Source: Chloroflexota bacterium (GTDB taxonomy: Bacteria; Chloroflexota; Anaerolineae; UBA2200). Taken from it: a stretch of DNA of 64,000 bases. This document shows, piece after piece, positions 1-64,000 of the stretch. The notes under the pieces are model-generated. The model searched no databases, was not told the origin of the DNA, and was given only the letters and a program-made list of their open reading frames with translations. Each line of letters opens with the position of its first letter. The stretch's first letter is position 1. Location: contig JACIWW010000007.1 in NCBI GenBank assembly GCA_014360905.1, forward strand, positions 1-64,000. The letters run 5' to 3'. A program made the translations under genes and the position numbers.

Positions 1-2
1 CT

Positions 3-116
3 GGGATGCGCTGGAGTCGAGCTGGGCTAGAACGCCTGGCCCCAATTCGAGCTGCTATCCTCAGCAAACGTTTCCATGAAGTGTGGACAGCCGTTTACAA
101 CTCGCCCCTAAACTGA
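3..116 (+). pseudogene. C-terminal end of a transposase (left-truncated by window)
   Basis: An open frame enters from the left edge and stops with TGA at 114-116. Its 37 codons read GMRWSRAGLERLAPIRAAIL and so on, ending near HEVWTAVYNSPLN. The G-x-RWS start followed by a helical stretch and a W near the end resembles the tail of ISLre2/ISKra4-type transposases, from memory of the family. Whether the gene is intact to the left cannot be seen. Alternative: the tail of an unrelated protein. Confidence 0.4.
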
Positions 117-172
117 AATGCACCCGAAGAAGGAAGAGGGTTGCTTGAGAGTTGTATGCACTTCATGATTGC

Positions 173-201
173 TTGGCGGGAATTCCATCCTGGGTTATAA
201 T
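173..201 (+). promoter_or_regulatory. Sigma70-like promoter of lipoprotein gene
   Basis: TTGGCG at 173-178, a 17-bp spacer and TATAAT at 196-201, followed 28 bp later by the start codon at 229. A purine-rich AAGGAAGGAG ribosome site lies just before the ATG. Confidence 0.6.
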
Positions 202-228
202 GGGTTTGCTTCAAAGGAAGGAGTTATT

Positions 229-1983
229 ATGTCAAAAAGAGCGTTTGTGCTTTTTGCAATGGCATGTCTTGCCATGGCTATAACGAGCTGTGAGGCAGGT
301 AATCCAAAGACACGCAAGGTCCTGTCTGAGTGGAGTCGTGGACAGCAGGTAGGCCTCGCAGCCCTTAACCAACCGATAGGTTTGTTGGCTGAGAATGATT
401 ATGCGCACCTGGTTTTTGTAGAAGCCGAAGGCAATAGATTGCGGTACGTCCGCTTATCCAGCTCAGGAAATATTGACTTTACCATAGATTTGGTGATCGA
501 AACCGCACATCCGGCTTATCCAAAGCTTTTTCTTTCAATGGATAGCGCGCTAGGTGTGTTGTGGACGGACAATCCTGGGATTCCTCGTGCGTTGTTCCTG
601 GCCAGATTCAATCGCGATGGGCAATTGTTGACTGGGCCAACACAACTCTCTCCAGCGAATGCCCGTGTGTCTGATTATTATGCTCTTGCCCGTAACCAAG
701 ACGGCAGTGTGGATGTCTTTTGGTCTGATGAGATACCCACCGATGGTGGGATACACCACCTACAGCTTGCTGCGGATGGTCAGATACTCAGCAATGACCG
801 TTTGCTCATACCCAACGCAGAGAGGCCAACCGTGCAGGTGATGAGCGATGGCACAATACACCTTGCTTGGATAGAAGAACCCACAATACGGGTGAACCAC
901 ATCTATTACGCTGTGTTCAATCCCCTTGCACGAGAGCTTAGTTCCAAAACCAAAGTAGGGACTTACAAAACTGCTACCGGGTTGGTATCCTATTCACCTG
1001 TGCTGGGGTTGGATAAAGGGAATGCCTACCTATTCTGGGCTTTGGAACAACGCGGCGGCGGATTGACTCCAGGAGAAGCGAAAACTTACTTCGTGTCTTT
1101 CCCGCTGGAGGAACCACGCGAGAACGAAGCAACTATATTGGACATTCCAGGTACCGCGAGGCCATTGTACCAGGCTGTGTCTGGCAGCCTGCCATACCAA
1201 CAATTGGCCTCGGCAGAAGCGGGATGGCCGACTTCTTTGCTGTACATGCCCGAGGTACTGAGCGGTCAGCGTGAGGAATTAGGTGTGCTGCTCGTTGGCG
1301 AGGTAGCCACACAACGCAAGTCAAGTCGGGAGGTTGTGTATGTGGTTCTCGCTGGCGGCAAGATCAAAGGCTACCAAGTGCCAACCAAAATTGGCAATGC
1401 CCTGCGACCAACAGGCGTGATAGATGCAGAAGGGAATGTGCATCTAACATGGCTAAACGCTGGGGGATTTGGCCGCTATGAAGTGTACTATGCAAGTACC
1501 TCCGCTGCCGTTAAAGCCAATCTAGATCGAGTCACAGTCCAAGACCGAGCCATGGATTTTCTGGAGAGCCTGTGGGGTCTAGCTCCTGCCCTTGGGTTCT
1601 TTCCACCTATCTTCCTGTTGTGGAACTTTGCTCCCTTCGCCTGGGTCATCATTTTCTACTTTGTCAAAGTAGAAGGCGGGTTAGAGCGACGCCCTTCTCA
1701 GGTAGCGCTGGTAATAGCGATTCTGTTGTATCTTTTCTCCAAACTCTTTTTAATGCCAGGGGTGCTGCTCTATGCTCCTTTTCTGGACAAGTTGCCTCCG
1801 CACTTGCACTTCTTGCCTGTGCTCGGCACACCTCTTTTCACTTTGCTGATGGCATTGGGAGCTATGTGGCTTTATTTCCGTAGGACAAAGTACCGCTCTC
1901 TTTTCACGGCTTATCTGATCTTTGTTTTGACTGATATATTACTTTCGCTCATTATCTATGTGCCCCGCTGGCTTGAGGGGTAA
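229..1983 (+). CDS. Predicted lipoprotein with repeat-rich ectodomain and four C-terminal membrane segments
   Basis: 584 residues. I place the start at ATG 229, not 169, because AAGGAAGGAG precedes it and a promoter overlaps the upstream ATG. The N-terminus is a signal peptide ending in AITSCEAG, a plausible lipobox with Cys about residue 22. Residues about 40-450 carry repeated motifs of the type 'DGTIHLAWIEE' and 'DAEGNVHLTWLN', as in beta-propeller or BNR-like repeat proteins. The last 130 residues hold four hydrophobic segments, an unusual arrangement for a lipoprotein. So the protein is probably exported and membrane-anchored with an outward propeller. The specific function is not recognised. 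The next gene starts 24 bp downstream and may be cotranscribed. Confidence 0.7.
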   Translation: MSKRAFVLFAMACLAMAITSCEAGNPKTRKVLSEWSRGQQVGLAALNQPIGLLAENDYAHLVFVEAEGNRLRYVRLSSSGNIDFTIDLVIETAHPAYPKLFLSMDSALGVLWTDNPGIPRALFLARFNRDGQLLTGPTQLSPANARVSDYYALARNQDGSVDVFWSDEIPTDGGIHHLQLAADGQILSNDRLLIPNAERPTVQVMSDGTIHLAWIEEPTIRVNHIYYAVFNPLARELSSKTKVGTYKTATGLVSYSPVLGLDKGNAYLFWALEQRGGGLTPGEAKTYFVSFPLEEPRENEATILDIPGTARPLYQAVSGSLPYQQLASAEAGWPTSLLYMPEVLSGQREELGVLLVGEVATQRKSSREVVYVVLAGGKIKGYQVPTKIGNALRPTGVIDAEGNVHLTWLNAGGFGRYEVYYASTSAAVKANLDRVTVQDRAMDFLESLWGLAPALGFFPPIFLLWNFAPFAWVIIFYFVKVEGGLERRPSQVALVIAILLYLFSKLFLMPGVLLYAPFLDKLPPHLHFLPVLGTPLFTLLMALGAMWLYFRRTKYRSLFTAYLIFVLTDILLSLIIYVPRWLEG

Positions 1984-2007
1984 GAAATTGATGGAGGGAC
2001 AGACTCT

Positions 2008-2967
2008 TTGCATCGAATCGGACGCAATGACCCCTGCCCCTGTGGCAGTGGCAAAAAGTACAAGCATTGTTGCCTGAACAAGGACCGCGCCAGCCGCATC
2101 CGTGAGGGCATTTGGCAGCATGACGAACAAATGGTTCTGGATAAACTGATCGATTTCGCTCGGCGGCCAGAGCTTTCCCACCAGTTTGTGGTGGCCTTCA
2201 ATTTGTTCTGGAATGGTAACTATGGCTTCGATGGACTTGATGCCCTAGATAGGCACGAAGTCAGTCGTTTTCTGGACTGGTACATATATGACTATCGCTT
2301 GGAAGGGACTCGGAAGCGTCTTATTGAGCTATTTATCGAGGAGCAAGGCCCTAAATTGTCGTCTGGCGAGCGGGAGTGCGTACATGGTTGGCAAGAATCT
2401 TACTTGAGTTTGTATCGTATTACCGGCTCTGTAGAAGAGGGAGCACTTCCTGTGGAGGACGTGTTGCAGGGAACTACAGAACTTGTACGGGGAGATAGGT
2501 TAAGCTCTTGGGGGCTGCGTGGGGATCTCATTCTGGGACGCTTACTGCGTTCTTCAACACCCCCACATTTTTCCTGGTCGGCTATCCTGCTGCCCGCTGC
2601 TTTAGAAAATGGCCTCACCTCCTTTATGAAAGAAGGCTATATACAGTACAAAGAGACACAACCCCAAGCACTCTGGTCTGAATTCCTGTCCCTTAATGGT
2701 TATATGTTCAACCACTATTTGCTCAGATCCGCTGCAATAGCGGGGAAGATGCAGCATGCATCCAAAGCATACTACGACGCCTATGCGACCTTGGAACGCC
2801 TCAGGGAAGTTGAGAAGCGGCTGCAAGAGAAAGCAGCAAGGAAAGAAAGGCTTTTTGGCCCCACACAGCCCTCAGAGGAAAAAGAAAGCGAGCCTCTACG
2901 GCAGACAAAGGGTGGCATCCTTCTGCCGGGCTATGTGCATTACAAGGGCAGCAAAGAAGTCAAATAA
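2008..2967 (+). CDS. SEC-C motif protein
   Basis: 319 residues from a TTG start at 2008, chosen because GGAGGG at 1993-1998 lies at proper distance and the protein begins directly with the motif. Residues 1-25 contain RNDPCPCGSGKKYKHCC, the SEC-C zinc-binding motif (CxCGSGxKYKxCC) seen at the end of SecA and in many stand-alone proteins. The remainder is helical with no recognised catalytic motif, ending in a charged Lys/Glu-rich segment. SEC-C modules bind zinc and often dock other proteins or ribosomes (family knowledge). The role here is unknown. It sits 24 bp behind the lipoprotein gene. Confidence 0.75.
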   Translation: MHRIGRNDPCPCGSGKKYKHCCLNKDRASRIREGIWQHDEQMVLDKLIDFARRPELSHQFVVAFNLFWNGNYGFDGLDALDRHEVSRFLDWYIYDYRLEGTRKRLIELFIEEQGPKLSSGERECVHGWQESYLSLYRITGSVEEGALPVEDVLQGTTELVRGDRLSSWGLRGDLILGRLLRSSTPPHFSWSAILLPAALENGLTSFMKEGYIQYKETQPQALWSEFLSLNGYMFNHYLLRSAAIAGKMQHASKAYYDAYATLERLREVEKRLQEKAARKERLFGPTQPSEEKESEPLRQTKGGILLPGYVHYKGSKEVK

Positions 2968-2992
2968 CGCGTTCAGGGTGCTACAGCTTTGC

Positions 2993-3475
2993 TCAGGCAC
3001 TAGTTGGTGCAACAGGTGCATTGCTGCCTTCTAGCTGTTCTTCATTTTGCTGCTGTCCACAATAGGGGCAGATATCCCAGCTCAGGCTCATCAAGCGTTC
3101 ACAGTTCGGGCAGCGCTTTCTCAACTCAGCGTGGCAATAGGGACAAATAATGAAGTCTGCTTCTGCTTTGCGCTTGCAACTAGGACAGATATAGCGTTCT
3201 TCGATATCCTGCAGCAAAGCCTCTTGCCCCAAAGCATGTTCGTAGGCTTCAGTCAGCGTCTCCTGGGGCCGCAAGACAAAATAAAGCAACAACCCTGGGA
3301 TATTGAAGACCAGAACGAGCAAGGTCGCCAGGATTTGTACCAAAACATCGCGCGTGCGAGAACGGATATCGCGAAACGTCCAGATAATCAGGCTGAACAA
3401 GAAAAGCACAGCATAAGCCCCTAATAGAATCAGGACAAAACTGATGATGGTCTTAATCGTTGCTGGTAGCACCAT
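2993..3475 (-). CDS. Membrane protein with double zinc ribbon
   Basis: 160 residues. Two hydrophobic segments (about 8-32 and 42-68) are followed by a cytoplasmic tail with three CxxC pairs: CPSC, CPYC and CPNC, then CPYC, typical of tandem zinc-ribbon (DZANK-like) modules. Start ATG at 3475 is supported by GGAGGAA eight bases upstream. It converges with the SEC-C gene and is divergent from the response-regulator gene; each has its own promoter in the 263-bp gap. Function unknown; likely a small membrane scaffold or sensor. Confidence 0.7.
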   Translation of the reverse strand: MVLPATIKTIISFVLILLGAYAVLFLFSLIIWTFRDIRSRTRDVLVQILATLLVLVFNIPGLLLYFVLRPQETLTEAYEHALGQEALLQDIEERYICPSCKRKAEADFIICPYCHAELRKRCPNCERLMSLSWDICPYCGQQQNEEQLEGSNAPVAPTSA

Positions 3476-3505
3476 TATGGTAATTCCTCCTCAAGATGTG
3501 CGGCT

Positions 3506-3535
3506 ATTATAGCAATAATTTTCAGTTCCTACCAA
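3506..3535 (-). promoter_or_regulatory. Promoter of zinc-ribbon membrane gene
   Basis: On the minus strand, TTGGTA, an 18-bp spacer and TATAAT, with the -10 box ending about 31 bp before the start codon at 3475. Confidence 0.5.
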
Positions 3536-3632
3536 CTCCGTTTGCTATTGTATCCTGCAAATACACGAGGTTTCCCCGACAATTTGAGGCAACGGTAGGA
3601 TGCCTCGTGATATCTTTTAAATCCCTGTCTTA

Positions 3633-3661
3633 TTGACAAGTTTGATAAATGGATTTAGAAT
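3633..3661 (+). promoter_or_regulatory. Promoter of the response-regulator/kinase operon
   Basis: TTGACA at 3633-3638, 17-bp spacer, TAGAAT at 3656-3661. It leaves a leader of about 70 nt before the ATG at 3739. Confidence 0.6.
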
Positions 3662-3738
3662 AACTACGGAAAGCTCGCCCCCTGGTCTACAATATAATTC
3701 CGTGGGCCTATATCGCAGACAAATGCCGAGGTGTATAG

Positions 3739-4887
3739 ATGCCAGACAAAATTTTAATCATAGATGATGATCCCCTAGCGGTCAAATTGATGAGGCTCTC
3801 CTTTGTGGCTGAGGGCTTTGAAGTAACCTCCGCTCTGGATGCGAGGGAGGGGTTGCTTGCTGTTCAGACCGACCAACCAGATCTCATTCTTTTGGATATT
3901 ATGATGCCGGGCGTGGATGGGCTTGAAATGTGCCGCCAACTGCGTAGTCGCCCACAAACCGCCCACATCCCCATTATCTTCTTAACTGCCAAAACGCAAC
4001 TCGATGACAAAATCACTGGCCTGCAGGCTGGTGCAGATGACTACATTACCAAGCCCGCGGATCCCAGAGAAGTTGTTGCAAGGGTTAAAGCCGTGTTGGC
4101 ACGGACCAGGCGCGTGGCTGCGACAAAACAGGGATGGGTAATCAGTTTGATTGGAGCCAAGGGAGGCGTAGGCACCACAACCATAGCGGTAAACCTAGGA
4201 GTGGCATTGGCACGCCGGAAAGTACCAACCATACTGATGGATTTACATGCTCATTCTGGTACAGTGGCCTGGCAACTTAAGCTCCCAGCACGTATTTCAC
4301 TGACCGAGTTGCTGAAGATGGAGGCTAATCAGATAGATAGCCATCAGCTAGCAAGAAGGCTTTTCATGCACTCGTCCGGCTTGGCTGTGCTACCAAGTGT
4401 ACCAACTGACACCAATCTACTCGAAATATCTCAAGCTCATGTCAGTGCGATTATACGCAGTGCTCGGTCGCTCGCTGATGCCATTCTCTTAGATCTACCT
4501 CATATGCTATCGCCAGGCACCAAGGAAGCGCTTTCCCAAAGCGATATGGCATTGCTTGTGCTGGGCCCTCAACCAATCGATGTGGCATGTGCAGAGCAAC
4601 TAAATCCTTGGTTTGAAGACGCTGGATTGACTGGAGAGACGGTTAGCCTGATAGTAGTGAACCGAGCGTCATCCACGGGAACTCTATCGTTGCCTCAGAT
4701 CGAACAGCAATTGAAAAAGGCCTCCCTAGGCTTTATACCGCCCGCCATGGAGGAATTGTCTTTTTCATATCAGCAGGGTGTTCCTCTGGTGCTGGCCGAA
4801 TCAGGAGGAGCAGCGGTGCTCTCCTTGCAAAAATTGGCTGAACGCTTACACTCTGCTCTCTCGAGCCATATGCTTAAGCCACGTTAG
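3739..4887 (+). CDS. Receiver-domain / MinD-CpaE-like ATPase fusion
   Basis: 382 residues. Residues 1-120 form a CheY-like receiver: acidic pair IDDD near the N-terminus, phospho-acceptor Asp in LILLDIMMPG (about 53) and a Lys in DDYITKPAD (about 101). From about 133 comes a SIMIBI/MinD-type ATPase with the deviant Walker A GAKGGVGTTT, a second motif in LMDLHAHSG and a switch-like LLDLPH. The order receiver then ATPase is that of CpaE/TadZ-type localisation proteins for type IV pilus or Tad systems, but no pilus genes are near. The next gene, 29 bp on, is a receiver-kinase, so the pair is likely one phosphorelay operon. Confidence 0.85.
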   Translation: MPDKILIIDDDPLAVKLMRLSFVAEGFEVTSALDAREGLLAVQTDQPDLILLDIMMPGVDGLEMCRQLRSRPQTAHIPIIFLTAKTQLDDKITGLQAGADDYITKPADPREVVARVKAVLARTRRVAATKQGWVISLIGAKGGVGTTTIAVNLGVALARRKVPTILMDLHAHSGTVAWQLKLPARISLTELLKMEANQIDSHQLARRLFMHSSGLAVLPSVPTDTNLLEISQAHVSAIIRSARSLADAILLDLPHMLSPGTKEALSQSDMALLVLGPQPIDVACAEQLNPWFEDAGLTGETVSLIVVNRASSTGTLSLPQIEQQLKKASLGFIPPAMEELSFSYQQGVPLVLAESGGAAVLSLQKLAERLHSALSSHMLKPR

Positions 4888-4916
4888 CAACATGTTGGTC
4901 AGAAAAGGAGCAATGG

Positions 4917-6512
4917 ATGCCTGATGAGCGTGTTCTGATTGTGGATGATGAAGAGGGGGTCCTGGATTTGTGCATCCAGGCACTTTCCAAGGAAGGCTAT
5001 CAAACTTGGGGTACGCACGATGCATACGAAGGCATCGAACTGGCTAAAAAACAGGACTTTGATCTAGTGCTCACGGATATCAAGATGCCTGGGATGAATG
5101 GGCTCGAGCTTTTTCGGACGATTCAGCGCTTCAATCCCGACATTGTGGGAATCGTGATCACAGGGCACGGTTCCATGGAGGCAGCCATAGAGGCGCTCAA
5201 GCTGGGTATAGATGACTTCCTGCTCAAACCATTCTCGCTAGATAGTCTCAAAGCTGCGGTTTCCAAAGCCCTCAGCAGAAAGAGGTTGGAGAAAGAAAAT
5301 GAACGCCTCAGAGCCCTTATCCCGCTCTTCCAACTAAGCCAGGTTTTGATTACTGTTACAGATCTCGATAGGCTTTTACAGCAAGTGTTACATGTAGCGG
5401 TGCAAGAAACTGCTGCAGACTTGGGTGTGCTGATGTTAAAGAATGAAGTAAGCGGGCATTTGGAAGTATGCGGTTTGATCACAGAGGGGCGCGCACAACC
5501 ACCCGATCAGGAGTACAAGCTAAATGACCAGATGGTCTGGAATGTCCTGCAGAACGGACAACCGGTTATCTGGCAAGCTGAGCAAGGCCAAGGTTCCTTT
5601 TTTGTCTCCGATATAGTGAATACGCAGGTTAGCACAGCCGTTGCCCTTCCCCTGGTCGTCAAGGGGGAGAGAATTGGTGTCCTGGGTTTGGGTAAGGGAC
5701 GGAACAAACCCGTCTTTGTACGTAGCGATCTCGAACTCCTATGGGTACTGGCCAGCCAGGTTGCTATTGCTATCCAGAATGCGCGCCTTTTTACCCGCCT
5801 CCGCAGCGCTTACGAACAACTCAAAGAACTCGATCAATTGAAGAGCGAGTTTATCAGTACGGTATCCCATGAATTGCGTTCTCCCCTGCACTCTATCAGC
5901 GGGTATGTGCAGTTGCTGCTCGATGGCAAGGCTCCAGATGAAGCTACACAAAAGGAATGCCTTGAGATTGTGTACCGGCAAACGCAACACTTGACCAATT
6001 TGATTAACGACTTGCTGGACGCATCACGGATGGAATCAGCACACTTTGTGTTGCAAAAGGAACCCGTCCAAATGTATATCGTTGCCCAGGAAGTTATAGA
6101 TGAGCTACAAGCATTGGCCGATCAGGCGCAAATCACACTCGCCAGCAAATTGCCCCCAGATTTACCAGTTGTTCTCGGGGATAAAGAACGGCTGAAGCAA
6201 GTGATCAGGAATTTGATCCACAATGCTATTAAATTTACTCCAAAGAAAGGCCATGTAACCATTTCTGCCAAGTTAGAAAAGAGATGGTTGGTTACTTCTG
6301 TGCAGGATGATGGAATTGGTATTCCCGCAGGGGCATTACCACACATGTTCGAGCGTTTTTATCAGGTGGATGGTTCCAACACGCGACGCGTTGGGGGAAC
6401 CGGCTTAGGATTGTATATCTGTAAACAGATCGTAACCGCTCATGGTGGTGAGATTTGGGTCGAGAGCGAAGTGGGAAAAGGGTCTACCTTCAGCTTCAGC
6501 CTACCGCTCTGA
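4917..6512 (+). CDS. Receiver-GAF-histidine kinase hybrid
   Basis: 531 residues. Receiver domain at 1-120 (Asp in LVLTDIKMPG, about 51; Lys in DDFLLKPF). A short coiled coil at 128-145 leads to a GAF domain (about 150-295). HisKA follows with the H-box SHELRSPLHSISGY (about 320), then a HATPase domain with N-box IRNLIHNAIKFT, G1 DDGIGIP and G2 GGTGLGLYI. No membrane segment, so a soluble kinase whose input is the receiver and/or a small molecule or protein at the GAF. ATG 4917 has AAAAGGAG six bases upstream; an ATG at 4913 is in another frame. Probably partners with the preceding receiver-ATPase. Confidence 0.9.
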   Translation: MPDERVLIVDDEEGVLDLCIQALSKEGYQTWGTHDAYEGIELAKKQDFDLVLTDIKMPGMNGLELFRTIQRFNPDIVGIVITGHGSMEAAIEALKLGIDDFLLKPFSLDSLKAAVSKALSRKRLEKENERLRALIPLFQLSQVLITVTDLDRLLQQVLHVAVQETAADLGVLMLKNEVSGHLEVCGLITEGRAQPPDQEYKLNDQMVWNVLQNGQPVIWQAEQGQGSFFVSDIVNTQVSTAVALPLVVKGERIGVLGLGKGRNKPVFVRSDLELLWVLASQVAIAIQNARLFTRLRSAYEQLKELDQLKSEFISTVSHELRSPLHSISGYVQLLLDGKAPDEATQKECLEIVYRQTQHLTNLINDLLDASRMESAHFVLQKEPVQMYIVAQEVIDELQALADQAQITLASKLPPDLPVVLGDKERLKQVIRNLIHNAIKFTPKKGHVTISAKLEKRWLVTSVQDDGIGIPAGALPHMFERFYQVDGSNTRRVGGTGLGLYICKQIVTAHGGEIWVESEVGKGSTFSFSLPL

Positions 6513-6570
6513 CTCCAGCATGACAGCCACCCATATTCCTAAATCCATTCACTTCGATTAAACATGCTGC

Positions 6571-7743
6571 TTAAGCCGTGGTTAGTAATTTTTGCACAGC
6601 ATCCAGCACTGTTTGAGGCGTGATTGCACGCACACAAGGATGATCTGGCAGCTCCTTGGCAGAATAGTCGAGGCGATTGCAAGGAATGCATGCATAACTA
6701 GAAGTGAGAACTAAGTGCTTCTCTGGTTGACCCCAAGGGCCAAATTTGCGCGCATCTACCGGCCCGTAGAGATGTACTGTGGGTGTCCCCACAGCCACAG
6801 CCAAGTGCAATGGCCCACAGTCTGGTCCGATGACCAAGCGGGAACGCTGGTATAAGGCAGCGAGCTGACCAAGGGTGGTATCTCCGGCGGCGACAATGGG
6901 CTCATTGAGCATTTGTGCATAGATAGACCAGGCTAAATCAAGGTCATCGCGACCACCAGTGAGCACAACTTTGGCCTGCCAACGTTCTATGATCGCATCC
7001 GCCACTTGAGCAAAGGCTTCTGACCTCCATTCCTTAACCGCAGCACCTGCACCGGGATGAATAGCAATGATCTTTTCTTCGGTGGTCACGCCATGCTCTG
7101 CTAAGTAACGGGTGATATCCTCCTGATCCTGTTCGGTGACGACGACTTCGAGGTTCAGTGGATCTTGGGGAACCTCCCGGCTATAAACATGGATGGCTTG
7201 TTCAACCAATGCTAAATTTTGCTGCACTTCATGCCGTTGGCTTTCATAAGGGATGGCCATGGTCAGAAAAGGTTCGCATTCGGCAATGGCATAACCCAGG
7301 CGATAAGGGATGCCTGCCAGGTATGCCAGCAAAGCTCCCCACCAGTGGTCGAAGCGCAGCACGATAGCTATGTCGAAACGCTTTGCTCTCAATTCGGTAG
7401 CCCATTTCCAGGCCACCTGATATGGGATGAATAGTGCGCCTTTGGGTTGGCGAGTGAATCCCGGGAAAGTGCAAACGATGACTTCATCCACATGGGGGTT
7501 TTTCTCCACCACTGCTTTGGCCCATGGCCCTGCCATGCATGCCAAATACGCATCGGGAAAAGCTTTGCGCAGCACGCGCAACGCTGGCGTGGCGAAGAGC
7601 AAGTCACCAATGTGATCGGGGCGAATAAGCAAAATGCGCGGGCCAGTGTCTTCAATCCTTTTTTCCTGGCGCTGCAAGAAAGGGGTACAGGCGGCGAAAG
7701 CGCGCAACAAAATCAGACGTAAATGCTGACGGCTAGTGCGCAT
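6571..7743 (-). CDS. Glycosyltransferase family 9 (heptosyltransferase-like)
   Basis: 390 residues. The N-terminal half has RPDHIGDLLFATPALRVLR, the classic GT9 start where a basic-Asp-x-IGD loop contacts acceptor and donor. The C-terminal half has AIHPGAG and GPDCGPLHLAVAVGTPTVHLYG, the nucleotide-sugar site. These are hallmarks of ADP-heptose:LPS heptosyltransferase relatives, which in bacteria without LPS act on other cell-surface glycans. Two Cys pairs near the end (CIPC and a later C) could bind metal. It overlaps the upstream glycosyltransferase by 11 bp, so they are translationally coupled. Donor and acceptor cannot be told. Confidence 0.85.
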   Translation of the reverse strand: MRTSRQHLRLILLRAFAACTPFLQRQEKRIEDTGPRILLIRPDHIGDLLFATPALRVLRKAFPDAYLACMAGPWAKAVVEKNPHVDEVIVCTFPGFTRQPKGALFIPYQVAWKWATELRAKRFDIAIVLRFDHWWGALLAYLAGIPYRLGYAIAECEPFLTMAIPYESQRHEVQQNLALVEQAIHVYSREVPQDPLNLEVVVTEQDQEDITRYLAEHGVTTEEKIIAIHPGAGAAVKEWRSEAFAQVADAIIERWQAKVVLTGGRDDLDLAWSIYAQMLNEPIVAAGDTTLGQLAALYQRSRLVIGPDCGPLHLAVAVGTPTVHLYGPVDARKFGPWGQPEKHLVLTSSYACIPCNRLDYSAKELPDHPCVRAITPQTVLDAVQKLLTTA

Positions 7744-8950
7744 ACGCTTGCTCTAACGAAGTAGCGACAATACGCCAATCGAAATGTTGCTCGGCGAAGG
7801 CTCGTGCTGCATAGCCTAGTTCCCTGCGTCGTGCCTCGTTCTGCAACAAATTAAGTACCCGTGCGGCAAAGTCATGTGGCTTATCCGCCAGCACAATCTC
7901 TTGCTCCGGGGCGGCATGGATACCTTCACATCCGAGCGTGGTGGAGACAATCGCTTTGCCCATAGCCATCGCTTCCAGAACTTTGAGACGTGTTCCACCT
8001 CCGGTGAGAAGTGGCACAACGTAAACCGCTGCGGCCGCAATGTAAGAACGTACATCTTCGACAAAGCCGGTTACAGTTACTCCTGGCATGTGTCTCAATG
8101 GCTCAAGGCGTGGATGGGGGTTCTTGCCTACAACGTAGAACTGGGTAGCCGGAGCGCTCTCTTGAATAAGGGGCAGCACTTCTGAGCAAAACCAAAGAAC
8201 TGCATCCACGTTGGGTCGGAAATCCATCTTGCCTGTGAAAACCAAAACCTGTGGGCCAAGTGGCAAAGGGGTCACAACATCGGGCCGATAGTGCTGCGTG
8301 TCCACACCGTTGGGGAGGATGATCGCTTCCAGACCAGGCACTAAACTGGCCAAGGCCTTGGCGTCAGCGGAAGAACAGGCAATTACCCGCTGTGCCTGAC
8401 GACACACCATTGCTTCGTAATAGCGCAACTTCTGCCATTGGATGAAAGAGTAGAGCGCACCTAACCAGCGCCGTGGATGGCGTGCATCAGTCTCGAAAAT
8501 ACGCTGCTGTAGCAGGTATTCTGCGTTATGAGCATCGTAGATAAGCAGCGGGGTCTGTCCAGCAAACTGACGAGCCCACAGGCCATATTGGGCCATTTCC
8601 AGACCTTCTACCTGCACGACATCGGGCTTGGTCGTTATGAGCACTGTCTCCAGTTTGTGGGTGAAGAGAGCAGAATATAAACGGTGGGCGATATCTGGCT
8701 TAGGGGAAGCCAGGACAGTGAGCAAGCGTTGCCAATTGCTGCGCTGCGGAGCTGCCACCATATCCAGTCCCGTGCATAGTTCCCGGAGCGGGCTGAGATC
8801 AACCTCTGTGGATGAAGCACCTGCAAACGAGAGCAGATGCACTTCATGTTGCTTAGCTGCTTGCCTAATTAGGTTGTAATTACGGATTGCAGTGCCTTGC
8901 TGTGGTGGGTAAGGCGACTGCGGTGTTAAGAAAAGGATTCGCTTACCCAT
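7733..8950 (-). CDS. Glycosyltransferase family 4 (GT-B fold)
   Basis: 405 residues. Begins MGKRILFLTPQSPYPPQQGT with a glycine-rich loop, as GT4 enzymes with a GT-B fold do. In the C-terminal domain VFTGKMDFRPNVDAV and GGTRLKVLEAMAMGKAIVST contain the donor-binding glycines and the E-x7-E-like region. No signal peptide; a cytosolic or membrane-associated enzyme building a surface polysaccharide. Follows the next upstream glycosyltransferase by 6 bp and overlaps the downstream GT9 gene, forming a tight three-gene operon. Confidence 0.85.
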   Translation of the reverse strand: MGKRILFLTPQSPYPPQQGTAIRNYNLIRQAAKQHEVHLLSFAGASSTEVDLSPLRELCTGLDMVAAPQRSNWQRLLTVLASPKPDIAHRLYSALFTHKLETVLITTKPDVVQVEGLEMAQYGLWARQFAGQTPLLIYDAHNAEYLLQQRIFETDARHPRRWLGALYSFIQWQKLRYYEAMVCRQAQRVIACSSADAKALASLVPGLEAIILPNGVDTQHYRPDVVTPLPLGPQVLVFTGKMDFRPNVDAVLWFCSEVLPLIQESAPATQFYVVGKNPHPRLEPLRHMPGVTVTGFVEDVRSYIAAAAVYVVPLLTGGGTRLKVLEAMAMGKAIVSTTLGCEGIHAAPEQEIVLADKPHDFAARVLNLLQNEARRRELGYAARAFAEQHFDWRIVATSLEQAYAH

Positions 8951-8956
8951 ATCGGA

Positions 8957-10063
8957 TTATTGTGCCAGACGGCGATAAATATCCAGGGTTTCCAGTGCTG
9001 CTTTCCTCCAAGAGAAAAGGCGAGCACGCTTCAAGCCCTTTTCTATCATTTCCTGGCGCAAAGTTTCATCGGATAACAAGCGCCACATGGCTACTGTCAT
9101 GCTATCTACATCGGTAGGATCCACCAAAAGCGCCGCATCTCCAACCACCTCAGGCAATGAGGAGGTGTTGGATGCCACTACTGGCGTTCCACAGGCCATG
9201 GCCTCTAGCGGAGGCAATCCAAAACCTTCGTAGAAGGCTGGGTGAACAAGCAGCCTGGCTGCATTGTAAAGGCCCAGCAAATCCTCTGGCGAGACACGTC
9301 CCAGGAAACGAGCGCGTTCCTGGAGACCCAGTTTTTCCACTAGAGCGAATACCTCATCGAAAAGCCAGCCCTTTTCGCCGCCCAGCAGCAAACTGACGTC
9401 CACCCTGTAATTGTCCAACAGCTGCTTGTAGGCCATTAGCAAAGTGGGCACATTCTTACGCGGTTCAATCGTGCTCACGAAAAGAATGTAATCATTCTGT
9501 ATGTTGAACTTGTCTTTGACCTGCTGACATAGCCTTTTGTCCCGCAGTGGCCGGTAGATAGGATTTGCTGCTTCGTACACCACTGTTATCTTGCTTTCTG
9601 GTGCACCGGTCAATCGGACGATGTCTCGTTTTGTGCTTTCCGACACGGCGATGATATGATCGCAGTTACGAACCGCTTGGTCAATTTGACCATAGTATCT
9701 AGCGCTTTCTGGGGTCAGAAAATGTGGATATAGCAGAAAATTGAGGTCGTGAACCGTGATGACCGATTTGCAGTTGCGGCGAAACGGAGGAATGAAATCG
9801 GGGCTATGTAGGACATCCAAATCCATCATGGCGATTTCCAATGGTAACAATAACTGCTCAAAACGATGGTGGGGAGGTGTCCACAATGAACGCTTGTGAA
9901 AATTGGGTTGGTTTACTAGTGTGACGCGGTCCTTGCGGCTCTGAAAGACAATGAACTCGTCGTCTTGATCAATAGCAGCAAATTCCTCCAAAAGGCGAAG
10001 CGTGTATTGGCTGATACCGGCTTGTCTGTAGTAGACGAGCCTGGCGTCTATACCGATGCGCAT
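8957..10063 (-). CDS. Glycosyltransferase family 4, mannosyltransferase-like
   Basis: 368 residues. I start at ATG 10063 (MRIGIDARLVYYRQAGISQY), which matches the family's usual beginning, instead of an ATG 33 bp upstream. Contains FVSTIEPRKNVPTLLMAYKQ, a donor-domain start, and HPAFYEGFGLPPLEAMACGT, the E-x7-E motif of GT4 retaining transferases. This subfamily includes mannosyltransferases of O-antigen and similar polymers. First gene of the operon; a promoter with a hairpin leader lies upstream. It resembles the gene at 34838, which belongs to the same subfamily. Confidence 0.85.
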   Translation of the reverse strand: MRIGIDARLVYYRQAGISQYTLRLLEEFAAIDQDDEFIVFQSRKDRVTLVNQPNFHKRSLWTPPHHRFEQLLLPLEIAMMDLDVLHSPDFIPPFRRNCKSVITVHDLNFLLYPHFLTPESARYYGQIDQAVRNCDHIIAVSESTKRDIVRLTGAPESKITVVYEAANPIYRPLRDKRLCQQVKDKFNIQNDYILFVSTIEPRKNVPTLLMAYKQLLDNYRVDVSLLLGGEKGWLFDEVFALVEKLGLQERARFLGRVSPEDLLGLYNAARLLVHPAFYEGFGLPPLEAMACGTPVVASNTSSLPEVVGDAALLVDPTDVDSMTVAMWRLLSDETLRQEMIEKGLKRARLFSWRKAALETLDIYRRLAQ

Positions 10064-10107
10064 GTACTGTAGCCTATCTCCTTTTCGCCAGACCATTTAT
10101 GAACAAA

Positions 10108-10137
10108 CCCCCCACTTCCACTTCGAGAAATGGGGGG
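10108..10137 (-). terminator. Hairpin in leader of the glycosyltransferase operon
   Basis: CCCCCCA at 10108-10114 pairs with TGGGGGG at 10131-10137 around a 16-nt loop. On the minus strand the stem is followed by TTTGTT. It lies between the predicted promoter (10160-10188) and the start codon (10063), so it may act as an attenuator-like terminator. The T-run is short. Confidence 0.35.
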
Positions 10138-10159
10138 CAACAATGACCCATTCATAGCA

Positions 10160-10188
10160 ATTTTACCACACGAAACCGTAATCGTCAA
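10160..10188 (-). promoter_or_regulatory. Promoter of three-gene glycosyltransferase operon
   Basis: Minus strand TTGACG, 17-bp spacer, TAAAAT (plus-strand ATTTTA at 10160-10165). Transcription would start near 10153, giving a leader of about 90 nt that contains the GC hairpin. Confidence 0.6.
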
Positions 10189-10206
10189 GCCGCACAATGC
10201 GCTTGC

Positions 10207-11375
10207 GCCAACAGATCGTTACCAGGTGGTACAGGCGATTTTGACAAAAGGGGGTGCTCCTGTGGTAAAAGAATTGTGGAAACAACTGCACCAGGAGGAG
10301 CACCAGCTATGCCAAACCTGGCCTACCGGGAAGTATACGCCATAAACCCAGAGCAAGAAGACGCCTAGTCCAGACCTACCAAGAGACGGGAAGCATCCGC
10401 AAGACTGCCTCCCTTTGGCACACTTCTCGCCAGGTGATCCGCAAATGGGTCCGCCGGGCCCAAGAAGGCAATCCCGCAGCCTTCCAGGACCGCTCCCGCC
10501 GGCCCCATCGCTCCCCACGCCAGACCGACCCAGCCACCGAAACGCTGGTCGTCCAGGACTGGAAGGTGACTGGGTATGGCCGCCTCCGCCTGGCCTGGTA
10601 CCTCCAGAGAGAGTACAGCCTGGAGATCTCCCCCACCCCATCCGCCACATCCTGCGCCGCCACGGCCTCACCAAACCCCACCAGCGCCGCCGCAAACCCC
10701 TCTATCCAGCCCACTGGGCTTGGGAGGTATAAGTCCCCTTCTCCCTCCTCCAGACGGACGTCAAAGAGATCCGAGACAAGGCGGCCCTGGGCACTCGCCT
10801 CTGAGTTCACCTCCGCAATCATCGCCTCCCGTGCTACCAGTGGACCGCCTGTGAGAGCCGTTCCCGCCTCCGCTTCCTGGCTTACAGCCACAAGAAGACC
10901 CTCACCAATGGTCTCACCTTCCTGACCCTGGCCCTCCTCTGGATTCGCCTCCATGGCGTCCAGACCCCTGTCTCCTTTCAAACCGACTGGGGAGAGGAGT
11001 TCGGAGGCGACAACCCCACCCGCATCCCCCCCTCCAAGGCGCCTTGCACCGCTACCCCAAGGGTCGCCAGCAGTACAATGGCCGGGTGGAACGCAGCCAT
11101 CGCACCGACGACGAGGAGTTCTATCGCCCTTACCTCATCCACATCCGCACCCCTGCCCAACTCCTGGCCGCTGCCACTCGGTGGGTCTACTTCTACAACG
11201 TCCTCCGCCCTCACGCTGGCCATGACATGGATGGACAACCTCCACTGGCGGTCTTGCAGCGTTTGCACTATGATATCCCCAACACCATCGCCTTCTTCCC
11301 GCCCATCCTGCTGGATGGCATCAGCCCAGACTCCTTCCTCGCCTGCGACCCCAGAGTGGGTAACGATCTATTGGC
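10207..11375 (+). mobile_element. Decayed insertion sequence with DDE (IS481-like) transposase
   Basis: Bounded by an imperfect inverted repeat: 10207-10223 (GCCAACAGATCGTTACC) and 11359-11375, whose reverse complement differs at one of 17 positions. The 1.17-kb span holds a frameshifted transposase. I see no clear target duplication, and the true tips may lie up to 10 bp outside, starting with TG. A second inverted repeat, GGTGCTCCT (10253-10261) and AGGAGCACC (10296-10304), sits just before the transposase ATG and would bury its ribosome site, as in several IS leaders that limit read-through expression. Confidence 0.6.
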
Positions 11376-11403
11376 CCATTACAGGTTGTGGGTCAATTGT
11401 TAA
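10309..11403 (+). pseudogene. Frameshifted IS481-like transposase
   Basis: ATG 10309 (MPNLAYREVYAINPEQEDA) hits a stop after 19 codons. The reading continues in another frame from about 10362 with a helix-turn-helix region (TYQETGSIRKTASLWHTSRQ, RKWVRRAQEGNPAAF) to about 10632, then shifts again to IRHILRRHGLTKPHQRRRK. Further shifts pass through KEIRDKAALGT and FQTDWGEEFGG, where an integrase-core Asp lies. It ends with RVERSHRTDDEEFYRPYL, where the conserved Glu lies, and a stop at 11401-11403. At least three frameshifts and a stop mean no full product; the order HTH then rve core is IS481/IS3-like. Confidence 0.75.
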
Positions 11404-11562
11404 GCGTCAGCCATCAACGAATCTCCACCGAATAAACGAATGCACTACACCAGCATTTATTTACTCGTGTCCGTATCCGTTGATAGCTATTCCTCACACC
11501 CCAGGTCGTGCTCGTTTCAGAGCTGGATAACACCTTTGCAATGACCAGATATGAAAGCTGGC

Positions 11563-14445
11563 TCAAAACCCTGTCCATTTCACGGTGACGATTTGCTTGC
11601 CTTTTACCGGAATAGCGACCGCTCCTGTATCGTCCAGGTGGAGTGGCTCTAGTACCTCCTCTGCTAAATTGACCAGCATGGCGGACTTGGCTGGCATGCT
11701 GGTGCGCAGCCGAGCTGTTACTGGTTCATCGGTAATATTGTAGAAACGCACGATCAGTCCATCTCCGCTTTCCGCCTCTTTCACGGCACTTAACACCAAT
11801 CCTTTTCCCTCCAGGGTGAGCAGGCTTTGTTCTAGAGGCATTGTGCCGGCATGGCTATTGGTGCTCACTGCCCATAATGGCGCATTGAAGGCATGAGCAT
11901 GCTGGTATACGCTTTGCCATGTTCCCGCGTGAGGCATGAGCGCATATTCGAAAACATAGTCGCCAATACACTGCGCCTCCGGCGTCTCCAAAAGTGGGCC
12001 AGCATGTCCTTTGCGACAGGGATAATCATCGCGGGATAACCAGCCCACACAACGCAGCAATGTCAAGGCAATAGTAACACTTCCGTCTGTTTCCCGAAAT
12101 GCTTCGTACTCAGGCAAGCCTCGGTTGATGACCATCAGGCCGATCTCCCCATCGTTGACATCCATGAAAGTTTTCTGGGGATGAGTAGGGACCGGCTGCT
12201 CGATCCAGTCTTCGGTATTGTTGGGTATCCCCAATGGACGACGTATGACATCAAAGGTACCCTCGGATTCGGAGCAATCTGTATGCACTGGCGTGGGAAA
12301 GTAGACGCGCAGGCGATGGTCACGGGCATGGTTGGAGATTTGCGTGGAAAAGTCAAGGCGTGGCACGCCTGCGCACAGGCTGATTTGGCTTGTAATGGGC
12401 ACTTCCACCATCTGTGCACTGCGTCCGCTGCGATCTTCGGTCAGCGAGGCTGGCAGCAGATACTTTTGGTACACCTGGATTGTCCAACGAGCTGGGCCTT
12501 TTTCGAGCCAGGTGATTTTTGGTGGTGCACAAGGCATGGAGATCACTTGGTCTTTTTCTGGGGGGCAGTAGTTGTATTCATCGCCGCGATCTCCACCATC
12601 TACGAAGCGGTGCAATCCACGAAAGTGCGTTCTCGTAGATTTATCCAGGAGCTGAAGCGTGCCATCTGCTGGATTGACATCCACGGCGAGGAACTCGTTC
12701 TCCATGTGCAGGTCGGCGGTGATGACCTGCTTTGTAGAAGTCGCCACCGTAGGCGGTTTTGGCACCAAGAAATACGTCTTGTAGCCACAGCCTGGAACAT
12801 TTCGGGCGACAAAGTGGAACTTGACCCGGGCTGCTTGATGCGTGCGCACAAAAAAGTTCTGCACCTTGCCCTCGGACAGGATGGTCTCTATCTCGTGCTG
12901 GGCGTCCGCGATGAGGGCTGGGTCGGTATGGCCATGCTCAATTAGCGTAACATCAATTTTGGCCGTTTGCCCCTGGTTATTGATATGAATTTCCTGAACG
13001 GAAAAACCTAAAGTAGCTACCATTTCCACCATGGCGGCCAGTCCCAGCACCTCATCACGATCGAGCTGCAATGTAGCAAATTCCGCCTCTTGGCGGGCCA
13101 GTACCTGGTGTGGAGCTACCTGTCCCCTCTCGTCCACTACGATGAAATCTTCCAGGCTGCCAGGGATTTGTACGCTGGCCTGGACAAGGTCTGTGCGATC
13201 TGCGACAAGTGGATTGAAGACAACAAGGGGTAGACGCGGCTCAGGAAGGTGTGCTTTAGGAGCCAGTGTATTGACTTGGTCGGCAATTGTGCTCAAGCCC
13301 TGCCGTGCCACCTCTTCGGCAATCTGCTCAGCCCAATCGAAACGCGTGACCATCTCCCGATGTACCTGATCAATACTGCAACCGCAGATGGAATCGTGAG
13401 GATGATTCTCCAGCAGGTACTTCCATGCCTGCCAGATCAAGGGATGGGTGGGGACTGGGGGTGCCTCACCTCTACATGTAGCGAGTGCTGCAAATGCCGC
13501 AAATGGCTCCGCCCATTTCTCAAGCAGGTTCTGGATATGATGGTTGCGCTGTTTAATCCACATGCGCGCGGATAATACGCCAGGAAGCAGGTGATGACGT
13601 TTGGAACAGCGCAGTTCGCCGCGCACAGTTGGTAGTTTGTTGGCACTGCTTTCCAATGAGGCGGAGTCCCAGTGCAGGCTCTTTCTGATGGCATCGATGT
13701 ACATGGGCAAAGTACCGTGCACTAGCTTCATTTCTGGCAATAATTCCTGCACCGTTGCTAGGGCTTGCGGAAGCTCCGGCGATGGTTCCATGTGGTCAAC
13801 GCCGTTCATCAACAATACATAGTCAGTTGCTTTATGGGGTGTGAGGCTGTCACACAAACGAGTGATTTCTCTGGCCAAAGATCGCGCGTCACGCAAGGGA
13901 AGCCGAGCTGCATTATCATAGCCATCGCGAAGGTAGCAGAGCAAGACGGTGCTGCCATCGGGTGCTTGCCAAAGCAATTCCACCGGCTCGTCGCCCAGGC
14001 CGCGGCAAAGAACGGCACAATCTATGCGAAAACCACGCAGAATCTGCGGTAACTGTGAGATATGGCCAAAGGGATCCGGCGTATAGCCCACCATCATCTT
14101 AGGCCCAAATCGTCGGGCTGCTTGATCGCCAAGGAGGAGATTGCGCACGAGCGCTTCCCCACTGACCAGAAATTCATCCGGCAGGATGTACCAAGGGCCA
14201 ATCAGGAGTCGTCCCTCTTGAATGTACTTGCGCAAAGCGTGTTCGCGTTCGGGGCGTATTTCCAGATAGTCTTCCAGCACGATGGTTTGTCCATCCAGCG
14301 TGAAGTAGCGGTACTCGGGATCGCTTTCGAGGATGTGGAGTAACTTGTCCATCAAACGAACCAGTCGTAAACGAAAGCGTTGAAACGGCTCATACCACTC
14401 ACGATCCCAATGCGTGTGAGAGACAATAATGCAGGTCGTGGGCAT
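11563..14445 (-). CDS. Glycoside hydrolase family 38 alpha-mannosidase
   Basis: 960 residues. Start ATG 14445 follows AAAGGGGAG; the first residues MPTTCIIVSHTHWDREWYEPF contain the HxHWD metal site of GH38. The nucleophile region is PDPFGHISQLPQIL (about residue 112). A helical middle domain with HPHDSICGCSIDQVH and a long C-terminal beta domain complete the usual GH38 layout at normal length. No signal peptide, so cytosolic; it would release mannose from mannosides such as 2-O-mannosylglycerate or glycan fragments. It is the last gene behind four M42 peptidases, 65 bp after the nearest, which suggests a role in glycopeptide or glycan turnover (inference). Confidence 0.9.
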   Translation of the reverse strand: MPTTCIIVSHTHWDREWYEPFQRFRLRLVRLMDKLLHILESDPEYRYFTLDGQTIVLEDYLEIRPEREHALRKYIQEGRLLIGPWYILPDEFLVSGEALVRNLLLGDQAARRFGPKMMVGYTPDPFGHISQLPQILRGFRIDCAVLCRGLGDEPVELLWQAPDGSTVLLCYLRDGYDNAARLPLRDARSLAREITRLCDSLTPHKATDYVLLMNGVDHMEPSPELPQALATVQELLPEMKLVHGTLPMYIDAIRKSLHWDSASLESSANKLPTVRGELRCSKRHHLLPGVLSARMWIKQRNHHIQNLLEKWAEPFAAFAALATCRGEAPPVPTHPLIWQAWKYLLENHPHDSICGCSIDQVHREMVTRFDWAEQIAEEVARQGLSTIADQVNTLAPKAHLPEPRLPLVVFNPLVADRTDLVQASVQIPGSLEDFIVVDERGQVAPHQVLARQEAEFATLQLDRDEVLGLAAMVEMVATLGFSVQEIHINNQGQTAKIDVTLIEHGHTDPALIADAQHEIETILSEGKVQNFFVRTHQAARVKFHFVARNVPGCGYKTYFLVPKPPTVATSTKQVITADLHMENEFLAVDVNPADGTLQLLDKSTRTHFRGLHRFVDGGDRGDEYNYCPPEKDQVISMPCAPPKITWLEKGPARWTIQVYQKYLLPASLTEDRSGRSAQMVEVPITSQISLCAGVPRLDFSTQISNHARDHRLRVYFPTPVHTDCSESEGTFDVIRRPLGIPNNTEDWIEQPVPTHPQKTFMDVNDGEIGLMVINRGLPEYEAFRETDGSVTIALTLLRCVGWLSRDDYPCRKGHAGPLLETPEAQCIGDYVFEYALMPHAGTWQSVYQHAHAFNAPLWAVSTNSHAGTMPLEQSLLTLEGKGLVLSAVKEAESGDGLIVRFYNITDEPVTARLRTSMPAKSAMLVNLAEEVLEPLHLDDTGAVAIPVKGKQIVTVKWTGF

Positions 14446-14510
14446 TTTTCTCCCCTTTGAGGTTATCAATTCATTCTGCTACTCCTGAGATAGCAGAAAA
14501 AGCAAGGTCG

Positions 14511-15581
14511 CTATGCCGTCAAATTCCTTACTGTGGGCTCATCCAGGCGCATGATGAGTTTTACCAGAAGGTCAAGGGCATGGTCATAGTCTTGACGGTG
14601 CAGTATGCCAGCATGGCTGTGGATATGCCGCGTTGGAACGCCAAGGACCACAGTAGGAACGCCCTCGTTATGCAAATGAATCATCCCGCCATCTGTTGCG
14701 CCACCGCGCATGGCGGAAAACTGCAAGGGGATATTGTTTTCCTCAGCCGTGGCAATCACCAGGTCGCGCAAGCGAAGGTTCGGAATCATGCGCGCATCGT
14801 ACAGCAGCAGAGTAGGCCCTTTGCCGAGCTTGATTGCTGATTCCTCGGGTTTGATGCCGGGCACATCTCCCGCGATGTCCACTTCTAGGATGATCGCGAC
14901 ATCTGGATTGACATTGTAGACGCTGGTTTTGGCCCCGCGCAGTCCCACTTCTTCTTGTACTGTGCCCACGGCATAAATCGTGTTGGGGTGAGCCTGGCTG
15001 GTCAATCGCTCGAGGGCTTGGATGAAAAGAGCGCAACCCAGTCGGTCATCCCAGGCCTTGGCCATGTAGGTTTTTCCTGGAGCCAGTACGGTAAAGGGGC
15101 AGATAGGGATAATCGGGTCGCCTAGGCGTACTCCACAGGCCTTGACCTCCTCCGCGCAGGTGGCTCCAATGTCTATGTACATATCTTTCTTTTCAACCGG
15201 TTTTTTGGCTTCCTCTTCTTCCAGAAGATGGGGAGGTTTGGCACCCAGCAGCCCAACTACATCGCCAGCAGAGGTCTTGATCACCACGCGTTGGGCCAAC
15301 ATGACCTGGTTCCACCAACCGCCCAGCGGTACGAAGCGGATAAAGCCGTCATCAGTGATAAGGCTGACCATAAAGCCGACTTCATCCATATGGCTGGCGA
15401 GCATCACCCGAGGTTTGTCTGTGCTGCCACGCTTTACGCCAATAATACTGCCTAGTTTATCCTGTTCAATCCTGGCCATAGGTTCCAGATAGCGACGAAT
15501 GACAGCACGCACTTCGCCTTCGTATCCTGGCACGCCTGCTGCCTCGGTCAGAGTCTGGAAGAGTTTTTCTGTGGAATCCAT
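14511..15581 (-). CDS. M42 family metallo-aminopeptidase, paralogue 4
   Basis: 356 residues. All dinuclear-metal and catalytic positions of M42 are visible: His-Asp in LASHMDEVGFMV, bridging Asp in AWDDRLGC, the Glu-Glu pair in TVQEEVGLRG, Asp in LEVDIAGDVPG and the last His in TRHIHSHAG. M42 enzymes (glutamyl aminopeptidase, TET peptidases, historically called endoglucanase M) form dodecameric shells that trim short peptides in the cytosol. This copy has an extra LLEEEEAKKPVEKKD segment in the middle. It is the fourth of four adjacent M42 genes. Confidence 0.92.
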   Translation of the reverse strand: MDSTEKLFQTLTEAAGVPGYEGEVRAVIRRYLEPMARIEQDKLGSIIGVKRGSTDKPRVMLASHMDEVGFMVSLITDDGFIRFVPLGGWWNQVMLAQRVVIKTSAGDVVGLLGAKPPHLLEEEEAKKPVEKKDMYIDIGATCAEEVKACGVRLGDPIIPICPFTVLAPGKTYMAKAWDDRLGCALFIQALERLTSQAHPNTIYAVGTVQEEVGLRGAKTSVYNVNPDVAIILEVDIAGDVPGIKPEESAIKLGKGPTLLLYDARMIPNLRLRDLVIATAEENNIPLQFSAMRGGATDGGMIHLHNEGVPTVVLGVPTRHIHSHAGILHRQDYDHALDLLVKLIMRLDEPTVRNLTA

Positions 15582-15609
15582 ATTCTCTCCTTGTGAAAGA
15601 TGATGGGCA

Positions 15610-16614
15610 TCAGATCCGCACTGGCCCGCTCAGCAATCCAACTAGCAGTTTCACTGCATTTTGCACATCGTAGTAGTCCACCATTTCTGATGGAGTGTGC
15701 ACGTAACGGGTAGGGATAGATAGCACACCAGCAGCCACGCCTGCGCGTGAGGTCTGGATCGCCATAGCGTCTGTTGTACCCGCTTCCAGGACCTCAAGCT
15801 GGTAGGGCAGCCCCAGGCGCTCGGCAGTCTCCGCCATCCAGTTCTTGACGCCAGGATGCGCAAGCATGCCCCGATCCTTGACCTTGATAGCTGGGCCAGC
15901 ACCTAGCGAGACAGCCATTGGGTATGCTTCTGGAGTATCCCCTGTGGTCGTAACATCTACCGCAATGGCTACATCCGGCTCTACGCCAAAAGCCGAAGTC
16001 AACGCTCCGCGCAATCCTACCTCTTCTTGCACAGTAAAGACGAAATATACATCGTGAGAGGTGGTCTTGAGTTCCTGCGCGGTCTGCGCCAATATCGCAC
16101 AGCCAATCCGGTCGTCAAAAGCCTTTGCGGTGAGTCGTTGCCCCATGTCAACGAGAGGGCGCATGAAGGCGGCCATATCGCCGACTTTTCTGTTCAGGCG
16201 TTCCTTATCCGGAGCCCCAACGTCAATGAACATCTTTTCAATTTTGGGGAATTCGTCGGGTTTCTCTGGGCGTTCCCGGCCGATCACACCAATAGTCCCG
16301 TCGGCAAAAACCACTCGACTGCCCAACAGGGTCAGTGGATTCACGCCGCCGACAGGGGCAAAGCGTAGAAAACCCTTCTCATCGACATGGCTGACGATGA
16401 CCCCGATTTCGTCCATATGTGCAGCGAGCATAATCTTGCGCGGTTCGATCTCGCTCTGCGGTTGCCCCTTCTTCAGCGCGATCAGGTTGCCCAATGCATC
16501 TACGCGCATTTCGCTTACATGTTTAGCGATGTGGCGCTTGATTGTTTCGCGCACCATATCTTCATTGCCCGATGGGCCGTAGACCTCAGTCAGTTCTTTG
16601 ATCAGTTCTTTCAC
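15610..16614 (-). CDS. M42 family metallo-aminopeptidase, paralogue 3
   Basis: 334 residues, the shortest of the four. Conserved sites: LAAHMDEIGVIV, KAFDDRIGCAIL, TVQEEVGLRGALTS, VDVTTTGDTPEA and TRYVHTPSEMV. Start at 16614 (MKELIKELTEVYGPSGNED) follows a GGAGG-type site. Gaps of about 30 bp on both sides make cotranscription with its neighbours very likely. Substrate preference among acidic, basic or hydrophobic N-termini cannot be read from the sequence. Confidence 0.92.
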   Translation of the reverse strand: MKELIKELTEVYGPSGNEDMVRETIKRHIAKHVSEMRVDALGNLIALKKGQPQSEIEPRKIMLAAHMDEIGVIVSHVDEKGFLRFAPVGGVNPLTLLGSRVVFADGTIGVIGRERPEKPDEFPKIEKMFIDVGAPDKERLNRKVGDMAAFMRPLVDMGQRLTAKAFDDRIGCAILAQTAQELKTTSHDVYFVFTVQEEVGLRGALTSAFGVEPDVAIAVDVTTTGDTPEAYPMAVSLGAGPAIKVKDRGMLAHPGVKNWMAETAERLGLPYQLEVLEAGTTDAMAIQTSRAGVAAGVLSIPTRYVHTPSEMVDYYDVQNAVKLLVGLLSGPVRI

Positions 16615-16645
16615 CGGTAGTTGCCTCCTATAGCAGAAAATATGT

Positions 16646-17680
16646 TTAGCGGGACAGGTTCAACTCGTTCACTCTGGCTAGAGTCTGTCGCATCAATTGT
16701 ATGGTGTTGTCCAGATCGGTAAGGCTCAAGATACTGGCTGGCGAATGGATATAGCGCGAGGGTACTGCCACCACCGCTGCAGGAACCCCTTCCCGCGATA
16801 GATGGATGGCTCCCGCATCTGTGCCGCCAAGCGCTGGCTGTTTGAACTGGTAAGGGATGCCATTCTTTTCAGCAGTATCTATCAGCAGCTCCACCAGGCG
16901 GCGGTCGGCGATGACCGAACGATCCATGATGGTAATGGCTGGCCCTGCACCTAAAGTTGTCGTGGGACTGATGTCCCGTTTCTTGGGTAGGTCATCGCAG
17001 ATGGTTCCCTCCAGGGCGAAGGCGATATCCGGTGCAATGGAGTAGGCAGCCACCCGTGCTCCGCGCAGCCCCACTTCTTCCTGCACCGTAAAAGCGGCGT
17101 AGAAGTCAAAGGGGTAGCGGTCTTGCAGTAACTCGATGAGGACAGCGCATCCAGCACGGTCGTCGAAGGCTTTTCCTTTGACCGTGCGCAATGCTCCACC
17201 GAGTTCACAGAAGGGGATGTCGAAAACCGCATAATCCCCCACTTTCACTAGGCGTTCGGCTTCTTCTTTGCTGGAAGCGCCAATGTCAATGCTCATCTCC
17301 CTGACCTTGACCACTTGCTCACGAGCTTTAGGCTCCAGAAGGTGCACAGGTTTGGCTCCGATCACACCTGGCACTTTGTTCTCACCAATGAGTACTTTCT
17401 TAGCTAGCAGAACGCGGTCATCAATGCCTCCAACTGGCCGAAAGTACAGTGAGCCTTCTTTCTCGATGTGCATAATCATAAGTCCTACTTCATCCATATG
17501 TGCCGCGAGCATGACTTTGCGCCCGTTCTTGCCACTGCCCTTTTTCAACGCAATCAGATTTCCCAAGGCATCAATACGGTACTCGTCCACTCGCTCTCGA
17601 ATTGCATCCAGGATCACCTGGCGTACTGCGCCTTCGTTGCCTGATACTCCAAACGCTTCGGTTAATTCTTTTAACAACAA
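16646..17680 (-). CDS. M42 family metallo-aminopeptidase, paralogue 2
   Basis: 344 residues from a TTG start at 17680. AGGAGG lies seven bases upstream, whereas the in-frame ATG at 17713 has no ribosome site and would add residues not seen in the family. Sites: LAAHMDEVGLMI, AFDDRAGCAVL, TVQEEVGLRGARV and SRYIHSPAS. The metal ligand that is Asp in two of the sister copies is Glu here (FALEGTICDD), a known M42 variation that shifts metal or substrate preference. Second gene of the M42 operon. Confidence 0.9.
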   Translation of the reverse strand: MLLKELTEAFGVSGNEGAVRQVILDAIRERVDEYRIDALGNLIALKKGSGKNGRKVMLAAHMDEVGLMIMHIEKEGSLYFRPVGGIDDRVLLAKKVLIGENKVPGVIGAKPVHLLEPKAREQVVKVREMSIDIGASSKEEAERLVKVGDYAVFDIPFCELGGALRTVKGKAFDDRAGCAVLIELLQDRYPFDFYAAFTVQEEVGLRGARVAAYSIAPDIAFALEGTICDDLPKKRDISPTTTLGAGPAITIMDRSVIADRRLVELLIDTAEKNGIPYQFKQPALGGTDAGAIHLSREGVPAAVVAVPSRYIHSPASILSLTDLDNTIQLMRQTLARVNELNLSR

Positions 17681-17740
17681 GGTATGTCCTCCTGAGGAAA
17701 ATAGAAGATGCAAACGGCTTACATCGGGTTAGATTGCATG

Positions 17741-18805
17741 CTATCCTGCTTTCAGGCCAAGTTCTTGAGCAAAGGACTCGTTCAGATTGACAATGAAAAG
17801 AGCCAATAACCGTCCTGCCCGTTCCAGATCCTTCAGTGACAGCGTTTCCACAGTGGTGTGCATATAGCGCAGAGGAATGGAAACAAGAGCCGTGGGGATG
17901 CCTTCCTGTGTGACTTGCATTGCCCATGCATCTGTACCACTAGGACCTGGGGTGGGGTCAGGCTGGTAGCTGATCTCATGGGCTTTGGCAGTTTCTACTA
18001 GACGAGAGTACATCAGGGGATGGATATTTGGGCCGAATGCAATAGCCGGACCTCCCCCGATATTGGCGGTATCCACTTCAGGGACACCAATCATATTGCC
18101 ATGACATACATCAATGGCGATGCCAATATCGGGCGCAAGTCCAAAAGTGCTAGTCAAGGCACCCTTTAGGCCAACTTCTTCCTGCACCGTGGCGACAGCG
18201 TATACGTCCCAAGTGTGTTTCATTGTAGCAAGGTGCTGAAGGCAATAGGCAATGCACACCACGGCCGCTCGGTCATCAAATGCTTTGCCAGCAACCAGAT
18301 TACCTGCTAGCTCAGTAAACTGCCGCTGCAGGGTGATCACATCGCCCACGCGGACCAGTTGGGACAGTTCATCTTCAGGTAGCCCTACATCTATGAACAA
18401 CTGATCCAGCGGCGTAGTCTGTTCCCGTTCTTCCGGGGTTAGAACATGGGGAGGGCGAGTGGCTATGATGCCAGGCAGATCTCGCCGGCCATGCACGATG
18501 ACTTCCTGGCCAGGAAGGACCCGCAGGTCAAAGCCACCAACAGTGGAAAAACGCAAGAACCCCTTCTCCAGTTTGGTGACTAGCAGGCCAATCTCGTCCA
18601 TGTGTCCAGCCAACATGATGCTGCGACGGGGAAATTGCTGAACCCTTTCGCCGCGTTTTAGGGCGATCAAATTGCCCATGGTATCTACGCGTATCTCGTC
18701 TGCATATTGAGAGAACTCCTCACGCACCAACTCGCGTACCCCCGCCTCATAACCTGAGACACCGCTGGCTTCGGAGAGCTTTTTTAGGAACTCTTTAATT
18801 TGCAC
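17741..18805 (-). CDS. M42 family metallo-aminopeptidase, paralogue 1
   Basis: 354 residues from GTG 18805, placed seven bases after GAGGAGGAA. A longer reading to 19045 would run through the promoter and is rejected. Sites: LAGHMDEIGLLV, KAFDDRAAVVCI, TVQEEVGLKGALTS, IDVCHGN and LRYMHTTVE. First gene of a leftward operon of four M42 enzymes plus the GH38 mannosidase, driven by the strong promoter at 18849-18876. Confidence 0.9.
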   Translation of the reverse strand: MQIKEFLKKLSEASGVSGYEAGVRELVREEFSQYADEIRVDTMGNLIALKRGERVQQFPRRSIMLAGHMDEIGLLVTKLEKGFLRFSTVGGFDLRVLPGQEVIVHGRRDLPGIIATRPPHVLTPEEREQTTPLDQLFIDVGLPEDELSQLVRVGDVITLQRQFTELAGNLVAGKAFDDRAAVVCIAYCLQHLATMKHTWDVYAVATVQEEVGLKGALTSTFGLAPDIGIAIDVCHGNMIGVPEVDTANIGGGPAIAFGPNIHPLMYSRLVETAKAHEISYQPDPTPGPSGTDAWAMQVTQEGIPTALVSIPLRYMHTTVETLSLKDLERAGRLLALFIVNLNESFAQELGLKAG

Positions 18806-18848
18806 GCACTTCCTCCTCAGCGTGATATTTTTGGCAAACCAGAAAGCC

Positions 18849-18876
18849 ATTATAGTATATATTGGAGCGGTGTCAA
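18849..18876 (-). promoter_or_regulatory. Consensus promoter of M42/GH38 operon
   Basis: Minus strand TTGACA, 16-bp spacer, TATAAT (plus-strand ATTATA at 18849-18854 and TGTCAA at 18871-18876). Both hexamers are perfect. The leader is about 35 nt. Confidence 0.75.
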
Positions 18877-19148
18877 AACATGCGAATGGCTGGACGGCTG
18901 CAAATTCTGTCGTTCCTTCGGCGCCTTCTTCCACTCTTAACCCCTGGCAACAACCAAAGAAACCGCTTATACGAAAGCCGTTACATCCATCGGTGATGGT
19001 CTTTTTGTCACCTAGATGATGATCCGGTTGGATTAATCCAGGCATTCGTGGAGGTGCACTACAGTTGGCGCGGTTTCCAAGAGGAGGGAATCTCCTTCCT
19101 GCGACACCTTCTCAATCGCCTGCGGAAGTTGTCGCGCTGAGGCAATCT
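18877..19148. other. Rest of the 343-bp gap between M42 operon and cbiO
   Basis: The gap contains the M42 promoter at its left end. On the plus strand an open stretch ends with TGA at 19138-19140 and reads VHYSWRGFQEEGISFLRHLL followed by NRLRKLSR; it has no start codon or ribosome site I can defend and may be a gene remnant. No terminator hairpin was seen. Confidence 0.4.
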
Positions 19149-19943
19149 CTATACCGGCTCGAGGCCATGTGCATAGAGAAGCGCTTCGTTCGCGAGGAGT
19201 TCCAGCGTCGGGCCATCAGCGACAATGCGCCCTTCATCCAGGATAATGGTACGTGAGCAAAGCTCCTTGACCAGGCGCAGATCATGGCTGCTAATGACAA
19301 GGGTCTGGGGCAATTCTTTCAGTAGCCTGATCAGCGTGCGACGTGCACGGGGGTCCAAGTCAGCGGATGGTTCATCTAGAACGAGGATACTGGGGTTCAT
19401 AGCCAGTACGGTAGCGAGCGCGATGCGCTTTTTCTCCCCCATGCTCAAGTGATGCGAAACACGGGAAGCATAGCCTTCCATGTGAACTTGCTGCAGAGCC
19501 CGCGTTACGCGTTGCTGGACCTCATCTTTTGACAAGCCCATGTAGATTGGTCCATAGGCCACATCATCAAAGACGGTGGGCGAAAACAACTGGTCATCTG
19601 GGTTCTGAAACACCATCCCCACAAGAGCGCGCACTTTCTTGAGATTGGGTTCAGCCACCTCCATCCCATCCACGCGTACGGTGCCCTTGCCCTTCAGAAT
19701 GCCGTTAAAGTGCAGCATCAACGTGGATTTGCCCGCCCCATTGGGTCCCACTATGGCGACTCGTTCCCCTTGCCATAGGCACAAGTTCACATCGTGCAAC
19801 ACAGCGTGGCCATCGGGATACGCAAAGCTAAGATGCCGGACCTCAAGCACGGGACGGGCAGATGAAGAAAGGGTTTTGTCACCCTGTTCCAAACGGTGCG
19901 GGGCGATCACGTTCTGCAATAGTTTGCGCTCTGTACGCATCAT
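19149..19943 (-). CDS. cbiO: Energy-coupling factor ABC ATPase (CbiO-like)
   Basis: 264 residues. An N-terminal extension of about 28 residues precedes the ABC domain. Walker A is GPNGAGKST, the Q-loop VFQNPDDQLF is characteristic of ECF/CbiO ATPases, the signature is SMGEKKRIALA (LSxGE variant) and Walker B is ILVLDEPSADLDP with a switch His in VISSHDL. It energises metal uptake by the CbiM/CbiQ membrane proteins encoded just upstream; its start lies one base after the cbiQ-like stop. A single ATPase gene suggests a homodimer. Confidence 0.93.
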   Translation of the reverse strand: MMRTERKLLQNVIAPHRLEQGDKTLSSSARPVLEVRHLSFAYPDGHAVLHDVNLCLWQGERVAIVGPNGAGKSTLMLHFNGILKGKGTVRVDGMEVAEPNLKKVRALVGMVFQNPDDQLFSPTVFDDVAYGPIYMGLSKDEVQQRVTRALQQVHMEGYASRVSHHLSMGEKKRIALATVLAMNPSILVLDEPSADLDPRARRTLIRLLKELPQTLVISSHDLRLVKELCSRTIILDEGRIVADGPTLELLANEALLYAHGLEPV

Positions 19944-19944
19944 C

Positions 19945-20739
19945 CTACCTCAAAAAGTGAGCCATTAATACCAGCCCTGTTAGGATTCCCAACCCTATGC
20001 CTAAGGTCAGGCGTTCGACGGAGGAAAGTGGCTTCAGTGACAGAGAGCGGATGGTACCGTCGTATCCGCGCGCCAGCATGGCATGATAGATGCGCTCACT
20101 GCGCTCATAGCCGCGCAAGAACAAGGAGCCAACCATCCCTCCAGTAACCCGCGCTCGCCATGCTATCGTGCTGCCGCTCCTCCCCGACATAGAAGCACTG
20201 CGCGCATCGCGGGCACGCATCATACGCAGAGCCTCATCCGCCAGGACAAACAAATAACGCCACATCAAGCCAAGGATAGCCACAAGCAAACGGGGAACAC
20301 CTAAAGCACGCATGGCCACCAGTATATCGGGCAAAGGCGTCGTAGCAGTGAGCAGCACTGCCATCTGCACTGCAAGCCAGGATTTGAGCGCAATGCTTAG
20401 AAACCGTTCCAGACCAGAAACCGTGATGGAAAGGAACCAACTGCCCAGAGGCACATGCACAAGTATGGAGCCCTTGGTAGTTACCAAAAGGGGCAACGCT
20501 GCCAACAGAAAGGGCAGTGCAAGAAGCGAGCGTTTCAGAGTAAAAGTAAGACCTAATTCGGAAGTTGCTGAAGCGGATAAAACGAGGGCAAAAAGGAGCA
20601 CGTACGCCGGCCAAGCACCTATTGGCATGAGCGAAACGGACAGGACAAAAGCCAGGACAAGGCTTAGCTTCACCCGCGCATCGAGCAGGTGCAAAAAACT
20701 ATCACCAAAACGATAGGCGTCAAGAGGGCTGATGTGCAT
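19945..20739 (-). CDS. cbiQ: ECF transporter transmembrane component (CbiQ-like)
   Basis: 264 residues with five to six hydrophobic segments. The N-terminus LLDARVKLSLVLAFVLSVSL is the family's D-x-R-x-K start. The cytoplasmic coupling region has MMRARDARSASMSGRSG, matching the paired A-R-x/E-A-R helices of EcfT that touch the ATPases. Placed directly between the cbiM-like and cbiO-like genes, as in cobalt or nickel CbiMNQO operons. Confidence 0.92.
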   Translation of the reverse strand: MHISPLDAYRFGDSFLHLLDARVKLSLVLAFVLSVSLMPIGAWPAYVLLFALVLSASATSELGLTFTLKRSLLALPFLLAALPLLVTTKGSILVHVPLGSWFLSITVSGLERFLSIALKSWLAVQMAVLLTATTPLPDILVAMRALGVPRLLVAILGLMWRYLFVLADEALRMMRARDARSASMSGRSGSTIAWRARVTGGMVGSLFLRGYERSERIYHAMLARGYDGTIRSLSLKPLSSVERLTLGIGLGILTGLVLMAHFLR

Positions 20740-20774
20740 GGCACAAACTAGGGCTCAGGATAGAGAAACATCCC

Positions 20775-20813
20775 TCGCTGCGGAGAGGCGCAGAGCGTCG
20801 CTCTCCGCAGCGA
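20775..20813. repeat. 13-bp perfect hairpin between cbiM and cbiQ
   Basis: TCGCTGCGGAGAG at 20775-20787 is the exact reverse complement of CTCTCCGCAGCGA at 20801-20813, with a 13-nt loop. There is no T-run, so it is more like a REP element or an mRNA-stabilising hairpin than a terminator. It may set different levels of CbiM and CbiQO. Confidence 0.6.
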
Positions 20814-20822
20814 ACGAACCCA

Positions 20823-21854
20823 CTACTGCGCGCGCAACGACTCGCGCCGGCGGCGTCCTGCCGCAACTAGATAGGTGATAGCAAACACGATGAGTGAACC
20901 AACAATGCCAGCTACAATCGTAGCGACCGCTTCATTCGAGATCCCAGGAAACACATAGTCAGGGATAAGTTCGTAAGGCGCTTCCCGCGCAGCTTCGATA
21001 AAACCTTGCTGCTCAGCAACCCACTCCAGGCCATCGGGATGGGTCGAGGCCAAGGGGGAAAGAACCGCTAGCACGATCGCTATCGCCAATCCGACAATCC
21101 ACACCCCTTTTCCACTAGGCAAATGCGCTTTCCCAGCCAAAAGCAAATCACGGCGCGCCGCATAGAGAAAAGCCAAGGCCCCAGCGGTGATCAGGCCTTC
21201 ACCGACGCCGATGAGCATGTGAATCCCGCCCATGGCCGGCACGGCCACATTGGCCGGCGAAGTGCCAGATATGGCTAGTTGCAAAGCACATAGCAACGCT
21301 GCAATCACAATAGACAGCCAGCCGGCAACAAAGCCACCTGCGAATAGACCCCAACTCCTATCGCCAGCCAATCTGCGCACAGTCCAGTAAATGGCATAGC
21401 CTACCGCTACTCCCACTAGACCCATATTGACGATATTGGCGCCTAGAGCAAGCAACCCACCATCTTGAAAGAGCAAAGCCTGTGTGCCCACTACGCAGGT
21501 CATGACCAAGATAGCAGCCCACGGCCCGAGCACAATCGCCGCCAGAGCAGCGCCCACGAGGTGGCCTGATGTCCCGCCCGTGACGCTAAAGTTCAGCATC
21601 TGACCAGCAAAGATAGCCGCAGCCAGTACTCCCATCAGAGGCACCTGGCGCTCATCCAGCTCGCGATTCACCCGCCACAGTGCATAAGCCACACCGACGA
21701 TGGCTACGACCCACATGAGCAGCGCTACTGGCGTAGAAAGGAAACCATCCGGGATATGCATCGGGATTGCCCCCGCTGTGGAAAATCCATCTGTGCCAAT
21801 AACTGCCTTGGCTGACACAGAAGCCAACGGCTGATACAAATGAGATGTGAGCAT
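20823..21854 (-). CDS. cbiM: Co/Ni-binding permease CbiM with C-terminal PDGLE (CbiN-like) domain
   Basis: 343 residues from ATG 21854, which follows AAAAGGAGG. Residue 32 on reads MHIPDGFLSTPV: Met-His at the mature N-terminus is the metal-binding start of CbiM/NikM, so the first 31 residues may be removed or a second start at 21761 used. Six to seven membrane segments include FSVTGGTSGHLVGAALAAIV, with the second conserved His. From about 270, HPDGLEWVAEQ marks a fused PDGLE/CbiN-type domain ending in a membrane helix. The fusion replaces a separate cbiN. Cobalt or nickel cannot be decided from sequence alone; no cobalamin genes are nearby. Confidence 0.9.
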   Translation of the reverse strand: MLTSHLYQPLASVSAKAVIGTDGFSTAGAIPMHIPDGFLSTPVALLMWVVAIVGVAYALWRVNRELDERQVPLMGVLAAAIFAGQMLNFSVTGGTSGHLVGAALAAIVLGPWAAILVMTCVVGTQALLFQDGGLLALGANIVNMGLVGVAVGYAIYWTVRRLAGDRSWGLFAGGFVAGWLSIVIAALLCALQLAISGTSPANVAVPAMGGIHMLIGVGEGLITAGALAFLYAARRDLLLAGKAHLPSGKGVWIVGLAIAIVLAVLSPLASTHPDGLEWVAEQQGFIEAAREAPYELIPDYVFPGISNEAVATIVAGIVGSLIVFAITYLVAAGRRRRESLRAQ

Positions 21855-21888
21855 TATAGCCTCCTTTTGCAAAGATTTACAGATGCAA

Positions 21889-21917
21889 ATAATAACACAT
21901 AACAGCGGGGCTGTCAA
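21889..21917 (-). promoter_or_regulatory. Promoter of cbiMQO operon
   Basis: Minus strand TTGACA, 17-bp spacer, TATTAT (plus ATAATA 21889-21894 and TGTCAA 21912-21917). A leader of about 25-30 nt precedes the start, too short for a cobalamin riboswitch. A G/C-rich inverted repeat, CAGC next to GCTG, lies at the -35 side and could be an operator. Confidence 0.65.
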
Positions 21918-22092
21918 ATCAGAGGTGCGCCTGCGCCAACAGATCAGCCCAGAACGCGTCGATCTGCTGACTAGATGCGCGACAGCGCGGTGTAAGTGGA
22001 CAGTTGTAGGTGGCATAGGGAGAACAGCCCACAGATGAGGAAAACTATGCACGCCGTCTCTTTGTCGGTTGGGGCGATGTCGCCTGAGGTTT

Positions 22093-22269
22093 CTACTTCT
22101 TGGGACTCAGTTCATACCAGAAGTCAGCCAGATAGCCCTGTGGATCAACGTGGCATACTTGCCGGATAATTTCTGGTTTCCCATTATTGCATTTCCATTC
22201 GTATACGGTTGCTCGCCCCGTCACGTAAGCAGTAATGATGTCTGCTGTGGGATTAGCACTACATATATG
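22093..22269 (-). pseudogene. Remnant of a C-terminal protein fragment
   Basis: An open minus-strand stretch of 58 codons ends with the motif PQGYLADFWYELSPKK and a TAG stop. It reads as natural coding sequence (VYEWKCNNGK and so on) but has only an unsupported GTG and no ribosome site; a stop lies just upstream at 22270. It lies between the membrane-protein gene and the cbi operon, at the left fringe of the integron array, and may be a broken cassette gene. With the cbi promoter this explains the 425-bp gap 21855-22279; nothing else was seen in 21918-22092. Confidence 0.4.
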
Positions 22270-22279
22270 CTAGTACCTG

Positions 22280-23158
22280 TCATACCGGGAATTTCTTGTA
22301 ATTTTGGCGTATGCCCAATGTAATGATCACTGCTGGGAGAAACCCAATCAGCATTGCGGTAATCAATGAAGATGAGCCGTAGAATATCCATTGGTAAACG
22401 AACAGTACCAAGCTATCCAGAGCCCAGGCAAGTCCTCCAATTGCCCACAATGGAATTTCGTTTTTCAACCACTTCTTTGAGATGTAGAAAGTATATACTA
22501 CATTGAAGACAAAAGCCACCACAAACATGAGTTGGTTCTTGATGTCGCCTGCCGCTGTATTGAAGTCGATATCAGTATCCGAAAGAAAGAAAAGCGCAAG
22601 TGAACCGATGGCATAACCGATGTAGGCAAAGCAACTGATGACAACGGCCTTGAACAATTCGGAGATCAGTCCTTTGCTTTCTTTCCGTGTATCTTGGGGC
22701 ACCATGGATTGCCGTTTATCCCACAAGACCAGCAGATACGAAAAGGCCAGGGTTTGCAGCATGATTTCCGGCAAACCAATCAAGTGATACCAGAGAGGCA
22801 ACTTAGTATATAAGATACCTTCTATGGAACTCGGTGCCGCGCTTGTTGTTGATAGAATCGCAAAGACAACAAAGATCAACCATAGGCTGAGCCACCCATG
22901 TTTCCTTTCCAAGATGAGGCGTCGTATTGGCCACAAAGCAACTGCAAACAACAGGCCCCTCACTGGTTGGAATAAAACCCCTAGCAGACTGCGTGAACCA
23001 AACGGGAGCATGAAATCCCGTATCACCTCCTGTTGGAAGAGCTTTGCGTAGTTCAACAAATTGGACATGATCAGCCCAAACACGAAATAGGTGAAGCAAT
23101 GCACAAGGACAACTTTGATGGTGAAGCGAATGAACTCCCTAAAGGTCTCTTTTTGCAT
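22280..23158 (-). CDS. Multi-pass membrane protein of unknown function
   Basis: 292 residues, start ATG 23158 after AAGGAG. Seven to eight hydrophobic segments spread over the whole length, with short charged loops (for example RRLILERKHGW and WDKRQSMVPQDTRKESKG). No catalytic motif or family signature recognised. It has the same orientation as the integron cassette genes and a GTTAGGC site occurs 69-75 bp upstream of its start, so it may be the outermost cassette gene. Alternatively it is an ordinary chromosomal gene. Confidence 0.6.
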   Translation of the reverse strand: MQKETFREFIRFTIKVVLVHCFTYFVFGLIMSNLLNYAKLFQQEVIRDFMLPFGSRSLLGVLFQPVRGLLFAVALWPIRRLILERKHGWLSLWLIFVVFAILSTTSAAPSSIEGILYTKLPLWYHLIGLPEIMLQTLAFSYLLVLWDKRQSMVPQDTRKESKGLISELFKAVVISCFAYIGYAIGSLALFFLSDTDIDFNTAAGDIKNQLMFVVAFVFNVVYTFYISKKWLKNEIPLWAIGGLAWALDSLVLFVYQWIFYGSSSLITAMLIGFLPAVIITLGIRQNYKKFPV

Positions 23159-23226
23159 TTTTCATTCTCCTTATGATATCCGAGCTAACGACCACGAGAT
23201 CATCAGCGCGGCAACTGAAGCGATGT

Positions 23227-23312
23227 GCCTAACAATCACCGGATCGAATGCAAACAAAAATCGACATCCATCAAGCCCTGACAGGTACACCCGCTGCAAT
23301 ATCTTGTTCAGC
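23227..23312 (-). repeat. Weak candidate attC site
   Basis: The minus strand has GCTGAAC (6/7 match to RYYYAAC) at 23312-23306 and a perfect GTTRRRY core, GTTAGGC, at 23233-23227, 86 bp overall, immediately behind a cassette-oriented gene. The two arms match only near the ends. It does not resemble the three clear attC sites in its middle, so it may be an unrelated-type or decayed attC, or chance. Confidence 0.3.
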
Positions 23313-23333
23313 AGTCTTTTCGCGTGGCCCCAC

Positions 23334-24191
23334 TCATCGTTTGAACACCGCGAGAATTGAGGTGCCCCATGGGAAGCGGACAGTATTCACCATAGATGCC
23401 TCAATTGAAAAAACCTTCGCGAGCAGCCTGTTTATCGGTGGTGCAGGGATGCGGTGAGTTCGCGCCAGATGCTCTCGGCGCTGTTCAGGCGTGGCCAATA
23501 TAGGAGGACGGAACAGGAGTCGGCTCAATAATAGGGCTGGGCTAAGAAAGAACATGAAATAGTCTGTCCGCAGAAGTTCAAGACCGGTATGCTCAGCCAA
23601 TGCTCGAAAGTCTTGCCGGCAGTAGCGTCTTTGGTGCTGTGCCAGTTCGTCGTTATATGTCCAGAATGCCTCTAATGCTGGCGTTGTCACGAAAAGCAAT
23701 CCTCCTGGCCGCATGCTTTTCCTTATTTGTCGGAGAGCTTCCACATGATCTGGGATATGTTCGAGAACGTCGAGAAGGAAGACCACATCCCATTCTTCAA
23801 CCCAGGGGATGTCAAGCAGATCGATCTGATAACGTGTTGCGAAAGAGCCGACTACTGCTTCAGCCAGAGATAAGGCGCGCATGGAGCTATCGCCTAGGGC
23901 GAGTTTTTGAAACATGCCCGGGGCATGAGCGCGTAGGTATTCGAGCCACCCACCACATCCTCCTCCTATATCAATCGCACGCAGATTGTTTGCGGCACCA
24001 AATTGTTGGGAAATCTCCTTCTTCAATACGTTCAGCAACAGTTTGTGACGTCCATAGTACCAAAAGTGCTCACGCTGCATCTGGATGAGCACTGCGAATA
24101 TCTGCTCGTCATACTCATCATCTCGATGATGAGGGCGTCGGTGTGGGACAAAGATACCTTGTTCTTGGGTGAACTCCGCTTCATGAATCAT
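23334..24191 (-). CDS. SAM-dependent methyltransferase (class I) in cassette position
   Basis: 285 residues. A Rossmann methyltransferase core: motif I AIDIGGGCGGWLEYL (about 72), an acidic residue in LGDSS, motif IV VVFLLDVLEHIPD (about 130) and motif VI-like MRPGGLLFVTTP. The extra segment WTYNDELAQHQRRYCRQDF and the LLRTDYFMFF region are typical of ubiE/Coq3-like enzymes acting on lipids or sugars; the substrate is unknown. Located directly after attC copy A in cassette orientation, so likely a cassette gene, but its own distal attC is not clear. Confidence 0.85.
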   Translation of the reverse strand: MIHEAEFTQEQGIFVPHRRPHHRDDEYDEQIFAVLIQMQREHFWYYGRHKLLLNVLKKEISQQFGAANNLRAIDIGGGCGGWLEYLRAHAPGMFQKLALGDSSMRALSLAEAVVGSFATRYQIDLLDIPWVEEWDVVFLLDVLEHIPDHVEALRQIRKSMRPGGLLFVTTPALEAFWTYNDELAQHQRRYCRQDFRALAEHTGLELLRTDYFMFFLSPALLLSRLLFRPPILATPEQRREHLARTHRIPAPPINRLLAKVFSIEASMVNTVRFPWGTSILAVFKR

Positions 24192-24227
24192 CCTGGCTTC
24201 TTGTCATCTAGATTTTTTGCATCAGCC

Positions 24228-24302
24228 GTCCAACGGTTTGCGGCTTAGCCGCCCCGCGGAGCGCAGCGGAGCGGCGTCAGGTGGAAGCGCTTGTGGTTAA
24301 CA
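24228..24302 (-). repeat. attC site A (end of cassette 3)
   Basis: 75 bp. On the minus strand it begins GTTAAC, shares ACAAGCGCTTCCACCTGACG and the GC-rich centre with the other two sites, and ends in a perfect core GTTGGAC at 24234-24228. The second arm is diverged from the other copies, so the fold is less regular. The gene at 24277 ends inside this site. Confidence 0.75.
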
Positions 24303-25445
24303 GTCCCAAGGTGTTGAGAATCTCTTTTAGACCTTGTACCTGACTCAATGCTCGTTGGAGATCTCGAACCTCGAAATATCTCACAGCGTTCCGGAAACCT
24401 TCATCCAATGATGCTATCTCACGCCTGAATTGATCCAGTTCGCCCTTCGATGAGACTATGACCACTTTCTGAATGGTTGGATCACGCCTGATTCGTTGTA
24501 GGTTCAAGATGACAGAATCACGACTCCCCTTCCTATGTACCTCAAAAGCATAGGAAATAGTGCCTAGATTCGCCACGCGGCTTCTCCAAATTGCGTCAAT
24601 GCGGCATCCTGGCATAACGCTAAACTCTCGCTGCACGTCAAACCCGAGGCCATCCCCCAGTTCAATGACTTGAGCCACCACGACGTCATGCTCAAAGTCT
24701 TCGGTCTCTACGGGCGACACTATTGGTGCCCCCATCGAGATTTCTGGGCGTGTCTCCTCAAGGGAGATGTAATACAATAAAAAGTACAATTTGAACAAGT
24801 CGTCAAACTCTGGATCTACCCTCGCGACTTGGCCGCGCACATCTTGGACCAACTTGCAGTAAGACGCGTACTGCGCCCCGCTAATCTGCGCTGATTTCGG
24901 CAGTCGTGATTTATCAACTCCAAGGGTTATCAATCCCTGCCTGCTCCTGCTGTTCCAAATAGGATACTGTGTATGGTCATGATGTGCCAGAATCTCTGAA
25001 ATACAGGCCGCTCCCATCATGCGAACGCTCTTCTTGACTTTGTCAAATCGCTCTGGAAGAGGATCCGTTCCATACAGGAGTTGCTTGAACGCAGTGCGAA
25101 TTGCCGGCAATCCGGAACGAAGCATCTCTTGGAGAAGCCAGTCCTTGTTTGTCCAGCCGTTAAAAGCCCAGAGAGCATGGATCAACTCGCGCAATACACC
25201 TTCATCAAGACTGTCAATCTGCTGCTCCGAGAAGTAGCGAGCGAAGAACGCATCCTTATCCTGCCGCTCTTTCTGCCACTGCTCACCCTCTGTTTGAAGG
25301 AAACTACGGAAGCGGGGCAAAAGGCTTCTTAGTAGATCATTGTTGATCGGTTTCACGTTGTACCTCCTAATGAACTGCTGATTTCATCCATTTGTTCAAG
25401 CCGATTGGGCGCGCCGTTAGTGCGGACGCTGCGCGTCCGCGCTAA
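24234..25445 (-). mobile_element. Integron gene cassette 3 (1.2 kb)
   Basis: Extends from the crossover position of attC B (between G 25446 and T 25445 on the minus strand) to that of attC A (G 24234). It holds one gene (24277-25356). Its 5' end starts with a strong hairpin (25413-25449). The expected complementarity between cassette start and attC A outer end is only four bases (GTTA), weaker than in cassettes 1 and 2. Confidence 0.65.
24277..25356 (-). CDS. Cassette-borne protein, possible PD-(D/E)XK-type nuclease
   Basis: 359 residues, not recognised as a named family. N-terminal two thirds are helical (REL, HALWAFNGWTNKDWL, QLLYGTDPLPERF). Near 240-290 the pattern GCRIDAIWRS then ISYAFEVHRKGSRDSVILNL has the shape of a PD-(D/E)XK core, Asp then E-x-H in place of E-x-K, followed by a helix with Arg; VVIVSSKGELDQFRREI continues the fold. 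This is inference. The last codons (TSAST and the TGA) lie within attC A, as often seen in gene cassettes. It is next to the restriction-modification cassette, so a defence role is conceivable. Confidence 0.65.
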   Translation of the reverse strand: MKPINNDLLRSLLPRFRSFLQTEGEQWQKERQDKDAFFARYFSEQQIDSLDEGVLRELIHALWAFNGWTNKDWLLQEMLRSGLPAIRTAFKQLLYGTDPLPERFDKVKKSVRMMGAACISEILAHHDHTQYPIWNSRSRQGLITLGVDKSRLPKSAQISGAQYASYCKLVQDVRGQVARVDPEFDDLFKLYFLLYYISLEETRPEISMGAPIVSPVETEDFEHDVVVAQVIELGDGLGFDVQREFSVMPGCRIDAIWRSRVANLGTISYAFEVHRKGSRDSVILNLQRIRRDPTIQKVVIVSSKGELDQFRREIASLDEGFRNAVRYFEVRDLQRALSQVQGLKEILNTLGLLTTSAST

Positions 25446-25449
25446 CGGC
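25413..25449. repeat. Strong hairpin overlapping end of attC B
   Basis: GCCGTTAG at 25413-25420 mirrors CTAACGGC at 25442-25449, and GCGGAC (25422-25427) mirrors GTCCGC (25435-25440), giving about 16 paired positions with one mismatch and a short loop. It includes the GTTA core of attC B, so it overlaps the recombination point. It may be a remnant of another site or a terminator for cassette 2. Confidence 0.6.
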
Positions 25450-25511
25450 TTGCGCTTCACCTGCGCCGCGGAGCGCAGCGGAGCGGCGTCAGGTGGAAGC
25501 GCTTGTTCGGC
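25440..25511 (-). repeat. attC site B (end of cassette 2)
   Basis: 72 bp. Minus-strand order: GCCGAAC (25511-25505), arm GCGCTTCCACCTGACGCCGC, central spacer, arm GCGGCGCAGGTGAAGCGC, then GTTAGCG (25446-25440). The arms pair except for a C and an A that are extra in the first arm. On the opposite strand, the one IntI recombines in its folded form, these would be extrahelical G and T, as in well-studied attC sites. The sequence outside, CAGGCCGCCGAAC, is the exact complement of the start of cassette 2. Confidence 0.85.
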
Positions 25512-25532
25512 GGCCTGACCTTGTGCACATTT

Positions 25533-28500
25533 TTACTCAATGTTCCCAGCCACTATGTTCAAGCACGCCAGCCATGCGCGCATGGCATCCCATGCCTCTT
25601 GCTCGTCGGTAAGCGGAGCTTCAACATGGGCGACGCGCGTGTTGCGGAATTCGTTGACTTGTGACAAGAGTTCACAAAGTGCACCGAACCGCGCTGCTGA
25701 GAACCGCCGCCTGACTTCTTCCCATATCCCATGAACGTCATCTCTACCCTGGCGGGCGTACTCCAGGCAAAAGAGGAACGTCCCCAAACGCTGGATCGAG
25801 CGCCCGAAGACCAGATTGTCACGCAGATAACGCTGATTCTTCTCCAACAGTGCCCGCTCGCGTTGGGGCAGATGCTCCAGGCTGGGATTGAAGAAGGCGA
25901 TGGACGCCTCTTTGTCTGGCGGGATAACGGGCTTCAGGTATTTTGCCAAGACACGTAGGGCATATTCTTCCAATGGACCGAGCAGGGGCTGGAAGGCGTG
26001 GGCAAAAGTAGGCTGGCGCGAGCGAATGGCATGATCGAGCAGTAACACGGCCTGACGCATCACGCTCTCAACCTCGACGGGCGGGTGCGTGATGCCGGCT
26101 TCCCGCAACACCCGCTCGAACAACGTTTCAGCCTGAGACTGGGCGGTGGCTTCTTCCAGGGGCAAAGCAAGTTGCCGCGTTTCCCACTCGTTCAGCAAAG
26201 TCTTGAGCGATGGCTCGCAGGCGCGGGCCAATTCAGCGATGGTCGTGGCTGCCTCCTGCTGGAAAAGGTGATACGGCACATAGAGATAGTGCCAGCGCGT
26301 CTGCTTGCCGGAAGCGACCTTGCACCATTCAACGGCGGCACTGGCCTTGAGTGGGACCATCTCGTCCTGGCGGCCTTTGAGTTCCACCAGGTAATGATCG
26401 CCATCTTGGGTACGCACGAAAAAGTCAGGGACATAGAGCGCACGCTGCCCATCCGGCCTGAGATAGTCAATCATCAATTTCTGCGGTCCGGCATTCTTGG
26501 CAAAGGCGGCCACGTCCTGCGCCGTTTCGAGAAAGTCGGTAAATCCCTGCTCAAAATCGTTGTCGCAGGGCACGAGGTTGAACATGGTGCGCTGGGCAGG
26601 CAAAGCGGGACGTTTGTCGTGGCTGGTGGCCTGATAAGGCTTCCAGGTGGAAAGGCGTTGTCCGCGGCTGACGCGCTGGCGTTTCTGCTTGCGCACCGTC
26701 TTTTGCAGAATCAGTGGCGTGAATGTGGCGCGGATGTGCTCCATCACGTCCAGGTCGCGCATGCGGTGATCCACTTCCCCGCTATAGAGGTCAACCGGAC
26801 GTTCAAACAGTACCTCGGCAAGAAAACGCTCCACCAACGGCGCGAGCGCCTGATGAGGGTTGGAGACGCGGCAGGTGCGGCCCAACATCTGCGCAAAGTA
26901 AGCCGGGGCCGACCAGGCGTTATTCAACAGGCCGGCATCCAGCCGCATGGTTGCCACAATCTCATCGGTGAACAGGTGCCGCTCTTTGTACTCAATCGGC
27001 CCTTCCCTTTTCTGGCCGATTGGCAGCGGCTTGAACCCGGCCAGAAAGGCGTCGCGCACCTCTTCGAAGGTCAACCCCTGCAGTTCCTGCGTGGTTTCGA
27101 TGGCGTCGGAAACCAGCGGAATCTCGATCTCCAGCGCCTCCACGTCTTTGTGCTCGTGATCCACAAAGATCGTGACAGTTTGTTTGAATACCTCGCGCAC
27201 GGGCAGGACGGCGATGTCCAACCCTTCCTGGGTTAGTTCGTCTTCGTAGAGTTTGCGGAAAGCCGGATGCTCAATCACGGTGACCAGCTCCGGCGTATCA
27301 CCGAGCGGGAACATGCGGCGCAGGCCGCGCCCCAGGGTTTGTTCCGGCAGGATGCCTGATTTGGCCGAGTAGGGGCGCAGCGGTACGATGGTGGTCACGT
27401 TGCGCACGTCCCAACCCTCGCGCAACATCATCACCGAGACCACACAGCGAAATTTGCTATCGGGGCTGTCCAGTTCACGGGACATCTCACGCAGTGCACG
27501 CAGGTCGTCCGGCTTCATGGCCGTTTCGTTTTCCACGAACTCCTTGAACGTTCGACCCCCGCGCAAGACCGTCTTGACCCGCCCCCTGAGCCGGGTGTGA
27601 ATGTTCAACACACGCCCCTTGAGCAATGGAAAGGCGTTGCTGTCCAGATAATCGGCGATTTCGTTCGCCGCAGCGGCATCTTCTGTCATCACGAACAAGA
27701 TCGGCTTGCGCACCTTGTGCAATTCGTCGTAGGTCTTGAGATAGCGCTCATAGCCCAGTTGCAGATGCATGTGATAGCGCTCGTGGGCGGGCGTTTTTTT
27801 GTCGCCGCGCACCACCAGTTCATCCGACTCGCCCAGCACCGGCACCTTGACGATGCCTGCGTCTACGGCCTCGCCCAGGGGAAAATCCACGACGATATGG
27901 CGAAAGAGCGATCCGTCGTTGTGCTTGGGCGTGGCGGTAAAGTCCAGTTGCGCGCACAAGCCCCGATTGCCGCGCTTCAGGCTTTCCTCGTGCAGCGCTT
28001 CGATGGCGCGGTTCCAGGCGAGATCGGGGTCATGCAGGTGATGGGCTTCGTCGTTGAGCGCCATCAGACGCGAATGGGAGGTTATGCGCTGGCGTAGGCT
28101 TTCGCCAGTGTCCAGCGCCCGGCCGCGTACCACCGGCGGACCAAAGATCGCGTCCGCCCCTATCTCACGCGGCGCGTCGCCCCCGTTGTCGCGGCTGGGG
28201 TAGAGGCGGTGGATGTTGGTCAGGTAGATGGCGCCGGTCGTCGTCGCGCCGCCCGGTTCGTCTTGCAGCACCACCTGCATCTGAAAGTCGCTGCGCCACT
28301 CGTCGGGGATGAGCGGGTCCTGATAGAAGATGGCGCAGTTCTCGAAATCATCTTTCAGGCGCTCATAGACGGTCAGGTTGGGCGCGATGACCACAAAGTG
28401 GCGCGCCAGGTCGGAGTCCGGTTCGTAGAGGCTGTGGAAGTAGCTCCACACGATGGCCAGGCTCATGATCTTGGTCTTGCCGGCGCCGGTGGCGATCTTG

Positions 28501-28958
28501 GCGCAGTACTTTGCCCAGCAGTCTTGCTCCGGCGGGATGCCCAGAGCCAGGTCAGCCAGTTGATTGTCGCCAAACTCGAACAGCAGTTCGGCCACGTTGC
28601 GCACGCGGCGCAGTTCGTACAGGTAGATGAAGGTCTCGATGGCCTCCCGCTGTGCCCAGTGATAGCGGAAGGGAACCACGTCTCCCGCATCCGTCTTGAC
28701 CAGATGTTCGTTATTGAACCAGTGCTGGAGCAGCGCCCGCGAGGTGTCGCTGACGCCGGCATAGCCGCCGCGCCGCCAGGCGTCCACCTCGGCGCGAATG
28801 GCGCGCACGAGGGGCACCTTGCTGGGCCGTCGCCCGGGCGCGATGATCGCCGGCTCGCCCGGCGTTGGGTTGGGCAGGCGGTGCAGCGTCGGCTCTTCCC
28901 ACGGCTTGAAGAGCGGCTCCAGGGCCGATGCGTTCTGCTGGGTGATCTCGAAGGGCAT
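25533..28958 (-). CDS. Type III-like restriction enzyme (Res): SF2 helicase plus nuclease
   Basis: 1141 residues. Start ATG 28958 follows AAAGGAGG; the longer reading to 29006 would translate a palindromic repeat and is rejected. Helicase motifs: Walker A KIATGAGKTKI (about 150), DEAH in LNDEAHHLHD (about 300) and motif VI QTLGRGLRRMFP (about 550). The C-terminal nuclease PD-(D/E)XK site is YVPDFFVRTQ then YLVELKGRQD (about 843-857). It translocates and cuts unmethylated DNA together with the Mod enzyme at 29617-31536. The family resembles BPTD_3080-type endonucleases. The extra C-terminal 250 residues are of unknown role. Carried in integron cassette 2. Confidence 0.9.
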   Translation of the reverse strand: MPFEITQQNASALEPLFKPWEEPTLHRLPNPTPGEPAIIAPGRRPSKVPLVRAIRAEVDAWRRGGYAGVSDTSRALLQHWFNNEHLVKTDAGDVVPFRYHWAQREAIETFIYLYELRRVRNVAELLFEFGDNQLADLALGIPPEQDCWAKYCAKIATGAGKTKIMSLAIVWSYFHSLYEPDSDLARHFVVIAPNLTVYERLKDDFENCAIFYQDPLIPDEWRSDFQMQVVLQDEPGGATTTGAIYLTNIHRLYPSRDNGGDAPREIGADAIFGPPVVRGRALDTGESLRQRITSHSRLMALNDEAHHLHDPDLAWNRAIEALHEESLKRGNRGLCAQLDFTATPKHNDGSLFRHIVVDFPLGEAVDAGIVKVPVLGESDELVVRGDKKTPAHERYHMHLQLGYERYLKTYDELHKVRKPILFVMTEDAAAANEIADYLDSNAFPLLKGRVLNIHTRLRGRVKTVLRGGRTFKEFVENETAMKPDDLRALREMSRELDSPDSKFRCVVSVMMLREGWDVRNVTTIVPLRPYSAKSGILPEQTLGRGLRRMFPLGDTPELVTVIEHPAFRKLYEDELTQEGLDIAVLPVREVFKQTVTIFVDHEHKDVEALEIEIPLVSDAIETTQELQGLTFEEVRDAFLAGFKPLPIGQKREGPIEYKERHLFTDEIVATMRLDAGLLNNAWSAPAYFAQMLGRTCRVSNPHQALAPLVERFLAEVLFERPVDLYSGEVDHRMRDLDVMEHIRATFTPLILQKTVRKQKRQRVSRGQRLSTWKPYQATSHDKRPALPAQRTMFNLVPCDNDFEQGFTDFLETAQDVAAFAKNAGPQKLMIDYLRPDGQRALYVPDFFVRTQDGDHYLVELKGRQDEMVPLKASAAVEWCKVASGKQTRWHYLYVPYHLFQQEAATTIAELARACEPSLKTLLNEWETRQLALPLEEATAQSQAETLFERVLREAGITHPPVEVESVMRQAVLLLDHAIRSRQPTFAHAFQPLLGPLEEYALRVLAKYLKPVIPPDKEASIAFFNPSLEHLPQRERALLEKNQRYLRDNLVFGRSIQRLGTFLFCLEYARQGRDDVHGIWEEVRRRFSAARFGALCELLSQVNEFRNTRVAHVEAPLTDEQEAWDAMRAWLACLNIVAGNIE

Positions 28959-28973
28959 GGCTACACCTCCTTT

Positions 28974-29002
28974 GGATTGCTGAAGCCTCGCTTCAGCAAT
29001 CC
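28974..29002. repeat. REP-like hairpin 1
   Basis: GGATTGCTGAAGC at 28974-28986 and GCTTCAGCAATCC at 28990-29002 form a perfect 13-bp stem with a CTC loop. Near-identical to hairpin 3 (29941-29969). It contains the stop codon of the RAYT gene and the region just before the Res ribosome site. Confidence 0.8.
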
Positions 29003-29544
29003 ACATCTGGAACGTTTACCCGATCATAAGGAACAGCCGTCAGCTTCTTGCGAAAGTCATCCGATGCATGGGCCTTGAACCAGGCTGCGGAGCAGAAAGG
29101 ATATTGCTCGGCAACCGGAACCAGGCCATGTTTAACCGGGTTGTTGTGGACATAGTTCAAACGCGCATCATAGCTCTTTTCATACGTCAGACAGGTATCC
29201 CAATACTGAAACCAGACCCGCCGGCCTGGAGTGCGGTCTAATTCATTCACCAGACGCGCCGATTGGGAGTGCAAGCGTTGAATCAGCCGTTTGAGCGACG
29301 TCCCATCCTCAGGGGCACGGGCAATGAAATGGTAGTGATTGACAAACAATGCCCAGGCTTCGAGTTCCCACCCGTGGGCCAGCATGACCTCGAACAGGGT
29401 GTTCTGGAGCAGGACGAGCTTGGCGGCAGTGTCAAAGATGCGCTGTTTGTGGAGGGTTGAGGCGGTGACGATGTAGAGAGCGTTGGGCACAAAGAGGTGC
29501 AGCGGCCCATGTGGCCAGGTACCGATTTGAATGGAGTCTGTCAT
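28993..29544 (-). CDS. REP-associated tyrosine transposase (RAYT, Y1/HUH)
   Basis: 183 residues. ATG 29544 has AGGAG six bases upstream. HUH motif NHYHFIARA (about residue 80) holds the metal-binding His pair. The catalytic Tyr lies in the helix YEKSYDARLNYVHNNPVKHG, whose YVHNNPV signature is diagnostic for RAYT (TnpA_REP, IS200/IS605 superfamily). Such single-copy transposases process REP hairpins. Three REP-like hairpins lie here: at its stop codon, just upstream, and inside the methyltransferase gene. It sits between the Mod and Res genes and separates what is normally a continuous operon. Confidence 0.92.
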   Translation of the reverse strand: MTDSIQIGTWPHGPLHLFVPNALYIVTASTLHKQRIFDTAAKLVLLQNTLFEVMLAHGWELEAWALFVNHYHFIARAPEDGTSLKRLIQRLHSQSARLVNELDRTPGRRVWFQYWDTCLTYEKSYDARLNYVHNNPVKHGLVPVAEQYPFCSAAWFKAHASDDFRKKLTAVPYDRVNVPDVDC

Positions 29545-29573
29545 GCCCATCTCCTGAACTTTTTGGGCTTTTT

Positions 29574-29602
29574 GGACTGCGGAAGTCAAACTTCCGCATT
29601 CC
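29574..29602. repeat. REP-like hairpin 2
   Basis: GGACTGCGGAAGT at 29574-29586 and ACTTCCGCATTCC at 29590-29602 form a 13-bp stem with one mismatch and a CAA loop. Located upstream of the RAYT start. On the minus strand it is followed by TCCAAAAAGCCCAAA, a tail shared with hairpin 3. Confidence 0.75.
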
Positions 29603-29616
29603 AAATGGCTTCAATC

Positions 29617-31536
29617 TTAAACCTCCACATCCAGCACAATGGTCGTATCCACGCCAAAGACGTCAATCACCTTGACCGCAATTTGATGCTTGCCGGGTGT
29701 TTCATAGTGCCACCCGATGTCGGTGCGCGTCTTGAGCGAGCGGTCTTTGCGCGTGCGAAAGTCCTGCCAGTGGTGTTCAAAGGGCTTGTCGGGGGCATAG
29801 TCAAAGTCCACCGCCCAAAAGTCAATGAAGTCGAACGGCGAGCGGATCGCCCGCTCGCGCAGGGCGGCTAGTTCGGCCTCGGGCGCCTCGGCCAGGGCGG
29901 GGGTAAAGCGCAGCAGTTCCACGTCCACTTTGGACTTTTTGGACTGCTGAAGCCTTGCTTCAGCAGTCCATATGACCCGGGCTTCCAGCGCGCCGGCCTC
30001 GAAGAACTGCACCTCGGTGCGGTTGGGCTCCATGATCTCGCGGGGGATGTACTTCAGGCGGATGCTGACGCCGGTCTCGGCCTCCAGCGCCTCCTTCTTG
30101 CGGCTCAGTTCCATCTCGAACTCCCAGGCCAGGCAGTGCACCTCGCGCCCGCCGACGCTGCGCACCGCCTCGGCCACGGCGCGCAGTTCCTCGTGGGAGA
30201 AGATGCTGTCTATTTGATCCACGTGGACGTAGGCCGCGCCCTTCTTGCCGTGCAGGAGCGGATGAGGCGGTTGTGCCTTGCCCTCACCCCCGGCCCCTCT
30301 CCCGATGGGAGAGGGGAGAAAGGGGGCGGCCTTGTAGAATTGCAGCACGATGCGGCGGTGCTCGCCATCGGCGCCCTTGAGGCGGTCCATCTGCCACCAC
30401 TGACGCTCGTAACGCCCCAGGTTATAGACGTCAAAGGAGCGGTAGGGCTTGCCCTGCTCGTGCAGTTCGCGCTGGACTTGAATGAGCCGCTTGCGGGTGG
30501 TATGGATGGCGTAGCGTCCCAGGTCCACGCCGATCCAGCGCCGGCCGAGCTTCTCGGCGACGGCGAGGGTGGTGCCGCTGCCGCAGAAGAAGTCTGCTAC
30601 TAGTCCACCTTCCCCGGAACAAACGCCTATGACTTGTTTAAGCAACGCCTCTGGTTTCTGCGTGTTGAATCCGGTTCGTTCTGTCTTGTCGTTTTGTCCA
30701 GGGATGTTTATTCTCCAAACGTCGCCCTTGACTTTCCCCATAGGATGGTAGTAGTGAGCTTTGCTCGCCGGAATGTTGATATCTGGGCTGTATGGCTCTC
30801 GTGCATCCTCGACTTCGGTCTCCATAAATGCCATATCAGCATTCTTGCCATATCGAAAAATCGTATCGTGCCGTTTCCCAAAACCGTTCTGCGCTCTCGG
30901 CCCGCTGTTGTAGAACCATATGATTTCGTTGAGCAGTTGATCGCCGAAAATTTCTTCTAGCACTAGCCGAACAAGGCTATTAACTCTGTAGTCAACATGA
31001 ACAAAAATGTTCCCGTTCTCGCTGAGCAGGTCGCGCATCAGGACCAGCCGCTCGTACATCATGTGCAGGTAGGAGTCGGTCCCCTTGCCCCAGGTGTCGC
31101 GGTAGGCCACCGCCTCCAGGATGGACTGCTCCTTCTGCAGCGCCTCGCCCTCTTCGCCGATCTGCACCTGCATGGTAAAGTCGGCGCCCACGTCGAAGGG
31201 CGGATCAATGTAGATGAGGTCAATCTTGCCGCGGAACTCTTCCAGCAGAGCGGCCATCACCAGCTTGTTATCGCCCCAGATGAGCATGTTGCGCCAGTCG
31301 TCGCGGTGGGCGCTGCGGCGAAACTCTGCGTCATCAAAGGGCAGGCCCAACTGGCGCGCCTGGGCTTTGCGGGCGTCGCGGGGCTGGTCAATGGTCTCGA
31401 TGCGCTGCAGGGGCAGCGGAGAAGCGGGCAGGCGCACCGGGCGGCGGTTGCCGTACTCGTCGTATTTGCCCTCCCAGACCAGTTCGGTCTTCATACGGGA
31501 AAGCGGGTGTGGGTTTTGGGGTCCCCAGTCGGTCAT
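29617..31536 (-). CDS. Type III-like DNA adenine methyltransferase (Mod)
   Basis: 639 residues, ATG 31536 after AAGGAG. Catalytic motif IDPPFD at about 110-115 (DPPY class), and the SAM-binding motif ADFFCGSGTTLAV at about 313-325. The order DPPY first, FxGxG second, is beta-class N6-adenine methylation as in type III Mod and pairs with the Res gene. Between the motifs lies the target-recognition region. Two repeat elements are read in frame: a GC palindrome coding PSPIGRGAGGEG (about 405-420) and a REP-like hairpin coding AEARLQQSK (about 523-532). Neither breaks the frame; whether the enzyme tolerates them is unknown. Confidence 0.9.
   Translation of the reverse strand: MTDWGPQNPHPLSRMKTELVWEGKYDEYGNRRPVRLPASPLPLQRIETIDQPRDARKAQARQLGLPFDDAEFRRSAHRDDWRNMLIWGDNKLVMAALLEEFRGKIDLIYIDPPFDVGADFTMQVQIGEEGEALQKEQSILEAVAYRDTWGKGTDSYLHMMYERLVLMRDLLSENGNIFVHVDYRVNSLVRLVLEEIFGDQLLNEIIWFYNSGPRAQNGFGKRHDTIFRYGKNADMAFMETEVEDAREPYSPDINIPASKAHYYHPMGKVKGDVWRINIPGQNDKTERTGFNTQKPEALLKQVIGVCSGEGGLVADFFCGSGTTLAVAEKLGRRWIGVDLGRYAIHTTRKRLIQVQRELHEQGKPYRSFDVYNLGRYERQWWQMDRLKGADGEHRRIVLQFYKAAPFLPSPIGRGAGGEGKAQPPHPLLHGKKGAAYVHVDQIDSIFSHEELRAVAEAVRSVGGREVHCLAWEFEMELSRKKEALEAETGVSIRLKYIPREIMEPNRTEVQFFEAGALEARVIWTAEARLQQSKKSKVDVELLRFTPALAEAPEAELAALRERAIRSPFDFIDFWAVDFDYAPDKPFEHHWQDFRTRKDRSLKTRTDIGWHYETPGKHQIAVKVIDVFGVDTTIVLDVEV
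29941..29969. repeat. REP-like hairpin 3, inside the methyltransferase gene
   Basis: GGACTGCTGAAGC at 29941-29953 and GCTTCAGCAGTCC at 29957-29969 form a perfect 13-bp stem with a CTT loop. Lies in frame within the Mod gene, adding about ten residues plus a tail (minus strand TCCAAAAAGTCCAAA). Confidence 0.8.
30294..30316. repeat. GC-rich palindrome, inside the methyltransferase gene
   Basis: CCCCTCTCCC (30294-30303) and GGGAGAGGGG (30307-30316) form a perfect 10-bp stem with a 3-nt loop. In frame it codes for SPIGRGAGGEG. Similar CTCTCCC/GGGAGAG palindromes are widespread intergenic repeats in many bacteria, from general knowledge. Confidence 0.7.
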
Positions 31537-31585
31537 CTTCTCGCACTCCTTGAGGCTGATGTGATGGGTCGGGAGTCAACAGGCC

Positions 31586-31657
<72 letters not shown>

Positions 31658-31682
31658 GGCAGACAAGGTCATCTTTGTATAA

Positions 31683-32120
31683 TTATGGAGCAGGCGTGCC
31701 CAAACTCCTCTGTATTTCATTAAACTGTTCTTGGAGCATAGGCCCAAGGACTATGCCGGCGAAACTACAAACCGCCAAAATCGAGAATAGTCCTCCTAGC
31801 ACAATTCCTGCGATTGCCATTCCTTGTCCCTTCTTCTCTTGTCTCTTTTTGATTCTGGAGAGGGCTTTCACTCCAGTCACAACTGCGACTATCCCGAAGG
31901 AGACCATACTTACATAAGTAGCCATTAGTGAATTCAACAGAGAACCGAGTATGGTTGGGACAATGAGAGCTGCCAGACACCCGAATATCAAGCTTGTTTT
32001 GGCTAATCCATATGGATTTCCAAAATCATTCTCCTGAGAAGAAGGTAATTCTGCTCCGCATGATTTGCATTTCCAAGCTACGTCCAAGTTTTCTGTTTGG
32101 CAATTAGGACACGGTTTCAT
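31683..32120 (-). CDS. Cassette gene: zinc-ribbon DUF4190-like membrane protein
   Basis: 145 residues from ATG 32120, nine bases after GGAGG; the in-frame ATG upstream would overlap the preceding gene. Starts MKPCPNCQTENLDVAWKCKSC, a single zinc ribbon, followed by two long hydrophobic segments around a basic linker (LSRIKKRQEKKGQGM-AIAGIVLGG), the layout of DUF4190 proteins. Function unknown. Second gene of cassette 1, separated from the first by 5 bp, so the two form a mini-operon under the integron promoter. Confidence 0.75.
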   Translation of the reverse strand: MKPCPNCQTENLDVAWKCKSCGAELPSSQENDFGNPYGLAKTSLIFGCLAALIVPTILGSLLNSLMATYVSMVSFGIVAVVTGVKALSRIKKRQEKKGQGMAIAGIVLGGLFSILAVCSFAGIVLGPMLQEQFNEIQRSLGTPAP

Positions 32121-32125
32121 CTTTT

Positions 32126-32581
32126 CTAACCTCCACTTTCTTTTGTCTTCCATAGACCAAACAAGATGCCGATTAATCCAATGACGCTTATCCAGAGGCC
32201 GAAACGAGGTTCTGTGTAGGTAATGCGCCACTGGTTCAGCCACTTAATCTCGATAAAGAACAGAACAAATGGTAGTAGACCGGCGACTGTCAAGAGGAGT
32301 TGCACTACAAGAATGGACAAAGGTGAATGTCTGTTGATGAACACCAAAGATAATATCCCGCATACTAAAGCCATTGCTATGGGTATATAGTAAGCCCAAT
32401 GTAGATGGGCATATTGTTTCGACAAACCCCCTGATGCGATAGCATATCCAGTACTTCTAATCCCAAAGCCGCCGTAGTAGTAGGTCGTTTCCCACGGCAA
32501 CATAAAGCCAATTGCGGTTACTATACTTGAAATAACTACGAATATATTGCCCGAATTCAATCGTTGGACTTGGCCGCTCAT
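32126..32581 (-). CDS. Cassette gene: four-helix membrane protein
   Basis: 151 residues from ATG 32581, eight bases after AGGAG; a longer reading would run back through attI into the divergent intI region and is rejected. Four hydrophobic segments (about 12-32, 62-84, 92-114, 126-146). No family recognised. It is the first gene after attI and its ribosome site lies 20 bp inside the cassette boundary, the position with highest expected expression. Confidence 0.7.
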   Translation of the reverse strand: MSGQVQRLNSGNIFVVISSIVTAIGFMLPWETTYYYGGFGIRSTGYAIASGGLSKQYAHLHWAYYIPIAMALVCGILSLVFINRHSPLSILVVQLLLTVAGLLPFVLFFIEIKWLNQWRITYTEPRFGLWISVIGLIGILFGLWKTKESGG

Positions 32582-32603
32582 AGATTCAACTCCTGATCTT
32601 GGG

Positions 32604-32619
32604 TTGTCTGCCGCCCAAC
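32604..32619 (-). other. attI/cassette-1 junction
   Basis: Minus-strand GTTGGGCGGCAGACAA with a perfect GTTRRRY core (GTTGGGC). The sequence to the left of the G (higher coordinates, towards intI) would be attI proper; all bases after the first G belong to cassette 1. The A/T-rich flank ATAATCAATA and CGGATTCCG repeats lie on the attI side. Confidence 0.7.
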
Positions 32620-32624
32620 TATTG

Positions 32625-32630
32625 ATTATA
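32625..32630 (-). promoter_or_regulatory. Possible cassette promoter Pc (-10 box)
   Basis: Perfect TATAAT on the minus strand (plus ATTATA), only 6 bp from the recombination point, so transcripts would start at about the first base of the first cassette. No good -35 is found at 16-18 bp; the CGGATTCCG palindromes there could bind an activator. Low certainty. Confidence 0.4.
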
Positions 32631-32675
32631 CGGATTCCGCAATTTGCCCCATATTGGAGAGATATGCGGATTCCG
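32631..32675. repeat. Paired CGGATTCCG palindromes in attI/promoter region
   Basis: CGGATTCCG occurs at 32631-32639 and 32667-32675, 36 bp apart. The second is the centre of a longer near-palindrome, 32661-32681 (GATAT to ATATC). A related TGCGGAATTGCA lies at 32701-32712, inside the intI promoter spacer. They could be integrase-binding direct repeats of attI or operators of a regulator controlling both Pc and intI. Confidence 0.55.
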
Positions 32676-32692
32676 TATATCCATCTTAAATG

Positions 32693-32721
32693 TTGACTTT
32701 TGCGGAATTGCAGGCTACAAT
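32693..32721 (+). promoter_or_regulatory. Promoter of intI
   Basis: TTGACT at 32693-32698, 17-bp spacer, TACAAT at 32716-32721. Transcription would begin near 32728, giving a 30-nt leader to ATG 32758. This excludes the in-frame ATG at 32644. Confidence 0.7.
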
Positions 32722-32757
32722 AGAAACTACTTTTTATTTTATTCCAAGGGACCAGAA

Positions 32758-33807
32758 ATGTCAAATTTATCGCCAAAGCCAGCCCAAGCTTCATCCTCTC
32801 CGAAACTCTTAGACCGCGTACGAGAGGCACTGCGTCGCAAGCACTATTCTTACCGCACAGAACAGGCCTACTTGCTCTGGATTAAGCGTTTTATCCTCTT
32901 CTACAACCCTGGTCTGAGCCCAGCGAACGTCAAACGTCACCCGAAAGAAATGGGCGCTTCGGAAGTTGAAGCCTTTCTCACTCATCTAGCCGTGAAGGAA
33001 AACGTCGCCGCCTCTACTCAGAATCAGGCCCTTAGTGCGTTGCTGTTCCTATACCAAGAGGTGCTCCATAAGGACCTAGGCCCTATTGATGCTTTACGTG
33101 CGAAAAAGCCCAAACGCTTACCCACTGTCCTCACCAAAGATGAGGTGCGCTGGGTCATCAGCCACCTGTCCGGCCCCCACCAATTGATGGCCAAACTGCT
33201 CTATGGCTCTGGTCTACGCCTGATGGAATGCCTGCGTCTGCGCGTTAAGGACCTGGACTTTGACCACCGCACCATCATCGTGCGGGATGGCAAGGGAGCC
33301 GAAGATAGAGTGACGATGTTGCCCGCTAGCCTTATCATCTCATTACAGGAACACCTGCAGTACGTAAAACGCTTGTATGAGCAAGACTTGGCCAAAGGCT
33401 ACGGTGCTGTCTACCTGCCCAACGCCCTGGCACGCAAATACCCCAATGCGGAGCGCGAGTGGGGCTGGCAATACGTTTTTCCCTCAGCACGCCTATCCGT
33501 GGACCCCCACAGTGGCCTCGTGCGTCGCCATCACCTGGACGAGAGCGGCTTACAAAAGGCAGTTCGAGAGGCAGCTCGCCAGGCTGGCATCATCAAACCA
33601 GTCGGGCCTCATACTTTCCGCCACTCCTTTGCCACTCACCTCCTCCAAAACGGCTATGACATCCGCACCGTCCAGGAACTTCTCGGCCACAAGGATGTGC
33701 GCACGACCATGATCTACACCCACGTCCTACAACGCGGCGGCATGGCTATGCGCAGCCCGCTGGATTTGATAGAAGATGATCCAAAGATAGGGGAGAGAAC
33801 GCCTTGA
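32758..33807 (+). CDS. intI: Integron integrase IntI (tyrosine recombinase)
   Basis: 349 residues. Core-binding domain: [20 protein letters not shown] (about 22-41). Catalytic residues: Arg in [16 protein letters not shown] (about 153), His and Arg in [11 protein letters not shown] (285, 288), His in [10 protein letters not shown] (311) and Tyr in MIYTHVL (320). The IntI-specific additional domain absent from XerC/D is clear: [20 protein letters not shown] (about 220) then [14 protein letters not shown] and VRRHHLD. The family inserts and excises gene cassettes at attI and folded single-stranded attC. It is divergent from a cassette array with attC repeats, the standard integron layout. The last four bases overlap the mevalonate kinase start. 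Strongest call in the window. Confidence 0.95.
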
Positions 33808-34763
33808 CCACCGCTTGTGCTCCGGGCAAAGTAATCCTGTTTGGCGAGCATGCCGTCGTGTATGGCCGACCAGCGATCGCTGTGCCGGTGACGCAGGTGC
33901 GTGCTTGCGCCACTGTGGAGGATGCAAGCAAGGGCGAGGGGTTCTGCATTCATGCCATTGATCTGCGCTTACAGCACCGCATTGGCAGTCCCATTTCTGC
34001 CGAGCATCCCGCTTATCACCTCGAAGCCACCGTGCAGCATACCCTGCTGCGCTTGGGAATAGCACATACCCCAGACCTCACCTTGACGGTCTCTTCCACA
34101 GTGCCCATCGCCCGCGGCATGGGCAGTGGCGCTGCCGTTGCCACGGCCATCGTCCGCGCTCTGGCACAGCACTTGGGAAAGCCCCTCTCCCCACAGGAAG
34201 TGTCCGAACTGGTGTACCAGACCGAGGTCATCCACCACGGCACACCCAGCGGCATAGACAACACGGTCATCGCCTTCGAGCGGCCGGTCTATTTCATCAA
34301 GGGGCGACCTATTGAGATCGTGCAGGTGAAGCGCCCCTTCTGGCTGGTCATCGGCGACACGGGCATTCGCGGTTCCACCAAGGAGGTCGTGAGCGATGTG
34401 CGTCGTGCCTGGCAGGCAGAGCCCGACCGCTACGAAGCTCTGTTCGACCGTATTGGAGCCGTTGCTATGCAAGCCAGGGGGGCGATCGAAAGCGGCGAAG
34501 TGGAGACATTAGGCAATTTGATGAACGAGAACCAGGAACTGTTGCGGGCTATTGGCGTTTCTTCGCCGGAGCTAGAGACACTCATCCATGCTGCACGCCA
34601 AACGGGAGCGCTTGGCGCCAAACTGTGCGGTGCAGGACGTGGAGGGAACATGATCGCCCTGGTTCACCGCAAAGAGGCAAAGCCCGTGGCTGCAGCCGTT
34701 CGTGAGGCGGGTGCGGTGAATGTTATCGTCAGTGAGGTCAAGCCCAGCAGTACCATCCCCTAG
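33804..34763 (+). CDS. mvk: Mevalonate kinase
   Basis: 319 residues from TTG 33804 (the TTGA overlap with the intI stop), with GGGAGAG nine bases upstream. GHMP-kinase motifs: [20 protein letters not shown] at the N-terminus, the ATP loop [15 protein letters not shown] (about 100-114), and [16 protein letters not shown] (about 272). Catalytic Asp in TPSGIDNTV. It phosphorylates mevalonate in the isoprenoid pathway, which many Chloroflexota use. No other mevalonate-pathway genes are in the window. The four-base overlap with intI suggests intI read-through could feed its expression, or that integron acquisition cut off its native promoter. Confidence 0.93.
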
Positions 34764-34773
34764 ACTTGCGAAA

Positions 34774-34802
34774 TTGACCATATTACCCTCTTGGGTTATA
34801 GT
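34774..34802 (+). promoter_or_regulatory. Promoter of glycosyltransferase gene 34838
   Basis: TTGACC at 34774-34779, 17-bp spacer, TATAGT at 34797-34802, leaving about 30 nt to the ATG. Confidence 0.55.
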
Positions 34803-34837
34803 TGCTAACCGTTTGATCATGGGGGAAGGAGCTATGC

Positions 34838-35950
34838 ATGTTGATCGGCATTGACGCCAGTCGCGCTGTCTCTGCAGAGAGGACAGGCACCGAGAACTAT
34901 TCCCTGTTCCTCATCCGTGCCCTGCTCACGCTGGATCAGAAGAACCGCTATCGCCTATACTTCAACCAACCACCTGACTCTGCGCTTTTCCCAACCGCGG
35001 AGAACATAGAGGCCAAGGCGATGCCCTTCCCCAGGTTGTGGACGCATGTTCGGCTTTCCTGGGAAATGGCAACGCGCGCACCGGATGTGCTCTTCATCCC
35101 AGCGCATGTGCTTCCGCTGGTGCACCCGCGCCGTAGCGTGGTAACCGTGCACGATCTAGGCTATCTCTACTACCCGCAGGCGTACACACTATGGGCGAGG
35201 TGGTACCTGCGGTGGTCCACGGCCTATAATGCCAGGGCTGCAGCGCACATTATCGCAGACTCAAAGGCAACCAAACGAGACCTGCTCCATCATTGTCAAG
35301 CCCCGCCTGAGAAGATAACCGTCATTTATCCCGGATACAACCCTGACTTTGCTCCTGTGCGCGATCCCGCCCGACTGGCCTCGGTGCGCGAGCGTTATGG
35401 GATCCCCTCTACATACGTCCTATATGTCGGGACATTGCAGCCACGCAAGAATCTGATGGGGTTGCTCGACGCCTTCGCAGTCTTGGTGAAGCAGGGCAAG
35501 GAAATCCATCTGGTCATCGCCGGAAAGAAGGGATGGTTATACGAGCCTCTCTTCGCCCACGTTCGGCAGTTAGGGCTGGAAGAATGGATTCACTTTACTG
35601 GCTATGTGCCGCAAGAAGACTTGCCGGTCTTGCTCAGCGGGGCGCGTGTGTTCGTCCTGCCAAGCTTCTACGAGGGCTTTGGGTTACCTATCTTGGAAGC
35701 AATGGCCTGCGGCACGCCGGTAGTCTGCTCGAACATCTCATCCCTGCCGGAAGTAGCCGGAGATGCGGCCATTCTGGTGAATCCCCACGATACTGCGGAA
35801 CTTGCACAAGCACTGGGGCAAATCCTGGATGATGATGATCTCCACCATCGGCTAGCCCAGAGAGGGCTACATCAGGTATGTCAATTCCCGTGGGAAAAAT
35901 GTGCCCAGCAGACGCTGCAAGTTCTGGAAGGCGTTGGGCGATTGCCTTAG
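34838..35950 (+). CDS. Glycosyltransferase family 4, mannosyltransferase-like
   Basis: 370 residues, ATG 34838 after GGAAGGAG. Starts MLIGIDASRAVSAERTGTEN; donor domain YVGTLQPRKNLMGLLDAF and LPSFYEGFGLPILEAMACGT with the E-x7-E pair. Same subfamily as the enzyme at 8957-10063 (shared HDLNFLLYPH/HDLGYLYYPQ and SLPEVVGDAA/SLPEVAGDAA), so a likely paralogue. Probably builds a cell-surface glycan or glycolipid. Own promoter at 34774. Confidence 0.85.
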   Translation: MLIGIDASRAVSAERTGTENYSLFLIRALLTLDQKNRYRLYFNQPPDSALFPTAENIEAKAMPFPRLWTHVRLSWEMATRAPDVLFIPAHVLPLVHPRRSVVTVHDLGYLYYPQAYTLWARWYLRWSTAYNARAAAHIIADSKATKRDLLHHCQAPPEKITVIYPGYNPDFAPVRDPARLASVRERYGIPSTYVLYVGTLQPRKNLMGLLDAFAVLVKQGKEIHLVIAGKKGWLYEPLFAHVRQLGLEEWIHFTGYVPQEDLPVLLSGARVFVLPSFYEGFGLPILEAMACGTPVVCSNISSLPEVAGDAAILVNPHDTAELAQALGQILDDDDLHHRLAQRGLHQVCQFPWEKCAQQTLQVLEGVGRLP

Positions 35951-36036
35951 CATGTGGCCCTTTGTGTCAAAGCAACTCGAAACCATTCACCTCTTCCGTT
36001 TTACGCTTTACACTTTATTTTCGTGCCTACTACTGT

Positions 36037-36065
36037 TTGGAAGCACAATCAGGATATAGTATACT
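36037..36065 (+). promoter_or_regulatory. Promoter of DUF2207/radical SAM cluster
   Basis: TTGGAA at 36037-36042, 17-bp spacer, TATACT at 36060-36065, 19 bp before the ATG at 36085. Confidence 0.5.
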
Positions 36066-36084
36066 CACGCAGAGGAGAGAAGAG

Positions 36085-37797
36085 ATGGCGAGGAAAAGAT
36101 GGCTTATTTTGTTGGTGCTGCTGGTCCTGTTCGCATCATGTCCCACAGCAAGCCATGCTCAGGACCCAGTTACTCTGAACAAATCGGAGTACTACATTAC
36201 GGTCCTACAGGACGGCCGGCTGCGGGTGAAATATGAACTAACCTTTACCGAGCACGAGAGCGGACGCGACCGCATCAGCGAACTTCCCCCACTGGAATCG
36301 CCACACACCCTGATTGAAGCGTATGGCACGGGGCCAGATGGCCGCTTTCGAGTCTCTTTGCTGCCCACCGGCAAGTCAGATGTCTACTCGGCTGTGTTTT
36401 CCCAAAGCACCAAACGCAATGGCCAATACACCATTACCATACGTTACAGCGTGGACCGCTCTGTTTTTGACTCCACGATGATAGATGGTGAAGAGTACCG
36501 CGCCATTGGCTGGGCTTCGGGGCAGTGGCAATTGCCTATTCAAGTACTGGCAGCTACCTTTGTCCTCCCCATCGAATTGCCCATAGACATAACAGAACCA
36601 GAACAGGTTACGGATGAACTGGTCAATCGCGCTGGCGTGAAGGTGGGCAATCTGACTGCTTTCAACCGCTGGGTATATTTCCCCACGCCTGATACATCCT
36701 CTGGCAAGAACTGGCTCTCGATTTACGTAGAGCAGAGAAATGTGCCCGCCCGAGGCAAGATGCAGCCTCCTTTCTATCTGCGTGCCTCTGTTATTCCCGT
36801 AACGCGCGAAACAGAGATTCCCCTCCATCCCACACCGACGGCAGTTGGCTGGACAGCCGCCGCGCTGGCTTTGATCTTCTGCGTGGGGCTAGGCACGATC
36901 CTTGCCGTGGCGCTAGTTGTTGCCTTCATCCTGCGCCGCCGCAAGAAGAAATCCGTTTACGAACCACCCGAAATCGAGTTAGAGACCTTCGAAACGCCGG
37001 GGGTGGTGCCTGATTTGAATGCCATCGAGGCTGCCTTCTACCTGGGCAACTCGGCACGCACGATTACGCTGATTGTGCTCTCCTTGGCCAACCGTGGTGT
37101 TTTGACCATCATCAATCGCAACCCTCTTCAGTTGGAGGTCACCAACCCGAAAGCACAATTGAATGCCTATGAACAGGCTTTGGTAGATGCCATTCAGGAA
37201 GATGGCACGATTGACCAGGCCAAAATACCTGCAATCCTGAACGCAGTTGCAACCACTTTGCAGCCCAAGATATGGAACGCCGATCCACAAGCCACGAAAG
37301 AAACCTATGAAAAGAAAATCCGCTCGGCCTGGGAGGAATTCGAGCGGGCACCACGTCCTGTGTCATCAGTACCGGATGTCTGGCGACAGCCGCATATCCC
37401 TTGGATTATCATTAGCGACCGCTACCGTCCCAGTGCGGCTACGGAACCTGCCGGAACCAGAGAGCCATCGCCCTTGATTCGCGCTGCCGAAGAAGCAGTA
37501 ACACCTATTGAGAGCCTGGCCCGCGATGTGAGCCGCAGCATCGAGACGACCGTCTCTCAAATGGCCGCTGGACTCGAAGCCGGTGTAGCGCGCCTGACGG
37601 GCCGCGAGCCATCCACTGTGCCTGGCTATGATGCCTGCCACAGTGCCTGTCACAGTGCTTGCCATAGCGCCTGCGTGCATGATGCCTGTCATAGTGCCTG
37701 CGTCCACGACGCCTGTCACAGTGCCTGTCACAGTGCCTGCGTCTGTCATAGCGCCTGTCATAGTGCTTGTCACAGTGCTTGCGTAGGACGCTTCTAG
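36085..37797 (+). CDS. DUF2207-like membrane protein with Cys/His-repeat tail
   Basis: 570 residues from ATG 36085 (after GAGGAGAGAAG); an earlier in-frame ATG would overlap the previous gene. Signal peptide ends near ASHAQD. A beta-rich ectodomain (about 28-250) is followed by one membrane helix (AAALALIFCVGLGTILAVAL, about 255-280) and RRRKKK, then a cytoplasmic domain with FYLGNSARTITLIVLSLANR, characteristic of DUF2207 proteins. The last 55 residues are a tandem repeat of HSAC units: 13 Cys and 11 His, with two VHDA interruptions. The sister gene at 41029 has a poly-Gly tail instead. The tail and the adjacent radical SAM gene, 82 bp on, suggest post-translational modification or metal binding. 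Confidence 0.8.
   Translation: MARKRWLILLVLLVLFASCPTASHAQDPVTLNKSEYYITVLQDGRLRVKYELTFTEHESGRDRISELPPLESPHTLIEAYGTGPDGRFRVSLLPTGKSDVYSAVFSQSTKRNGQYTITIRYSVDRSVFDSTMIDGEEYRAIGWASGQWQLPIQVLAATFVLPIELPIDITEPEQVTDELVNRAGVKVGNLTAFNRWVYFPTPDTSSGKNWLSIYVEQRNVPARGKMQPPFYLRASVIPVTRETEIPLHPTPTAVGWTAAALALIFCVGLGTILAVALVVAFILRRRKKKSVYEPPEIELETFETPGVVPDLNAIEAAFYLGNSARTITLIVLSLANRGVLTIINRNPLQLEVTNPKAQLNAYEQALVDAIQEDGTIDQAKIPAILNAVATTLQPKIWNADPQATKETYEKKIRSAWEEFERAPRPVSSVPDVWRQPHIPWIIISDRYRPSAATEPAGTREPSPLIRAAEEAVTPIESLARDVSRSIETTVSQMAAGLEAGVARLTGREPSTVPGYDACHSACHSACHSACVHDACHSACVHDACHSACHSACVCHSACHSACHSACVGRF
37630..37782 (+). repeat. 12-bp tandem repeat coding for the HSAC tail
   Basis: Tandem 12-bp units of the type TGYCAYAGYGCY, interrupted twice by codons for VHDA and once by a single V. 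Units differ mainly at third codon positions, so the peptide is conserved more strictly than the DNA, which suggests selection at protein level. Confidence 0.85.
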
Positions 37798-37879
37798 AGC
37801 CAGTTAGCCGATTAGTCAAGTAGTTATGGTAGTCAAAAGAAACAACTAGCCGATTTAACGGACTAAAGGACCTCCAGAC

Positions 37880-39274
37880 TTGGACCTGCAAGCCTTTGCC
37901 AATGAATTAGTAACACAGACCAGAGACTATATCTACATCCGCCCTGAGGACGGATTGTTCATTCTGCGTCCAAATCGCATACACCACCTAAACAAGACCG
38001 CCGTGGCTCTGCTTTCGCGGCTGTATCGCAACGGCGAAGTGCCGGACGTGGACACAGTGATCAGAGAGGTGGCAGCGGAATACGGGGTGGATGAAGAGCG
38101 CGTGCGAGGCGACCTGTACAAGCTGCTTGTAAGCGTCGCGGCTCTACTGCGCGATGACGTCTGCGGTGCGCCAGCAGTCAGGGAAATACCCTTTGGCACA
38201 CGCAAACGGGAACTACCTGTGCTGTCGGAGATCGCTCTGACCTACCGCTGTCAGAACAAATGCCTTTTCTGCTATGCCGAGTCCCCGGCGCGCGGACAGC
38301 AGGTCCCAGAGATGAACACCGCTCAAGTCAAGAAAGTGATTGACCGCATCTTTGACGAAGCACACTGCCCTACCGTCTCCTTCACCGGTGGCGAACCAAC
38401 GTTGCGCGAAGACCTGCCCGAACTCATCGCCTATGCCAAAAGCAAAGGGATGCGCGTCAACCTGATCACCAACGGACTGCGCTGCGCAGATGCCGAATAC
38501 GTCAACGTGTTAAAAGAGGCAGGTTTGGATTCAGCCCAGGTGAGTCTGGAGGGCCCTCGGCCGGAAATCCACGAAGCCATTGTGCGTCATCCTGGCGCAT
38601 TTGCCAGGACCACGCGCGCCGTGCATGTGCTGCGTGCTGCGGGCATTCACACTCACACCAATACGACTATCTGCAAGAACAATCGCGACCACCTCCTCGA
38701 GCTCGTTGACTATATTGCAGATGAATTGCATTCCGACTACTTCTCGATGAATGTGGTCATCAGCACCGGTACCGCTTTACACCACCATGAAGAGGACATT
38801 ACCTATACTGAGGTGGGGCCCATCATCGAACAAGTTCAGCAGCGAGCCAAAGAAAAGGGCGTGAAACTGGTCTGGTATTCACCCACTCCATATTGCCTTT
38901 TCAATCCGGTTATGCACGGCTTGGGTTCCAAATCTTGTGCCTGTGTGGACGGGCTTTTATCCGTAGCACCCGACGGGGAACTTTTGCCCTGCTCCAGCTA
39001 CGAGCGGGGCATAGGCAACCTGTTGCAGCGGCCATTTGCTGAGCTTTGGTACAATGCACAGGCACGTTATTGGCGCGGCAAGCATTTCCTGCCTCCCCCA
39101 TGCCGTCGCTGCGAAATCAGACATATCTGCTGTGGGGCTTGCCCGCTGTATTGGGATGCTCATGGTGGTTTTGCCGAGCTGACAGGCGTCTCGCCGGGAG
39201 CCACCTGGCTCGACACATTGATCTGGAAAGTGAAGCGCCGCTTATGGGGACAGGCACGCGGAGTAGGGCTGTAA
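37880..39274 (+). CDS. Radical SAM/SPASM enzyme with PqqD-like N-terminal domain
   Basis: 464 residues from TTG 37880 with AAAGGA upstream. Residues 1-90 (RIHHLNKTAVALLSRL, VIREVAAEYGVDEERVRGDL) look like a PqqD/RRE peptide-recognition domain. The radical SAM core has the 4Fe-4S motif YRCQNKCLFCYAE (C-x3-C-x2-C, about 123-130) and SFTGGEPTLRED. The C-terminal SPASM-like region carries CACVDGLLSVAPDGELLPC, then CRRCEIRHICCGACP, enough Cys for one or two auxiliary clusters. This domain set is typical of RiPP maturases and peptide thioether or epimerase enzymes. The gene just upstream codes for a Cys-repeat tail, a candidate substrate. Alternative: haem-d1/AhbD-like chemistry. Confidence 0.88.
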   Translation: MDLQAFANELVTQTRDYIYIRPEDGLFILRPNRIHHLNKTAVALLSRLYRNGEVPDVDTVIREVAAEYGVDEERVRGDLYKLLVSVAALLRDDVCGAPAVREIPFGTRKRELPVLSEIALTYRCQNKCLFCYAESPARGQQVPEMNTAQVKKVIDRIFDEAHCPTVSFTGGEPTLREDLPELIAYAKSKGMRVNLITNGLRCADAEYVNVLKEAGLDSAQVSLEGPRPEIHEAIVRHPGAFARTTRAVHVLRAAGIHTHTNTTICKNNRDHLLELVDYIADELHSDYFSMNVVISTGTALHHHEEDITYTEVGPIIEQVQQRAKEKGVKLVWYSPTPYCLFNPVMHGLGSKSCACVDGLLSVAPDGELLPCSSYERGIGNLLQRPFAELWYNAQARYWRGKHFLPPPCRRCEIRHICCGACPLYWDAHGGFAELTGVSPGATWLDTLIWKVKRRLWGQARGVGL

Positions 39275-39296
39275 GGCAACTGGCAAAGGAGAGAAT

Positions 39297-40460
39297 ATGG
39301 CAACAACGATGACATTGAGCGACTTTTATTCGTATGTACGCGACAACCGCAAACGCATCGCCGACATCTACCGCGAATTAGAAGAAATCCAGTACCAGTT
39401 CAACGATCTGCATGCCCGACAACTACAAGGACGACAAAAGCTGATTGATGCGTACACCCCGCTCTTGGTAAAAGCCGAGAACCTACCGACAGAGATCGCA
39501 CAACAGCTCGCAGCGCAAGAGCAGGTCGAACGCGAAGCCCTTCTGAAAGAAATCACTACATTGGAGCAAGACATCACGCTCAAGCGGCAAAGAGCGGACC
39601 AATTCATCAAGGAAGCACAAAGGCAAATCGCCCTTCTGCGCGAACAGAATCCCATACTCAATCAGCAGGAGGAGGAACTGAAAGCACGCCGCGCCTTCAT
39701 CGAGGGAGAAATCCAACGCCTGGATAAAGAGCTCAAACGCCTGGGCTGTTTCCCCATTGGCTGGTTGACCAACTATTTCAGGCGTCGCCGTTTGCTCAAG
39801 CAACGGAGGCAATTGGCAACGAACCTGGAAGCCATAAACCGTGGGATACGAACGGTGCGGGAGAAATGGCAGGCAGAAAAGAAAAACCTGGAGGAGGGAC
39901 AAGCCGAACTACAGAGCAAATGGCAAGCTCTCAGCGTAGAAATTGCCCAACTCCAAGCCAGGCTGGATGATTTGAGCGCACACTTAGAGGAGTACAGCAG
40001 GCGGAACGCAGCACAGAACTGGCTGAGCAACCTGCGAGAGATGTCCATCAACGACGAGACCTGGCGAGATCGTTTGGCACCATTGGTTGAGCTGAACCGC
40101 AACAAAGCCAACTATGAAACTGGTTTGACCTCCGTAGCCGAGATCCTAGGATTGTTGCAGGGGCTAGGAGAGGGCATGGATCGCTTCATCCGCAGCGTGG
40201 CGATGGTATACGAAGAGCAACGCCGCTACAAGCTGCCCATGCTACGCCTGAATCTTTCCGACGCAGTCATTTCATTTCACGCTATCTGGCCCGATTTTCA
40301 GTCCAAAGTCAAGGACGAGAAATACCTTGGTGCACATCCTCTGGAATTCAGCTACCGCATTCGGGATATAGTGCAAAAACACTTTACCGAGGCAGCGATA
40401 CAAAGGATGTTCGAGGACATGGGCAATGCGTTGACGCAAGCGACTAAAACATGGCGCTAA
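39297..40460 (+). CDS. Coiled-coil protein of unknown function
   Basis: 387 residues, ATG 39297 after AAAGGAGAG. A long coiled coil covers about 15-250 (EELKARRAFIEGEIQRLDKE, RQLATNLEAINRGIRTVREK), broken at 142-152 by GCFPIGWLTNY next to RRRR. The C-terminal third is helical-globular (YEEQRRYKLPMLRLNLSDAV). No signal peptide. It follows the radical SAM gene by 22 bp and precedes the next gene by 42 bp, so it is part of the same operon and perhaps a scaffold for the DUF2207 system. Not recognised as a named family. Confidence 0.65.
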   Translation: MATTMTLSDFYSYVRDNRKRIADIYRELEEIQYQFNDLHARQLQGRQKLIDAYTPLLVKAENLPTEIAQQLAAQEQVEREALLKEITTLEQDITLKRQRADQFIKEAQRQIALLREQNPILNQQEEELKARRAFIEGEIQRLDKELKRLGCFPIGWLTNYFRRRRLLKQRRQLATNLEAINRGIRTVREKWQAEKKNLEEGQAELQSKWQALSVEIAQLQARLDDLSAHLEEYSRRNAAQNWLSNLREMSINDETWRDRLAPLVELNRNKANYETGLTSVAEILGLLQGLGEGMDRFIRSVAMVYEEQRRYKLPMLRLNLSDAVISFHAIWPDFQSKVKDEKYLGAHPLEFSYRIRDIVQKHFTEAAIQRMFEDMGNALTQATKTWR

Positions 40461-40502
40461 AGAACTGACTTTAACCAAACAGGTGAAGAAGGGAGAACAA
40501 TA

Positions 40503-40994
40503 GTGAAAAGGGTTTTGGCCATTGTGGCAATTATCGTTTCCATCCCGTTGTTGGTATTGGGGGTGATCTTTCTCATCGCGGCGGCAACAAATCCCAACCG
40601 CTTCTTCGTTGCAGTCGTTTTCCTGCTGTTTGGCGGCGCGTTGCTCGTTTGGGGAGCTCTCACTCTGCGCCGCCTGGCTGAGATCAGCCCGGAGGCTCTG
40701 GCCACGGGCATTGTAGATCTAGCCCGCCGCCTGGGTGGTGAGGTCACAGCCGCACAGGTACAGGCAGAATTCCGCATTTCCAAGGATCTAGCACTCAACG
40801 TGCTCGAAAAGTTGCGTGGGCGTGGAGAATGCCAGCGCGAGCGACGTGCTGATCATGACGTCTATCTCTTCAAGGGCGTCATGCCAGCGAAGGCGATCAA
40901 ACGCTGTCCCTATTGCGGCAGCGAATTCGCGGTAAAGAGTGCCCTGCGCGAGTGTCCAAACTGCGGGGCTGTTTTAGAGATTGTCAAGGAATAG
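40503..40994 (+). CDS. Small membrane protein with winged-helix-like region and zinc ribbon
   Basis: 163 residues from GTG 40503. Two hydrophobic segments (about 5-26 and 33-52). Residues about 65-115 resemble a winged helix (VTAAQVQAEFRISKDLALNV, LEKLRGRGECQRERR), then a C-terminal zinc ribbon CPYCGSEF with CPNCGAVL. Last gene of the rightward cluster that starts at 36085; it converges on the second DUF2207 gene. Role unknown; might sense redox or metal at the membrane. Confidence 0.65.
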   Translation: MKRVLAIVAIIVSIPLLVLGVIFLIAAATNPNRFFVAVVFLLFGGALLVWGALTLRRLAEISPEALATGIVDLARRLGGEVTAAQVQAEFRISKDLALNVLEKLRGRGECQRERRADHDVYLFKGVMPAKAIKRCPYCGSEFAVKSALRECPNCGAVLEIVKE

Positions 40995-41028
40995 AAAACA
41001 TCCCAACATCAGCATTATGGCAAGGGTT

Positions 41029-42909
41029 TTAGCCGGCACCACCACCGCCTCCACCGCCACCACCGCCTCCACCGCCGCCTCCTCCACCACCGCCGCTCCA
41101 GCCACCTCCGCCAGAGCTACGCGGTGCGCTAGCCAATGTACTGGAGGCAGAGTTCAACATGCTGAAGAGGCCATCGCTCATGCTCTGCAAAGAGGACATC
41201 ATGCTATCGCTAGCGCCTTGCAGAGAGGGCACAGTTCCACTTTTGCCCATGTCTGGTAGCCCATGTCCCACACTAGAGGGCTGCCCAGCCCTTCCATCTC
41301 TGTGGATAATAACAGGGCGGTATGGGTGGTACCAGGTTGGCCCTGGTGCATCCACTTGGGCAAATTTGCTCACCCACTCTCGTTCCAAGCCGAAGACAAT
41401 GGCATAGGGGAGATACCGGTCAAAGATCTCTTTTGCTTGTTCGAGGTCAGTGTACTTTTCGATATCTTTCAGGTAGCGCTGAAAGGCGCGCCAACTGGCG
41501 GCAGCGAGCGACCCCGTCTCGGTTTTTCGTGGCATAACCTGCCCTAGGATGATGAGAAGCGGGCCTACAAACAGGAGGCCAACCCCGGGGCAGAATGCCG
41601 TATCTACATAAGTGTGCAGGAACAAGCCCGCAGCGATTGCCAGCAGGATTCCAGCAGTAAACACTACCACGCCCAGGAACACGTACAGAATGCGCGTTTT
41701 CTCTGGACTGCGATGGAAGAACCTTTCCTTTACCACCTCCGCATACATGTGAGACCTGATCTCGGGCAGGGCAGAATAGAACTTGTTCTTGAGCTCAGAA
41801 AGACGCACTTGCCGTCTCCGACCACGGAAAAGCTCTTCGAGGAGGGTGCGCTCATAAGAGCGCAGATTGGCATCCTCCCGTAGCAACTCGAAAAGAAAAT
41901 CCCGACGCTTGCCGATCCCCAGGAAGCCAGGCTCTTCCTCTTCCGTGATGCTAAGCACACCTTGGCGGGCCAGATCCACTATCGTGGCAACGATGTCCTT
42001 CATATCCACTTTTTCATCCATGAGCACGCCAACCAAGCCAGGTGGCAGTTCAGATGGGGGTTCCGCCAAGTAATCTGCGACTACACCAACGGGCACATCG
42101 CGTCCTCTCGTATGCCATAACAGATACAGTCCGACAGAACCAGCGATGGGGATCAACAGCCCTAACGCTGCAAAGACAAGGTTCACAAGGCTGCGATAGC
42201 GTTCATTGTAGGCAGTCAAGCGATCTTCCGCGATTTGCCAGGAAGCTGGCTGTCCTTGGACAATGCCGTGAGGGAACTGGACGCGAACCTCCACTTCTTG
42301 GCCGGGTTGGATGTTTTGAGCAGTGAAGACGATCGTGCTTCCATCCAGGATCTCGTGCTCAGCCTTTGCGCCGTAGGAGGCCACCTTGAGCTCCTCGCGC
42401 GAGATGCCCGCCGGCAGATGCACCGTGATCCGTGCAGACCGCACCACAAAATCTCTGTCAGGGAAAATGGCTTTCCACCAGAGCTGATCGCCTCCGTCAT
42501 AAAAGCGCAAGCCACCCTTGACCGTATAAGCGATGGTGAAGGTACGTGTCGCGTTGCTGGTATAAGGGTAATACCAAGTGATGCGAAAATCTCCATCTTG
42601 TCGAGAGGTATTGAAGGTACCTGGCGCCTCTTCGCCGAGGCGATATGGCACCCCCTCTTCGCTCACGCTCACTTCTGTTACCGCTTCTAAGCGGTTCATC
42701 GGGATATCGCGATAGGCAAAATGAAAGCTCCCGCTCGTAAAGACAAACTTCTGGGTCTCCACCACGCGGATGTCTGAATTCTCCAGCACGGTGATATCCA
42801 CGTTGATAAAGTCCCAGTAGTATTGCTTGCTCTGTGCCGCAGCGGTGCAGCAAACGGTGAAGAGCAGGACAAAAATAATGAAACAACCAAACCATCTCTG
42901 TGTTGACAT
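41029..42909 (-). CDS. DUF2207 membrane protein with poly-Gly tail
   Basis: 626 residues from ATG 42909, after AGGGAG. Signal peptide ends near TAAAQSKQYY. Ectodomain about 30-240 (DINVDIT-like VENSDIRVVETQKF, YRDIPMNRLEAVTEV), a membrane helix (LVFAALGLLIPIAGSVGLYLLW), a cytoplasmic half with two more helices around 400-450, and a long linker ending in about 20 consecutive Gly. Layout and tail are typical of DUF2207 (YfiM/YciQ-like) proteins. Paralogous to the HSAC-tailed protein at 36085; the two flank the radical SAM/coiled-coil genes. Function unknown, thought to be envelope related. Confidence 0.85.
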   Translation of the reverse strand: MSTQRWFGCFIIFVLLFTVCCTAAAQSKQYYWDFINVDITVLENSDIRVVETQKFVFTSGSFHFAYRDIPMNRLEAVTEVSVSEEGVPYRLGEEAPGTFNTSRQDGDFRITWYYPYTSNATRTFTIAYTVKGGLRFYDGGDQLWWKAIFPDRDFVVRSARITVHLPAGISREELKVASYGAKAEHEILDGSTIVFTAQNIQPGQEVEVRVQFPHGIVQGQPASWQIAEDRLTAYNERYRSLVNLVFAALGLLIPIAGSVGLYLLWHTRGRDVPVGVVADYLAEPPSELPPGLVGVLMDEKVDMKDIVATIVDLARQGVLSITEEEEPGFLGIGKRRDFLFELLREDANLRSYERTLLEELFRGRRRQVRLSELKNKFYSALPEIRSHMYAEVVKERFFHRSPEKTRILYVFLGVVVFTAGILLAIAAGLFLHTYVDTAFCPGVGLLFVGPLLIILGQVMPRKTETGSLAAASWRAFQRYLKDIEKYTDLEQAKEIFDRYLPYAIVFGLEREWVSKFAQVDAPGPTWYHPYRPVIIHRDGRAGQPSSVGHGLPDMGKSGTVPSLQGASDSMMSSLQSMSDGLFSMLNSASSTLASAPRSSGGGGWSGGGGGGGGGGGGGGGGGGGAG

Positions 42910-42942
42910 TCTCGCTCCCTCTAGAGCTAGCAGAGCCATAGC

Positions 42943-43344
42943 CTATGGCTGACCTAGTTTGGTCTCTACTCGCTGCTTGAATTTGGCGACATCAATAATC
43001 ATGCGTTCGTGGATACCTTCGCCAATTTTCTCGGATTCATCGAAAGCTTCCACATGAAACGTGAGCTTGCGGCCATTCACTTCTATTAAGGTCGCCCTGG
43101 CGCGCACGGTCATGCCTAAAGGTGTGGCTGCCAGATGACGCACATCCACACGAATGCCCACTGTGTGGTATCCCTCTGGCAAAAGGTGATCTACTGCGCG
43201 AACAGCAGCCCCTTCCATCAAGCGCACCATCTCAGGCGTGGCCAGGACGGAAACATTGCCGCTGCCTAGGTGTTTGGCTGTGTTCTCCACTTCTACCTTC
43301 ATCTCGCGCTCACCCACTAGCCCAGATTTCACTTGCTCAAACAT
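42943..43344 (-). CDS. Hotdog-fold thioesterase (FlK-like)
   Basis: 133 residues. The signature VENTAKHLGSGNVSVLATPEMVRLMEGAAVRAVDHLLP, given here only by its ends, matches the fluoroacetyl-CoA-thioesterase-like hotdog family: the Thr/Glu/His triad would be in ATPEMV..MEGAA and the H in VDVRHLAATPLG. Likely hydrolyses a small acyl-CoA. 33 bp upstream of the DUF2207 gene in the same orientation; start ATG 43344 after AGGAGGGGG. Confidence 0.8.
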   Translation of the reverse strand: MFEQVKSGLVGEREMKVEVENTAKHLGSGNVSVLATPEMVRLMEGAAVRAVDHLLPEGYHTVGIRVDVRHLAATPLGMTVRARATLIEVNGRKLTFHVEAFDESEKIGEGIHERMIIDVAKFKQRVETKLGQP

Positions 43345-43362
43345 TACCCCCTCCTAAAAGAC

Positions 43363-43398
43363 ATGCCGGATACTGATATGCGCATCAGCACCCGGCAT
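43363..43398 (-). terminator. Terminator-like hairpin behind ftsH
   Basis: ATGCCGG (43363-43369) with CTGAT (43373-43377) pairs with ATCAG (43384-43388) and CCGGCAT (43392-43398). On the minus strand this is a 15-bp stem with two G-U pairs and a 6-nt loop followed by GTCTTTT. Lies between the ftsH stop and the thioesterase start. Confidence 0.6.
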
Positions 43399-43450
43399 AT
43401 AAGAACTCTTCATAAAACACTGCAGAGGGACAACACCCCACCGGATTGTG

Positions 43451-45274
43451 CTAAGCCAGCAACGCCTGGAGTTCAGGACCTTCGATAGTCTCAACCTCGA
43501 TGAGTCGTTTTGCCAATTCATCCAGCTTTTGGCGATGCTCTTTCAGGATGTTCATCGCACGCTGGTAAGCGGTCTCGATGATACGTTTGACTTCAATGTC
43601 AATCTGCCGCGCCACTTCTTCGCTATAGTCTCGCTGCTCTGCGATCTCGCGTCCGAGGAAAATCAGTTCTTCCTTCTGTCCGAAAGTACGCGGCCCCAGC
43701 ACCTCACTCATGCCATACTGGGTGACCATAGCCCGTGCCAGCTTGGTGGCCTGCTCCAAGTCATTGCTGGCACCCGTGGTGATATCGCCAAAAACCAACT
43801 CCTCAGCCGCTCGACCAGCCAGTAATCCTGTAATTTCATCCTCAAATTTTGCTTTGCTGCGCAAGTAGCGATCATCCTCCGGGAGATGGATGGTATATCC
43901 CAGGGCCATGCCACGCGATACAATCGAGACTTTGTTCACCGGGTCCGCCTTGGGCAAATGATGCATAACCAGGGCATGGCCTGCCTCATGATGAGCGATG
44001 ATGCTTTTCTCTTCCGCACTAATCAGGCGGCTTTTTCGTTCTGGCCCGGCAATGACTCGCTCTACTGCTTCCCTCAGTTCGTCCATACCGATGGCTTTCT
44101 TGTTGCGCCGCGCAGCCAAGATCGCTGCTTCGTTGACCAAGTTCTCTATATCAGCACCCGAGAATCCTGGTGTCTGCCTGGCCAGTTCCATCAAATCTAC
44201 ATCCTCGGCCAACGGTTTGCCACGTACGTGCACTTCCAGGATCGCTTTGCGCCCGTTCATATCCGGTCGATCCAGCACGACACGCCGATCGAAACGGCCC
44301 GGCCGCAACAGAGCAGGATCTAATATGTCTGGACGGTTTGTAGCAGCGACCACAATAACCTTTGTGTCAGTGTCAAAGCCATCCATTTCTACCAGAATCT
44401 GGTTCAAGGTCTGTTCGCGCTCATCGTGGCTGCCACCCAAGCCGGCACCACGATGCCGTCCTACGGCGTCAATCTCATCGACAAAGACAATGCACGGGCT
44501 GTTCCGCTTGGCCTGGTCAAAAAGGTCACGGACACGACTGGCGCCAACGCCGACAAACATCTCGACAAATTCTGAGCCACTGATGCTGAAGAAGGGCACG
44601 CCAGCTTCGCCCGCTACCGCCCGCGCCAGTAGCGTCTTGCCCGTCCCGGGTGCACCCACTAGCAATACACCTTTAGGAATACGCGCACCCAGCATGGTGA
44701 ACTTGGCCGGTTCTTTCAGAAATTCAACCACTTCCTGCAATTCCTGCTTTGCTTCATCAACGCCAGCCACGTCCTGGAAAGTAACGGTAGGTTTGTCACC
44801 AGTGAATAACCGCGCACGGCTTTTGCCAAAGGACAGCGCTTGGTTATTCCCGCTCTGGGCCTGACGCAACATGAGGAGTAGGATCAGGCCAAGCCCTAGA
44901 ACAGGCAAAAAATTCACTAACATCGGAACAATGTCCGCCCAGGCGCTCGGTCGCTCTGGAACGATCTCCACCACAGCGAATTCCTCTGGCGTCACCCCCA
45001 GGTTGATGAGCGTCTCCGTAAGGCTTACACCTTCCTCCTTGCGCGAGCGCAATTTGGTCGGTTGTTGATCCTCACTCAGCCAGATTGTCAGGTCATCGCC
45101 AGAAATGGCAATTTTCTTCACCACACCCGCCTTTACATAGCTGACCACTTTGTTGATGGATACTGTAGGCAGCTCTTCAGCCGGCACGATGAAGTTGAAG
45201 TAAATCAAGGCGATAACCGCAAGTGTGATCAACAGGTATACAAATCCGTTCTTAGACCAACTCGATCCCACCAT
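43451..45274 (-). CDS. ftsH: ATP-dependent zinc metalloprotease FtsH
   Basis: 607 residues. ATG 45274 is only two bases from AGGAGG, so GTG 45271 may be the real start. Two membrane helices flank a periplasmic-type domain (about 8-28 and 110-132). AAA module: Walker A GAPGTGKT, Walker [10 protein letters not shown], pore [19 protein letters not shown] and arginine finger in [10 protein letters not shown]. Zinc protease site HHEAGHALV with the third ligand in [10 protein letters not shown]. It degrades membrane and regulatory proteins. Full family length. Sits downstream of the tRNA cluster and its terminator. Confidence 0.96.
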
Positions 45275-45290
45275 ACCTCCTAAAAACCGC

Positions 45291-45311
45291 AAAAAAGCCG
45301 CTTGAAGCGGC
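45291..45311 (-). terminator. Rho-independent terminator of tRNA operon
   Basis: On the minus strand GCCGCTTCAAGCGGC forms a stem (5 to 7 bp) directly followed by TTTTTT. Located 39 bp beyond tRNA-Met and 17 bp before ftsH. Confidence 0.85.
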
Positions 45312-45349
45312 ACAACGATGAAACAGAACATCGGTTCAAGCCATTCTCA

Positions 45350-45422
45350 TGGGCCCACCTGGATTCGAACCAGGGACAACCCGGTTATGAGCCGGGGGCT
45401 CTAACCGCTGAGCTATGGGCCC
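45350..45422 (-). tRNA. tRNA with CAT anticodon (Met, or Ile2)
   Basis: 73 nt on the minus strand, GGGCCCATAGCTCAGCGGTT to the complementary GGGCCC plus A. Anticodon stem CCCGG with loop CTCATAA, T-loop GGTTCGAATCC; CCA is not encoded. CAT can be elongator Met or, after lysidine modification, Ile(AUA). The acceptor stem does not begin with CGCGGGG, so it is not initiator tRNA. Confidence 0.9.
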
Positions 45423-45427
45423 TTCAA

Positions 45428-45500
45428 AGCGGGTGACGGGACTCGAACCCGTGACAACCTACTTGGAAGGCAGGGGCTCTACCATCTGAGCTACACCCGC
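45428..45500 (-). tRNA. tRNA-Gly (TCC)
   Basis: 73 nt on the minus strand, starting GCGGGTGTAGCTCAGATGG. Anticodon loop TTCCAAG gives TCC; T-loop GGTTCGAGTCC. The 5-bp gap to the tRNA-Met implies joint transcription. Confidence 0.95.
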
Positions 45501-45542
45501 ATGGACAGGCAACACAAGATCCTACCAGAATATCTGCCATTG

Positions 45543-45615
<73 letters not shown>

Positions 45616-45623
45616 CAGCCTAT

Positions 45624-45652
45624 ATTATAGCCAATTTGTCATAGCCCGTCAA
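45624..45652 (-). promoter_or_regulatory. Promoter of tRNA operon
   Basis: Minus strand TTGACG, 17-bp spacer, TATAAT (plus ATTATA 45624-45629, CGTCAA 45647-45652). The -10 box is 8 bp from the tRNA-Pro 5' end, as usual for stable RNA genes. Confidence 0.75.
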
Positions 45653-45730
45653 TTTGAGCTTGTGAACAGTGATCAGCGAATGATGGCTTTGTTATCTGAA
45701 CCGAATATTGAGCATTGCCCACTTGTAATA

Positions 45731-46249
45731 TTAGGTTTTGCGGTCAAAGTAGATACTCTTGCCCGTCGCGGACAACGGAATGCCCATCACGTAATCCGCA
45801 TCAATCAGACCCATTTCACGCGCTACTACACCTGCGCGATACATGATGCGGTTATCTACGTTCAACATCCCTGCCACCTTGACCGCCGATCCCAATGCAA
45901 TGCCCATGTCCAACAGGCGGAAAGCACATTGTGGTCCCTGGAACTCTCCCTCGAAAGTGTTCGGAGTGATGCACTTTTCTACGCCACAAGCGCTACAATT
46001 CAAGCCCATTGCCTTGGCGTCTTTAATCCCGATCAATACCACAATAGGCGAATCTTTCACGTTCTGTCCGTCCCGGTCAAAATTGCGCTTGCCAGTCCGC
46101 TCTCCAAAGCGAATCATCGCTTCTGCCAGTTTTTTGCACTCTTCACCCTCGATGATCTTGGTTACTACAAAATCCTGCCCCGCCGATTTGGGCGCAGTGC
46201 GTGCTGCAATGCACATTAGCTCAGCTACTGTACGCAATCCACTAGACAT
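45731..46249 (-). CDS. DUF2148 ferredoxin-domain protein
   Basis: 172 residues. Motif GLNCSACGVEKC (about 82-93) provides clustered Cys as in the DUF2148 'ferredoxin domain' family, followed by QCAFRLLDMGIALGSAVKVA. This family is usually a single-domain cytosolic protein found in anaerobes, presumed to bind an Fe-S cluster. AGGAGG is 16 bases from ATG 46249, rather far, so the start is not secure. 38 bp behind the DUF4013 gene. Confidence 0.8.
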   Translation of the reverse strand: MSSGLRTVAELMCIAARTAPKSAGQDFVVTKIIEGEECKKLAEAMIRFGERTGKRNFDRDGQNVKDSPIVVLIGIKDAKAMGLNCSACGVEKCITPNTFEGEFQGPQCAFRLLDMGIALGSAVKVAGMLNVDNRIMYRAGVVAREMGLIDADYVMGIPLSATGKSIYFDRKT

Positions 46250-46287
46250 GGCAATTCAATTTTTCCTCCTTAAGGGATGGAGCTTCT

Positions 46288-46962
46288 TTAGACCGTTACC
46301 TCCATCTCGGGCGTTTTTGGTGCTGCTCTGAAGCGGTACACCTGCCCGAGTAGGTGGCTACTGACCAGCGTGGCCCAAAACTCGGTAAAGATCACACCAA
46401 TGCAACACAGGATCACACCAAAACCAGAGACAAATTGCGCAACTACAGCGAGAACAAGTGCAATGATATAGTTGCTAAAGTTTGCTATAAGGTACTGGAA
46501 TATGTCGCCAAAGCGGAAGAAAGCACCAAATTCGCCGCTGAGAGCATAGTGAGTGAAAGCCGAGGGTAGCACAACGCCTAAGAAAAGCCCATATACCAGT
46601 GATAGGCAACTCATGCTCCAGATACAAAAGACGTATGGTGCAGCGACGCGGCTAGGTTCCGCCGTGTCATACCCGGTTACTGCGCTGAGGAATCCCGCAA
46701 ACATTATCAGGATAATCAACGGGCTCGCCCACACCAGCGCACCCAAAGAGATCACGAGACCTTTGACGAAGTAATCCCCAAAGTCATCCCAGCCAGGCAA
46801 GGGTTGCTCAGCACCTTCAGCCACATTCTTCAGAACCTTCAACGCATAACCAACTACTGCCAGGTTGACAATGGGAATGAGGCCCAAGATACCGCCGATG
46901 AGCACTTTTTGGATCCATTCCTTGTCATCAAAAACGTATGTAAATGATTTGCCCCAATCCAT
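46288..46962 (-). CDS. DUF4013 multi-pass membrane protein
   Basis: 224 residues. Starts MDWGKSFTYVFDDKEWIQKV, the family's conserved beginning, then GGILGLIPIVNLAVVGYALKVLKN with GW-like DDFGDYFVKGL. Five to six hydrophobic segments. AAGGGGG precedes ATG 46962. DUF4013 proteins are thought to be envelope proteins of unknown role. Its promoter is at 47084-47112, divergent from the inositol-phosphate synthase. Confidence 0.8.
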   Translation of the reverse strand: MDWGKSFTYVFDDKEWIQKVLIGGILGLIPIVNLAVVGYALKVLKNVAEGAEQPLPGWDDFGDYFVKGLVISLGALVWASPLIILIMFAGFLSAVTGYDTAEPSRVAAPYVFCIWSMSCLSLVYGLFLGVVLPSAFTHYALSGEFGAFFRFGDIFQYLIANFSNYIIALVLAVVAQFVSGFGVILCCIGVIFTEFWATLVSSHLLGQVYRFRAAPKTPEMEVTV

Positions 46963-47083
46963 GATTTCTGCCCCCTTAAGGAATTAGCTAATCTGAAGCA
47001 AACAGGACGATCACAATCAGGTATGGCTGGATTCTTCCGTCCTCTGCGTGAACAGAGCCTGTTGCCTCTCCAATGCCAACGTG

Positions 47084-47112
47084 ATTATAGCATAGATGCA
47101 GGTAATCAGCAA
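47084..47112 (-). promoter_or_regulatory. Promoter of DUF4013/DUF2148 genes
   Basis: Minus strand TTGCTG, 17-bp spacer, TATAAT (plus ATTATA 47084-47089). Leader about 115 nt. Confidence 0.55.
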
Positions 47113-47126
47113 GCGCGAGTGTTACT

Positions 47127-47155
47127 TTGACGAATCAAATCGAATATAGTAGAAT
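47127..47155 (+). promoter_or_regulatory. Promoter of inositol-phosphate synthase
   Basis: TTGACG at 47127-47132, 17-bp spacer, TAGAAT at 47150-47155. Leader about 80 nt to TTG 47241. Confidence 0.6.
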
Positions 47156-47240
47156 AAATTACATTGTGCGAAAATTCTGGATGCTCCTGGCTATCGTGAG
47201 CATACAACGATCTCAAAACGCAGAAAGGAGTGTGAGAACT

Positions 47241-48317
47241 TTGGCTAAGATAAGGGTAGCAATTATCGGTGTAGGCAACTGTGCCTCTTCTCTGGTACAA
47301 GGCGTGTATTTTTATAAGGATGCTCCTGAGGATCAATTTGTACCGGGCTTGATGCACGTTCGACTAGGCGGGTATCACATTGGGGACATCGAGTTCAGTG
47401 CTGCTTTTGACATTGATCAGAACAAGGTAGGGAAAGATCTATCCGAAGCCATTTTCACGGCGCCAAACAATACTTACAAATTCTGCGATGTACCTTACAT
47501 AGGCGTGCCGGTGTCGCGGGGCATGACGCATGATGGATTGGGAAAGTATCTCAAACAAATTATCACCAAGGCTCCTGGTTCGACTGCTGATGTAGTGGGC
47601 ATCCTCAAGGAAACGCAGACGGATGTAGTAGTCAATTTCTTGCCCGTAGGCAGCGAAATGGCGACCAAGTGGTATGTCGAACAGGTCCTTGATGCAGGAT
47701 GTGGTTTTATCAATTGTATTCCTGTCTTTATTGCCCGTGAGGATTATTGGCAAAGGCGATTTAGAGAGCGTGGGCTACCCATAATTGGCGATGACATTAA
47801 ATCCCAGGTGGGAGCTACCATTACCCATCGCGTTTTGACATCACTTTTCCGGGATCGAGGGGTACGCTTGGAGCGCACCTATCAGCTCAACTTCGGTGGG
47901 AACACCGACTTTTACAATATGCTAGAGCGAGAGCGATTGGAATCTAAGAAGATTTCGAAGACGAACGCGGTGACCAGCATGCTGGATTATGAGCTGGACC
48001 CAGCCAATGTGCATGTAGGCCCTAGTGACTATGTGCCCTGGTTGACCGACCGCAAATGGTGTTATATTCGCATGGAGGGAACTACCTTTGGCAATGTCCC
48101 ATTGAATCTGGAATGCAAGCTCGAGGTATGGGACTCGCCTAACTCTGCAGGGGTGGTGGTAGATGCGATCCGCTGCTGTAAGCTGGCATTGGACAGGAAG
48201 CTTAGCGGTACTTTGATTGGCCCTTCTGCTTACTTTATGAAATCGCCGCCTGAGCAGTACCCTGATGATCAGGCCAAAGCGATGGTGGAAGCGTTTATCG
48301 CAGGGCAGGGTCAATAA
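47241..48317 (+). CDS. ino1: myo-Inositol-1-phosphate synthase
   Basis: 358 residues from TTG 47241, ten bases after AAAGGAG (GTG 47232 is possible). The ATG at 47127 is excluded since it lies in the promoter. NAD loop [16 protein letters not shown], then [27 protein letters not shown] (active-site Lys) and [13 protein letters not shown], all diagnostic of the actinobacterial/archaeal-type enzyme converting glucose-6-phosphate to inositol-1-phosphate. Product could serve phosphatidylinositol, inositol glycolipids or compatible solutes. The short length (about 360) fits this branch, not the 530-residue eukaryotic form. Confidence 0.93.
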
Positions 48318-48397
48318 AGGGATAGAGAGGAAACGCACATTAGAAAGGCGAGGTTATGCAATCCCACCTCGCCCACTTCGGAAAAGGACTGGCCTGG

Positions 48398-49468
48398 TTA
48401 TCCTTTCCACCATTTCCATAAAGCAGTCAACAGACGGTACATGGGCTTGTTGTAGACGTAGTCATACGCGCCTACATAACGAACTTCTCTGCCACCAAAG
48501 CCCTTTTTGAAGCGGTAGAGTCCCCCCAGGCCTATGCTCAGCGCTCCTTGTTCCTCAGCCAAGGCAATATCCGGCCCGATTTCGCTTTCATCTACGTCAG
48601 GGATACCCCACAGATCGTATGTTTCGCAACCGCGAGCCTTTGCCCAACGCATGGCTTCCCACTGTAAAAGGTAGGTAGGCATGCGTTGCCTTTCTTCATC
48701 AGAAGAGGCACCGTACATGTACCAGGCTTTTTTGCCCCAAGTAAACACCATGATAGCTGCCAGGGGCTTGCGCTCATGTTCTGCCAAGAACAAGGCCACG
48801 GTATCCTGAGCAGCAAAAAGCTGCCAAGCTTGTGCGTAATAATCCTGCGTGTGTATGCCGAATCCTGCACGTTGGCCGGTAACCTTCAATAGTTGGTAGA
48901 AGAGAGGCAGATCCTCCACAGTTCCCATACGCACAGACACCCCTTTGCGCTGTGCCAGACGAATGTTGTAGCGGGTTTTAGGCTTCATCTGGGCAAGTAT
49001 TGCTTCTTCATCTGCGGTCAGATCAATCAGGACTGTGCGGCGAGGTTGAACCGTTTGCTGGCTTGGAACAAATCCCTGCAGTTCTAGCCAGCTTCGCGTG
49101 GACGCCGTTTCTTCCCAGTCTGGTTCTATCTTGAGGAAAATGGCACGTTGGCGACGGCATGCTTCATGCAAAGCCGGTAGCAAAGCCAGAGTGGAGGGAG
49201 TATTTAGAGCAACAGGAGTAACCAAAGGGCCCTTAGGTATGTATGCCGTGGTGAAGTACCCAAAGGGCAATGGGCGAAACAGAACCTGCATTGCCGCTAA
49301 TATCTGATCCCCTTCGACAGCGGCAATGCGCAGCGGTCGCCAGCCAAAGCAAGCCTTGAATTCGCCCCACGTCCAGGATTGCAGCAGGTGGCCAGTTGGT
49401 GAACGTTTGACGAATTCATTCCATGTATGAGGAGAAAGGAGTTGGTCTACAGATGTATAGATACGCAT
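48398..49468 (-). CDS. FemAB-like peptidoglycan or lipid II aminoacyltransferase family
   Basis: 356 residues with two GNAT-like halves. LLQSWTWGEFKACFGWRP and KPKTRYNIRLAQRKG, then YYAQAWQLF and AAIMVFTWGKKAWYMYGASSDE are hallmarks of FemAB/methicillin-resistance-like proteins, which transfer amino acids from tRNA onto lipid II. No Shine-Dalgarno precedes ATG 49468, but a TATAAT at 49480-49485 (minus) would start transcription 4-6 nt before it, so the mRNA may be nearly leaderless. Transcribed towards the inositol synthase gene. Confidence 0.85.
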   Translation of the reverse strand: MRIYTSVDQLLSPHTWNEFVKRSPTGHLLQSWTWGEFKACFGWRPLRIAAVEGDQILAAMQVLFRPLPFGYFTTAYIPKGPLVTPVALNTPSTLALLPALHEACRRQRAIFLKIEPDWEETASTRSWLELQGFVPSQQTVQPRRTVLIDLTADEEAILAQMKPKTRYNIRLAQRKGVSVRMGTVEDLPLFYQLLKVTGQRAGFGIHTQDYYAQAWQLFAAQDTVALFLAEHERKPLAAIMVFTWGKKAWYMYGASSDEERQRMPTYLLQWEAMRWAKARGCETYDLWGIPDVDESEIGPDIALAEEQGALSIGLGGLYRFKKGFGGREVRYVGAYDYVYNKPMYRLLTALWKWWKG

Positions 49469-49612
49469 AGGTTCGGTACATTATAACGTAATTTGCCTCA
49501 GCACGGAAAAGCGATGGATATTGCCCGAGTTGATTGCTGTAATCCTGAAAATGCGAAGTTACCAGTGCTGGCGTATCTTTTGGGCTTTTGCTACGTCATG
49601 TAGACAGGGGGG

Positions 49613-49645
49613 ATAACTATGCTCGTACTCTGCGAGCAAAGTTAT
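49613..49645. other. Hairpin in the region upstream of the giant surface gene
   Basis: ATAAC (49613-49617) with GCTCG (49621-49625) pairs with CGAGC (49633-49637) and GTTAT (49641-49645); internal bulges of three bases on both sides. It is followed by GCTTTTCG. Lies upstream of the promoter, so it is not in the giant mRNA; perhaps an operator or a terminator of rightward read-through. Confidence 0.35.
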
Positions 49646-49728
49646 GCTTTTCGTTTGTGCTACAACTGATATCACCCCAATAGATGACTTTTTCAATTTA
49701 CTGCCGCATTTTCACTTTGTTAATGCTT

Positions 49729-49758
49729 TTGACAAGGTCAGAACATGCAATATATAAT
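49729..49758 (+). promoter_or_regulatory. Promoter of the giant surface-protein gene
   Basis: TTGACA at 49729-49734, 18-bp spacer, TATAAT at 49753-49758; both hexamers perfect. Leader about 45 nt. Confidence 0.7.
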
Positions 49759-49807
49759 GCAATTCAATCGCATTTGAAATGAATTTGGCGGACCGAAGGA
49801 AGCCACA

Positions 49808-52800
49808 ATGATTTACAGGAAGGCACACCCTATGGAAGAGACGACCTTTGTACATTCCTCTGAGCACCTGCAGACGCCTCAATTGTCCTCTGCTCATGGA
49901 AAGCAGCCCGCTTTGGGAATCTCACGAGGCCTCATCGTATCACTGGTGATTTTTGCGCTCTCTTTTGCCGTGCTTTTCGCGGGTCCTGCTCTTGTCCTGC
50001 GCTTGATGGCGGCCGCTGTCGAGGATCCCATTGGCAGCTTTGTTAGCTATGCGCCAAACGCACATGCGGCCCAAGCGACGATTACCATCTTTCAAGAGGG
50101 TGTATACCCCACAGCAGCCTACACTGGTACTGATGATACGTACATAAACCAGTGGAATCCCACACTGAATGGTGGGACTGAGGTTCGCGTGGTAATCGGA
50201 CAAATCGGAGCTTGGCGCTCGCTGCTTTACTTTGACCTGACTCCTGGCGGCATACCCGTTGGTGCGAGCGTTATTAGTGCTGAGCTTGCTATCTACTGTT
50301 ATGATCGAAATATGGTCCGCGATATGTCCATCGAAGTCTACCAAGTGAAGCGCACATGGACGGAATTGGGAGCAACTTGGGAGAAAGCAACAGCGACTGA
50401 TCTCTGGGGCAGTGCAGGATGCAATGATCCGGTAACGGATCGTTTCCCCACGCCTGCATTTGTTACTACTGTCTCAAATTATGGAGAATGGCATCGGTTC
50501 GATGTGACCTCCATTGTGCAAAACTGGGTTTCTGACCCTGCTTCTAACAAGGGCTTCCTTCTCGTAGGCCCAGAACCTGCTGTGATTTATTACTATTTCA
50601 GTTCTCAATATCCTACTCCGGATGTAAGGCCTAAACTGATCGTTTCCTGGACTTCCGCACCAATGCCCACACCAACCCCGACACAGACGACGACGCCAGT
50701 AGCCACACCGACTCGCACTGCTACTCCAACACCCACACCTACCGTTACACCTTACGTACCTGCCGTGGTCATAGACAATACCTCTGCCTGCTACAGTGAT
50801 TATCCTCCTGAGCAATGGCAAACTGCTATCGGGGGAGGAGGATACGGGGGGAGCTACAGATACGAGACGACGGGTTACTTGACAGGCACAGCCAGTTTCT
50901 CCCCATGCTTGGGTAGCCCATTGCCGCAAGATGGTATATACGAGGTGCTAGCACACTGGAGTGTGCATCCGAATCGGCCAGTAGCTGTCCCCTACACAAT
51001 TCACTACTACGGAGGGAATGTCATCATTGCGGTAGACCAGACCAAGGATGCGAATGGCGACACAGTACCCGCTTTTTCTGCGTCTGGTTGGTATTCTCTC
51101 GGTTATTATCCATTCCGAGCAGGTACCGCTGCCGCTAATGGAGAATACGTTGAACTGAACACTTCTAGTACAGGCGATACCTGTGCCGACGCTGTGCGTT
51201 GGGTTCTCACTCCTGGCCGTGCTGGTCCACCCTACACGCTGACTGTCACCGCGGATCCCACAGAAGTGCCATGGGATGGCATCTCGATCTCGACGATCAT
51301 GGTAACCGTCACCGATCGATTTGGAAACATGGCTGCTGACGGCACTATGGTTGGGCTTACGACAACATACGGCACTTTGCCCTATGACTACGTTCAAGCC
51401 GAGAGCGCCTCCGTAACGAAGGCGGGCTCCTGGAATACGGGGCTGGATGCATCAGCAAGTGGTGGGGCTTATATCTACTCTGATACTCCTGGAGATGAGG
51501 TTTCCTGGACATTCAGCGGTGAGGCCATTTCATTCGTTTATGGCACCAATGTGAGCGGTGGGTCGGCTGATGTCAGCATTGACGGGATATACCTGGCGAC
51601 GATTAACTTTGCCAGCGCATCTATGCAGTGGCAAGTTGAACGTCAACTCACCAATACCTTGACGCCTGGAGTACATACGCTACGTATCCGCCATGCAGGT
51701 GGAGGGCGCATCTGGCTGGATGCTTTCCGGTCAGGCACTGTAACCACCAATGGCGTCGCCACGGCAGCACTGCGTGCGCCCATGCTCCCTGGTACAGCTA
51801 CAGTACACGCCACAGCTATTGGGGCTGACGTGATTGGCTATGCTCCGAGCTGGCCCCATGGCACGACCACGGTTTCCTTCCCTGGTTCCAGCGAGGTTTG
51901 GGTGGACGATGACTATTGCAGCACCTGTTACAATGACGGGCATACCTGGAATTACAATGCTTTCAACACGATCCAAGGTGGAGTAAATGGAGTTCTCAGC
52001 AATGGCATTGTCCATGTACTAGCAGGAACCTATGCCGAAAGCGTGACGATTGCCAAGCCTCTTAAGGTGTTGGGAAGTGGAAGCAACGTTGTATTTGTCG
52101 TTGGCGAGGGAGCTGCCGGTAGTCGCGGCTTCTACATTGACCGTGCCGATAATGTCACGATTCAGGGCGTTACAGTCCAGAATTTTGACACGGGTATCTA
52201 TCTACGCGGTACAGGCACAGGTCCTGTCCCACGGGTCTATAACGCGACGATCGTCTACAACGCGTTTGAAAGCAACCAGTCATATGCTCTGTGGGGCAGT
52301 TACGTCTACACCAGCACGATTTGCAGTAACGACATCTCCTTAGGCAATAACGGCATCTACCTGGAAAATTCGCACGGGAATACGATTTGTTATAACAATA
52401 TTTCCAACAACCTGGGCTTTGGGGTCAAACTGAACACTGGCGATGGTAATTCCATAGACAATAATGACATCAACAACAACCAAAACGTAGGCATCGAACT
52501 CGTTGGCCAGACACAGCGTAATGGTGTCTATGGCAATGACCTGCACGATCTTTGGTGGGATGGCGTATTGATAAGCGGCACTGTGTCCTCGGACGTTTAT
52601 ATCGCTGCTAACACTATTGTCAATACGAACCAGGCCTGGCTTAATGGTGCTGGAACTCCCCCGGATAGCTATCACAACCTCGGTGGAATTGTGTTGATGG
52701 GCATTACCACAGGCAGTGAGGTTCGTCAGAACCGCATCTCTGGCGCCTCGAATGCCATGGGCAACCGCGCAGATGCTGCGGGAGTCTACTTGTTTAACAA

Positions 52801-55800
52801 CACGGCTCCTATCACAGTTGAGAGCAACCTCATCCAGAATGGTATTGGACATGGCATCTACATCACGGCTTGTACTGGAATTCCAGTCATCCATGGGAAT
52901 AGCATCTATGGTAACAGTCTCTTTGGTCTGAATAACCGGCTTGCCACCCGTGTACATGCCGAAGGGAACTGGTGGGGGCGCAATGAACCGATCTTTGGCC
53001 CAAGCACCCCAGCAGACATCCGTACTGCGGCAAGTGTGTATTATTCGCCGCCTATCTCTCTCACCCTGACTGCAGCACCAACATCTATTCCGGCAAATGG
53101 CGTAGCCACCTCCACTATCACCGCAACTGCCAGTGGTGGCGGCTATTACATCCTGGATGGCACTTGGATTACTTTCACCAGCGATTTGAATACTAGCGTC
53201 TCGCCTGCTTTTGCCGCTTTTGGTGGTGGACGAGCGAACACGATTTTGACCGCAGGTACTCTGGCTGGCGTGGCGACGATCACGGGTACCGCTGAACCCG
53301 GGATTGAAGGGCAGATCGTTACGGTGACTCTGACCGCTGGAGATCCTTACAGCTTATCCCTGGTCGCTATGCCGAGTACGATCCCGAACGTCTGTGATAG
53401 TGCACAGAATCGGTCTGTTGTCACTGCAACCGTCAGGGATTTCTATGCCAATCCTGTCCCGGGAGTGCTGATCACCTTCACCAGCAATGCTTTGGGCAGC
53501 GTTTTCCCGAGCACTGCTACGACTCAGGTAGGAACCGGAATTGCGGCGACGACTTTCACCGCAGCAGGTTTAACTGGCACTGCTATAGTTACAGCTACTG
53601 CTGGGACAACGCTGACAACCGCAACCTATATCACGGTTACAGCTGGCCCGCCTTCCACCGCGGATATCCTTGCCAATCCCTCTTCGCTGCCAGCCAATGG
53701 CATTGCTACTTCCACCATTACGGTGACCCTGCGAGATTGTCTTGGTTATCCTGTGCCAGATGGCACGATGGTAGCGTTTACTACTACGCGCGGTACGATT
53801 GTGAACCAGGACTTTGTCGAAGCCGAATCCGCGGCTGTTGTCACCTCGGCTGGATGGACAACGATCCTCGACGGCAGCGCTAGCGGGGGTGCTTATATCC
53901 GCACCAGCACAGCCGGAGACGTTGCTTATTGGCTCTTCAGAGGCGAAGCTGTGTCTCTGATTTACCGGCGCTTCTCTGGTGGTGGGGTTATGCGTGTGCG
54001 CGTGGATGGTGGTACGCCTGTGGACATTGATACGAATGGTAGCCCAGCTTGGCTGGAGCGGGTGATTGCCATCAACCTGAACCCCGCCATCACCCATCAA
54101 ATCGAGGTGGTCTGCCTAACGGACCAGATTCGATTGGATGCCTTCCGCTCTGGTACGGTTAGCAGTGGCGGTGTGGCGCGGGCTATTCTGCGCGCGCCGG
54201 CATTGGTGATACTGGGGCCTCAGGTCTATACAGGCACGGTTTATGCGACATCTCGCCTTGGACATCCGGTGCTGCCCAATCTAGTTGTGACGACCGTGGT
54301 CACTTTCACCCAGGCCGATATCGTGTGGGTGAATGATGACTGGGTCGGCCTACCGAATGGCACAACAGTTACCCTGCCCCCAGAGCATGGTAGTGGCATA
54401 GTAACTATTGGCTCGGATGCCTTTGATACGATTCCGAAGGGAGTTGCAGCCGTTAAGGAAGGCGGCACGGTGCAGGTGCTGACAGGCACCTATGCATCCC
54501 AAGTGGTCATCACCAAGACATTGAACCTGCTTGGTGATGGAGCAGCCAACACATTCATCGTAGGTTCTGGTACGGGTAACGGCATCCAAGTAGAGCGTTT
54601 TGCCGATGGAGTAACCATCGAGGGCTTTACTGTGCGCAATTTTGGCTATGGCGTGCATCTGGATGGACGAAGTGCCAACCGAATTGAAGGCATCACCTTT
54701 GCAAACAATGTGATCACAGGTTGCGCCACGGGAGCCATCACTGCGACCTATCTCAACAATGGCTACTTTGCCGATAACGTCATTTATAATAACAGTGGAT
54801 TCGGCTTTGACCTGTATGTGGGTGATTCCAACCGCATCGTGAACAACCACATCTATGGCATTGCTGGCTTTGGTCTGCGCATCCGCAACGCGTTGGGCAC
54901 GGAAATATCTTACAACAATGTGCATGACATTGATTGGAACGGCATTGTTGTCGGGGATGCCTGTACCAATACGCTTGTTTTGCAGAACACCGTGCGCACG
55001 ACCAACAAGATGAACAGCCCATCCGGTTTCAACGAAGGTGGCATCGTACTTTACACTACCACGAATACAACCGTTGAATACAACGATGTCTCCGATGTGC
55101 GTGATGCTGGTGGAAGCACCGACACGGCCGGCATCTGGGTCGGAGGGACAGACAGGGGCGCGGTAATTCGCTACAACCACATCTGGTACAACACCAACGA
55201 TGGCGTGCTACTGTGGGGCTTTGATGCCAGTTTGCCACCAGTCATTAACTGTAACCACATCTATGGCAACCTCCGCTTTGGAATACGGAATACCCAGGCA
55301 ACGACTGTCAATGCTGAAGGCAACTGGTGGGGGCGCAACACACCGACCACAGGAACGTCAGCGCCGCGTGACATCTACCGTCCTCCTACGAATGTGGATT
55401 ATACACCTTGGATTACGGTGGCTTTGACGCCATCGCAGCCGACAGTTGACGCGGGCAGCAGCGCTATTGTCATTACAGCGACTGGTTCTGGGGGAGGCTG
55501 TTTCATCTTTGATGCCACACCGATTACCTTTACCAGCAGTCTGGGGCTGTTAGGTGATCCCCCGCGGTCCATGGTCACTGACACGCTGAATAGCGGTCAA
55601 GTAACGGTGTTGTTCACTCCAGGGACTATCGCAGGTACGGCCATAATTACTGGTACTGTGCCTAATGCTGGTGTGGCTACAACCACCGTAACCATTTTGC
55701 CATTGGGTCCAGCTTTCATTGATGTGACAGCATACCCTCATCGCATTACTGTTGGCAGCACCGCAGCGATTACTGCCAATGTGAGAGACAGGTATGGCAA

Positions 55801-58800
55801 CCCCGTGCTGCCTGGCACTCTCATTAACTTTGATACTTCGTTGGGCAGTGTTTCTCCTACCGTAAACGGTACGGATGCGACTGGAGTGGCAACCACTACT
55901 TTGTATGCCGGCATTACTCCGGGCATCGCGACAGTTTGGGCGTATCGGGGTTTGGTCATGGGCTTTGACTATGTGGAGATTACGGCTGGGCCTCCATTTA
56001 CCATTACCTCTTTGATCGCCAACCCAAGCACTCTACCTGCCAATGGCCTCGCTATAGCACTGCTTACTGCCGTTGTCAAGGATCAGTATAACAACTTGGT
56101 GCCAGATGGCACCATGGTGGGATTCACGACTACGGCGGGCTCCTTGATTCACGATTATGTGGAAGCCGAGTCCGCAAGCGTTAACAAGTCTGCTGGGTGG
56201 TCAACAGTGTCGGACGGTAGTGCCAGCGGCGGCCAGTACATCCAGACCAGTACAACTGGTGCTTCCGCGCGTTGGAGCTTCAGAGGTGAAGCGGTATCCG
56301 TGATCTACCGACGCTTTGCCAGCGGCGGAACTATGCTGGTGCGCATTGATGGCGCTACTCCGATCACTATCGATACCAGTGGCAGTGCAGCTTGGGTCGA
56401 GCAGGTGATTGCAGTGGATCTAGATCTGGATACGTGGCATGAGATCGAGGTCACAACGCAATCAGGTACGATTCGACTTGATGCCTTTCGATCTGGTGCA
56501 GCGACTCGGAATGGCCAGGCAATTGCTCGGCTCACTTCCGCGCCGCTACCACCTACGGTGGCTACTGTTTGGGCCACCGGGATTGACCTCCCAGGGATTG
56601 TCAGAGTTGCCAGCTCCTTCCCGACGCGTACGGTGAATGTGCAGTTCCTGGCTCCCACCGAGGTATGGGTGGATGATGACTACTGTAGTACGTGCCCTAA
56701 CGATGGGCATCAGTGGGGCTTCGATGCTTTCGACAATATCCCGGACGGTGTTACGGCTGTTGCTAGCGGTGGCATAGTACACGTGGCTGACGGTACGTAT
56801 ACCGGCCCAGTTTCGGTAGGCAAGCCGGTACACTTGGATGGTGCAGGGAGTGGTGGTACTACTGCTTTGGTTGGCACTGGCACAGGCAATGGCATTTCCG
56901 TGAACCATTTGGGAGATGGCACAACTATCGAAGGGTTTGCTATCCGCAATTTTGCGTATGGCATCCACTTGGCTGGCCGCAGTGTCAATCCTATCCAGGG
57001 GATCACCATTACTCAGAACGTGATTACAGGGTGTGCTACGGGTGCGATTACCGCAACTCATGTCAACAATGGCTATTTTGCCGACAATGCATTCCACCAC
57101 AACAGCGGATTTGGTTTCGATCTGGACACCGGTAGCAATAACCAAATTCGCAACAACCATATCTATGAAAACGCTGGGTTTGGATTGCGCCTGTTCAGTT
57201 CATCAGCAACAGGCAACGATAACGTTGTTGCGCTGAATAATATCTATAACGTAGGTTGGGATGGTATTCGCATCGGCGTTGGGATGGTGAACACGCGCGT
57301 TCTGAGCAATACCGTCTCCAACACCAATCGCGGTACAGGTGGAGGCTTTGATCTTGGTGGCATTGCCCTCAATGGCACCACTGACACACGTGTAGAAGGC
57401 AATACCATTACGTACGTGCAGGCTGGTGGTGGGACGCTCGCCAATACGGCCGGTGTGGCCCTTGATGGCGGCAATGTACGGCCTGTTATCGAGAACAACT
57501 TGATCATTAACAACCTGAACCATGGCATCTGGCTGTCCGCTAATGGCTATACGGCTGGTGGACCGGCGGAGATCCATGGCAATAGCATCTATTTCAACGG
57601 CAGGTTTGGCATTTACAACAATGTCACATCGGCTGCCGCCGATGCTGAGGGCAACTGGTGGGGTCGCAACTCGCCCAGAACGAGCACGAATCCAGCGGAC
57701 ACCGGGTATGACATCTTCACTGGCCTCGGTGCCAACGTAGACTATACTCCGCCGATTGTGCTGTCTTTAGCACGTGCACCCACAGCCATCGTCGCCGACG
57801 GTGTATCTACCGCAAACATTACTGCGACCATGCGTTGTGCCACGTGCATTCCTGTGTACAATGTTTTGAATGGAACAGTGATTACCTTCACCAATAGTCT
57901 GGGCTCTCTTGGCACGCCACCTGTAGTGCGCTCGACCTTCAATGGAGAGGCTACAGCTGTCCTGCGATCTGCTACGATAGTGGGACGCTCCTATATCACT
58001 GCTACGACGCCCTCAGCAGGTACAGCATCAACCTGGGTAGATTTCATTGCTGGTGCGCCATATACTATCACCATGAGTGCCACGCCAGCCAGCATCTGGG
58101 TGACAGGTGGATCGCCTACCCAGGCGACGATCTTGGTAACGGCGACAGACTCCTACGGCAATCCCTGTGCAGGACAAGTGGTCACCTTTACCTGGAGCCT
58201 GCTTGGCACGGCTGCGGTCGCACCGACGTCCCGCGTGCTCCAGGCTAATGGTTCGCACTACACCACCCTGACCTCTGGCAGTGTTGCGGGTACGATCTGG
58301 GTAACAGCCACCGTCGGGTCGCTGTCGCGATCGGTGCCGGTTCAGATCATGTCCGGATTGCCTGCGAGTATGCTGTTGGATCGCTCGCCGACAGCCATTC
58401 CGGCTGATGGCGTATCCACCTCGCTGGTCACTGCCCTTGTGCGCGATGGTTTCGACAATGTTATCTACGATGGCACGATGGTGGGCTTTACCACAACGTT
58501 GGGCTCACTGCCGTATGACTATGTAGAAGCAGAGAGTGCACAAGTTGAGAAATCCGCCGGTGATTGGTCAGCGCCGTCCTACAATGTAAACGCCAGTGGT
58601 CGCTACCACATCTACACCGACAATCCCGGTGCTTGGGCTAGCTGGCAATTTATGGGCAGTGCCGTTTCGTTGATCTACAGGCGCGATGTTGGTGGCGGTC
58701 TGGCGCGCGTGTTAATCGATGATATGCAAGCCAAGATCATTGACATGAGCGCTGGCAGCACCCTGTGGCGACGGGAGACGGTGATTGGCGGGCTCGATCC

Positions 58801-61800
58801 ATCTGTGATGCATACCATCCGCATCGAATGTATCACCGGTCGTATCTGGCTGGATGCCTTGCGGTCAGGCACTACAACGCTGGATGGTGTCGCTACGGCA
58901 TTGCTGACTTCAGCGCAAGAGTGTCTGACGGCTACGGTAAGGGCCACAGCAGTGGACAGCCGGATGGAGGTAGGGCCTAGCGACTTGGTGTCACGGGATA
59001 CAACGGTTCACTTCCAATGCGCAGAGCTGACCATTAGCAAGTCTGTGAACCGCACCAATATAGCGCCTGACGAACTGGCGATCTTCACGCTGTACTACAC
59101 CAACACCGGGCAGGCACAGGCAACAAATGCACTCATTACAGATACGTTGCCCAGTGAACTGACCTACGTAAGTTCTTCTTCCTCGCCCTACCTGGGCCAG
59201 CCAGACAATCCGGCCGACAATATCTGGGTATGGCGCGTAGGGGACATGCAACCAGGCGCACGTGGGGTTATCACACTTACGGCACGGAATGATTGCAAAG
59301 CCTGGCTAGGTTGGGTTACGAACACGGCCTCCATTCGCTCTTTGACTACCGAAACGAATCCAGAGAACAATAACGCTGAGAAAGACGTTCGCTTGGTGGC
59401 CGGCCCGCCGTTCACTGTAACTGTTACTGCAACCCCGACGCATATCTTGGTCAATTCTTCTTCGACGGTGCGCATCACCGTTCTGGATCGGGGCGGCAAT
59501 TCAGTGGAAGGCACTACGGTATACATTACTACCAGCATTGGTAGCTTCAGCGCTGCATCTGTGATGACGCATACGACGCGCACTACAGATGGGAATGGGC
59601 AGGCAACGGTTACCTTCTACAGCCAGTCGGCTACGGGCATGGCTGTGATCAGCGCCACGGCAGGCAGTGCGACAGGCGAGGGCTATGTCTGGATCAACAT
59701 TGGCCCAGCAGCACAATGCGTGGCAGTAGCTGATCCAATGGCTATCCCAGCAGATGGCGTGTCTACATCTAACATCACGGCACGGGTGCTGGATACCGCC
59801 GGGTACATTGTTCCGGATGGTGTCTTTGTGGGCTTTACCACATCTCTGGGTTCGCTGATTTATGGGTATGGCGAAGACCCGCAGTTGACACAATCGCCTA
59901 GTGGGAGCTGGGCTACGGTATCCGATGCAGCGGCCAGCGGTGGTACGTATATCTCGACGACCCTCGATGGGGCGTCAGCCCTATGGAGCTTCTACGGGAA
60001 TGGCGTCTCTATCATCTATCGTCGCGCTCCAGGTGGCGGGTGGGCCGACGTATCGCTGGACGGCAACCCGCTTGGAGCAATCAATATGGGAGGCACACTT
60101 ACCTGGCGGGCGGAGAAAATCTACACCTGGGCAGGCGATCCTATGGCACCCCATATTTTGAGGATAACACATCGCACAGGTACTGGCCCGATATGGATAG
60201 ATGCCGTGCGTTCGGGTGCGACCACCAGTGGTGGGCAAGTCTCAGCGGTGCTCACTTCAGAACAGACGGTAGGCACAGCCATCGTAGCTGCCACCGCAGT
60301 ATCGGAGACGGTGGGCATCGTACCGGTGTTGTTACCGGGCTATGTGAATGTGCAATTTGATCCCGCAGATTTGGTGATCACCAAGACCGTTGAACCTGCA
60401 GGTGCGGTGTCCATTGGGCAGAGGATTACCTTCACGCTGCGCTATGAGAACCGTGGGCCTATCACTGCTACCAACGCGTACATTGAGGATGTGATTCATG
60501 ACGGTGTGATCAACAGTGGCTGGCTCCAGGATGTCTTCTTCAGTGTGACGCCTGAGACTATTGTTGAGCACTTGCAGTATCACTGGGATATTGGCTCCTT
60601 GCCAGCCAGGCAGAGCGGGGTCATTATCTTTGGCGGCACGGTAACTGAAGATCAAGGACGTTACTGGCCGTCCGAAACGGTGCTCACGAACACGGCCACC
60701 ATTGCCTCTCTGACGGTGGACCATGCGCCTACGAACAATAGCAGTTGGATCACCAAGATCATCGTGCCTGGTGCGCCAGTGACCATCTCGCTTACGGCCA
60801 CGCCACGAAATATTGCGGTTAATTGCACGACCAGCGGCAATGTATCTCAGCTACGGGCCGAAGTCCGCGATATGTACGGTAACCCTGTGCGCAACGGGAC
60901 ACCGGTCACGTTCACGACTAGTTTGGGAGGGTTCCCAACGGTACAGGAGCGGGTACGCTATACGACCGATGGCGTAGCTACGGTGAACCTGACTGCAGGA
61001 GCTGTAGCGGGTACAGCCATAGTCACGGCTACGGTGGACTCCCTTGTGGCTACTACTGAAGTAGTCTTTACACCGGAAGGTCCCGCTTCAGTAAGCGTTA
61101 GCGCAGTTCCTGCAGTGATACCGGTAGGCGGAGCCACTTCGGTCATCGAGGCATGGGTGACAGATCCATGTGGCAACTGGGTCGCCGATGGCACTACTGT
61201 GTCCTTCAGCACGGATGCAGGTACGATTGCACCATCGGTCGCAGGTACGGTGAACGGCAGGGCTTCTGCGCTACTCGTGTCAGGTACTACGCCTGTTACC
61301 GCAACCGTCGTTGCCACAGCAGGCACGGTCAGTGGCACCACTACCGTCCGTTTTGTACCGGGTGAACCACGGCTGAGCATTGCTGCTTATCCCACCACTG
61401 TGCCGGTGAGCAATACGGTGCGCATAACCGTGACGGCTCGGGACGAGTTTGGCAACCCTGTATTGGATGGAACGGTGGTTACATTCACTACCTCACTGGG
61501 TAACTTTACAGACAGTGGGATCACCAGAACCTTCACCTCCACGCTCGGTGGAAGGGCTTTTGCCGCCTTGCATTCCACGCAGTCTGGCCAGGCTATTGTG
61601 CGGGCCACCATTGGGCCAAACGAAGCAGCAGTGATCATCACTTTCGAGCCGTTGGAACCCTGGACAATCTCACTCACTGTAGAGCCAGAACTCATTATCG
61701 GCTGTGGTAGCACGGCGCTTGCCCGCGCGGTGGTGAGGGATCGCTATGGCAACCCAGTCCGCGATGGCACGGTTGTGGTATTCAATGTCTATCCGGTGGG

Positions 61801-62644
61801 AAGCGCGGAGCCAATAGATGGTGGACGGACAACGAACGGGGTAGCTCAGGCCATCATCGCATCTGGAGCGAAGCCAGGTCCGGCCTATGTCCGTGCTTGG
61901 CCGGCAGGGCGTGACACCTTCTTCACTCAGGTTTCCGTCTACTTCACGGAAGGGCCGCCGGATCATTTTGAGCAAGGCACACCGGCTGCTGAGCCACCGC
62001 GTCTGCTGGTTGGTGGAAAACGCGCCACAATCAAAGTAAGAGTCTTGGATTGCGGCAACTATCCAGTGGCTGAGGGAACAACAGTGACCTTTACCTTGGT
62101 TTCTGGTGGAGGAAGCCTGACGCCGCAGACAACCAGTACAGCCAATGGCTGGGCATACGCCACCCTGACCTCACCCAATGAAACAGGTCGGGCGACCATT
62201 AGAGTGAACTCAGGCGAGCGCGAAGGCGTAGTGATTGTCGAATACATCCCCGAAGCGCCCTTTGACATCGCGCTGACGGCCAATCCACTGTCCATTGCGG
62301 CCAATGGCGTGTCCACTTCGACCATAGATGCGGAGATCAAGGATCGCTATGGCAACTACGTCGCAGACGGGATCGTAGTAGTCTTCTCCACCGACCTGGG
62401 CCGCTTCGAAACGGGGACGTCGTACACGACCTATACAGGTGGTGGTAGGGCCAGAGCGGTATTGATTTCCAACACAACACCTGGCATGGCGCGCGTGGCG
62501 GCAACGGCTGGCGGCAGACGGGGTGAGACCTATGTGGACTTTTACTTCGTGCCCACGCCTACGCCGACGCCTACACCTACGCCGACACCGAGGCGGTATT
62601 GGACTGTGCGCTTGCCCATCATTATGAAGAACCACCGACGCTAA
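49808..62644 (+). CDS. Giant modular cell-surface protein (4278 aa)
   Basis: Start ATG 49808 after GAAGGAAG (ATG 49832 is possible). A membrane segment lies at about 40-65. Modules in order: DNRLRE-like beta domain (90-280), Pro/Thr linker, golvesin-like domain (about 320-470), then alternating Ig-like Big_1 domains and three right-handed beta-helix blocks that open with EVWVDDDYCSTC, VNDDW or EVWVDDDY (starts near 695, 1505, 2285). Five Big_1 domains contain an inserted 100-residue carbohydrate-binding-like module (DYVEAESA.. to RLDAFRSG). DUF11 repeats are at about 3072 and 3517, then a run of Big_1 domains. C-terminus: PTPTPTP linker plus WTVRLPIIMKNHRR. Probably an exported adhesin or sheath-like protein. 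Confidence 0.9.
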   Translation: MIYRKAHPMEETTFVHSSEHLQTPQLSSAHGKQPALGISRGLIVSLVIFALSFAVLFAGPALVLRLMAAAVEDPIGSFVSYAPNAHAAQATITIFQEGVYPTAAYTGTDDTYINQWNPTLNGGTEVRVVIGQIGAWRSLLYFDLTPGGIPVGASVISAELAIYCYDRNMVRDMSIEVYQVKRTWTELGATWEKATATDLWGSAGCNDPVTDRFPTPAFVTTVSNYGEWHRFDVTSIVQNWVSDPASNKGFLLVGPEPAVIYYYFSSQYPTPDVRPKLIVSWTSAPMPTPTPTQTTTPVATPTRTATPTPTPTVTPYVPAVVIDNTSACYSDYPPEQWQTAIGGGGYGGSYRYETTGYLTGTASFSPCLGSPLPQDGIYEVLAHWSVHPNRPVAVPYTIHYYGGNVIIAVDQTKDANGDTVPAFSASGWYSLGYYPFRAGTAAANGEYVELNTSSTGDTCADAVRWVLTPGRAGPPYTLTVTADPTEVPWDGISISTIMVTVTDRFGNMAADGTMVGLTTTYGTLPYDYVQAESASVTKAGSWNTGLDASASGGAYIYSDTPGDEVSWTFSGEAISFVYGTNVSGGSADVSIDGIYLATINFASASMQWQVERQLTNTLTPGVHTLRIRHAGGGRIWLDAFRSGTVTTNGVATAALRAPMLPGTATVHATAIGADVIGYAPSWPHGTTTVSFPGSSEVWVDDDYCSTCYNDGHTWNYNAFNTIQGGVNGVLSNGIVHVLAGTYAESVTIAKPLKVLGSGSNVVFVVGEGAAGSRGFYIDRADNVTIQGVTVQNFDTGIYLRGTGTGPVPRVYNATIVYNAFESNQSYALWGSYVYTSTICSNDISLGNNGIYLENSHGNTICYNNISNNLGFGVKLNTGDGNSIDNNDINNNQNVGIELVGQTQRNGVYGNDLHDLWWDGVLISGTVSSDVYIAANTIVNTNQAWLNGAGTPPDSYHNLGGIVLMGITTGSEVRQNRISGASNAMGNRADAAGVYLFNNTAPITVESNLIQNGIGHGIYITACTGIPVIHGNSIYGNSLFGLNNRLATRVHAEGNWWGRNEPIFGPSTPADIRTAASVYYSPPISLTLTAAPTSIPANGVATSTITATASGGGYYILDGTWITFTSDLNTSVSPAFAAFGGGRANTILTAGTLAGVATITGTAEPGIEGQIVTVTLTAGDPYSLSLVAMPSTIPNVCDSAQNRSVVTATVRDFYANPVPGVLITFTSNALGSVFPSTATTQVGTGIAATTFTAAGLTGTAIVTATAGTTLTTATYITVTAGPPSTADILANPSSLPANGIATSTITVTLRDCLGYPVPDGTMVAFTTTRGTIVNQDFVEAESAAVVTSAGWTTILDGSASGGAYIRTSTAGDVAYWLFRGEAVSLIYRRFSGGGVMRVRVDGGTPVDIDTNGSPAWLERVIAINLNPAITHQIEVVCLTDQIRLDAFRSGTVSSGGVARAILRAPALVILGPQVYTGTVYATSRLGHPVLPNLVVTTVVTFTQADIVWVNDDWVGLPNGTTVTLPPEHGSGIVTIGSDAFDTIPKGVAAVKEGGTVQVLTGTYASQVVITKTLNLLGDGAANTFIVGSGTGNGIQVERFADGVTIEGFTVRNFGYGVHLDGRSANRIEGITFANNVITGCATGAITATYLNNGYFADNVIYNNSGFGFDLYVGDSNRIVNNHIYGIAGFGLRIRNALGTEISYNNVHDIDWNGIVVGDACTNTLVLQNTVRTTNKMNSPSGFNEGGIVLYTTTNTTVEYNDVSDVRDAGGSTDTAGIWVGGTDRGAVIRYNHIWYNTNDGVLLWGFDASLPPVINCNHIYGNLRFGIRNTQATTVNAEGNWWGRNTPTTGTSAPRDIYRPPTNVDYTPWITVALTPSQPTVDAGSSAIVITATGSGGGCFIFDATPITFTSSLGLLGDPPRSMVTDTLNSGQVTVLFTPGTIAGTAIITGTVPNAGVATTTVTILPLGPAFIDVTAYPHRITVGSTAAITANVRDRYGNPVLPGTLINFDTSLGSVSPTVNGTDATGVATTTLYAGITPGIATVWAYRGLVMGFDYVEITAGPPFTITSLIANPSTLPANGLAIALLTAVVKDQYNNLVPDGTMVGFTTTAGSLIHDYVEAESASVNKSAGWSTVSDGSASGGQYIQTSTTGASARWSFRGEAVSVIYRRFASGGTMLVRIDGATPITIDTSGSAAWVEQVIAVDLDLDTWHEIEVTTQSGTIRLDAFRSGAATRNGQAIARLTSAPLPPTVATVWATGIDLPGIVRVASSFPTRTVNVQFLAPTEVWVDDDYCSTCPNDGHQWGFDAFDNIPDGVTAVASGGIVHVADGTYTGPVSVGKPVHLDGAGSGGTTALVGTGTGNGISVNHLGDGTTIEGFAIRNFAYGIHLAGRSVNPIQGITITQNVITGCATGAITATHVNNGYFADNAFHHNSGFGFDLDTGSNNQIRNNHIYENAGFGLRLFSSSATGNDNVVALNNIYNVGWDGIRIGVGMVNTRVLSNTVSNTNRGTGGGFDLGGIALNGTTDTRVEGNTITYVQAGGGTLANTAGVALDGGNVRPVIENNLIINNLNHGIWLSANGYTAGGPAEIHGNSIYFNGRFGIYNNVTSAAADAEGNWWGRNSPRTSTNPADTGYDIFTGLGANVDYTPPIVLSLARAPTAIVADGVSTANITATMRCATCIPVYNVLNGTVITFTNSLGSLGTPPVVRSTFNGEATAVLRSATIVGRSYITATTPSAGTASTWVDFIAGAPYTITMSATPASIWVTGGSPTQATILVTATDSYGNPCAGQVVTFTWSLLGTAAVAPTSRVLQANGSHYTTLTSGSVAGTIWVTATVGSLSRSVPVQIMSGLPASMLLDRSPTAIPADGVSTSLVTALVRDGFDNVIYDGTMVGFTTTLGSLPYDYVEAESAQVEKSAGDWSAPSYNVNASGRYHIYTDNPGAWASWQFMGSAVSLIYRRDVGGGLARVLIDDMQAKIIDMSAGSTLWRRETVIGGLDPSVMHTIRIECITGRIWLDALRSGTTTLDGVATALLTSAQECLTATVRATAVDSRMEVGPSDLVSRDTTVHFQCAELTISKSVNRTNIAPDELAIFTLYYTNTGQAQATNALITDTLPSELTYVSSSSSPYLGQPDNPADNIWVWRVGDMQPGARGVITLTARNDCKAWLGWVTNTASIRSLTTETNPENNNAEKDVRLVAGPPFTVTVTATPTHILVNSSSTVRITVLDRGGNSVEGTTVYITTSIGSFSAASVMTHTTRTTDGNGQATVTFYSQSATGMAVISATAGSATGEGYVWINIGPAAQCVAVADPMAIPADGVSTSNITARVLDTAGYIVPDGVFVGFTTSLGSLIYGYGEDPQLTQSPSGSWATVSDAAASGGTYISTTLDGASALWSFYGNGVSIIYRRAPGGGWADVSLDGNPLGAINMGGTLTWRAEKIYTWAGDPMAPHILRITHRTGTGPIWIDAVRSGATTSGGQVSAVLTSEQTVGTAIVAATAVSETVGIVPVLLPGYVNVQFDPADLVITKTVEPAGAVSIGQRITFTLRYENRGPITATNAYIEDVIHDGVINSGWLQDVFFSVTPETIVEHLQYHWDIGSLPARQSGVIIFGGTVTEDQGRYWPSETVLTNTATIASLTVDHAPTNNSSWITKIIVPGAPVTISLTATPRNIAVNCTTSGNVSQLRAEVRDMYGNPVRNGTPVTFTTSLGGFPTVQERVRYTTDGVATVNLTAGAVAGTAIVTATVDSLVATTEVVFTPEGPASVSVSAVPAVIPVGGATSVIEAWVTDPCGNWVADGTTVSFSTDAGTIAPSVAGTVNGRASALLVSGTTPVTATVVATAGTVSGTTTVRFVPGEPRLSIAAYPTTVPVSNTVRITVTARDEFGNPVLDGTVVTFTTSLGNFTDSGITRTFTSTLGGRAFAALHSTQSGQAIVRATIGPNEAAVIITFEPLEPWTISLTVEPELIIGCGSTALARAVVRDRYGNPVRDGTVVVFNVYPVGSAEPIDGGRTTNGVAQAIIASGAKPGPAYVRAWPAGRDTFFTQVSVYFTEGPPDHFEQGTPAAEPPRLLVGGKRATIKVRVLDCGNYPVAEGTTVTFTLVSGGGSLTPQTTSTANGWAYATLTSPNETGRATIRVNSGEREGVVIVEYIPEAPFDIALTANPLSIAANGVSTSTIDAEIKDRYGNYVADGIVVVFSTDLGRFETGTSYTTYTGGGRARAVLISNTTPGMARVAATAGGRRGETYVDFYFVPTPTPTPTPTPTPRRYWTVRLPIIMKNHRR

Positions 62645-62654
62645 TGAACTGAAA

Positions 62655-62687
62655 ACCCTCCCGCAGGTTCTTGACCTGCGGGAGGGT
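62655..62687. terminator. Strong hairpin behind the giant gene
   Basis: ACCCTCCCGCAGGT (62655-62668) and ACCTGCGGGAGGGT (62674-62687) form a perfect 14-bp stem with a 5-nt loop. No T-run on the plus strand (TATGCG follows), TTTT on the minus strand; on plus it may still pause transcription or protect the mRNA 3' end. It starts 10 bp after the stop codon. Confidence 0.65.
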
Positions 62688-62774
62688 ATGCGTGATAGAA
62701 CCGTATCTTTGACTGCTTTATCACGTCATCTGGTATGGACTGTACATACCTGATTGCCACGTAGGAGGATGAAC

Positions 62775-64000
62775 ATGAACCACAGGCTGCGAATGATCAA
62801 GTCAGCGCTTGTTTTCTTGTTTTTGTTAAGCGTCCTCTTTGGAGCGCTGGCTTTACTACCTGCTCTAGCGCAGACGCCGGGGTCAGCCCAGTCCGACAAA
62901 GCCCTATCCCCGTTGTTGGGTGATGCTTCGATGCTTTTGGGTCCATCTCGCACTGGGTACATTGTTGACGACGGCGATCCGTATCCCTATTTTCGGAGGT
63001 CACTAACCACAGACTGGGTAACTGTGACTGGCAGCGGTGGTTGGAATAACGACTACTTGTATGCACTGGCCAATAACAGCGGCGATTGGGCGGAGTGGCA
63101 TCCAGACCTGCAGACAGGTTGGTATGAGGTATGGGTCCATTACTATGCCTTTGCTAATCGGCGCGACGATGTAGAGTACAAAGTCTACCATGCTGGTGGC
63201 GTGAGAACGCATCGGATCAATCAGCGATTGCTGGCGGATGGCTCAGATGGTTCTGCTGGCGCTAATTCCGATTGGGTGCTCCTGGGGACCTATCGCTTCC
63301 TGGGTAACACGTATTTCGATTACGTGCAACTTAGCGATGCTACAACACCATCAGGCACTCCTACTCCTGGTTATGTGATTGCTGATGCAGTGAAGTTCGC
63401 CCCGTTGGAAGTATGGGTGGATGATGACTACTATGATATGGGTATGAATGATGGTAAATTGTGGGGAGTGAATGCTTTCAATCGCATTCAAGACGGCCTT
63501 CTCGCGGTAGCGAGCAATGGAACGGTATGGGTCAAGCCGGGTACTTACGTGGGGCCGATTACAGTGACCAAGGGTATCACGCTGACCAGCACTGGCGGAG
63601 CATCTTCCACGGTAATCACTGTTACAGCTTCTGCAGGCACTGCAGTATGGATGCTGGCTAGCGGAGCCACAGTGAAAGGCTTCACTATAGAGAGCAATGG
63701 CGCCGAGTGGGGCATTGCTGACGGAAGCACGGGGCTGTGGAACTGGGAAATTGTGAACTATCGCGTCACGAACAACATTGTCCGCGGTTTTGGAAATGGA
63801 ATTGTGTTCTATCGGGCTAGTGGGGAAGTGAGCTACAACCAGGTCTATAGCAATACCAAGAGGGGAATATGGATACAGGAATTTCCGACTAGTGCCCCTG
63901 CCTCCACGTCCGTGTTGAGCAATACTTTATATGGAAATGGCGGACCTGCTGCTGACTATGATATTCAGATTCACGATTCATATACAGGAACAACGGTGAT
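62775..64000 (+). CDS. Secreted beta-helix protein, related to the giant protein (3' end outside window)
   Basis: At least 408 residues, open to the right edge. ATG 62775 is six bases from AGGAGG. Signal peptide MNHRLRMIKSALVFLFLLSV ends near PALAQTPG. Residues about 50-205 form a golvesin-like domain (GYIVDDGDPYPYF, NNDYLYALANNSGDWAEWHP, GTYRFLGNTYFDYVQLSD). From about 215, EVWVDDDYYDMGMNDGKLWG opens a right-handed beta-helix (IRGFGNGIVFYR-type turns), the same module that occurs three times in the preceding giant protein. The pair likely forms one surface locus. Confidence 0.85.
   Translation, partial: MNHRLRMIKSALVFLFLLSVLFGALALLPALAQTPGSAQSDKALSPLLGDASMLLGPSRTGYIVDDGDPYPYFRRSLTTDWVTVTGSGGWNNDYLYALANNSGDWAEWHPDLQTGWYEVWVHYYAFANRRDDVEYKVYHAGGVRTHRINQRLLADGSDGSAGANSDWVLLGTYRFLGNTYFDYVQLSDATTPSGTPTPGYVIADAVKFAPLEVWVDDDYYDMGMNDGKLWGVNAFNRIQDGLLAVASNGTVWVKPGTYVGPITVTKGITLTSTGGASSTVITVTASAGTAVWMLASGATVKGFTIESNGAEWGIADGSTGLWNWEIVNYRVTNNIVRGFGNGIVFYRASGEVSYNQVYSNTKRGIWIQEFPTSAPASTSVLSNTLYGNGGPAADYDIQIHDSYTGTTV

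Follow-up and report, generated by a model that had tools for sequence, protein, structure and literature searches.

A 6.1-kb segment of a Chloroflexota genome that is very probably one sedentary-integron cassette with a complete Type III-like restriction-modification operon

Introduction

We know of no settled account of how genes turn into integron cassettes, and the locus described here poses this question for a whole operon: is a 6.1-kb segment lying between two attC sites one cassette, does it carry a complete restriction-modification system, and from where would such a unit have been captured? Among cassettes, genes for restriction and methylation form a common class (PMC9668308). The excerpted text of PMC12444791 lists restriction systems among the cassettes of Xanthomonas chromosomal integrons and cites Darracq 2025, Getz 2025 and Kieffer 2025 for antiphage cassettes in the sedentary integrons of Vibrio and in mobile integrons. 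Excision has been studied with synthetic cassettes whose inserts measured 60 to 3,060 bp, and its frequency fell where a large cassette had sites that folded poorly (PMC5371416); attI sites have been little described beyond class 1 (PMC9024848). Searching the literature for Type III restriction in integron cassettes gave no paper on this combination, judged by title and abstract, which is weak evidence of absence since few subscription journals were covered.

The segment lies in a 64,000-nt window, the whole stretch of DNA analysed here; the window is part of contig C7 in a draft genome of 2.83 Mb and 49 contigs. An initial annotation of the window had read it as a single cassette with complementary ends that moved as one unit with the genes Mod, RAYT and Res. 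We conclude from its sequence features that the segment is very probably one cassette of a sedentary integron and that its cargo is a complete Type III-like restriction-modification operon.

Results

An integron platform beside the segment

The window encodes an integron integrase, IntI (32644..33807, plus strand), which matches TIGR02249 with E=1.5e-145 and 484.5 bits against a cut-off of 265. Its reading frame is intact, with ATG 32758 as the likely start. IntI adjoins an attI site (32619..32700, minus strand; recombination point at the G of GTT, 32619) and is divergent from the cassette array. The attI carries repeated CGGAATCCG/CGGATTCCG-type motifs, and the same sequence also heads other arrays in this genome and in the sister species G001. 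A candidate cassette promoter Pc (32736..32764, minus strand; TTGACA-17-TAAAAT, 11 of 12 consensus positions) is directed into the array. Read along the minus strand, the array consists of attI, cassette 1, attC C, cassette 2, attC B, a third segment and the decayed attC A. The cassettes share a host-specific attC: sites B and C are 94% identical, and a copy on contig C4 is 95% identical to C. To judge from this anatomy, the platform is a sedentary chromosomal integron.

Cassette 1 (31592..32618, minus strand, 1,027 bp) holds two small ORFs, one of them a zinc-ribbon/DUF4190 protein by Pfam, and its ends pair over 16 nt. The third segment encodes a 359-aa protein (24277..25356, minus strand) with no match in Pfam, NCBIfam or PADLOC. 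Matches to this protein occur in 11 of 249 genomes of the class, the source genome counted, and closer relatives stand in two genomes at 74-75%; inspection of the flanks of these close relatives by eye revealed no attC. Directly after attC B follows a palindrome, GTTAGCGCGGACGC-GCA-GCGTCCGCACTAAC (25413..25446), which looks like a gene-less mini-cassette of ~30 bp. Also written GTTAGCGCGGACGC-TGC-GCGTCCGCGCTAAC, it occupies the first position in four arrays in addition to its place after attC B. The array-head copies stand beside attI at L099 8745-8784, L100 ~14767-14798, L101 ~7546-7580 and L102 4669-4702, and G001 has similar palindromes of other sequences.

Boundaries of the 6.1-kb segment

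Cassette 2 (25446..31591, minus strand) measures 6,146 bp: it begins with the T that follows the G of GTT at 31592 and ends with the G of GTT at 25446. With a G+C content of 0.60 it differs from the window (0.54) and from cassette 1 (0.46). The sequence GTTCGGCGGCCTG has a single copy in the window, on the plus strand at 25505-25517, and so has its complement CAGGCCGCCGAAC, at 31580-31592. On the minus strand the R'/R'' ends of cassette 2 are thus complementary at 13 of 13 positions, part of which belongs to the common R'/R'' core, as the start of cassette 1 and the end of cassette 2 already agree at 9 of 13. The complementarity that the initial annotation had described is hence exact, and each half of it is unique in the window.

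Three 71-nt repeats mark the array, at 24232-24302 (A), 25444-25514 (B) and 31590-31660 (C), with the 94% identical copies B and C spaced 6,146 bp apart. Both attC C at the end of cassette 1 (31586..31657, minus strand, 72 nt core to core) and attC B at the end of cassette 2 (25440..25511, minus strand, 72 nt core to core) fold as bottom-strand hairpins with bulged bases on one arm. The folding of attC C is good (bottom strand -28.1 kcal/mol, z=-3.06) and that of attC B fairly good. In the decayed attC A (24232..24302, minus strand) the left arm is kept and the right arm altered, and it shows no excess folding (z=0.16). A relaxed attC scan, requiring both core sites and a fold filter, recovered B and C and found no attC-like hairpin between them, so that the claim of a 6.1-kb unit uninterrupted by a further attC is upheld.

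We then rebuilt the attC sites as they would be in the excised circle, folded every cassette end with every start and compared the energies. The end of cassette 2 reaches -40.6 kcal/mol with its own start and -26.8 to -31.6 with the other starts, while the end of cassette 1 reaches -46.4 kcal/mol with its own start and -31.2 to -35.4 with the others. For these two cassettes the own-start fold therefore beats any other by 9 to 11 kcal/mol. The ends of the third segment do not match each other and have no folding partner. Since cassettes 1 and 2 each pair with themselves alone, each is best read as a single unit and not as a chimera.

This result bears on the concern that unrelated stretches were falsely joined from short reads within the 71-bp attC repeats, a fault that the draft state of the assembly and the 94% identity of these repeats might favour. 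The unique 13-nt start and end of cassette 2 nevertheless pair with each other and not with a neighbour, its interior is collinear with other genomes, where the order Mod-RAYT-Res runs uninterrupted (loci L019 and L122), and collinearity with G001 extends over the integrase and the right flank. We hence regard an assembly chimera as highly unlikely. Of the earlier statement that all 6.1 kb moved as one unit, the single unit is borne out by the matched ends, while the movement itself would follow from the anatomy.

Genes of the cassette

The three ORFs lie where the initial annotation had placed them, all on the minus strand: Mod at 29617-31536, RAYT at 28993-29604 and Res at 25533-29006; mod and res run in the same direction with RAYT between them. 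Mod (29617..31536) is a 639-aa N6/N4 DNA methyltransferase of the Type III kind (Pfam N6_N4_Mtase, E=7.5e-41) that matches PADLOC MTase_III over its full length (residues 4-636, E=4.9e-289). EcoP15I Mod (4zcf, E=1.2e-18) is its top solved-structure relative, and EcoP15I and other Type III Mods are among its best solved-structure matches, at partial coverage. The beta-class order is kept, with a DPPF motif, the target-recognition region and then an FCGSGTT motif. The DNA of the target-recognition region (30612..30998, minus strand) cannot be aligned to that of L019, while both flanks are 79-84% identical, so that a methylation motif different from that of L019 is predicted. Between the recombination point of cassette 2 and the start codon of Mod lie 55 bp, and a simple scan of this leader found no promoter. 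Plasmid relatives of Mod are distant matches only, with <60% identity.

Res (25533..28958, minus strand) combines an SF2 helicase with a PD-ExK nuclease (Pfam ResIII, E=2.2e-17). Its ORF opens at 29006, and the start is probably ATG 28958 because the codons upstream are read from a REP palindrome. The Walker A motif, DEAH, motif VI and the PD-ExK residues are intact; TGAGKT, DEAH, ATP, QTLGRGLRR and D845/E859/K861 are invariant or nearly so in 12 aligned sequences. Res matches PADLOC REase_III over part of its length (E=8.5e-20) and NCBIfam NF046055 partially, with 263.8 bits against a cut-off of 800, and a phmmer search against solved chains gave no match. The Type III assignment proposed for the pair is thus firm for Mod and weaker for Res, whose model matches are partial.

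Between both genes lies a REP-associated tyrosine transposase, RAYT (28993..29604, minus strand; NCBIfam NF047646, E=4.4e-28, above the curated cut-off), in which HYH and Tyr motifs are present by eye. REP-like palindromes flank it on the 3' side (28974..29002) and on the 5' side (29572..29600, family D3), an arrangement that agrees with the definition of a RAYT/REP given in PMC2817692. Two palindromic repeats are also inserted in frame in Mod, at 29929-29974 and about 30270-30325. The first includes a REP-like palindrome (29941..29969) that encodes the residues WTAEARLQQSK and is found, within the alignment, in RAYT-bearing operons only. All three aligned RAYT-bearing operons have Mod insertions at the same two positions, whereas relatives without RAYT have none. 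The source genome holds two perfect copies of the REP palindrome, both in cassette 2, and one copy with three mismatches, so abundance in the host genome was not found; G045, the genome holding L122, has eight copies at up to three mismatches. The rarity in the host suggests a foreign origin.

The same operon outside integrons

We searched for relatives of the operon by tblastn over 80 loci and scanned the flanks of the Mod-Res loci for attC. Mod is followed by Res in 71 of the 80 loci, and RAYT stands between them in L019 (a Chloroflexi MAG), L022 (a Chloroflexales MAG) and L010/L122 (a class-mate of the source genome). Across Mod-RAYT-Res, cassette 2 shares 77-84% DNA identity with L019 and L122. 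At the protein level L019 is 71% (Mod), 78% (RAYT) and 85% (Res) identical to cassette 2, and L122 74% (the sequenced part of its Mod), 83% and 80%. Neither L019 nor L122 has an attC or an integrase nearby, and since the same gene also lies downstream of Res in both, the operon there appears to occupy a settled chromosomal place.

The DNA homology to L019 spans 25557-31538 and ends there on both sides: on one side it breaks off where Mod begins, on the other not more than about 25 bp from the Res stop. As the homology ends at the operon edges and the target-recognition region has been replaced, the operon is older than the cassette. We conclude that the three genes already formed an operon and were captured together, and we infer the direction of transfer from these comparisons.

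These loci also bear on the possibility that Mod, RAYT and Res arrived as two or three cassettes that fused when the intervening attC sites were deleted. Decay of an attC has taken place in this array, as attC A documents, and the mismatched ends of the third segment indicate that fusions occur here. L019 and L122, however, show the order Mod-RAYT-Res without an integron, and the 71 loci show that in this family Res normally comes after Mod, which makes a fusion very improbable. RAYT was part of the operon before capture and did not join it inside the integron.

Further arrays and the sister species

In G001, the right flank and the integrase side are collinear with the window. Its IntI is internally deleted, with only the two ends remaining, while attI and the TTGACA-17-TAAAAT promoter candidate are kept. 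The array of G001 holds other cassettes, one pair of which resembles HicB/HicA by eye, and its locus has no Mod-RAYT-Res operon. By this comparison the platform is older than the species split, and its content has turned over since. The short array and the decayed attC A of the window may point to an aging integron platform.

The source genome has a second integrase at C4:9013. Heads resembling attI without an adjacent integrase were seen at C4:34.8k (L100), C17:52.5k (L101) and C21:4.7k (L102), and also at C4:32138-32160; the head at C4:34.8k has a Pc-like promoter as well. Two of the integrase-less heads are of the window's attI type and one is of the type of the C4 integron; the two integrases may act on these arrays in trans. 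One ~2.5-kb cassette of the C21 array (L102 2050-4546) encodes three proteins, namely a Type II methyltransferase, a protein of 241 aa and a restriction enzyme of Type II (PADLOC REase_II, E=7.6e-75); its ends match at 9 of 10 bases by eye. In the C17 array (L101 8316-14264), a Type ISP/IIG gene split by a DUF559 segment forms a 3.7-kb cassette that is followed by a GmrSD-like gene.

A wider link between the Mod-Res family and integrons was considered and rejected, as among the scanned flanks only L040, an Anaerolineales contig, has a full-consensus, gene-proximal attC; the other matches were without proper core sites or lay in repeats or coding sequence. In L040 a cassette-like 240-aa ORF precedes the attC (1036-1155; consensus cores, z=-4.9) and a Mod-Res pair of the same family follows 44 bp behind it. 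This left attC is the only one, with no right-hand site before the contig end, and the association is apparently independent of that in cassette 2. In L065, from a cyanobacterial MAG, a decayed IntI fragment (7385-7663) is divergent from a Mod gene of the family and lies some 340 bp upstream of it; this Mod locus showed no attC.

Discussion

Taken together, the matched ends, the folding energies and the relatives outside integrons would fit the following course of events. The operon would derive from a chromosomal copy carried by a related lineage; it would have gained an attC of the type native to the host, and IntI would have inserted it through recombination of the folded bottom-strand attC. 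RAYT would be a passenger that resided in the operon with its palindromes before capture. Cassettes 1 and 2 would be transcribed jointly from Pc, located about 1.2 kb upstream, as only 55 bp separate the start of cassette 2 from Mod and the scan of these found no promoter. The recognition region of Mod would direct its methylation to an asymmetric site, and Mod and Res together would cut unmethylated phage or plasmid DNA. We infer mobility, expression and restriction of cassette 2 from its sequence. By analogy with the drop in frequency for large, poorly folding synthetic cassettes (PMC5371416), the 6.1-kb unit may move rarely.

A further reading accepts the cassette ends as real and takes the unit to be now fixed, with restriction inactive or silent. 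The failure of the scan to find a promoter in the leader, the two in-frame insertions in Mod and the decay of attC A speak in its favour. Against it stand the intact IntI that scores above its cut-off, the good folding of attC C and fairly good folding of attC B, and the retained catalytic motifs of Mod and Res; the insertions have similar in-frame counterparts in L019 and L122. We consider such an immobile state possible, if on balance doubtful. More tentatively still, the lineage might run a network of integron platforms in which entire restriction-modification operons are kept as oversized cassettes, new cassettes arising when the lineage's own attC is added to a complete chromosomal operon; L019 and L122 would then resemble the state before capture. 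Such a network would comprise the two intact integrases and three or more attI-headed arrays that have no integrase beside them. We rate this proposal as speculative and rather unlikely.

Since close relatives of the operon reside in ordinary chromosomes, cassette 2 looks like a defence system packaged for shuffling. The cassette can be compared with non-cassette copies at 77-84% DNA identity, which makes the capture junctions readable. In a poorly studied phylum, it also adds complete restriction systems of several genes and several kilobases to the defence functions that integrons carry, and it raises the question of mobility for such large cassettes.

Restriction genes in integrons were already known, and the unusual points are the size, the Type III cargo and the visible non-cassette relatives. 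The initial annotation's judgement that size and completeness are unusual stands, with defence and restriction cassettes themselves on record (PMC12444791, PMC9668308). Xanthomonas integrons likewise hold restriction systems in chromosomal integrons; they belong to another phylum, and the excerpts of PMC12444791 give no Type III pair or multi-kb cassette. Sedentary integrons of Vibrio and mobile integrons are, according to the same excerpts, likewise stores of defence genes. With EcoP15I-like Type III systems, cassette 2 shares the Mod family, the order of Mod before Res and a helicase-nuclease Res, while its Res forms a separate branch from EcoP15I-type Res, as the partial NF046055 match and the phmmer result indicate. 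The chromosomal operons L019 and L122 have the same genes in the same order with RAYT in the same position, and differ from cassette 2 in being without attC or integrase and in their target-recognition region. With 6.1 kb and three genes, compared to the mostly short coding sequences of sedentary chromosomal integrons (median 362 bp, PMC5371416), cassette 2 stands at the far end of the known cassette size range, at several times the usual length.
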